From: a bacterium
GTDB lineage: Bacteria > Fidelibacterota > Marinisomatia > Marinisomatales > JAHJCW01
Assembly (NCBI GenBank): GCA_030606865.1
Contig: JAUWFQ010000006.1
Coordinates: 1-36,256, forward strand
Direction of reading: 5' to 3'
Length of the DNA stretch: 36,256 nt
The notes beneath the pieces are model-generated. The model made no database searches, was not told where the DNA came from, and worked only from the letters and a program-made list of their open reading frames with translations. Below are positions 1 through 36,256 of this stretch, in pieces. The position numbers were made by a program, and so were the translations under genes. Position 1 is the stretch's first letter. Each line of letters starts with the position of its first letter.

Positions 1-1365
1 TACTCGCTTATAACGACGTAAAACGATTTCGTGCATCGCGGCAAAATCATCGATTCCAACTACAGTTTTCACTTTATACTTACGATACTCACTTTTCCGT
101 GCTTTCCCATCGACAAAACACACCATTGATGCTACTGTATCAGTTCCTCCCAAATGCGATATATCAAATGCTTCAATCCGGCGTGGCGGTGCTTTCATAT
201 TCAAGTCTTCTTGTAATTGCGCAACCGAAGCCGGATAAAATTCCTTGCGTTTTTTCCGATTGATAATCCACTCGCCTAATAATAATTTTGCATTTTGATA
301 AGCAATTCTGCTTTCCTGCGCTTTTTCACCCCGTTGCGGATATAAAAATTTGATCTTTCGATTTATTTTTTCGCTTAACCATTTAATTAATTCCTTTTCA
401 TCATCCGGTTCTTTAGGTAATAAAATTTCAGGTGGAATTGAATCTCCATCCATATAAAATCTTGTTATTATCGATTTTAATACGCTTGCATCGTCGTCTA
501 AACCCTGAAATGATATCTTCTCCCTGCTAAATAATCGTCCTTGGCGAATTCTTACAATTACCATTATTCCTAAATTTTCTTCCCGCGCAAAAGCGAATAC
601 ATCCCGATCGGTAAAATTGGCAGTGATTTTTCTTTGTCGTGCTTTAAAATCCTTAACTGCTGTAAGTTGGTCGCGGGCAAGCGCGGCATCTTCAAATCGC
701 TTCTCTTTAGAAGCGATTTCCATTTGCTTGGTAATATAATCCTCGGTAACCGATGTATTGCCGTGTAAGAATTCAATTACGCGCTTGATCATTCCATTAT
801 ATTCTTCTTGACTAACAATGCCCTCACAAGGTCCCTCGCACTTATTAATGTGATAGTCCAAACAAAGTTTAACCTTTTTATCCTTAACAATTTTTTCATC
901 AAGATAATATGTGCAAGTGCGAATTGGGAAAGCGCGTCTTAATGCATTAAGACTTTGTCTTAAAAGTGCAACATTAGTGTAAGGACCAAAATATTTCGAT
1001 CCATCCTTTATAATTTTACGAGTTAAAAATACCTGTGGATATGGTTCATTCGTAACACGAATAAATGGAAAAGATTTATCATCCTTTAAATCAATATTAT
1101 ATTTGGACGTGTGCTGTTTTATAAGATTTGCTTCAGTTAGCAACGCCTCTACTTCGTTGGCAACAACTATCCATTCTAAGTCTTCAATACGAGCTATCAA
1201 TGCCTGATTTTTAGGTGTCTGATATTTATTCTTTTGAAAATAGGATCTTACTCGATTCCGTAGATTTTTAGCTTTACCAATGTAAATAATTTCATCTTTA
1301 TCATTACGAAATAAATATACTCCCGGTTTTGTAGGAACGAGTTTTAGTTTGTCTTTTAAAGCCAT
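1..1365 (-). CDS. uvrC: Excinuclease ABC subunit C (UvrC), C-terminus truncated by the window edge
   Basis: Open reverse-strand frame from ATG at 1365 to base 1. N-terminal GIY-YIG region 'PGVYLFRNDKDEIIYIGKAKNLRNRV', Cys cluster region, UVR motif-like 'EIASKEKRFEDAALARDQL', and 'GIDDFAAMHEIVLRRYKRV' at the truncated end. Confidence 0.95.
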   Translation of the reverse strand, partial: MALKDKLKLVPTKPGVYLFRNDKDEIIYIGKAKNLRNRVRSYFQKNKYQTPKNQALIARIEDLEWIVVANEVEALLTEANLIKQHTSKYNIDLKDDKSFPFIRVTNEPYPQVFLTRKIIKDGSKYFGPYTNVALLRQSLNALRRAFPIRTCTYYLDEKIVKDKKVKLCLDYHINKCEGPCEGIVSQEEYNGMIKRVIEFLHGNTSVTEDYITKQMEIASKEKRFEDAALARDQLTAVKDFKARQRKITANFTDRDVFAFAREENLGIMVIVRIRQGRLFSREKISFQGLDDDASVLKSIITRFYMDGDSIPPEILLPKEPDDEKELIKWLSEKINRKIKFLYPQRGEKAQESRIAYQNAKLLLGEWIINRKKRKEFYPASVAQLQEDLNMKAPPRRIEAFDISHLGGTDTVASMVCFVDGKARKSEYRKYKVKTVVGIDDFAAMHEIVLRRYKRV

Positions 1366-1411
1366 TGTATCAACTGAAATTCAATAGATTTTGTCGAAAA
1401 AAGAAGTAAAT

Positions 1412-1431
1412 AAAAAAGCCCCGATTGGGGC
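1412..1431 (-). terminator. Intrinsic terminator downstream of the methylmalonyl-CoA epimerase operon
   Basis: Perfect GCCCC-GATT-GGGGC stem-loop (1418-1431). On the minus strand it is followed by TTTTTTA, just past the stop of the 1511-1921 gene and before uvrC. Confidence 0.75.
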
Positions 1432-1510
1432 AAAATATTTAACAATTTCAATACTATAATATTAATAGAACAATGCCTTTCTTTATGTTTAAATATTCAA
1501 TCTTAAATCT

Positions 1511-1921
1511 TCAATTCTCAGGTTTTTCAGCAAGTTCCACTAACACTCCCCCCGTGCTTCTTGGATGAATGAAAACAATCATATATCCCTCTATACCAAT
1601 TCGAGGAGTTTTATCAATTAATTCAACACCGGCTTCGATTAATTCATTAATTGCTTGCTGAATATCATCAATTTCAAGGCAGATATGGTGGATCCCTTTA
1701 CCTCTTTTTTCAATAAATTTTGCAATTGGAGATTCAGGAGATGTGGCTTCTAATAACTCTATTTTTCCCCGTCCAGTATCAAATATTTCGGTTATTACAT
1801 TTTGTTCCTTTACTTCTTCCGAAATATGTTCACAATTGTTTAATAGTAATTTCCAAAATGGAGCATCTTTATCCAAGTTATCTGTAGCAATACCTATATG
1901 TTCAATTCCTAATATTTTCAT
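1511..1921 (-). CDS. mce: Methylmalonyl-CoA epimerase (VOC/glyoxalase family)
   Basis: 136 aa: 'IEHIGIATDNLDKDAPFWKLLL...GKGIHHICLEIDDIQQAINEL...VFIHPRSTGGVLVELAE', typical of methylmalonyl-CoA epimerase. Confidence 0.9.
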   Translation of the reverse strand: MKILGIEHIGIATDNLDKDAPFWKLLLNNCEHISEEVKEQNVITEIFDTGRGKIELLEATSPESPIAKFIEKRGKGIHHICLEIDDIQQAINELIEAGVELIDKTPRIGIEGYMIVFIHPRSTGGVLVELAEKPEN

Positions 1922-2958
1922 TTTAAATCCGGAAATTTATTTTGATAATCGATTATTAAACTTAAACCTAGTCCATTGCCTTTTGGCAATACCGGGACAC
2001 CGTTAACAATTTGTAAACCATTATATGGATCATTATCTATTAACAAATTGCCATCAAGATCAAGGTAATCGGCCTGAGATGCAAATTGAGCTAAAGCTGT
2101 AATACCAATTGATGATTCAACCATGCAACCAAACATAATTTTTAAGTTATATTTTTTTGCGGTCTTTATCATTATTGATGCTTCATCAACGCCTCCACAT
2201 TTTGCCAATTTTAAATTTATTCCATCAAATTTATTTACAAGATTCTCAATATCAGAAGATGTATGGCAATTTTCATCAGCAATTAAAGGCAATGATGAAT
2301 TCTTTTTTAATTCAACCATTTTATCAAGATCGTTAGCAGGTAAAGGCTGTTCAATTAATTCAACATTTTGTTCAGCTAACCACCTACTCATTTCGATAGC
2401 TGTATTTATGTCCCAACCCTCATTGGCATCAACACGAATTGGTTTATCAGTAAATTTTCTAATAGTAGATATTATGTCCTTATCCTTATCAATCCCTAAC
2501 TTGACTTTTAATATTTTGTATTTTTTAGCTTCCTTAACTTTTTGCGCTAATTCATCAAAATCACCGATCGCTATCGTAAAGGATGTTGAGTTTTTGATTT
2601 TTCCATAGTAATTAAAATACTCATGTAGAGAAATATTATTCTTTTGTGTCCACCAATCAAATAATGCGTTAACACATGCCGAGCGAAATGATTTTATACC
2701 ATCAGTATATCGATCAAATATTTCAATTACTTCATCAACATTTGTAACGTTTTTTGGGAGGATAATTTTATTTTTTAATCTTTCAAGTATTTGTGGGATA
2801 GATTCGTTATATCTCTCAGATGGAGCCACTTCTCCCCTGCCGATAAAACCATCTTGTTCTAAATATATAAAAACCCTATCATAATAATCATGGGAACTAC
2901 GGGAAATTCCAAATGGATGAGTACATTGCAAACGATAAATCGTATAACTTAACCTCAT
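1918..2958 (-). CDS. Enolase-superfamily dipeptide epimerase (L-Ala-D/L-Glu epimerase-like)
   Basis: 346 aa with 'ILKVKLGID', 'IRVDANEGWD', 'LIEQPLP', 'PLIADENCHTSSDI', 'NLKLAKCGGVDEA', 'GCMVESSIGITA': muconate-lactonizing/dipeptide epimerase signatures. Confidence 0.85.
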   Translation of the reverse strand: MRLSYTIYRLQCTHPFGISRSSHDYYDRVFIYLEQDGFIGRGEVAPSERYNESIPQILERLKNKIILPKNVTNVDEVIEIFDRYTDGIKSFRSACVNALFDWWTQKNNISLHEYFNYYGKIKNSTSFTIAIGDFDELAQKVKEAKKYKILKVKLGIDKDKDIISTIRKFTDKPIRVDANEGWDINTAIEMSRWLAEQNVELIEQPLPANDLDKMVELKKNSSLPLIADENCHTSSDIENLVNKFDGINLKLAKCGGVDEASIMIKTAKKYNLKIMFGCMVESSIGITALAQFASQADYLDLDGNLLIDNDPYNGLQIVNGVPVLPKGNGLGLSLIIDYQNKFPDLK

Positions 2959-2995
2959 AAATATTATTTAGTTAGATGAACAGAATAATTATGTA

Positions 2996-3769
2996 CTATT
3001 TTCGAAAATTAGGTTTTCTCTTTTCAACAAAAGCAGTGGTACCTTCGCGTTGTTCATCGGTTTCAAATAATTCAGCAAAAGCATTTAGTTCAATATCCAA
3101 TCCATTCTCTAAATGTTTATCAAAACCTTGATGTATACATTCTAAAGCTGCTCCAACTGCGGCAGGTCCATTTTTTAGTATAGATTTCGCCAATGTATAT
3201 ACTTTTTCCAATAATTCCGGTTGCGGTACAATATGGCTCACAAGTCCAATTCTCAATGCTTCTTCCGCGTCTATCATTTCACCACCTATAATCATTTCTA
3301 TTGCTCGTCCTTTTCCAATTAAGCGAGGTAAACGTTGCGTGCCTCCCCATCCCGGTATAATGCCGAGAGCAACTTCCGGTTGTGAAAATTTCGCATTCTC
3401 AGATGCGATACGCATGTCACACGCCAAGGCGATTTCACAGCCGCCGCCTAATGCAAATCCGTTTATAGCACCTATTACCGGTTTAGGCGAATTTTCTATC
3501 ACCATAGTCATTTCCTGTCCTTCACGACTAAATTCTAACGCTTCCCTACCGGACATTTTTTGCATTGATTTAATATCAGCACCCGCTACAAACGCCTTTT
3601 CACCAGCCCCAGTGATAACAATTACACCAACATCATCATTTTTTACACATTCTTCCATTGCTTTTTTTAATTCAGCGACAACAACCTTATTCATCGCATT
3701 TAACGCTTCAGGTCTATTAATTGTAATCGTGGCAATATAATTTTCTACAATAATTTTGATAAATTCCAT
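2996..3769 (-). CDS. Enoyl-CoA hydratase/crotonase family protein
   Basis: 257 aa: 'VIVITGAGEKAFVAGADIKSM', 'PVIGAINGFALGGGCEIALACDMRIAS', 'GIIPGWGGTQRLPRLIG'. Confidence 0.93.
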   Translation of the reverse strand: MEFIKIIVENYIATITINRPEALNAMNKVVVAELKKAMEECVKNDDVGVIVITGAGEKAFVAGADIKSMQKMSGREALEFSREGQEMTMVIENSPKPVIGAINGFALGGGCEIALACDMRIASENAKFSQPEVALGIIPGWGGTQRLPRLIGKGRAIEMIIGGEMIDAEEALRIGLVSHIVPQPELLEKVYTLAKSILKNGPAAVGAALECIHQGFDKHLENGLDIELNAFAELFETDEQREGTTAFVEKRKPNFRK

Positions 3770-3784
3770 AAAATACTCCTACAA

Positions 3785-5254
3785 TTATCTCCAAAAGGTT
3801 CGGCTAAATAATATTAATACTGTGAATATTTCTAATCGTCCCAATAACATTGCAAATGATAAAATCCACTTTCCAATATCGGGTAATAATGCATAATTAT
3901 CCGTAGGACCAAACGACCCTAACGCAGGGCCGATATTTCCAACTGCTGATGCAGCAGCTCCTATCGCAGAAGTTATATCAATTCCCATCGCTGTTAAAGA
4001 CGCAGCTGTAAGAGCGAATATTGCTACGTAAAACAGGAAAAATCCTAGTGTATTTCGTATTATACTTTCATTGATATACCGGTCACCGATCCTTATTGGA
4101 ATAATTGCCCGTGCATGTAATAGCCGACGGGTTTCCATAAGACCGTGCTTAATAATGAGAAAAATACGTATTACTTTCATTCCACCTCCGGTCGACCCAC
4201 CCATAGCTCCGATAAACATTAGTCCAACAAGAGTAAATTGAATGAAGTATCCCCATAATTCATAATCGTAGGTTCCATATCCGGTTGTTGTAATAATTGC
4301 AACTGTTTGGAACAATGAATCTCTAAATTTAATATGTGTGAAACCACCATCGCTAAGACTCACAATAATAAATATTCCAAGTGTAACAAGAAGAATTATT
4401 CCAATATAAATCTTGAATTCATAATCACGGAAATATACTTTTATATCTCCGGACATAGCTCGAAAATGAAGAGCAAAATTTATGCCAGCCATCAGCATAA
4501 AAAATATTATTATATAATGGATTGCTGAACTTGTCCATCCGGCAATACTTGCGTTCATTGTTGAAAATCCACCTGTAGGCATTGTAGTAAATGCGTGGCA
4601 TATTGCATCGAACCAAGTCATTCCCCCAAGTCCGAGTAAAAGTGTCTCCAACGCTGTAAACCCGACATAAACTAACCATAATATTTTAGCAGTTTCTTTC
4701 ACGCGTGGACGTAATTTATCAGATACCGGACCTGGAACTTCCGCTTTGAACATTTGAACACCACCAATTCCTAACAACGGTAAAATAGCTATCGTAAAAA
4801 CGATAATCCCCATCCCGCCTATCCATTGTATGAATGAACGCCAAAATAATATTCCGTGTGGCAAACTTTCAATTCCCAGTGGCAGATTAGGAAGTGTTAT
4901 CGGATTACCGATAATTGTTGCACCGGTCGTAGTAACCCCCGACATTGATTCGAAGAAAGCATCGGTTATATTCGGAATTGTTCCGCTGAAATAGAATGGC
5001 AATGCTCCGATGATCGCTGTAATAATCCAAGCAGATGTTACAATTAGGAAACCATCTTTAGTGGATAATGTTTTACTTTTTCTTGTAAAGTACCATAAAG
5101 GAACACCGATAAAAAATGTTATTACTGCCGATAATATAAAACCTTCAAAATCATATTCTTTATAGGCTAAGGCGATTAAAGCCGGTATTAGCAAGGTAAT
5201 ACTCAAAATTCCAATTTGAGCACCAAGAATATTAAGGATTGTCTTTTTATTCAT
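3785..5254 (-). CDS. trkH: Trk potassium uptake system membrane subunit TrkH
   Basis: 489 aa polytopic protein with the four selectivity-loop repeats 'SMSGVTTTGATI', 'TMPTGGFST', 'TTTGYGTYD', 'AVGNIGPALG'. Confidence 0.93.
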   Translation of the reverse strand: MNKKTILNILGAQIGILSITLLIPALIALAYKEYDFEGFILSAVITFFIGVPLWYFTRKSKTLSTKDGFLIVTSAWIITAIIGALPFYFSGTIPNITDAFFESMSGVTTTGATIIGNPITLPNLPLGIESLPHGILFWRSFIQWIGGMGIIVFTIAILPLLGIGGVQMFKAEVPGPVSDKLRPRVKETAKILWLVYVGFTALETLLLGLGGMTWFDAICHAFTTMPTGGFSTMNASIAGWTSSAIHYIIIFFMLMAGINFALHFRAMSGDIKVYFRDYEFKIYIGIILLVTLGIFIIVSLSDGGFTHIKFRDSLFQTVAIITTTGYGTYDYELWGYFIQFTLVGLMFIGAMGGSTGGGMKVIRIFLIIKHGLMETRRLLHARAIIPIRIGDRYINESIIRNTLGFFLFYVAIFALTAASLTAMGIDITSAIGAAASAVGNIGPALGSFGPTDNYALLPDIGKWILSFAMLLGRLEIFTVLILFSRTFWR

Positions 5255-6600
5255 TAAAGACCAAATAAAATTCGAATTTTTTGTATTGCTTTCGTCTTTG
5301 AAAATATCAGTACAGTGTCTTCCTCAGTAATAATTGAATCACCTCGAGCAATACTCAAATTTCCATGATGATTTATAACACCCACAATACTATCTTTAGG
5401 GAAATCAATATCTTTTAAAGGCTTTTGAGTAACTTTACTTCCTGCTTCAGGTTGTAATTCAATTATATCAATATCCATCTCTTCAAAAGCAATTAGATCA
5501 GTTTCAGTTTTATCACTATATATTTTTCTGATTATTTTATTAACTGTTGCCATATTTTTACTGACAACAGAACCTATTCCCAAATCTTGTAATAACGGTA
5601 AATATTCGGTTGTATTGATATGGGTAATAGTTTGTTTTGCTCCTAATTGATGTGCCAATATTCCACTCAGAATGTTTGCTTTTTCATCATGCGTAACAGC
5701 AATAAAACTATCAACATCTTTGATATTTTCGGATTTAAGAAATTCTAAATCTGTTCCATCAGCATTAATGACCATCGTATCAGTTAACTTTGCGGCAATT
5801 TGTTCTGATTTTTCTCTTCTATTATCAACTAACCTAACAGATTTTTCCTTTTGTAATAATTCTGCTATAGAATAACCGATTTTTTCGCCACCAAAAATCA
5901 TTATTCGTTTAGATATTTGATTACTAATATCAAGTATATTTAATAATTTTTCAAGATGTTTGGTTTTTATTATAAAATATGCTCTATCATTCGGTTCAAA
6001 AATAAAGTCTCCCCACGGTACAATAGTTTTATTCCTACGAATTACCGATACAATACCAAATTTGAGTTCCTTACTGTCATCGCATAATTCCTTGACTGAA
6101 CGTCCAACAATTTGGTTATGGAGAGAAATTCTAATTCCAATCATTTTTAATCGTCCGCCTTCAAAATCCATCACCTTTATCGCATATGGATGCTCAACTA
6201 ATCTTACAATTTCTGAACATGCTTCTTTTTCCGGGTGGATTACTAAATCAATTCCAAATTTTTCAGGTTTAATAATAGAATTTGCATCACTGTATTGTTG
6301 ATTGCGGAGACGAGCTATTACTTTATTGGCACCTAACTGTCTCGCCTGTTGCGATGCAATAAGGTTTACTTCATCAACTCTTGTTAACGCAAAAACATAA
6401 TCTGCTTTATCAACATTTGCTTCAATTAAATTTTTAGGACTTGCTCCGTTTCCTTGTACAACTATTACGTCTAAATGCTCGGATGCACGTCGACAATTTT
6501 CCGGATCATTATCTATCACCGTTATATCAAAATCTTCTTGGCTTAGGGCTTTAGCAACATGAAAACCAACTTCACCCACACCAATTATTACTATCCTCAT
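5254..6600 (-). CDS. trkA: Trk potassium transporter regulatory subunit TrkA
   Basis: 448 aa with two Rossmann RCK-N halves ('MRIVIIGVGEVGFHVAKAL', 'RIMIFGGEKIGYSIAELL') and two RCK-C-like regions; abuts trkH. Confidence 0.93.
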   Translation of the reverse strand: MRIVIIGVGEVGFHVAKALSQEDFDITVIDNDPENCRRASEHLDVIVVQGNGASPKNLIEANVDKADYVFALTRVDEVNLIASQQARQLGANKVIARLRNQQYSDANSIIKPEKFGIDLVIHPEKEACSEIVRLVEHPYAIKVMDFEGGRLKMIGIRISLHNQIVGRSVKELCDDSKELKFGIVSVIRRNKTIVPWGDFIFEPNDRAYFIIKTKHLEKLLNILDISNQISKRIMIFGGEKIGYSIAELLQKEKSVRLVDNRREKSEQIAAKLTDTMVINADGTDLEFLKSENIKDVDSFIAVTHDEKANILSGILAHQLGAKQTITHINTTEYLPLLQDLGIGSVVSKNMATVNKIIRKIYSDKTETDLIAFEEMDIDIIELQPEAGSKVTQKPLKDIDFPKDSIVGVINHHGNLSIARGDSIITEEDTVLIFSKTKAIQKIRILFGL

Positions 6601-6660
6601 TAAATATCCTCTAGAGATTTAAAATTAAAGTTAACTGCAAATAATTTGATACCAAAAGAA

Positions 6661-7917
6661 TCAATCATCAATAGAGACACGCTTTATTTTAGCTCCCAGT
6701 GACGCAAATTTGTTCTCAATTTGTTCATATCCACGATCTATATAGTGTATATGGTTAACCTCTGTCACTCCTTTTGCCATCAGACCGGCGAGTACCAACG
6801 AGGCACTCGCACGAATATCAGTAGAGCGAACTTTTGCGCCTATTAATTCTTTTACACCTCGTACAATAGCGGAATTGCCTTCAACAGTTATATTCGCTCC
6901 TAAGCGATTTAACTCTGGTACGTGACTAAATCTATCATGATAAATTGTATCAGTTACAATTGACGATCCTGTTGCAATACTCATTAAGGCAATCCATTGA
7001 GCTTGCAAATCTGTAGCAAATCCAGGGAACACCGCAGTTGTTAAATCGACTGCATTAATTTTTTTTCCGCGTTTTACTGTAATGTCATTTTTATCAATTT
7101 TTATATCCGCACCAACTTCAATTAATTTTTCGATTACAACCGAAAGATGCTCAGGAATGGTGTTTTTAAGTGTGATCTTACCAAGTGCGGCTCCCGCGAT
7201 TAAAAAAGTACCTACCTCAATTCTATCAGGAATCACTGATATCTCTTGTGGCATAAGTTCATTAACACCCTCTATTGTTATTTCGGTTGTTCCAATTCCA
7301 CCGATTTTAGCACCCATTGATACTAAAAATTCACACAATTGCACGATTTCAGGTTCTTTGGCTGCGTTTTCAATTTTTGTTTCACCTCTTGCAAGAACTG
7401 CCGCCATTAAAATATTTCCTGTTGCTCCTACTGATGGAAAATCAAATCGAATTTTATTACCGACTAGTTTCTTGGCTTTAGCAATAATATCACCGCCCTC
7501 AAGTTCGATTTTGGCACCCAATTTTTCTAATCCTTTAAGATGATAATCTACAGGTCTTGGACCCCAAGCACACCCACCCGGCAATGATACAATCGCTTTT
7601 CCACATCGCGCTACTAATGGTCCCAAAACATAAAATGATGCACGCATTTTATTTACCAAATCATAAGGCGCTACCGGATTATCAACTTTCATAGCATCTA
7701 TCATCATCTTGTTATTGGAAAAATGAACTTTAGCTCCAAGCATCTCCAAAAGTTTAGCCATTGTACGTGTATCTCGTAAATTGGGAACACGATTTATTTT
7801 TGTTTCACCTTCCACCAACAAAGCTGCAGCCATTATAGGTAATACAGCATTTTTTGCACCACTTATTTGGACCTCACCCTTTAATTGATGATTTCCTTCT
7901 ATTACTAATTTTTCCAT
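6661..7917 (-). CDS. murA: UDP-N-acetylglucosamine 1-carboxyvinyltransferase
   Basis: 418 aa: 'LVIEGNHQLKGEVQISGAKNAVLPIMAAALL', 'MRASFYVLGPLVARCGKAIVSLPGGCAWGPRPVDYHLKGLEKLGA', 'GFATDLQAQWIALM'. Confidence 0.97.
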   Translation of the reverse strand: MEKLVIEGNHQLKGEVQISGAKNAVLPIMAAALLVEGETKINRVPNLRDTRTMAKLLEMLGAKVHFSNNKMMIDAMKVDNPVAPYDLVNKMRASFYVLGPLVARCGKAIVSLPGGCAWGPRPVDYHLKGLEKLGAKIELEGGDIIAKAKKLVGNKIRFDFPSVGATGNILMAAVLARGETKIENAAKEPEIVQLCEFLVSMGAKIGGIGTTEITIEGVNELMPQEISVIPDRIEVGTFLIAGAALGKITLKNTIPEHLSVVIEKLIEVGADIKIDKNDITVKRGKKINAVDLTTAVFPGFATDLQAQWIALMSIATGSSIVTDTIYHDRFSHVPELNRLGANITVEGNSAIVRGVKELIGAKVRSTDIRASASLVLAGLMAKGVTEVNHIHYIDRGYEQIENKFASLGAKIKRVSIDD

Positions 7918-7938
7918 ATTAAATAAAATATAAACGTT

Positions 7939-9537
7939 TTAGTTAAAATTACGTTCACCCGTAGATAATTGAAATATAGCACGTTGTCTCTCATCATCAT
8001 TTAAGTATTTAGCTGTAACAACTGTTTTACCATTTTCAACCATCTTTGAAATATGCAAATGATGCTTTGCGCTTCTTGCAATTTGTGGTAAATGAGTAAT
8101 GCAAATAACTTGTTTGGATTTTGCGAGATTTGCCAAACTATTTGCAACTTTTTCAGCTGCTACTCCAGAAATACCGCTATCTATTTCATCAAATACCAGT
8201 GAATTTATAGGATCATTATTTTGAAATACCGTTTTTATTGCTAACATGATCCTGGAAATTTCACCACCCGATGCAATTTCTACAAGTGGTTTTAATCTTT
8301 CACCAGGGTTTGCACTTAACAAAAATTGAATATTATCAAAACCTTTCTCGTTTGCAAGTACAGGATTTCCTTTGAAAAATGCAAATGAATCATTAAATAC
8401 TTTTTGCGTAATTTGAATTTTAAATCTCGCATCTTGCATATTTAACAACAGCATCTCATTTTCAATCGCTTTTGATAATTTCTCAGATCCAAATTCTCTT
8501 TTAATATGAATTTTTTCGGCTATATTTTGATAATCGACTTTTTCATCTGAAATTGTTTTTTTTATTTGGTCGATATCTTCATCTAATGATGAAAATTTAT
8601 TTAATTCTTCACTAATTTGATTTTTAGTATTCAATATAGCAACTATAGAACCACCATATTTTCGTTTTAAACCATCAATTGCTCCTAGGCGATCTTGTAT
8701 TTCTATTAATCTGTTTTTATCATAATTAAGAGAATTTATATAATCGCTTAAACCAGAAGATGTCTCTTGTACGCTGAGCGAGGCAGATCGAATAAGTTCA
8801 GAAAATTCATCAAGTTTCTGATCAATACTAACTAATTTTTCAAGCGCAATTAAGGACGAAGAAATTCTGTTATATATCGATTCATCATCATCAGTTAATT
8901 CCAAAGATAACCGATTGGTTGTTTCAACTAATTCATCAAGGTGTTTTAAAGTTTGCAATTCTTCTTCTAACTCAATATCTTCATTTGGTAGCGGATTAAT
9001 GACTGAAATTTCATTTAGTTGAAAAGACAATAATTCCTGATGTTTCTCTGAAATTTGTTTTTTTTCTGATAAATCGGATAATATTTTTGTATTTTTCTTT
9101 ATCGAGTTAAATAATCTAGTACAGTTTTCGACAGACATATTTATTTCACAAAATGCATCAAGATAATCAATGTGTGAAGAATCATTCATTATATATTGTT
9201 GCTCATGTTGACCATGAAAATCCACTAAAGAAGCACAAGCTAAACGATAATTATTTTCAGTAAACGGTTCATCATTTAAATATGATTTTGTTCTACCGCT
9301 TTTACTTAATACTCGACGATATACAATTGAATTAAGTTTTGTTTCAACAACCGCTCTTTCAGCATTACTCCTAACCATCGTTTTAGATGTTTTACTACCT
9401 AACGAGACGTTTAATGCTTGCAATAATATTGATTTACCCGATCCCGTTTCACCAGTAATAATGGTTAAACCTTCATTAAATAAAATCTCCATTTTATCCA
9501 CAATTGCAAAATCTTTGATGTATAATTTTTCAATCAT
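7939..9537 (-). CDS. recN: DNA repair protein RecN
   Basis: 532 aa SMC-like ATPase: 'MIEKLYIKDFAIVDKMEILFNEGLTIITGETGSGKSILLQAL', 'DFHGQHEQQ', 'EIASGGEISRIMLAIKTVF', 'LVFDEIDSGISG'. Confidence 0.95.
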   Translation of the reverse strand: MIEKLYIKDFAIVDKMEILFNEGLTIITGETGSGKSILLQALNVSLGSKTSKTMVRSNAERAVVETKLNSIVYRRVLSKSGRTKSYLNDEPFTENNYRLACASLVDFHGQHEQQYIMNDSSHIDYLDAFCEINMSVENCTRLFNSIKKNTKILSDLSEKKQISEKHQELLSFQLNEISVINPLPNEDIELEEELQTLKHLDELVETTNRLSLELTDDDESIYNRISSSLIALEKLVSIDQKLDEFSELIRSASLSVQETSSGLSDYINSLNYDKNRLIEIQDRLGAIDGLKRKYGGSIVAILNTKNQISEELNKFSSLDEDIDQIKKTISDEKVDYQNIAEKIHIKREFGSEKLSKAIENEMLLLNMQDARFKIQITQKVFNDSFAFFKGNPVLANEKGFDNIQFLLSANPGERLKPLVEIASGGEISRIMLAIKTVFQNNDPINSLVFDEIDSGISGVAAEKVANSLANLAKSKQVICITHLPQIARSAKHHLHISKMVENGKTVVTAKYLNDDERQRAIFQLSTGERNFN

Positions 9538-9886
9538 GCGTCATTAATAAATATTTTACAGATACAATACTACCAATAACCATTCCAATTCCATTCGCAA
9601 TTGCATCATTAACACTAACGAATCGATCTGCGACCATTCCTTGCCATATTTCATTAAATCCGCCATAGGCGATTCCGATAATTATAATCAAAATTATTAT
9701 TCTAGTTGAAGGTATTTTTATTGCATTAATCGCTAAAAATGCCAAAATGAAATATTCAATAATGTGTAGCAATTTATCAATTGAAATAATATCAATCTTT
9801 GGCAGTACCCCACCCGGGATTGTAGATACAACCAATATCACAAAAAGATAAAATATTAAAATAATTCGAAATGTTTTTTTACTCAT
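9530..9886 (-). CDS. VanZ-like family membrane protein
   Basis: 118 aa, four predicted TM segments, 'DKLLHIIEYFILAFLAI', 'GGFNEIWQGMVADRFVSVNDAIANGIG': VanZ pattern. Confidence 0.75.
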   Translation of the reverse strand: MSKKTFRIILIFYLFVILVVSTIPGGVLPKIDIISIDKLLHIIEYFILAFLAINAIKIPSTRIIILIIIIGIAYGGFNEIWQGMVADRFVSVNDAIANGIGMVIGSIVSVKYLLMTHD

Positions 9887-11399
9887 AGATCATAATAGCC
9901 TGTGGTAAAGTCTCTAATAAATCAGAGGCAATCAGCCCTCGATATCCTTTTCGCTCAGCAACATTATCTGCTGCCATCCCGTGAATAAATACACCCAATT
10001 CTGCTGCAATACGAGTCGAAATACCTTGAGCTACGAAACCAGCAATCACACCCGATAATACATCTCCGGTACCACCGGTTGCCAAGCCTTGATTTCCTGT
10101 TGAATTAATAACTACTTCATTTCCATGACCAATTAATGTTGGAGCATTTTTAGCAACTAGTGTCCCATTAAACTCATTCATAAACTTTTGTAAATATTCA
10201 ATTATATTATTAATAATTACGGAGGTATTTTCATTAATTAACCTTGCCAACTCTCCATGATGAGGTGTAATAATGTAATCACTTTTTATTTTGTTAAATA
10301 ATTCCAAATTTTCAGCAAAGCAACTTAAACCATCAGCATCAATAACTAATGGTTTGGTAAAATTTGTCACTACTTTTATTACTAATTTTTTTGTTGATTC
10401 ATTTTTTCCTAAACCCGGGCCAATAAGTAAAACATCTGCCCAATCAAAATATTTTTCGATTTCATCATAATTTTTTACGGTGAAATATCCTTTACCATCA
10501 TCTTGACAACTTACCGTGAGACCTTCTATAATATTTGTTTCGTAAATATTATTAAGTGATTCAGGGGCACAAGTAGTCACTAAACCTACTCCGCTATGCA
10601 CAGCTCCCAGCGATGCTAAAATTGCAGCACCAGTCATACCGCGCGAACCAGCGATAACCAGTACTTTTCCCTGACGATGTTTATGTGTATTTACATCAGG
10701 TGCTTTTAAGTATTTGTAGGCTAAATCCTCATCTACCATTCTATATTTTATGCCATGTAATTCATTATAAATATCCGGAAAACCGATGTCCACAGGAATG
10801 ACTTCGCCACAATGCGATTTACCAGGTTCTAATGTCATTCCTACTTTTGTCATACTCATTGTAACGGTTGCATCAGCGATAATCGCATTTTTAGCGACAT
10901 TTCCACTATTTGAATTGACTCCTGAAGGAATATCTATTGATAGAACCAATGATTTTTGATTATTTATCCATTTTGTAAAATCTAAAATAGGAGCGCGAAG
11001 TTCGCCTTTGAAACCAGTACCAAGTAACGCATCAATAATTAAATCATACTTTTGTTTTGGCAGTTCAACTAAGTGCGTTAGAGCAACATTTTCCTTTACA
11101 CACTTTTCATAAAAAAATAATGAGTCACCTGTGATATCTTTTTTATCAAGTAGGATAAATATTTGTGGGTTTACCCCGACTTTTTGTAATTCTAATGCTG
11201 CTTTATATCCGTCACCCGCATTATTACCCTTACCGCAGATTATCGCTACTTTTGGAGTATGAATTCCTGCAATCATATTTTGTGCATACTCGGCAACAGC
11301 AGACCCCGCTTTCCCCATTAAATCGATCCCAGGAATGCCCATTTGTTTTATGGCAATCCTATCAAGCTCCCGAGCTTGCTCTTTAGTTAATAATCTCAT
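9879..11399 (-). CDS. nnr: Bifunctional ADP-dependent NAD(P)H-hydrate dehydratase / NAD(P)H-hydrate epimerase
   Basis: 506 aa: N-terminal YjeF_N 'VAIICGKGNNAGDGYKAA', 'DALLGTGFKGELR', 'IDIPSGVNSNSG'; C-terminal carbohydrate-kinase-like 'HRQGKVLVIAGSRGMTGAAILA', 'ITPHHGELARL', 'GLATGGTGDVLSGVIAGFVAQG'. Confidence 0.95.
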   Translation of the reverse strand: MRLLTKEQARELDRIAIKQMGIPGIDLMGKAGSAVAEYAQNMIAGIHTPKVAIICGKGNNAGDGYKAALELQKVGVNPQIFILLDKKDITGDSLFFYEKCVKENVALTHLVELPKQKYDLIIDALLGTGFKGELRAPILDFTKWINNQKSLVLSIDIPSGVNSNSGNVAKNAIIADATVTMSMTKVGMTLEPGKSHCGEVIPVDIGFPDIYNELHGIKYRMVDEDLAYKYLKAPDVNTHKHRQGKVLVIAGSRGMTGAAILASLGAVHSGVGLVTTCAPESLNNIYETNIIEGLTVSCQDDGKGYFTVKNYDEIEKYFDWADVLLIGPGLGKNESTKKLVIKVVTNFTKPLVIDADGLSCFAENLELFNKIKSDYIITPHHGELARLINENTSVIINNIIEYLQKFMNEFNGTLVAKNAPTLIGHGNEVVINSTGNQGLATGGTGDVLSGVIAGFVAQGISTRIAAELGVFIHGMAADNVAERKGYRGLIASDLLETLPQAIMIYE

Positions 11400-11773
11400 T
11401 ATACTATTTCTAACAAAGCAAAGGCAATAGCATATTCATCAGTATGTGATATTGATACTTTGCATTGTAATTGTAACTTGCTACTTATGGTTAAATTTAC
11501 TTCCGGTTTCCGATTTTTCCCTGAAATTATTTCAATTGATCTCATGCTAATTGACTCAATTATTTCCGATGACAATAATGCTTTTGTTATTGCCTCTTTA
11601 GCAGCGAAACGCCCAGCAAAATGTATAATTGAATTAACTTTATCGCCACAATAGTCGATTTCATTTTTGGTGAAAATGCGATTTATAAATTTATCACCAG
11701 ATAAAGAATTAATCGTTTTTTTTAATCTTGGAATAGATACAATATCCGTTCCAATGAAAACATCAGACACCAT
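11399..11773 (-). CDS. acpS: Holo-[acyl-carrier-protein] synthase
   Basis: 124 aa: 'FIGTDIVSIPRLKKTI', 'FTKNEIDYC', 'HFAGRFAAKEAITKAL', 'VSISHTDEYAIAFALL'. Confidence 0.93.
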   Translation of the reverse strand: MVSDVFIGTDIVSIPRLKKTINSLSGDKFINRIFTKNEIDYCGDKVNSIIHFAGRFAAKEAITKALLSSEIIESISMRSIEIISGKNRKPEVNLTISSKLQLQCKVSISHTDEYAIAFALLEIV

Positions 11774-12446
11774 TTAGCTCATCGACAATATGTACAACTT
11801 TATAAATATCATCAACTTCCCAATCAGCGCCGGAGTTTTTGATATCGACCGTATCCCCGTAACGAGCAAATATTGTTTTGATGCCAACTTGACTCGCACC
11901 AACTACATCTCTTTCTGGCCAATCGCCTACCATAATAGCTTCATCAGGATTAATATCAAGTTGTTTTAACGCCATTTTAAATGGTACGGGGGACGGCTTA
12001 TGTACTTTCGTTTCGTCGAATGTGAGCACAATATCAAAAACATGGTGTAAATTAAGGTAGTAAATCCTCATCCACGCTTCTCTGCCGGGGGCATCTGAAA
12101 CTACTGCTATCTTGATTCCATGTTTAATTAAATGTATTAAAGTACGACGAACATTTGGATAAACTAATAGCGATGCTTCCTTAGCTCGCCTGTACGCGAC
12201 TATGGCAGCTGCAAGCAATTTATTACTGATTTCAGCGGTTTTATATTTTATAAAATCATCAAATATTACTTGATATTCCCAACCTTTACGATAATAAATC
12301 TCAAAAATAAAATCGTATGCTTCTTCTTCATCACAATCAAGACCAGCTTCAATCATTGCTCTGACTGCTGCACGCACTCCATGTTCCTTCATTTTTTTGA
12401 AGTCGAGGAGAGTGTTATCAAGGTCAAATATTACTGCCTTGATCAT
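11763..12446 (-). CDS. HAD-superfamily hydrolase (subfamily IA)
   Basis: 227 aa: motif I 'AVIFDLDNTLLDF', motif II 'IAVVSDAPG', motif III/IV 'KPSPVPFKMALKQL...AIMVGDWPERDVVGASQVGIKTIFARYG'. Confidence 0.88.
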   Translation of the reverse strand: MIKAVIFDLDNTLLDFKKMKEHGVRAAVRAMIEAGLDCDEEEAYDFIFEIYYRKGWEYQVIFDDFIKYKTAEISNKLLAAAIVAYRRAKEASLLVYPNVRRTLIHLIKHGIKIAVVSDAPGREAWMRIYYLNLHHVFDIVLTFDETKVHKPSPVPFKMALKQLDINPDEAIMVGDWPERDVVGASQVGIKTIFARYGDTVDIKNSGADWEVDDIYKVVHIVDELNGV

Positions 12447-12476
12447 AATTTATTAATCGATATTTGATTTCGAAAA

Positions 12477-13796
12477 TTAGTTTTGGTACCTATGTGGGTT
12501 CCTGATTTTATCCATTTCGTACTCAGCATAAGTTTTCCAAGTGCGATCTCCACGAGCTTTTTCTAAAGCATTTAGAGCTGCTGTTTTATTGCCCGCTCCA
12601 CCACAGTATTCAGCAATACCTAATTCCAACCATGCACCGCCGGATTTACCACTTAAATCAAGTGATTTTCTTGCGGCACGTTTAGCTTCATCGCAATTTC
12701 CTAAAATATTATGGACTTGTGCAATTTTTAACCACGCTTTAGAATCCTTTCGATCAAGCGCTGTAGCCAACTCCAAATTGACTAAAGCTTGATCGTACTC
12801 TTTATTGTCAATGTTGATAGTAGCTAGTGTAATATATGGTTTAGCATATGAACCATCAACTTGAATAGCTTGTTGGCAAGATGATTTTGCTTTGTCGAAT
12901 TTACTTGTTTTGTAGTAAATATCTCCCATCGCACAATAAGCTTTTGCATAACCAGGATTGATATCGATTGCTTTTTGGAAAGCTTTTAAAGCTCCTTGAT
13001 TGTCTCCGTCCGATCTTTTAGATATACCTAATCCATACCAACCTTGATAAAAATCCGATTTTGCTGCAACAGCATTTGAATAAGCTTTAATTGCACTACG
13101 ATTATTTTTTAGTCGTGTTTCTACAACTCCTAATTGATAATAAGCTTGATAAAATGAATTATCAATGGCTACAACTTTTTTATAGTAGTCTAAGGCATTA
13201 TTATAGTCGCGGCGGCGATAATAATTATTACCCTCATTAAACATATTGCCGGCAACGCTTTTAAGCGCTTTTAGAGTTTTTTCATGGTTTTCGTTAACTG
13301 CTAATGCCTTGTTAAAATATTCTATAGCTGCGTCAAAATCACCTTGACGCATTTTTACAACACCTAAGCTATAAATTGCTTCTGTCATATAGGGGTATTT
13401 TTCATAGACTTTTGAATATGATGTGATAGCATTTTCATATTCTCCTGCATCAAGTTCGCGTGCACCTTGAGACATAAATTTATTAATTTCATTCAAATTA
13501 TCATATTCTTCACGATATTCTTGATTTTCAGGATCAGCTTCAATCGCCTGACGTAAATAATCTTTTGTTTGATCCATATCACCATTTCTAACACTTATTT
13601 TGGCTAATTGGACCATCGCTGGTGCGAAATCAGCATCTAAATTCAACGCTGCTTTAAAGAGACTATCTGCAGAATCCCAATCACTTAATTTCAGTGATTC
13701 AAGTCCATTTGTGTAAAGATCATCGGGTACTAAATCATCCGCAAAAGATAGACTCATAAGTATAACTAACATAAGTAGCAATTTAGTTGTCTTCAT
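12477..13796 (-). CDS. Secreted/periplasmic tetratricopeptide-repeat protein
   Basis: 439 aa with signal peptide 'MKTTKLLLMLVILMSLSFA' and many TPR units (e.g. 'AIEYFNKALAVNENHEKTL', 'ALKAFQKAIDINPGYAKAYCAMGDIYY'). Confidence 0.9.
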   Translation of the reverse strand: MKTTKLLLMLVILMSLSFADDLVPDDLYTNGLESLKLSDWDSADSLFKAALNLDADFAPAMVQLAKISVRNGDMDQTKDYLRQAIEADPENQEYREEYDNLNEINKFMSQGARELDAGEYENAITSYSKVYEKYPYMTEAIYSLGVVKMRQGDFDAAIEYFNKALAVNENHEKTLKALKSVAGNMFNEGNNYYRRRDYNNALDYYKKVVAIDNSFYQAYYQLGVVETRLKNNRSAIKAYSNAVAAKSDFYQGWYGLGISKRSDGDNQGALKAFQKAIDINPGYAKAYCAMGDIYYKTSKFDKAKSSCQQAIQVDGSYAKPYITLATINIDNKEYDQALVNLELATALDRKDSKAWLKIAQVHNILGNCDEAKRAARKSLDLSGKSGGAWLELGIAEYCGGAGNKTAALNALEKARGDRTWKTYAEYEMDKIRNPHRYQN

Positions 13797-13825
13797 TTAT
13801 CAACCTCTCATTTATTCAAATTTTG

Positions 13826-13908
13826 TGCCGAAGGCGGGACTCGAACCCGCACCTCCATAGGAGACTACCCCCTCAAGATAGCGTGTCTACCAGTTCCACC
13901 ACTTCGGC
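13826..13908 (-). tRNA. tRNA-Leu, anticodon GAG
   Basis: Reverse strand reads GCCGAAGTGGTGGAACTGGTAGACACGCTATCTTGAGGGGGTAGTCTCCTATGGAGGTGCGGGTTCGAGTCCCGCCTTCGGCA. 7-bp acceptor stem, D-arm, anticodon loop TTGAGGG, long class II variable arm (CTCC/GGAG), T-arm GCGGG-TTCGAGT-CCCGC. CCA not encoded. Confidence 0.97.
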
Positions 13909-13912
13909 AATT

Positions 13913-14257
13913 TTATTCAACACTGCCATCATCTATCGGTACCGAAGTTGGCAACGATAAGTCAGCTCCTGGGATTATACTTTGATTTTCTGCTTCTTGT
14001 TTCAAAATAGAATCAGGTTCTACAGAAGATGGTAAACTAATTAAACTAATTACCACCGCTAAACCCAAAAATATAACCGCCAAATAAGTAGTAAGTTTGC
14101 TTAAAAATGTACCGGCTCCTCGTCCGCCCAAAAGTGCACTGGTAGCACTACTGCCAAAAGTTCCAGATAGACCACCACCTTGGCTGGCTTGCATCAATAT
14201 AACTGCAACCAGTAATACACTAACAATTGTATGTATAATTATTAAAAATGTTTGCAC
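13913..14257 (-). CDS. secG: Preprotein translocase subunit SecG
   Basis: 114 aa: 'IIHTIVSVLLVAVILMQASQGGGLSGTFGSSATSALLGGRGAGTFLSKLTTYLAVIFLGLAVVISLIS'. Confidence 0.93.
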   Translation of the reverse strand: MQTFLIIIHTIVSVLLVAVILMQASQGGGLSGTFGSSATSALLGGRGAGTFLSKLTTYLAVIFLGLAVVISLISLPSSVEPDSILKQEAENQSIIPGADLSLPTSVPIDDGSVE

Positions 14258-14259
14258 AT

Positions 14260-15027
14260 TTAAACCTTTAATTTTTTATTAACTGTTAAAATTATTTCTT
14301 TAAACGAATCAATTTTTAAACTTGCGCCGCCAATTAGAAATCCGTTTACATCCTTTATTTCAAATAATTCTCCGGCATTTTCCGGCTTTACTGAACCGCC
14401 ATATATAATTGATGTATCTTTAGCAATATCTTGCGAATATAAATCCAATAGAATATCACGTACCCATTTATGCGCTTTACTTACTTGTTCAGTAGTGGCA
14501 GTTTCTCCTGTTCCAATTGCCCATACTGGTTCGTATGCAATAACAACATCCTCTAGTTTTTCCACTCCGTTTAAATCCTCTTTTAATTGATAAAAAAGAA
14601 CGTCCTTAGTTTCATTACTTTTTCGCTGGTCCAATGTTTCGCCAATACATAAAATCGGTTTTAAACCGCCAATTAAGACTGCTTTCACCTTTTTGTTAAT
14701 CCATTTATCAGTTTCATTAAATATATGTCGACGTTCAGAATGACCTACAATAACATAGCCAACTCCACAATTTTTCAACATACTTACTGAAACTTCTCCT
14801 GTCAAAGCACCTTCGTTTTTCCAATGGCAATTCTGCGCACCTAATTTATAAGGAGTTTCTTTGAGTACAACATCAATGTTAAATAACGCCGAAAAAGGCG
14901 GGCAAAATATAACTTCCATATCTTCTATATTCAACATCAAATTCACAAAATCTTTCACGAAATCGTGTCCTTCAGTAGGAGTTTTGTACATTTTCCAATT
15001 ACCAGCTACTATTGCGTGTTTTTTCAT
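14260..15027 (-). CDS. tpiA: Triosephosphate isomerase
   Basis: 255 aa: 'AGNWKMYKT', 'GYVIVGHSERR', 'VVIAYEPVWAIGTGETAT', 'IIYGGSVKPENA', 'GFLIGGASLK'; SD-like GGAGGG upstream of the ATG. Confidence 0.97.
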   Translation of the reverse strand: MKKHAIVAGNWKMYKTPTEGHDFVKDFVNLMLNIEDMEVIFCPPFSALFNIDVVLKETPYKLGAQNCHWKNEGALTGEVSVSMLKNCGVGYVIVGHSERRHIFNETDKWINKKVKAVLIGGLKPILCIGETLDQRKSNETKDVLFYQLKEDLNGVEKLEDVVIAYEPVWAIGTGETATTEQVSKAHKWVRDILLDLYSQDIAKDTSIIYGGSVKPENAGELFEIKDVNGFLIGGASLKIDSFKEIILTVNKKLKV

Positions 15028-16215
15028 TTATCCCTCCAATGCTTCAACAGATGGCAATCTATTTCCGGAAAGTAATTCCAAAGATGCTCCTCCACCGGTT
15101 GAAACATGCGACATTTCGTCAATTAAATTATATGATTTTACAGCAGCAGCTGTATCACCGCCACCAACTATTACAACACTTCCTTCTTCCTTAGCTTTTG
15201 TCATAATTTTAGCAATTTTTAAAGTTCCATTATCAAATTCAGGTTTTTCAAACACTCCCATTGGTCCATTCCAAATAATCGTTTTAGACGATAATAATAA
15301 CTTAGAATATCTTTCAATAGTTGCAGGACCTATATCAAAACCTGACATGGTATTTGGGATTTTATCAATTTTTAACTCTTTTATTGATTTTATATCATCA
15401 ATACTTTTTGCTGCAACTACATCAACAGGAAAATGTAACCTCTTATTTACTTTTCGACTTTTTTCAATTATTTCAGATGCGGTTTTCAGCATTGATTCAT
15501 CTACCAAGGAACCACCCACATTAATCCCTTTGGCTTTTAAAAATGTAAATGCCATTCCACCGCCAATAATTATAGCATCAGCTTCATCAATAAATTTATT
15601 TATTAATTCTAATTTTGTACCAATTTTAGCCCCACCTAAAACTAATGTCATAGGTCGTTTAGGTTTTTTAATAACAGTACCTAAATACTGTAGTTCTTTT
15701 TCAAATAAAAAGCCGATTCCTTTATGCAAAAAATATCTTGAAACGCCAACGTTTGAGGCATGAGGACGATGTGCAGTTCCAAAAGCATCATTAATAAATA
15801 TTTCACCATGTTTAGCAAGTAATTCACTAAATCGTGGATCGTTATCAGTTTCTTCGTTATGATATCGAAGATTTTCAAGAAGATGAATTTCTCCAGGGCG
15901 TAGTCCTAATGAAACATCCCTGGCGTCCTCCGAAATGCAATCATCTGAAAATTTTATTGGCAGTTCGATTAATTCTGCCAATTTTTCGCCAACTGGAATT
16001 AAACTCAGATCGGGAACAATTTGTCCTTTAGGGCGACCTAAATGTGACATTAATACCACTGATGCTCCGGATTCCAAACAATGATTTATAGTTGGTAGTG
16101 CCATACGAATGCGAAAATCATCAGTTACTAAACCATTAGATAAAGGTACATTAAAATCAACTCGAATAAGAATTCTTTTACCTTTTAAATCAAAATTACT
16201 TATTGTTTTTAACAA
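15028..16215 (-). CDS. pgk: Phosphoglycerate kinase
   Basis: 395 aa: 'KRILIRVDFNVPL', 'MSHLGRPKG', 'LLENLRYHNEE', 'LVLGGAKIGTKLELI', 'WNGPMGVFE', 'VIVGGGDTAAAV', 'HVSTGGGASLELLSG'. Confidence 0.97.
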   Translation of the reverse strand: MLKTISNFDLKGKRILIRVDFNVPLSNGLVTDDFRIRMALPTINHCLESGASVVLMSHLGRPKGQIVPDLSLIPVGEKLAELIELPIKFSDDCISEDARDVSLGLRPGEIHLLENLRYHNEETDNDPRFSELLAKHGEIFINDAFGTAHRPHASNVGVSRYFLHKGIGFLFEKELQYLGTVIKKPKRPMTLVLGGAKIGTKLELINKFIDEADAIIIGGGMAFTFLKAKGINVGGSLVDESMLKTASEIIEKSRKVNKRLHFPVDVVAAKSIDDIKSIKELKIDKIPNTMSGFDIGPATIERYSKLLLSSKTIIWNGPMGVFEKPEFDNGTLKIAKIMTKAKEEGSVVIVGGGDTAAAVKSYNLIDEMSHVSTGGGASLELLSGNRLPSVEALEG

Positions 16216-16230
16216 TGAAATATCTCCTTT

Positions 16231-16911
16231 TTAATAGCCAAATTGTGGGGTACAACAAGAAACACCTGTTATTTTACTCGCACCACAATTTTTCAGTACA
16301 ACTGCACAGGCTGATAACGTTGCACCGGTTGTAATAACGTCATCGATAATTGCGATAGAAAGTGAATCAATTGGTTTTGTTGAAATAAATGCATTTTCCA
16401 TATTTTGCTTACGTTCATTGGCTGACAAATCAGTTTGGGTATTAGTATACTCTACTCTTTTTACCAAATTAGTTTGATATGGAACATTCCAAGCTTTAGC
16501 TAATCCTTTACAAATCCATTCAGATTGATTATAACCGCGTTCTCTATTTCTCACCGAATTTAATGGTACAGCCGTAATTAAATCTATTTTCCCTAATTCA
16601 TCAATTGGAATTTCATTTGCCATTCTCCGACCCAATTCTTCACCCAATCTTGGTTGATTGTGATATTTTATATTATGAATTATATCATTAATCGATCCGG
16701 TGGCATACCATGCTGAATAAACTTCATCAATACCACTAGAAAATCTTAATTTATCTATCCAATCTTCTAACCAAGTAGGTTCAAACTTAGAAAAACAGCG
16801 TTTACATAGGCAGTTTCGACTATCTTCCACATATTTATTGCAAATAACACAATTATTCGGATATACAATATCCTTAATTTCCCTGAAAACTGTTTGTATT
16901 ACTTGTGCCAT
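16231..16911 (-). CDS. comF: ComF family phosphoribosyltransferase-like protein
   Basis: 226 aa: four-Cys Zn-finger 'CVICNKYVEDSRNCLCKRCFSKF', 'NIKYHNQPRLGEELGRRM', PRPP motif 'IAIIDDVITTGATLSAC'. Confidence 0.9.
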   Translation of the reverse strand: MAQVIQTVFREIKDIVYPNNCVICNKYVEDSRNCLCKRCFSKFEPTWLEDWIDKLRFSSGIDEVYSAWYATGSINDIIHNIKYHNQPRLGEELGRRMANEIPIDELGKIDLITAVPLNSVRNRERGYNQSEWICKGLAKAWNVPYQTNLVKRVEYTNTQTDLSANERKQNMENAFISTKPIDSLSIAIIDDVITTGATLSACAVVLKNCGASKITGVSCCTPQFGY

Positions 16912-16962
16912 TTTGTTTTAATGTTCATACAAAATAATATTAAAATTAAACGACAAAATGTA

Positions 16963-16981
16963 AACTGTACAACTGTATAAT
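16963..16981 (+). promoter_or_regulatory. Candidate promoter/operator in the divergent comF / receiver-ATP-grasp intergenic region
   Basis: Tandem 8-mers AACTGTAC-AACTGTAT (16963-16978), with an overlapping consensus -10 TATAAT (16976-16981), about 47 bp before the plus-strand ATG. No convincing -35 at the standard spacing. Confidence 0.3.
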
Positions 16982-17027
16982 CAATAATAAAAACAAGTTT
17001 TATTAATATAAATATTAAATTCCAACT

Positions 17028-20009
17028 ATGATAAATAAGGTAAATAGCAAATCAGCACGTCTTGAACTGCAAGACTTGATGTTATATCGTGTGCATGAGA
17101 TACTTCTTGTCGCAAGTCCATACGATGCTTTTATCTTGGAGGAAGACGGGCGACTTACCGAACAAATACTTAATGAATATTTGGCAATGAAATTTCATCA
17201 ATCACCTCGTCTGTGGCGGGTTGAAACCGGTAAATCTGCTTTAAACTTGATGACTAAACGCGATTTTGATGTTGTAATTGTTATGTTACGTTTGTCAGAT
17301 ATGGATTCAATTCAATTATGTTCAAAGATTAAAAAATTATATCCCGATAAACCCATAATATTGCTGATCTTCGATGAATATGAAATTGAAGAAATACCCA
17401 CTAAAACACTCTATAAAAATATTGATAAGGTGTTTATATGGACTGGTAATCCTAATGTATTTCCGGCAATGATGAAGTATATAGAAGATAAAAATAATTC
17501 ACCACGTGATATCATACATGGTAGCGTTCGTACAATAATTTTTATCGAAGATAATCCGCATTATTATTCTATGATTTTACCACTTTTATATAAAGAAATA
17601 ATGTTTCATACTCGAAAACTTGTTGATAAGAGCTTAGATGCTACCAATCGGCTTATTCATTTACGTGGACGAACAAAAGTATTATTGGCAAGTACTTTTG
17701 AAGAAGCTGAGAATTATTTTAATCTGTATCGAGAAAATACACTTGGAATAATATCGGATGTCCGATTTCCAAAGAATGGAAAAATTAATAACGCTGCCGG
17801 TATTCAGTTTACCAATCATGTACGAAAAAATGAACCCTACATTCCTGTTGTAATTCAATCTTCAAATTTAGATAGTGCTCAGAAAGCTAAAGCAATAAAT
17901 GCAGACTTTCTCTACAAACATTCTCAATCATTATTGAAAGATTTACGGAAATTTATGTTAGGTAATTTTGGTTTCGGTGATTTTATTTTCCGCAATTTAA
18001 ATGGAGAAGAAATAGCCAGAGCAAGTGATATATCAACACTTCATGATATTTTGCAATCTCTTCCACAAGAATCATTATTGTTTCATGCCAAGTCTAATCA
18101 TTTTTCAAATTGGTTAGCTAATCGCGGTGAATTCAATTTAGCTTCGATTATACGACCGGTTTACGTTGAAGATTTCAAGGATACAGAGGATTTAAGAAAA
18201 TATTTAATTAAATCACTAGAAACTGTTTTAAATATTCATAAAGATAGACACATCATAGATTTTTCTATCGATAAATTAAAGCACAGTATACCTTTTTTAC
18301 GAATAGGAAAAGGTTCACTTGGCGGAAAAGCCCGGGGCCTGCTGTTTATGAATCGCATTATTGCGGATTCTAAGATTAATGACAAATTCCCGGATGTTAA
18401 AATTAGAATACCAAAAGCAGTTGTAATTGGGACAAAAGAATTCGATAAGTTTATTAATAGTAATAATTTATTAGACAAAGCGCTTACTCTGAAAACCAAT
18501 ACAGAAGTTACTAAGCTATTTTTAACAAAATCATTATCCCCTGAATTGGTCAAAACACTTGATAAATTCTTAAAACACATCAAATTTCCCTTAGCCGTCC
18601 GATCTTCTAGTTTGTTGGAAGATTCGCAATATCAACCATTAGCAGGATTATACTCTACTTTTATGCTGCCCAATTCTTCAAAAAATAGGAAACATAGATT
18701 AAATCAATTATGTGAAGCTATAATAAGAATATATGCATCAACATATTTTACTGACCCAAAGGCACTTGTGGGCAATTCTGACTATCACACAGAAGAAGAG
18801 AAAATGGCGATTATAATAATGGAAATGATCGGTCAAAAATTTGGTAATAGATATTATCCTACTTTGAGTGGTGTGGCTCGAAATATCAATTATTATCCCA
18901 TTTCTTACATGGAACGTGAAGAAGGCGTAGCCACTATTGCACTCGGGTTAGGAAAAGGAGTTATGGAAGGAGAGAAATCATTAAGGTTTAGTCCTAAATT
19001 TCCAAACATTCTGCCACAATATTATTCAGTTAATGAAACTATAAAATCTTCGCAAAATAATTTTTATGCATTGGACATAAATCCTAATCAGGATTTACTA
19101 AGTGATGGTGAAAATAATAATCTTATAAAATGTCATTTAGACGTAGCGGAAAAGGACGGTCAATTATTTTGGGCGGGAAGTGTAGTTTCCGCTGACGATA
19201 ATATGATACGTGATTCATTACATTACAGCGGAACGCGCGTTGTCACTTTTGCACAGATATTAAAATGGAAGCAATTCCCGCTAACGGATATAATAATTGA
19301 ATTGTTGGAAATCGGTAGAACCGCTTTAGGTAATCCGGTTGAAATTGAATTCTCCGTAAACTTAAATCGTAAAAATAATAAAGCTGAATTCTGTCTATTA
19401 CAAATCAGACCAATGTTACTAAGTGGAACCCATCAATTCTATCAACAAATAAATTATAATAATGATGATCTTTTATGTAGGAGTACGGTATCATTGGGAA
19501 ACGGTACCATTAACGATATAAAAGATATAATTTATGTAGACATCGAAAAATTTAATATTTCCAAAACAAGGATCATTGCCGAAGAAGTCGAAGCGTTCAA
19601 TAAAAAACTTGGGAAGAATAATCCTTATTTATTGATTGGTCCCGGTCGTTGGGGAACTGCCGATGAATGGCTTGGAATACCGGTTGATTGGAATCAAATC
19701 TCATATACAGCTGCAATCGTAGAAGTTGGTATGGAAAAATTGCCTATTGATCCATCTTTTGGAACGCACTTTTTTCAAAATATAGCCGGTATGAGAATTG
19801 GTTATTTTACAATTAATCATAAAAGAAAACCGGACTGTATTAATCATAATAATATTACAAGTTTACAAATCCGCGAAAAGATGGAATACACTACTTGGTT
19901 TAGGGTAAATCAACCACTTGTAATAAATATTAACGGCAATACCGGAGAAGGAATTATTGCTAAATTTCCGAAAGAAATAATGGATGAAGAGGAATCTACT
20001 GGGATTTAA
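17028..20009 (+). CDS. Receiver-domain/PEP-pyruvate-binding (PPDK_N) ATP-grasp fusion protein of unknown function
   Basis: 993 aa. Pseudo-receiver at about aa 24-150. Second receiver at about aa 168-310 ('TIIFIEDNPHYY', 'GIISDVRFP', 'PVVIQSS', 'FLYKHS'). PPDK_N-like ATP-grasp from about aa 424 ('IGKGSLGGKARGLLFMNRII', 'FPLAVRSSSLLEDSQYQPLAGLYSTFMLPN', 'FCLLQIRPM'). C-terminal module 'PYLLIGPGRWGTADEWLGIPVDWNQIS...SFGTHFFQNIAGMRIGYFTIN'. No TSH[A/V]AI phospho-His motif seen. Confidence 0.85.
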   Translation: MINKVNSKSARLELQDLMLYRVHEILLVASPYDAFILEEDGRLTEQILNEYLAMKFHQSPRLWRVETGKSALNLMTKRDFDVVIVMLRLSDMDSIQLCSKIKKLYPDKPIILLIFDEYEIEEIPTKTLYKNIDKVFIWTGNPNVFPAMMKYIEDKNNSPRDIIHGSVRTIIFIEDNPHYYSMILPLLYKEIMFHTRKLVDKSLDATNRLIHLRGRTKVLLASTFEEAENYFNLYRENTLGIISDVRFPKNGKINNAAGIQFTNHVRKNEPYIPVVIQSSNLDSAQKAKAINADFLYKHSQSLLKDLRKFMLGNFGFGDFIFRNLNGEEIARASDISTLHDILQSLPQESLLFHAKSNHFSNWLANRGEFNLASIIRPVYVEDFKDTEDLRKYLIKSLETVLNIHKDRHIIDFSIDKLKHSIPFLRIGKGSLGGKARGLLFMNRIIADSKINDKFPDVKIRIPKAVVIGTKEFDKFINSNNLLDKALTLKTNTEVTKLFLTKSLSPELVKTLDKFLKHIKFPLAVRSSSLLEDSQYQPLAGLYSTFMLPNSSKNRKHRLNQLCEAIIRIYASTYFTDPKALVGNSDYHTEEEKMAIIIMEMIGQKFGNRYYPTLSGVARNINYYPISYMEREEGVATIALGLGKGVMEGEKSLRFSPKFPNILPQYYSVNETIKSSQNNFYALDINPNQDLLSDGENNNLIKCHLDVAEKDGQLFWAGSVVSADDNMIRDSLHYSGTRVVTFAQILKWKQFPLTDIIIELLEIGRTALGNPVEIEFSVNLNRKNNKAEFCLLQIRPMLLSGTHQFYQQINYNNDDLLCRSTVSLGNGTINDIKDIIYVDIEKFNISKTRIIAEEVEAFNKKLGKNNPYLLIGPGRWGTADEWLGIPVDWNQISYTAAIVEVGMEKLPIDPSFGTHFFQNIAGMRIGYFTINHKRKPDCINHNNITSLQIREKMEYTTWFRVNQPLVININGNTGEGIIAKFPKEIMDEEESTGI

Positions 20010-20015
20010 AATATT

Positions 20016-21410
20016 TTACTTTTCTAATATGGGTTTTATTTTAAATCCATCCGCTGCATCTTCGATAATCCAACCCATTTCCAGTATTTGATCGCGAATT
20101 AAATCCGCTTTAGCCCAATCTTTCACTTCTCGTGCCTCTTCACGTTCTTTCACCAATTCTGTTATTTTGGAAGGAACATCGGATTTTTTAGCTATTAGAT
20201 CAAATACAGAATTGAATTTTTCAATAAAATTAATTGCCGATATTATATCTTTGTCTTTTAAAGAATTGTCATCAATCTGAGCATTAGTTTTTCTTAGCCA
20301 TTCAAAAAATACTGCAAGTGCTTCCGGAGTATTTAGATCGTCATCTAATGCTTTTTCGAATAAATTATATGCTTCGGGAAGTGCACCGGTTTTATCGCAT
20401 TTTGCGGATAAATCTAATAATCGTTCATAAAAATCATTTATCCGTTGGACAACTTTTAATGCTTCATGTTTTTTATCAACTGAAAAGTTGATATTTGTTC
20501 GATAGTGTCCACTCAATAGCAAATAACGCAATGCTTCCGGTGTAAAACCCATATCGATTAAATCGGAAATTTTATAAAAATTACCAGCAGATTTACTCAT
20601 CTTTCCACCATCAACTAAAAGATGTTCGCTATGCAGCCAATAATTTACAAACTGTTTATTATTAGCACACTCGGATTGAGCAATTTCATTTTCATGATGA
20701 GGAAATATATTGTCAACGCCCCCACAATGAATATCAAAATTATCACCTAAATATTTGTTAGACATTGCAGAGCATTCGATATGCCATCCGGGTCTGCCCT
20801 TACCCCAAGGTGATTCCCAAAAAACCTTTCCGTCTTCTTTTTTCCATGCTTTCCATAATACAAAATCCTGCGGACTATCTTTTGAATAATCATCAGTAGC
20901 AATTCGTTGAGTCTTCTTCTGCTCAGCAAGATTCAAATTAGCTAATTTGCCATACTTACCAAATTTTTCAATATTAAAATAAATCGAATTATCATCTGAT
21001 TTATAGGCATACCCATTATCTATTAGTTTTTTTATCATATTAATCATTTCAGGAACGTGCTCTGTCGCTTTTGGGTAATAATCGGCAGGAATTATTTTTA
21101 ATGTTTGTATATCATTAAAAAACAATCCGATATACTTCTCAGTAAGATCATGTATTGAAATATTGTCACTATTACTACGCAAAATAGTTTTATCATCAAC
21201 ATCTGTTATATTCATTACGTGAGTAACTTTATAACCTTTTAGTAATAAAAATCTTTTTAGTAAATCTTCAAACAAAAATGTTCGGAAATTTCCGATGTGT
21301 GCCGTATCGTAAACGGTTGGACCGCAAGTATATAATTTTACTTCACCTTTAGTGATTGACTGAAATTCGTCTTTTCGCTTAGTAAGCGTGTTGTAAAACT
21401 TAATTGACAT
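20016..21410 (-). CDS. cysS: Cysteinyl-tRNA synthetase
   Basis: 464 aa: 'LYTCGPTVYDTAHIGNFRTFLFEDLL', 'GRPGWHIECSAMSNKYLGDNFDIHCGGVDNIFPHHENEIAQSE', 'GGKMSKSAGNFY'. Confidence 0.97.
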   Translation of the reverse strand: MSIKFYNTLTKRKDEFQSITKGEVKLYTCGPTVYDTAHIGNFRTFLFEDLLKRFLLLKGYKVTHVMNITDVDDKTILRSNSDNISIHDLTEKYIGLFFNDIQTLKIIPADYYPKATEHVPEMINMIKKLIDNGYAYKSDDNSIYFNIEKFGKYGKLANLNLAEQKKTQRIATDDYSKDSPQDFVLWKAWKKEDGKVFWESPWGKGRPGWHIECSAMSNKYLGDNFDIHCGGVDNIFPHHENEIAQSECANNKQFVNYWLHSEHLLVDGGKMSKSAGNFYKISDLIDMGFTPEALRYLLLSGHYRTNINFSVDKKHEALKVVQRINDFYERLLDLSAKCDKTGALPEAYNLFEKALDDDLNTPEALAVFFEWLRKTNAQIDDNSLKDKDIISAINFIEKFNSVFDLIAKKSDVPSKITELVKEREEAREVKDWAKADLIRDQILEMGWIIEDAADGFKIKPILEK

Positions 21411-21906
21411 AATTTGCTTTAACCGGTTTTAAATATTTACTTTCAATTTGAACTGCTACGGCATGCTGAATTGCATCAATTTTTATTATTAATTTATCGG
21501 GTGTGTCACTTCGTGATACAATTCCAAGCATACCTCTAAGAGGTCCACCAATTACTTCAACTTCATCTCCTATCACAAAATAGTCTGAAGGATATGGATC
21601 AAATCCCCCCTCAATCATTTTTCTCAAATTAACAATTTGAATTTCAGGAATAACAGCAATTTTGTTTTGGAATTTTATAATATGATGAACACCTTGTGTT
21701 TGTAATACTTTTAGATTATCTTTTAATTCAACACAGGCGAAAATGTAGCTTTTAAAAATTGGGGTTTCTACCCATTTCATCCTATCGCTCCAGCGATGTT
21801 TTTGACGAATCAGCGGAAGGTATGATTCAATTCCTTTTTCTTCAAACTGACTCAAAACCGTTTTCTCATGACGAGGTTTGGTATATACTGCAATCCACTG
21901 TTTCAT
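21400..21906 (-). CDS. Specialised NusG-family transcription elongation/antitermination factor (UpxY/RfaH/LoaP-like)
   Basis: 168 aa: NGN-type start 'WIAVYTKPRHEKTVLSQFEEKGIESYLPLIRQKHRWSDRMKWVETPIFKSYIFA' plus KOW-like 'VIGDEVEVIGGPLRGMLGIVSR'. Confidence 0.88.
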   Translation of the reverse strand: MKQWIAVYTKPRHEKTVLSQFEEKGIESYLPLIRQKHRWSDRMKWVETPIFKSYIFACVELKDNLKVLQTQGVHHIIKFQNKIAVIPEIQIVNLRKMIEGGFDPYPSDYFVIGDEVEVIGGPLRGMLGIVSRSDTPDKLIIKIDAIQHAVAVQIESKYLKPVKANYVN

Positions 21907-22808
21907 TTTTTCAGAGATTCGTTAATAATCATTTGTACTAAGTTATTAAATGAAATACTAGCTGCCATCGCCGATTTTGGTACAAGACTCGTGGCTGTCA
22001 TCCCCGGTAGTGTATTAATTTCTAAAAACCACGGATTATTGTTTTTATCCAAGATAAAATCAGCGCGTGCATATCCACCGCATTGTAATATATTAAAAAT
22101 GTTTAAAGCGATATTTTTAATTTTGTTTGTTAGTTCTTTAGATAATTCCGCCGGACAAATATATTCACTCATTCCCTTCTCATATTTACATTCATAATCA
22201 TAAAATTTATGTTTTGGGATTATTTCCACAATTGGCAATACTTGCTGTCCAATTATAGTAACGGTGAGCTCCCGGCCTTCGATATAATTTTCGATCATAA
22301 TATCACCATTATACTTATCAGCAAGCTCAACGGCATCTGCAATTTCTGATTGCTTTCTTACGAATGATAATCCCATTGTACTCCCGTCTGCCGACGGTTT
22401 AACTACGATTGGGAATTCATTAGGGATGTAGTTTTTCCCATCATTAATATCGGTAATTACTTTCCAATCAGGTGTCTGAATTCCATAACTCCTCACCAAT
22501 TGTTTCATAAGAGATTTTTCCATTCCAAGCGATGATGCTAGCACACCCGAACCATTATATAGAATATTAAGTGAATCAAGCAACCCTTGGATTACTCCAT
22601 TTTCACCTTTACCGCCGTGCAAGGCGATGAAAACATAATCAACTCCTATTAATTCGGGAATTATTTTTTGTGCATTACCGTCAATAATAATTCGCTTGGT
22701 AGTATAACCTAGTTCGTTACATGCTTTTTCAATTGCTATGTAAGATTTTAACGATATTTTTCGTTCGGATGATTCACCACCTGTTAATATTCCTATTTTT
22801 TTTATCAT
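21903..22808 (-). CDS. ddl: D-alanine--D-alanine ligase
   Basis: 301 aa ATP-grasp: 'IGILTGGESSERKISLKS', 'VFIALHGGKGENGVIQGLLDSLNILYNGSGVLASSLGMEK', 'FPIVVKPSADGSTMGLSFV', 'YARADFILDKNNNPWFLEINTLPGMTATSLVPKSA'. Confidence 0.95.
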   Translation of the reverse strand: MIKKIGILTGGESSERKISLKSYIAIEKACNELGYTTKRIIIDGNAQKIIPELIGVDYVFIALHGGKGENGVIQGLLDSLNILYNGSGVLASSLGMEKSLMKQLVRSYGIQTPDWKVITDINDGKNYIPNEFPIVVKPSADGSTMGLSFVRKQSEIADAVELADKYNGDIMIENYIEGRELTVTIIGQQVLPIVEIIPKHKFYDYECKYEKGMSEYICPAELSKELTNKIKNIALNIFNILQCGGYARADFILDKNNNPWFLEINTLPGMTATSLVPKSAMAASISFNNLVQMIINESLKK

Positions 22809-23356
22809 ATAAATTTCTTAACTAGCATTTTTGCACCTTCTAAAATATTTTCGACAACAAAGGTTGGTTTATCTGAAGGAGCAATAGTATCTAAAGTTAA
22901 ATGACCATTACCGGTTAATACTAACATTGTATCCATACCAAGTGTATGTGCCGGAATTAAGTCCCTTTCGGAATCACCGATCATTAGACATCTGTTTAAT
23001 TCGATGTCATAATCATCAGCAGCATCTAAAAACATACCTGTACCGGGCTTACGTCGATTTGTTGATTTATTGGGATGATCTGTACAAACATATATTTCTA
23101 ATAGACTTATTTGATTAACAATAAATTCTCTGCGTATAAAACTATTGATATCCCGCAAATCGTTAATATCAATCAAACCCCTGCCCACGCCTGATTGATT
23201 ACTTATAATACAAAACTTATTTCCGTGTTCTGACAAAATCTTTAATGCCGGAATTGCAAAATCATAGAATTTGAATTGATCAACATTCTGCACGAATCCC
23301 GGATCAAAATTTAATGTTCCATCACGATCAAGAAATATTGCATCATATTTTATCAT
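22805..23356 (-). CDS. gmhB: HAD-IIIA phosphatase, D-glycero-D-manno-heptose 1,7-bisphosphate phosphatase (GmhB)-like
   Basis: 183 aa: 'IFLDRDGTLNFDPGFV', 'FCIISNQSGVGRGLI', 'RRKPGTGMFLDAADDYDIEL', 'CLMIGDSERDLIPAHTLGM'. The Zn-loop is incomplete (see findings). Confidence 0.75.
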   Translation of the reverse strand: MIKYDAIFLDRDGTLNFDPGFVQNVDQFKFYDFAIPALKILSEHGNKFCIISNQSGVGRGLIDINDLRDINSFIRREFIVNQISLLEIYVCTDHPNKSTNRRKPGTGMFLDAADDYDIELNRCLMIGDSERDLIPAHTLGMDTMLVLTGNGHLTLDTIAPSDKPTFVVENILEGAKMLVKKFI

Positions 23357-24339
23357 GATTTAGTTATCTCAATTGATTTTAGTTTTGAAAATTCCAGAGA
23401 ATTTTTTAAAAAAAAGATTGCGCCGATAGTTACAAACGGTATAAAAATTACTGCATGTGATAATACAGCAAAAGCTTGACTGGCATTTAGGCTAATATTA
23501 TAAATATTTGTTAGAACAGCCACACATGTTGCATGATATGTACCAATATATCCGGGAGCTGCCGGAATTGAGATTGATAATGTTAACAAAACATATAATA
23601 TACCAGCATTCATTATACTCAGTTCTAAATTGACACCTTTAATAATTAATAAAAATGAAATATAGTACATTGTCCATAATAAAACAATAAATCCATAAAT
23701 CCCAATTTTGTTAGAGGCTTTGTTTAAAACTGATAATCCGGAAATTATATTTGTAATAATATCATATATTTTGGAGCCTACATTTGATTGAAAAATTTTC
23801 AATCGTCTTTTTATACTGTTCCAATCTGGATTTTTTTTACCAATTATAAGTACCGTTATAAATAATCCTAAAATTAAAATAATAGAAAAGATTACTATCC
23901 ATCTTGGTATAGTTATTAAATCTGAAAAGAATAAAAATAAAAATGCTAAAATCATTACTGCTAAAAAATCTAGTATTCTATCCACAATCAATGTACCAAT
24001 CACTTTAGAGGTGGAAATTGAACTATTATTTGACACAACATAAGCGCGTAATAACTCACCCATTCGTAAAGGTAAAACATTATTACCAAAATAGCCGATC
24101 ATTGTTGCATCAAAAAGAAGTTTAGTGGGTATGTTTTTAATTGGAGCTAATAACCATTTCCATCGTAATGCTCTAACCCATACTGCTGCTAATTGCAACG
24201 CAACAGCTCCAAACATATACCAATAATTGACGCCTTGCAACAAATTAATAAACTCAGTCCAATTAAATTGTCGGAATGCATAAACTAAACCCGCGCCGCT
24301 TAAAAATAATCCTATCGAAAATTTACTAACTTTATTCAC
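23353..24339 (-). CDS. Lysylphosphatidylglycerol synthase TM-region / UPF0104-family integral membrane protein
   Basis: 328 aa polytopic protein: 'GLFLSGAGLVYAFRQFNWTEF', 'VRALRWKWLLAPIKNIPTKLLFDATMIGYFGNNVLPLRMGELLRAYVVS', 'SISIPAAPGYIGTYHATCVAVL'. Confidence 0.85.
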   Translation of the reverse strand: MNKVSKFSIGLFLSGAGLVYAFRQFNWTEFINLLQGVNYWYMFGAVALQLAAVWVRALRWKWLLAPIKNIPTKLLFDATMIGYFGNNVLPLRMGELLRAYVVSNNSSISTSKVIGTLIVDRILDFLAVMILAFLFLFFSDLITIPRWIVIFSIILILGLFITVLIIGKKNPDWNSIKRRLKIFQSNVGSKIYDIITNIISGLSVLNKASNKIGIYGFIVLLWTMYYISFLLIIKGVNLELSIMNAGILYVLLTLSISIPAAPGYIGTYHATCVAVLTNIYNISLNASQAFAVLSHAVIFIPFVTIGAIFFLKNSLEFSKLKSIEITKS

Positions 24340-24940
24340 GAAGATCGATTATCTCCCACCCATCGCTATTATAATCACGATATTGATTTTGAAAATCTAA
24401 CGGTTTTATAGAATCAATCGTAATTGTTGTATGATTGTCTAAATCATCTTCTAATATCATTCTTATAGGGTAATATGTTTTTGAATTAATCCAAATTTTT
24501 CCGCGAGACTCTATTTGTGGAATAGTAAAGTTAATTATTGTATCTCTTAAACGTTTCTGAATATCACCTAATTTTATCTGATTGAAATTGCCGGAAAGCA
24601 AACTTAACATATTAAATTCATTTCTAAAATAACGATCTATCACCAATTGATTTGTATTTGGCGTGAATGTATAGATTGTATCTGAATCAACTTTAATAAT
24701 TTGTTCTGTTGCAATAAAAATAAATTTGTTCGAATCAACGATCTCAACTGTCACATAATCAGTCCATTCATTATCAACTTGGATTTGCTCTATTGTTGCT
24801 TCTATTAGCTTTCCGCCATCTTCATGCAAAACCATTGACATTGAATCAAGCAAAGTGGAATTATTTTCGGAAAATCCGACAGAAACCAAGCAAGCTATTA
24901 AAAATAATTTATTCAATGATTTGTAAATAAGATTCATCAA
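24332..24940 (-). CDS. LolA-like outer-membrane lipoprotein carrier protein
   Basis: 202 aa with signal peptide; beta-rich sequence 'DGGKLIEATIEQIQV...IQKRLRDTIINFTIPQIESRGKIWINSKTYYPIRMILEDDLDNHTTITIDSIKPL' and position directly downstream of ftsK. Weak motif support. Confidence 0.55.
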   Translation of the reverse strand: MMNLIYKSLNKLFLIACLVSVGFSENNSTLLDSMSMVLHEDGGKLIEATIEQIQVDNEWTDYVTVEIVDSNKFIFIATEQIIKVDSDTIYTFTPNTNQLVIDRYFRNEFNMLSLLSGNFNQIKLGDIQKRLRDTIINFTIPQIESRGKIWINSKTYYPIRMILEDDLDNHTTITIDSIKPLDFQNQYRDYNSDGWEIIDLRE

Positions 24941-27251
24941 CTAATACTTCCCTTGCTTTACTCCCTGTGAATGGTCCTACAATGCCTGCTTGTTCCATTT
25001 GGTCTATTAAACGAGCAGCCCTGGCATACCCAACCCTCAATCTCCTTTGCAACAGTGAAATTGACCCCTGCTGATGAGTTATTACTAATTCAACCGCTTC
25101 TTTGAATAATTCATCGGATGATCCTTCATCAACTGTAAAATCTGTACTTGCCGTTTCACGAACTCCGGCTAATTTTAACTCATCGGTTTTTGGTTGAGCT
25201 GAAATATGATTCATGATAGATTCAATTTCTTCGATTGTTATAAATCCACCATGCAACCTCATAGGTTCTGATGAACCGGGTCGTAGATATAACATATCAC
25301 CACGACCAATCAATTTTTCAGCGCCCATGGTGTCGAGAATTGTACGTGAATCTATTTTTGTAGCAACTTGAAATGCTATACGTGCGGGAAAATTAGCTTT
25401 TATCACTCCTGTTATTACATCAACCGATGGTCTTTGTGTCGCAATTACTAAATGTATTCCGACTGATCTAGATAATTGTGCTAAACGAGCAATAGGAATT
25501 TCAACATCCTTGGCACTTAACATCATAAGATCAGCTAATTCATCTACTATTAAAACAAGATAGGGCATAATCGGTTTGCTATCTTTTTCCATCTTTTTAT
25601 TGTATTCACCGATATTCCTTACCACTGCATCAGCTAAAACATCGTAGCGCCGGTCCATTTCCTTTTCCAAAGCACGCAATGCAAGGATAGCGTTATCGGT
25701 CGTGGTAACGATCGATTCATCGAAATCTTCGGTACCGAGCAAATGATAACCTTCTAATGCCCTATAAAGCGTCATTTCAACCTTCTTAGGATCAATGATC
25801 AGGAATTTTACTTCATCGGGTTTTGCCCGATATAATATGCTGCAAATAATGATATTCAAACAAACTGATTTGCCAGATCCGGTTGTACCGGCAATTAGCA
25901 GATGAGGCATTGTAGCTAAATCTAAAGTTTCAATTTCACCGCTAGTAGTTTTACCAATTGCCAAACTTAATTTTGATTTACTATTTGCAAACTTCTCAGA
26001 ATTCACAGCTGACTTAAAATGAACCATCTCGGGATTCTGATTTGGAATTTCTATTCCAACTGATGATTTACCCGGTATTGGTGCAATTACTCGAACTCTG
26101 CTTGCTTCCATTACTCTTGCTAAATCATCCGATAATTGAACAAATTTGTTTACTCTTACACCTTCTGCCGGCTCAACTTCAAAAAGTGTAATAACAGGTC
26201 CAGGAGAAACATTAACTACTTTTCCTTCCACTCCAAAAGTTGCTAATGATTGTGTTAGGAAATCAGCTCTTTCTAATAATTCTGTTTTACTTATTGAAAA
26301 ATCTTTTATCTTAGGATCAATTAATAAATCAGTATATGGTAACTGATATTCTTTACGAGGTGCTTTCCTGTTTTCTTGATCATCGAGTTTTACTTCTTTT
26401 TCATAGACAATTTCACCAACCTCAATTTTCTCTTCATTAAATAATGTTTCTTCTTGAATTTCAGTTGATTTATCGGATAAAGTAGTTTCCGGTTTAGCTA
26501 CTTGAATCGTTTCTTTTGGTTTATCTCTCAATTTAAATTTTGATAAAAATGATTCCTGCTTCGGTTTTTGTATTTCTGATGATTCGGATTCAACCGATTT
26601 TTGTAATAAATCCTGCTCTTGAACTGCTCCCTCTTTTTTTGTGCGCTCCCCTATTTTAGTGAGCAACTTTTTAGTATGTTTTTCCTTTTCTCTTTGAGCT
26701 TTTCGTCGTTTTTTCCAAGTTTTATATCGATTCCCAATTATATTGTTAAAGGCATCATAATAGTTCCAAGAAAAATATCCCCGAACTAATATCAGCCATG
26801 CTGCCAATACAACAACCGACGCGCCAATCTTGCCTAAAAAATCCACAAAGAATCTTGCGACAACATTTCCTGTCAAACCGGCAGTCAAATAGGAATGAAC
26901 TGATTCCTTAGCATTAATTATCCCAAATAATCCCAAACTTACCGAAAATAAAAAAACACCTAATAAAATGAATAATGTTGTCCTTGCCAATTTCCTGGTT
27001 TTCTTCTTTCCAAATAACTGCCATCCCCAAAATATACCTAAAACAGATAATAAAATTGAAATGTAGCCAATAGCAATTTTTATAAAGAAATGAGATACAT
27101 AAACCCCAAGTATTCCCATTGGATTTTGGATTTGAACGTTCGGTGAAATTTTTGGTTCTTCAAATGGACTATAGCCTATTAAGCTAATTAATACAAATAC
27201 TGAAACCGTTATTAATAATATGCCTGTTATTTCGATTCTTTTATCTTTCAT
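24909..27251 (-). CDS. ftsK: DNA translocase FtsK/SpoIIIE
   Basis: 780 aa: N-terminal TM segments, linker, motor with Walker A 'LIAGTTGSGKSVCLN', 'LVLIVDELADLMM', 'IATQRPSVDVITGVIKANFPARIAFQVATKIDSRTILD', C-terminal gamma winged helix 'ISLLQRRLRVGYARAARLIDQMEQAGIVGP'. Confidence 0.97.
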   Translation of the reverse strand: MKDKRIEITGILLITVSVFVLISLIGYSPFEEPKISPNVQIQNPMGILGVYVSHFFIKIAIGYISILLSVLGIFWGWQLFGKKKTRKLARTTLFILLGVFLFSVSLGLFGIINAKESVHSYLTAGLTGNVVARFFVDFLGKIGASVVVLAAWLILVRGYFSWNYYDAFNNIIGNRYKTWKKRRKAQREKEKHTKKLLTKIGERTKKEGAVQEQDLLQKSVESESSEIQKPKQESFLSKFKLRDKPKETIQVAKPETTLSDKSTEIQEETLFNEEKIEVGEIVYEKEVKLDDQENRKAPRKEYQLPYTDLLIDPKIKDFSISKTELLERADFLTQSLATFGVEGKVVNVSPGPVITLFEVEPAEGVRVNKFVQLSDDLARVMEASRVRVIAPIPGKSSVGIEIPNQNPEMVHFKSAVNSEKFANSKSKLSLAIGKTTSGEIETLDLATMPHLLIAGTTGSGKSVCLNIIICSILYRAKPDEVKFLIIDPKKVEMTLYRALEGYHLLGTEDFDESIVTTTDNAILALRALEKEMDRRYDVLADAVVRNIGEYNKKMEKDSKPIMPYLVLIVDELADLMMLSAKDVEIPIARLAQLSRSVGIHLVIATQRPSVDVITGVIKANFPARIAFQVATKIDSRTILDTMGAEKLIGRGDMLYLRPGSSEPMRLHGGFITIEEIESIMNHISAQPKTDELKLAGVRETASTDFTVDEGSSDELFKEAVELVITHQQGSISLLQRRLRVGYARAARLIDQMEQAGIVGPFTGSKAREVLVDESYLQIIE

Positions 27252-27280
27252 GACCTATATTCTATCAGTATGGAAATAAT

Positions 27281-28381
27281 TTAGCTGAGAGATGATCCAT
27301 CCTTATAAAACGGCGGTTTAACAATGACTGCTCGTTTACGTTTACCCCGTATTTCAACTTCAATTTTGGTTCCAGATTTCGTATGCGGACGATTAACATA
27401 AGCTAATCCAATTCCTTTTTGCAATGATGGTGATTGACCACCACTTGTAAAATATCCTGTTTTTTCTTCATCGATAAATATTTCGTATCCCTGCCGCGGT
27501 ATTGCTTTATCAAGCATTTCTATACAAACCAATCTGCGCATCATATTTTCTTTGTGTTTAATAATCGCTTCACGTCCGATAAAATCCCCTTTTTCTACTT
27601 TTGTAATCCAACCCAATCCGGCTTCGTAGGGATGGGTAGTTTTATCAATGTCATTGCCATAAAGGCAGAATTTCATCTCCAAGCGCAATGTATCACGTGC
27701 AGCAAGTCCGATCGGTACTAAACCTAACGGTTTACCGATATTGAATAATGCATCCCATATTTTAGGAATATCTTCATTTTTTCCATAAATCTCAAATCCT
27801 AATTCTCCGGTATAACCGGTACGCGCAATTGTGACTTCGCAATCTGCGACCCTACCTTCAATGAAATGATAAAACGGCAAATCATTAATATCAGATTCTG
27901 AAATTTTTGATAAAATCTCCCGAGATTTGGGACCTTGCAGAGCAATTAAACTGATTTCATTGCTACGATTTTCCAGTGTTACTTCATCGAATAAATGTTC
28001 GTTCAGCCAATCAAAATCTTTTTCTACATTAGCAGCATTAACAACTAACATATAATAATCGCTATAACGGTAAATTAATAGATCGTCAATAATTCCACCA
28101 TCTTCATAACACATTGCAGAATACTGTGCCTGACCAATTTCTATTGTATTAACATTATTTATTGTAACATAATTCAGAAAATTTTCAGCGTTTTTTCCTT
28201 TGACAATGAACTCACCCATATGACTTACATCAAATACTCCGGCTGTTGACCTTACAGCAATATGTTCTTTAATTATCCCTTCGTATTGCAAAGGCATTGC
28301 AAAGCCCGCAAAAGGAACTAATTTAGCACCAAGTGCTTCATGTTTACTGAAAAGCGCTGTTCGTTTTATTTCATCTTTCAT
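27281..28381 (-). CDS. gcvT: Glycine cleavage system T protein (aminomethyltransferase)
   Basis: 366 aa: 'KRTALFSKHEALGAKLVPFAGFAMPLQYEGIIKEHIAVRSTAGVFDVSHMGEF', 'ALQGPKSREIL', 'ARTGYTGELGFEIY', 'GLAARDTLRLEMKFCLYGNDID'. Confidence 0.96.
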   Translation of the reverse strand: MKDEIKRTALFSKHEALGAKLVPFAGFAMPLQYEGIIKEHIAVRSTAGVFDVSHMGEFIVKGKNAENFLNYVTINNVNTIEIGQAQYSAMCYEDGGIIDDLLIYRYSDYYMLVVNAANVEKDFDWLNEHLFDEVTLENRSNEISLIALQGPKSREILSKISESDINDLPFYHFIEGRVADCEVTIARTGYTGELGFEIYGKNEDIPKIWDALFNIGKPLGLVPIGLAARDTLRLEMKFCLYGNDIDKTTHPYEAGLGWITKVEKGDFIGREAIIKHKENMMRRLVCIEMLDKAIPRQGYEIFIDEEKTGYFTSGGQSPSLQKGIGLAYVNRPHTKSGTKIEVEIRGKRKRAVIVKPPFYKDGSSLS

Positions 28382-28405
28382 ATTTTACCGTTGATTTTTG
28401 AAACT

Positions 28406-28431
28406 ATTTGGGGCAGTTTCCTGCCCCAAAT
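28406..28431. other. Perfect 11-bp inverted repeat (hairpin) between serC and gcvT
   Basis: atttggggcag-tttc-ctgccccaaat. No immediate T-run on either strand. Confidence 0.85.
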
Positions 28432-28436
28432 TATTA

Positions 28437-29525
28437 CTAGTTATTCTTTTTAAAGTTCATCATAAAATCAGCCACTTTTTCAGCACCTTCAAGTGTCATT
28501 GCATTATACAACGATACACGAATGCCACCGACACTTCTATGCCCCTTCAGTCCAATAAAACCAGCGGATTTCGCTTCTGCTACTAATTTCTGTTCCAAAT
28601 CTTCTGATGGTAATCTGAAAACAACATTCATCCAACTGCGACTATCTTTTCTGACCGGTCCATGGAAATATTCCGGATATTCATCAATCAATCCATAAAT
28701 TATATCCTTCTTGGTACGGTTAATAGTTTCAACCGTTGATAATCCACCCTGATCCTTGATCCACTCTAATACCAACTTCACAATATAAATTGGTAAAGTT
28801 GGCGCTGTATTGAACAATGAATTCTTAGTCGCATGAGTGCGATAATCAATCATTGTTGGTATGCCGTCTTCTATTTTATCCAACATACTTTCTTTCATCA
28901 CGATCATTGTAACACCTGATGGACCTAGATTTTTCTGAGCGCCGGCGTAAATCATTGAAAATTTCGAAAAATCGATTTGATGTGACAGTATATCAGATGA
29001 CATATCTGCAATCAACGGTACATTTCCGGTATTAGGTAATTTATGATATTGTGTTCCCTTGATTGTATTATTTGTTGTAATGTGCAAATATGCAGCATCT
29101 ATCGGAAAATCTATTTCATCAGGTTGTGGAATAAAAGTATATCCATCATCTTTTGATGAACCAGCAAGATGTACTTCTTTACCTAATATTTTTACTTCTT
29201 TAATAGCTTTGGCTGACCAAGTTCCGGTATCCACATAAGCGCCAACTTCACCTTTGTGCAGAAAATTCATCGGAATATATGCAAATTGTGTTGACGCACC
29301 GCCACCCACAAAAAGCACTTTATACGTATCATCCAATCCCATCAATTCTTTTGTTAAAGCAATTGTATCATTGTGTACTTTATCATATTCTGGAGACCGA
29401 TGAGAAATTTCCATTATCGACATGCCAGTATTTTCAAAATCAAGTAAATCGACTTGTAATTTTTTCAACACATCTAACGGTAGCGTTGATGGTCCGGGAT
29501 TAAAATTATATACTCTTTTAGTCAT
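28437..29525 (-). CDS. serC: Phosphoserine aminotransferase
   Basis: 362 aa: 'VYNFNPGPSTLPLDVLKK', 'GMSIMEISHRSPEYDKVHNDTIAL', 'LFVGGGASTQFAYIPMNFL', 'MIYAGAQKNLGPSGVTMIVM', 'GFIGLKGHRSVGGIRVSLYNAM'. Confidence 0.97.
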   Translation of the reverse strand: MTKRVYNFNPGPSTLPLDVLKKLQVDLLDFENTGMSIMEISHRSPEYDKVHNDTIALTKELMGLDDTYKVLFVGGGASTQFAYIPMNFLHKGEVGAYVDTGTWSAKAIKEVKILGKEVHLAGSSKDDGYTFIPQPDEIDFPIDAAYLHITTNNTIKGTQYHKLPNTGNVPLIADMSSDILSHQIDFSKFSMIYAGAQKNLGPSGVTMIVMKESMLDKIEDGIPTMIDYRTHATKNSLFNTAPTLPIYIVKLVLEWIKDQGGLSTVETINRTKKDIIYGLIDEYPEYFHGPVRKDSRSWMNVVFRLPSEDLEQKLVAEAKSAGFIGLKGHRSVGGIRVSLYNAMTLEGAEKVADFMMNFKKNN

Positions 29526-29563
29526 TGTTAATTCCTTGTTATTATTGTATTTAAAATGATTTA

Positions 29564-30436
29564 TTAACTAATATAATCTCCAATCAATTCTTCAATTATA
29601 TCTCCGATTCTCAGCAAATTCTCATTAGTTGAAGCACCTAAATGCGGCATCATTATAACGTTCGGTGCATCCGTTAGAACTGTATTTTCCGGCGGATCAG
29701 AATACCAAACATCATTGCCAAATGCTTTCAGTTTTCCACTTTTTAAAGCTTCAACAACATCTTCTTCAACTATTGTTTTTCCTCTTCCGGTATTAATAAG
29801 ATAGGCGCCATCTTTAAAGTCTTTCAATGTTTCAGAATTAATAAGTCCTTTGGTTTCATCTGTTAACGGAAGATGCAATGAAATATAATCGGATACTTGA
29901 AATACATCTTTCATTGTTGATTTCATTTCCGCAAAATCCGATGATTTCACAAAAGGATCGTAAGCAACTACAGTCATTCCAAAGGCAATTGCGCGTTTAG
30001 CAAGTTCCGTTCCGATTCGTCCCATTCCGATGATTCCAAGTGTCTTTTGATATAATTCCGTGCGTTTCATTTCTTTCTTTAACCACTTACCTTCATGCAT
30101 TGATTTATCGGCTTTAGCGACATGGTTTGTGATTGCGATCATTAATGTGAACGCCAACTCCGCCACAGCAATTGACGACGCTGCTGCCGTATTATGAACT
30201 GTGATTCCCTTATCCTTGGCATAAACTAAATCAACATTGTCCAAACCAACACCACCGCGGATAACCAATTTCAAATTTGGTGCGGAATCAATATATTCTT
30301 TAGTTACTTTTGTTTTACTACGGATAAGAATTACTTCAGCTTTTGGCACACGACTTTTATCATCGGTGACTTCACCAAATTTCTTTAATTTATCCGGTAG
30401 ACCCGAATCAAATGCATCTGATAATAATATTAGCAT
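29564..30436 (-). CDS. serA: D-3-phosphoglycerate dehydrogenase-like D-2-hydroxyacid dehydrogenase (short form)
   Basis: 290 aa: 'LVIRGGVGLDNVDLVYAKDKGITVHNT', 'TLGIIGMGRIGTELAKRAIAFGMTVVAYDPF', 'YLINTGRGKTIVEEDVVEALKSGKLKAFGNDVW', 'MMPHLGASTNEN'. No C-terminal ACT domain. Confidence 0.9.
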   Translation of the reverse strand: MLILLSDAFDSGLPDKLKKFGEVTDDKSRVPKAEVILIRSKTKVTKEYIDSAPNLKLVIRGGVGLDNVDLVYAKDKGITVHNTAAASSIAVAELAFTLMIAITNHVAKADKSMHEGKWLKKEMKRTELYQKTLGIIGMGRIGTELAKRAIAFGMTVVAYDPFVKSSDFAEMKSTMKDVFQVSDYISLHLPLTDETKGLINSETLKDFKDGAYLINTGRGKTIVEEDVVEALKSGKLKAFGNDVWYSDPPENTVLTDAPNVIMMPHLGASTNENLLRIGDIIEELIGDYIS

Positions 30437-30471
30437 ATTCTAATTCCTTATGATTATTAATTTATTATTTT

Positions 30472-31716
30472 TTACTTATCTAACAAATTGACTACCATTC
30501 CACTTCTTAATTTTGGTTCGAACCAAGTAGATTTTGGCGGCATAACTTTTCCGGCATCCGCTACATCTAATAATTGTTTTATAGATGTTGGAAAAAGTGA
30601 AAAAGCAATCTTATATTTTCCTGAATCAACGAGTTTTTCCAATTCTTGAGTCCCGCGAATACCGCCGACAAAATTTATTCTCTTATCAGTTTTAGGATCA
30701 CTGATTCCCAATATTGGATCAATAAAATTTTTACCCAAAATTGCCGCATCAATAGAACCGGTTGGATCGTTCGGATCGAATGCACTATCTTTGGCTTTTA
30801 ATAAATGCCACTTCCCTGCGCAATATATTCCAAACGTATGTAATTCCGTTGGAGTTATTTCACTACTTTGTTGAGATATTTGAAATTTATCTGCTGCCAT
30901 ATCTAGTATAGTATCCAAAGTTAAATCATTTAAATCCACCACAACTCGATTGTATGGTAAAATATTTAATTCTTGATCGGGAAACAACACATTTAAAAAA
31001 TAATTATAATTTTCTTTTCCGGTATGTTTTGAATTTTTCTCTCTTGCCCGTCTGCAAACTTCCGATGCCGATTGACTGCGATGGTGACCATCAGCAATAT
31101 ATAAATGCGGTAACGCGACAAATGCTTCCTCAATTTTTCGTATTTCCGGATCCTCTGAGATTACCCAAAATTCGTGGCGCACCCCGTCATCAGCAACAAA
31201 ATCAATAATTGGGTTTTTAACAGTAATTTGCTTAAATATTTTGTGAATATTTTCATTATACCGATAAGTTGAAAAAACTGGTCCGACTTGTGCACCCAAG
31301 AATTCAATATGATTCGCTCTATCGTTAACTTTTTCCGGTCGTGTATGTTCATGTTTTTTAATCAAACCGTTGTCATATTCTTCAACAGATGTTAATGCTA
31401 CTAATCCGGTTTGACTTTTTCCATCCATTGTAATTTGATATATATAAAAACAAGGTTTTTCATCACGCGTCATAAATCCCAAATCTGAAAGTCTTTGTAA
31501 ATTATCTTTACCACGTTGATATACTTCTTCAGAATAAGAATTTACTTTGTCATCAAATTCTAATTCCGCCTTGTTAACCCGCAAAAATGAATTTGGATTC
31601 TTTTCAACTAATTTGCGTGCTTCTTGAGCGTTCAATACATCGTAAGGTGGTGAGGCAATTTCTTTAGCATATTTCGGTTTCGGACGCAGCCCGCGAAAAG
31701 GTTTTACAATTGACAT
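30472..31716 (-). CDS. DUF1015 family protein (putatively serine-metabolism-associated)
   Basis: 414 aa: 'VKPFRGLRPKPKYAKEIASPPYDVLNAQEARKL', 'FYIYQI', 'GLIKKHEHTRPEKVNDR', 'LYIADGHHRSQSASEVCRR': DUF1015 hallmarks. Confidence 0.9.
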   Translation of the reverse strand: MSIVKPFRGLRPKPKYAKEIASPPYDVLNAQEARKLVEKNPNSFLRVNKAELEFDDKVNSYSEEVYQRGKDNLQRLSDLGFMTRDEKPCFYIYQITMDGKSQTGLVALTSVEEYDNGLIKKHEHTRPEKVNDRANHIEFLGAQVGPVFSTYRYNENIHKIFKQITVKNPIIDFVADDGVRHEFWVISEDPEIRKIEEAFVALPHLYIADGHHRSQSASEVCRRAREKNSKHTGKENYNYFLNVLFPDQELNILPYNRVVVDLNDLTLDTILDMAADKFQISQQSSEITPTELHTFGIYCAGKWHLLKAKDSAFDPNDPTGSIDAAILGKNFIDPILGISDPKTDKRINFVGGIRGTQELEKLVDSGKYKIAFSLFPTSIKQLLDVADAGKVMPPKSTWFEPKLRSGMVVNLLDK

Positions 31717-31728
31717 AAATTCTCCTAA

Positions 31729-32322
31729 TTACATTTTTGTTAATGCTTTTTTAATTAATTCTTCAACACTTCCTTCGAGTTCATCAACATCTTTGATTTT
31801 TTTTAATGCATCATTAATTTGTCCACGTTTATATCCAAGCGATAGCAATGCCTGAACCACATCTTTGATCTCATTGCTTGTCTTGTCATCACCAACTAAA
31901 TTCGAAATATCAACATCTTCGTCGACAAATTTTTCTTTTAATTCAAGGATAATTCGCTTTGCGGTCTTCGGACCGATTCCGGGAATAACCGTCAAAGATT
32001 TAACATCTTCGGAAATGATCCGCTTCTTAAATTCTTGCGGGGTAGCTCCTGATAAAATTGTAACGGCAGAACGCGGACCAATGCCGCTTACACCGATTAA
32101 TTTTTTAAATACATCCCTTTCAACATCATCGGCGAAACCGTATAAATCTAATATATCTTCCCTTACATGCAGATAAGTCATTAATTCTACAGATTCTCCA
32201 ATCTGAGGAAGTTTTTCGAAAGTGGCTACACTAATATTAATTTTTAATCGTATTCCATCCATATCGGCAACGGCAAATGTCGGTTCTTTTTTTATTAATT
32301 GCCCGAATATTGAATCAATCAT
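31729..32322 (-). CDS. ruvA: Holliday junction branch migration protein RuvA
   Basis: 197 aa: 'ELMTYLHVREDILDLYGFADDVERDVFKKLIGVSGIGPRSAVTILSG', 'LTVIPGIGPKTAKRIILELKEKF'. Confidence 0.96.
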   Translation of the reverse strand: MIDSIFGQLIKKEPTFAVADMDGIRLKINISVATFEKLPQIGESVELMTYLHVREDILDLYGFADDVERDVFKKLIGVSGIGPRSAVTILSGATPQEFKKRIISEDVKSLTVIPGIGPKTAKRIILELKEKFVDEDVDISNLVGDDKTSNEIKDVVQALLSLGYKRGQINDALKKIKDVDELEGSVEELIKKALTKM

Positions 32323-32795
32323 AATCCATACTCCATATTTGTCAATCCACAGTATGCAATGGCTAAAGCATCCGATACATCAAATGATTTTGGTAAGGAT
32401 TCTAATTTTAGAATCCTTTGGATCATATACTGCACCTGTTCTTTGGTTGCCGAACCGTTACCAACGACAGCTAACTTAACTTTACGTGGCGCAAATTCCT
32501 TGCACGGAACATTTGAGTTCGCTGCAGCAAGTAAAATTGATCCTTTTGCTTGTCCTAAAATCAATGCTGATTTAACATTTTTTTGATGAAATGTGCTCTC
32601 AATTACTAATAAATCAGGTTTGTATTTTTCAATGATTTCCATTGCATCCGAATATAAATATTTTAATCTTTCTGCCATAGATTTTTGTACCGGCGGATTT
32701 ATTGTTCCATAACTCAATACCGAAAGTGTTTTGCTTTTCTCCAAAACTCCAAAACCAGTGGAACGAATTCCCGGATCTATGCCTAAAATTCTCAT
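32319..32795 (-). CDS. ruvC: Holliday junction resolvase RuvC
   Basis: 158 aa: 'MRILGIDPGIRSTGFGVLE', 'LVIESTFHQKNVKSALILGQAKGSILLAAA', 'PRKVKLAVVGNGSATKEQVQ', 'DVSDALAIAYCGL'. Confidence 0.96.
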   Translation of the reverse strand: MRILGIDPGIRSTGFGVLEKSKTLSVLSYGTINPPVQKSMAERLKYLYSDAMEIIEKYKPDLLVIESTFHQKNVKSALILGQAKGSILLAAANSNVPCKEFAPRKVKLAVVGNGSATKEQVQYMIQRILKLESLPKSFDVSDALAIAYCGLTNMEYGL

Positions 32796-32798
32796 AAA

Positions 32799-33545
32799 TT
32801 ATTGATCAATATTTAACAATTCTTCATCAATATCAAAATTGGCATAGACATTCTTAATATCTTCATTATCTTCCAAAGCTTCCATCAAATTGATAATATT
32901 TTCAACATCATCCCGTTCTACTTTCTGAAGATTTTTTGGTAAAAATTCAATATCTGCAGATTTCACAACCACTTCTTTTGCTTCCAAATTATCCTTCACT
33001 TCCATTAGGTCGGCAGGGTCTGTTATAATAATAAATTCGTTATCTTCCGTTTCAAAATCCTCCGCTCCACACTCCAAAACAATTTCGAACATAGTTTCTT
33101 CAGCATAGTCATTTTTTTCAATAACGATCTGTCCTTTTTTATCAAACATCCATGCTACGCTACCGTTTTCTCCAAGATTTCCACCGTACTTTGACATTAA
33201 ATGGCGTATTTCAGCAACAGTTCTTTTTTTATTATCAGTTAATATTTCCATTATTATTGCTACTCCTGCGGGACCGTATCCTTCGTAAACCGCCTCTTCA
33301 TAACTTACACCCGGTAATTCTCCGGTGCCTTTTTTGATGGCACGTTTAATATTATCTGCCGGCATATTTGCCGATTTCGCTTTAGCGATGGCCTGTCGCA
33401 AGCGCGGATTTGCCGCTTCATCACCGCCACCTGAACGCGCAGCGATCGTAATCTCTTTAATGATAGTAGTAAATATTTTACCACGTTTTGCGTCGGCAAC
33501 ACCTTTCTTACGTTTAATTGTTGACCATTTACTGTGACCGGACAT
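32799..33545 (-). CDS. yebC: YebC/PmpR family protein
   Basis: 248 aa: 'MSGHSKWSTIKRKKGVADAKRGKIFTTIIKEITIAARSGGGDEAANPRLRQAIAKAKSANMPADNIKRAIKKGTGE', 'YEGYGPAGVAIIMEILTDNKKRT'. Confidence 0.97.
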   Translation of the reverse strand: MSGHSKWSTIKRKKGVADAKRGKIFTTIIKEITIAARSGGGDEAANPRLRQAIAKAKSANMPADNIKRAIKKGTGELPGVSYEEAVYEGYGPAGVAIIMEILTDNKKRTVAEIRHLMSKYGGNLGENGSVAWMFDKKGQIVIEKNDYAEETMFEIVLECGAEDFETEDNEFIIITDPADLMEVKDNLEAKEVVVKSADIEFLPKNLQKVERDDVENIINLMEALEDNEDIKNVYANFDIDEELLNIDQ

Positions 33546-33664
33546 ATTACTCTCGATATTTAACTTGAAATTTACTGTTTATAATATATTCCAACCAACC
33601 GCATTCCGTGAGATAAAAAGGAAACTTAAATTAAGATTATTCAATAACTAATTATGAAATTACT

Positions 33665-36256
33665 TTACTTGATTTTCAATATTTTGCCGGTTTTTTCAAT
33701 TACAGTTTTATTATATTTTGCACGGATTTGATAAAAATAATTGCCGTTTCCAACCAAACTTCCATCTTTATTTCTACCATCCCATTCAATTTCATGGTAA
33801 CCGGGTAGATTCAAATCTAAGCCTGTATTAATATCTTCGTTATACAATTGTCGAATTTTCCTACCTTCCACAGAATAGATAACAATTGTCAGTTTTTCAA
33901 CAGCATCTGTTAATTCATAAGCAATAATTGTACTTTCAGCAAAAGGATTCGGAAAATTCCCGTAGTCAATCAGATCTAATTGTTCACTAACAATAAATGA
34001 TAATTGCAATGTATCAGATGAGTTTCCGGCAGCATCTTGAACTAATAATGCCAACGTAGAATCAAATTTCGTAAGTATTGGATTGACAGTAATATTAATT
34101 GTATTGCTACTACCACTAATTTCTGAAGGTAAATCCTTAACATTATTATTGTTAATCCAATAGAATATGGAATCGGTGCGATAGTCAATTCCATTTTTAT
34201 CATAAACAGTAAATTGAATTGAAGGATTGGTGTTTAAATAATTATTCCTAAGGAATTGTTGATCATTTATTGTTGCAATGATTGTTGGTTTTTCTACATC
34301 AGTATTTTCAAGAAATGAAAATTTAGCAGAACCACTTAAAACAATGGTAATAGTACTATCTGAAACTTCCGTATATATAACTGGTAGCCAAGTGCGGAAT
34401 TCTTCAAAATATCTATATAATTTATTATTTGATTGAATTGCTGCTTTTCCTATAGTCCAATTTATATAAAAGTCACTTGTTGTTTCCCAAATTATATCAA
34501 TACCATTATAATTATGTTGAGATTGAATCACTTCAAAATCCGGTTGAGATGGTATAATTAAATCTGATAGGGGTAAAATTTGAATTATACTTGATTCTGT
34601 TACTTTACCGGAAGGTATATCTATCTCAACATAATTTATTCCAATTTTGGAATGATTAATTCCGTCGTCTGTTGAACCAAGTTCCGGAGTAACCCAAAAA
34701 GCATTGGTTTCTAAATTAAAAGTAAGAGTATCATCAGTTACCAAATTGGTTGACATACAAGTTAAATTAGCATTTGTGACAACTTTATAATGATTCGTAC
34801 CAAAGGGATAATAGCCGGGGAATTTTGCTTCATTATTTTCCATCCCGATAAAAACAACCGTATCTCTTCCAATTAATTGCCAAGAACCATCAGCATAAAT
34901 AAATAATTCAACGTTGGCATTAACAGGAGTTGTAGTAGTGCTTTCTATATCAACAACAAGATTTATATTGTCATCAACGCGGAATTCGCCTTTTATAGGT
35001 AAAATATTTGGAATATCGCTTATATTAACAATTTTCGGCAAACTAATGGTCGTATCATTATTAGTATCAATAACTTGGCAAACAAGATTTAATACAGTTC
35101 CAATTGGTTGTGGAGGAATCAATTTTTCTAATGTAAAAAGTGAATTATCTATGTTAACCATGTTTGCCCAATATTCACTATTCATAATTAGTTGAACAGC
35201 AGAAATGCCATTTCTATCTGATACTTCTGCGATAACGCCAATAGAATCACAGATGGTGGGAGTTGATGGTATTGTTGACTGAATATTCACATATGATCCC
35301 GCAACCGAGAGTAGTTGCGATGAATTATATAATACATCATCCGACTTGTAAGAGATATTTATAGTGTGCATTCCTTTACTTAATGTATCCGGTAATGACA
35401 AGAATTCCGGTAGCACATTCCCTAACAAAGTCGATTGATTTAGTGAGTAGTTATCAGGTAGAAATATTTGATAGAATACGGAATCACTTTGTGAGTTATT
35501 AGAAGATATTTCAATATCCTCTCCCGGCTCGGGATCTAATGGAGCTATTGTAATATTTTCCTTTATTGGTTTTTTCACTTTTATGGCAGGATCACCTATC
35601 AAATTATACTGATATATTTGTGATGCGGCTATCTCAGGATAAATATCTGAATAAGATAAAAAATATTGTGTTTTTGATAGATTAATTATTTCACCGATAG
35701 TCAAATCTTCTTCAGAAAAAAGCAGGTCTTGCAATGGTTCCACCATATAAAAATCATTATAATTCCAACCCAAACCACTTGCTCCATACCAAGCCAATGC
35801 CCCTCCATTTTCATTAGCGAGCATTAAGTTTCCCAAACCGTAAGAGAATGAAAAGTCTCCTGTGAAACAAGTCATACTTGTGATAAAAGGCAATTTTTTA
35901 TGATTGCTAATTTCATCCATATCATTTCTATGCAAAATATGACCCAGAGTATGACCATCATAGCCCCAAACGGCGCCACCACCGTGTCCAACAAAATTGA
36001 TGTAAGCCAATCCTCTATTTAAATGATTCAGAAGTGTATCTTTAGTACCATAAAATGAACTATCCGGTATCGATGGAGCAGAATAAAGTCTTGATAAAAA
36101 AGTTCCATTATTTTTAATTTTACAAACCATTGCTTCAGATTGATATCTAAAATCGACTTCTGCATCACCAATTATCAGAGTATTATTATCCCAATTGTTT
36201 ATATCTCTACCGTGATGATACATTGTTTTATTTACGATAATTTGTAACTCAGATTT
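33665..36256 (-). CDS. C25 (gingipain-like) cysteine peptidase with C-terminal T9SS-type/FlgD-like sorting domain; N-terminus beyond the window
   Basis: The listed 852-aa ORF begins at an internal Met; the frame stays open to the window edge. Candidate catalytic His in 'YINFVGHGGGAVWGYDG', candidate Cys in 'LPFITSMTCFTGDFSF'. C-terminus 'GNFPNPFAESTIIAYELTDAVEKLTIVIYSVEGRKIRQL...GYHEIEWDGRNKDGSLVGNGNYFYQIRA...KTGKILKIK'. Confidence 0.88.
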   Translation of the reverse strand, partial: KSELQIIVNKTMYHHGRDINNWDNNTLIIGDAEVDFRYQSEAMVCKIKNNGTFLSRLYSAPSIPDSSFYGTKDTLLNHLNRGLAYINFVGHGGGAVWGYDGHTLGHILHRNDMDEISNHKKLPFITSMTCFTGDFSFSYGLGNLMLANENGGALAWYGASGLGWNYNDFYMVEPLQDLLFSEEDLTIGEIINLSKTQYFLSYSDIYPEIAASQIYQYNLIGDPAIKVKKPIKENITIAPLDPEPGEDIEISSNNSQSDSVFYQIFLPDNYSLNQSTLLGNVLPEFLSLPDTLSKGMHTINISYKSDDVLYNSSQLLSVAGSYVNIQSTIPSTPTICDSIGVIAEVSDRNGISAVQLIMNSEYWANMVNIDNSLFTLEKLIPPQPIGTVLNLVCQVIDTNNDTTISLPKIVNISDIPNILPIKGEFRVDDNINLVVDIESTTTTPVNANVELFIYADGSWQLIGRDTVVFIGMENNEAKFPGYYPFGTNHYKVVTNANLTCMSTNLVTDDTLTFNLETNAFWVTPELGSTDDGINHSKIGINYVEIDIPSGKVTESSIIQILPLSDLIIPSQPDFEVIQSQHNYNGIDIIWETTSDFYINWTIGKAAIQSNNKLYRYFEEFRTWLPVIYTEVSDSTITIVLSGSAKFSFLENTDVEKPTIIATINDQQFLRNNYLNTNPSIQFTVYDKNGIDYRTDSIFYWINNNNVKDLPSEISGSSNTINITVNPILTKFDSTLALLVQDAAGNSSDTLQLSFIVSEQLDLIDYGNFPNPFAESTIIAYELTDAVEKLTIVIYSVEGRKIRQLYNEDINTGLDLNLPGYHEIEWDGRNKDGSLVGNGNYFYQIRAKYNKTVIEKTGKILKIK

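Follow-up and report, generated by a model that had tools for sequence, protein, structure and literature searches.

Genomic locus and domain architecture

The window analyzed in this study, a 36,256-nucleotide stretch of contig JAUWFQ010000006.1 (assembly GCA_030606865.1; phylum Fidelibacterota, order Marinisomatales), contains a plus-strand open reading frame (ORF) encoding a protein of 993 amino acids (Table 1). When the ORF and its translation were checked, the coordinates and sequence motifs agreed with those in a preliminary description of the window, which had also called it the only plus-strand gene. Indeed, every other gene of the window checked against Pfam lies on the minus strand, and the remaining listed plus-strand ORFs overlap minus-strand ORFs. 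The ORF is flanked by genes encoding phosphoglycerate kinase (pgk) and, to its right, cysteinyl-tRNA synthetase (cysS), rather than by a glutamate dehydrogenase (GDH) gene. Elsewhere in the window, a minus-strand gene (33665-36223) encodes a protein with a Peptidase C25 (gingipain-type) domain and a C-terminal module resembling FlgD.

Table 1. Coordinates of the ORF, its predicted domains and codons of interest, and the flanking genes in the window.
Feature	Position	Strand	Remarks
Phosphoglycerate kinase gene	15028..16215	-	Neighbour conserved in the order only
Whole protein	17028..20009	+	Pseudo-receiver, receiver, DUF5752-like segment, PPDK_N ATP-grasp, conserved unnamed C-terminal domain
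Receiver 1, residues ~26-155	17103..17492	+	Degenerate; Met86 at the Asp site
Met86 codon	17283..17285	+	Phospho-acceptor position of receiver 1
Receiver 2, residues ~168-312	17529..17963	+	Every phospho-receiver residue kept: E174, D175, D244, S278, K297
D244 codon	17757..17759	+	Receiver 2
DUF5752-like segment, residues 329-404	18012..18239	+	Sub-threshold in the window protein, matched in 11/16 homologues
PPDK_N ATP-grasp, residues 430-796	18315..19415	+	Pfam, PDB profile matches, ATP-site conservation
C-terminal domain without Pfam name, residues ~815-980	19470..19967	+	GPGRWG..D..LG.PV.W..IS....I.E...PS.G[ST]HFF
His914 codon	19767..19769	+	Candidate phospho-acceptor
Cysteinyl-tRNA synthetase gene (cysS)	20016..21410	-	Convergent position where other genera carry GDH

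Pfam searches of the window protein identified PPDK_N (E 4.6e-32) and two stretches of Response_reg (E 4.1e-11), as well as a DUF5752 match below the cut-off; among the homologues matching DUF5752, the best E value was 4.4e-8. Neither PF00391 nor PF02896 was matched by the window protein or by any of 15 full-length homologues, and the 993 residues leave no room for the PEP/pyruvate barrel (PF02896), which is absent. These results confirm the architecture of the protein and bear out the earlier reading of receivers joined to PPDK_N without the canonical phospho-His or PEP/pyruvate half, in the homologues as well as in the window protein. Our literature searches found no study of an architecture combining receivers with PPDK_N.

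Receiver and ATP-grasp domains

The two N-terminal CheY-like regions noted in the preliminary description are both present, but they are not equivalent. Of 55 aligned full-length homologues, 52 have Met at the phospho-acceptor position of receiver 1, whereas receiver 2 has the complete phospho-receiver set of acid pair, Asp, Ser/Thr, and Lys (E174, D244, and K297 in 55/55; D175 and S278 in 54/55). Based on this pattern, one member of the conserved pair is predicted to be a phosphorylatable receiver and the other a pseudo-receiver.

The ATP-grasp domain is homologous to that of PEP synthase (PpsA) and pyruvate phosphate dikinase (PPDK), as indicated by the PPDK_N match and by PDB profile matches, which were PEP synthases and covered the ATP-grasp part. 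Unlike PpsA and PPDK, the window protein lacks the TSHAAI motif of PF00391 and the PEP/pyruvate barrel, and carries additional receivers and an unnamed C-terminal domain. Residues K434, R525, E531, D532, E774, and Q792 are invariant in all 55 homologues. Therefore, the ATP site is not destroyed, a possibility that the preliminary description had considered.

Conserved C-terminal domain

The approximately 165 residues following the ATP-grasp domain form a highly conserved domain. In the window protein it had no Pfam match even at E values up to 10, in homologues only scattered single-member matches were obtained, and PF00391 had no match in 25 C-terminal domains at E values up to 10. The residues invariant in all paralogue types are G, L, G, G-R-W-G, L-G, E, S, G, H-F-F, and Y. 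In the core formed by the ATP-grasp and C-terminal domains, no His other than His914, within the motif PSxG[S/T]HFF, is shared without exception by all paralogue types. The preliminary description had the protein ending without a phospho-acceptor half, which holds for PF00391 and PF02896 but is too strong as a statement about any phospho-acceptor, because a G-[S/T]-H motif with an invariant His lies in the conserved C-terminal domain.

This domain may be a diverged phospho-His domain. By eye, it resembles the phospho-His domain of PpsA in how its likely strands are ordered and in where the His lies, and the match to PpsA (VLVT..DW.P.M..A.AIVT..GG.TCHAA) serves as a lead only. With hhalign, GTHFF can be aligned to TSHAA, although not significantly, since 7 of 100 column-shuffled decoys scored equally high; a PPDK_N control also failed, indicating that the comparison is insensitive. 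AlphaFold predictions of residues 417-993 and 797-993, with only three close sequences as input, were uninformative (pLDDT 29).

Distribution of the family

Members of the family were found in 120 of the 149 sampled genomes of the phylum. Full-length homologues in Bacteroidota are 36-37% identical over the whole protein and collinear with it throughout, with receiver, receiver, PPDK_N, and C-terminal domain in the same order. Given these homologues in both phyla, the ORF is not a chance reading frame. As the preliminary description had supposed, the Bacteroidota family is known by sequence without an assigned function: the collinear homologue of Parabacteroides distasonis (WP_041525632.1) is annotated as a 'PEP/pyruvate-binding domain-containing protein', with no function in the record. 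A scan of genome contigs returned two close relatives only (84-90% identical), and a scan of viral contigs returned none. Three unverified fecal deposits labelled 'Bacteriophage sp.' (MT835811.1, MT835667.1, and MT839982.1) carry a gene of the Bacteroidota type and look like bacterial contigs.

Linkage to glutamate dehydrogenase genes

The positions of family members were compared with those of ELFV dehydrogenases in the 149 genomes of the phylum, which contained 102 full-length homologues. A GDH gene was located within 6 kb of 68 of these homologues, in 64 cases convergently, against a chance expectation near 1; this expectation is a rough estimate, and because of the relatedness of the genomes the count should not be read as a probability. 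The linkage occurs in 15 of the 24 taxonomic families holding the gene, and the linked genomes comprise 37 of 46 in the same order, 1 of 8 in the class, and 27 of 53 elsewhere in the phylum, while about one third of the homologues are unlinked. This recurrent linkage, which is absent from the preliminary description, is the strongest functional clue and our main new result, and it makes the function of the family testable.

Within the order, pgk, the family gene, and the GDH gene stand in a row, and the GDH linkage there is partly an inherited synteny. As a control, the linkage to pgk was confined to the order; outside it the pgk linkage is gone and the GDH linkage persists. In P. distasonis and Phocaeicola massiliensis, on contigs labelled as plasmids, the full-length homologue lies between two GDH genes (gdhA in P. 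distasonis) and is divergent from the nearer one, in contrast to the mostly convergent arrangement in the phylum of the window. No GDH gene was present within about 10 kb of the homologue in a Prevotella record, and none was seen on three partial fecal contigs carrying a Bacteroidota homologue.

In the window genome, whose assembly is 91.6% complete, no GDH was detected. Two relatives of the same genus have GDH genes at other places; a missing contig is a likely explanation, and loss of GDH is possible. Only a weak match to glutamine synthetase was detected in the window genome, which may also reflect the incompleteness of the assembly. In another genus of the order, with reduced genomes of 0.7-1.0 Mb, the family is absent and the GDH gene directly adjoins pgk (contigs of three genomes), as though an intervening gene had dropped out. 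GDH can thus do without the family protein in this lineage.

The ATP-grasp and C-terminal core also occurs in paralogues of 579-592 amino acids without receivers, of 770-800 amino acids, and of 1060-1080 amino acids; from its sequence, we read the last form as having a GAF-like start and an NTase-like end (GSxxxxxxxxSDIDILIHF). The paralogues adjoin a second GDH family, 28-32% identical to the first, and the family as a whole is linked to two GDH families in two phyla. That the input modules vary while the core and its GDH neighbour remain points to an action of the core on GDH. At four loci, a gene for a PPDK_N protein of 581-592 residues is followed by one for a protein of 1061-1070 residues, and three of these two-gene sets lie beside the second GDH family.

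Proposed function

Since the gene stands beside a GDH gene in many relatives, its product is probably an ATP-using switch on GDH, an enzyme of nitrogen assimilation. Taking this linkage together with the analogy to VadK described below, we propose that the family comprises signal-gated, ATP-dependent regulators of GDH acting through receiver 2, the ATP-grasp domain, and His914, a proposal for which we see an even chance. In this scheme, a histidine kinase would phosphorylate receiver 2, which would then switch the PPDK-type ATP-grasp domain; the latter would phosphorylate His914, the invariant His in the C-terminal domain, and GDH activity would then be changed, by the phosphoryl group or by the phosphorylated state as such, to match nitrogen and carbon status. 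The scheme is putative in its target (GDH), its acceptor (His914), the direction of its effect, and its input signal, and the 'phosphorelay-gated phosphotransferase' of the preliminary description was likewise conjectural. Several observations count against a regulator of GDH: the window gene is not beside GDH and its genome has none detected, about a third of the homologues are unlinked, the Prevotella record and the three partial fecal contigs lack a nearby GDH, the linkage inside the order is in part inherited, the reduced-genome lineage keeps GDH without a family protein, and the kinship of the C-terminal domain to phospho-His domains is supported neither by the decoy comparison nor by AlphaFold.

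Alternatively, the protein could be a nucleotide or energy-charge sensor, in which the ATP-grasp domain binds ATP without transfer and the protein acts on GDH by allosteric binding. The family has no canonical phospho-His domain and R794 alternates with Lys (K in 36/55 homologues), both consistent with sensing. However, invariance of K434, R525, E774, and Q792 together with a single C-terminal His would be unusual for a pure binding module, and we regard a sensor as rather unlikely. It also seems unlikely that the protein is a PPDK-derived regulator of another step of carbon or nitrogen metabolism, linked to GDH at the level of a regulon and not as its direct target. The lack of a detected GDH in the window genome would suit such a regulator, as would the other neighbours, which include a pgk-tpi cluster, putative 2-oxoacid oxidoreductase genes, and carbamoyl-phosphate-synthase-like genes; yet no neighbour other than GDH was shown to recur in different classes, phyla, and paralogue types, and the pgk linkage ends at the order.

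The C-terminal domain might instead have a catalysis of its own, such as ligation or another group transfer, which would make the protein an enzyme and not a regulator. Its strong conservation (GPGRWG, SxGTHFF) without a name agrees with this, and so does the best NCBIfam match, a weak one to PigC, which NCBIfam names a prodigiosin ligase; but the core and the GDH linkage are retained behind differing N-terminal modules (receiver, GAF-like, other), a pattern that looks regulatory, and an independent enzyme is very improbable. A split PEP synthase with its phospho-His or PEP-binding half in trans, for which Pfam detection of the ATP-grasp half alone might speak, is hardly tenable, because the only PF00391 match in the window genome sits in a 906-aa PPDK-like frame with its own PPDK_N, so that the trans-acting swivel partner entertained in the preliminary description was rejected for this genome, and the neighbourhood survey saw no swivel-domain gene beside homologues.

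Comparison with known regulators

VadK (Rv1127c) of Mycobacterium tuberculosis is a truncated PPDK whose gene adjoins those of the methylcitrate cycle; it autophosphorylates on His422, interacts with the enzymes of the cycle, and tunes its flux (PMC13400623). VadK and the window protein have in common a PPDK_N ATP-grasp domain without a PEP/pyruvate domain. The VadK gene adjoins the enzymes it regulates, and the window family adjoins GDH in most homologues, though not in the window. In contrast to the PPDK-like catalytic-His domain of VadK, the window protein has the invariant His914 in a domain whose kinship to phospho-His domains is not significant. Also, the available text on VadK describes no receiver domains and gives methylcitrate-cycle enzymes as partners, whereas the window protein has receivers and GDH as its putative target. 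If the proposed function is correct, regulatory kinases derived from PPDK, of which mycobacteria provided a recent example, would become a wider theme.

In many anaerobes, among them gut Bacteroidota, GDH is a main route by which ammonia enters metabolism. According to its title, a study of Bacteroides thetaiotaomicron reported that one or more trans-acting genes downstream of gdhA affect GDH activity (Baggio and Morrison 1996). Like the window family, this factor has its gene close to a GDH gene of family I, and the window family is a candidate for it. For the Bacteroides factor, a segment of about 3 kb, similar in size to the gene studied here, was reportedly needed for GDH activity in E. 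coli. BT_1971 of B. thetaiotaomicron is a catalase. In its broadest form, the proposal would be that an unassigned family in at least two phyla, including the 1996 trans-acting factor, controls GDH by phosphotransfer through a receiver-gated ATP-grasp and a new phospho-His-like domain; as a whole, this remains doubtful. If the family does represent the Bacteroides trans control, that control could be assigned to a named gene with a domain architecture and testable residues (D244, K434, and H914). In addition, the NADP-GDH of E. coli has been reported, in work cited in PMC3318891, to be phosphorylated in vivo.
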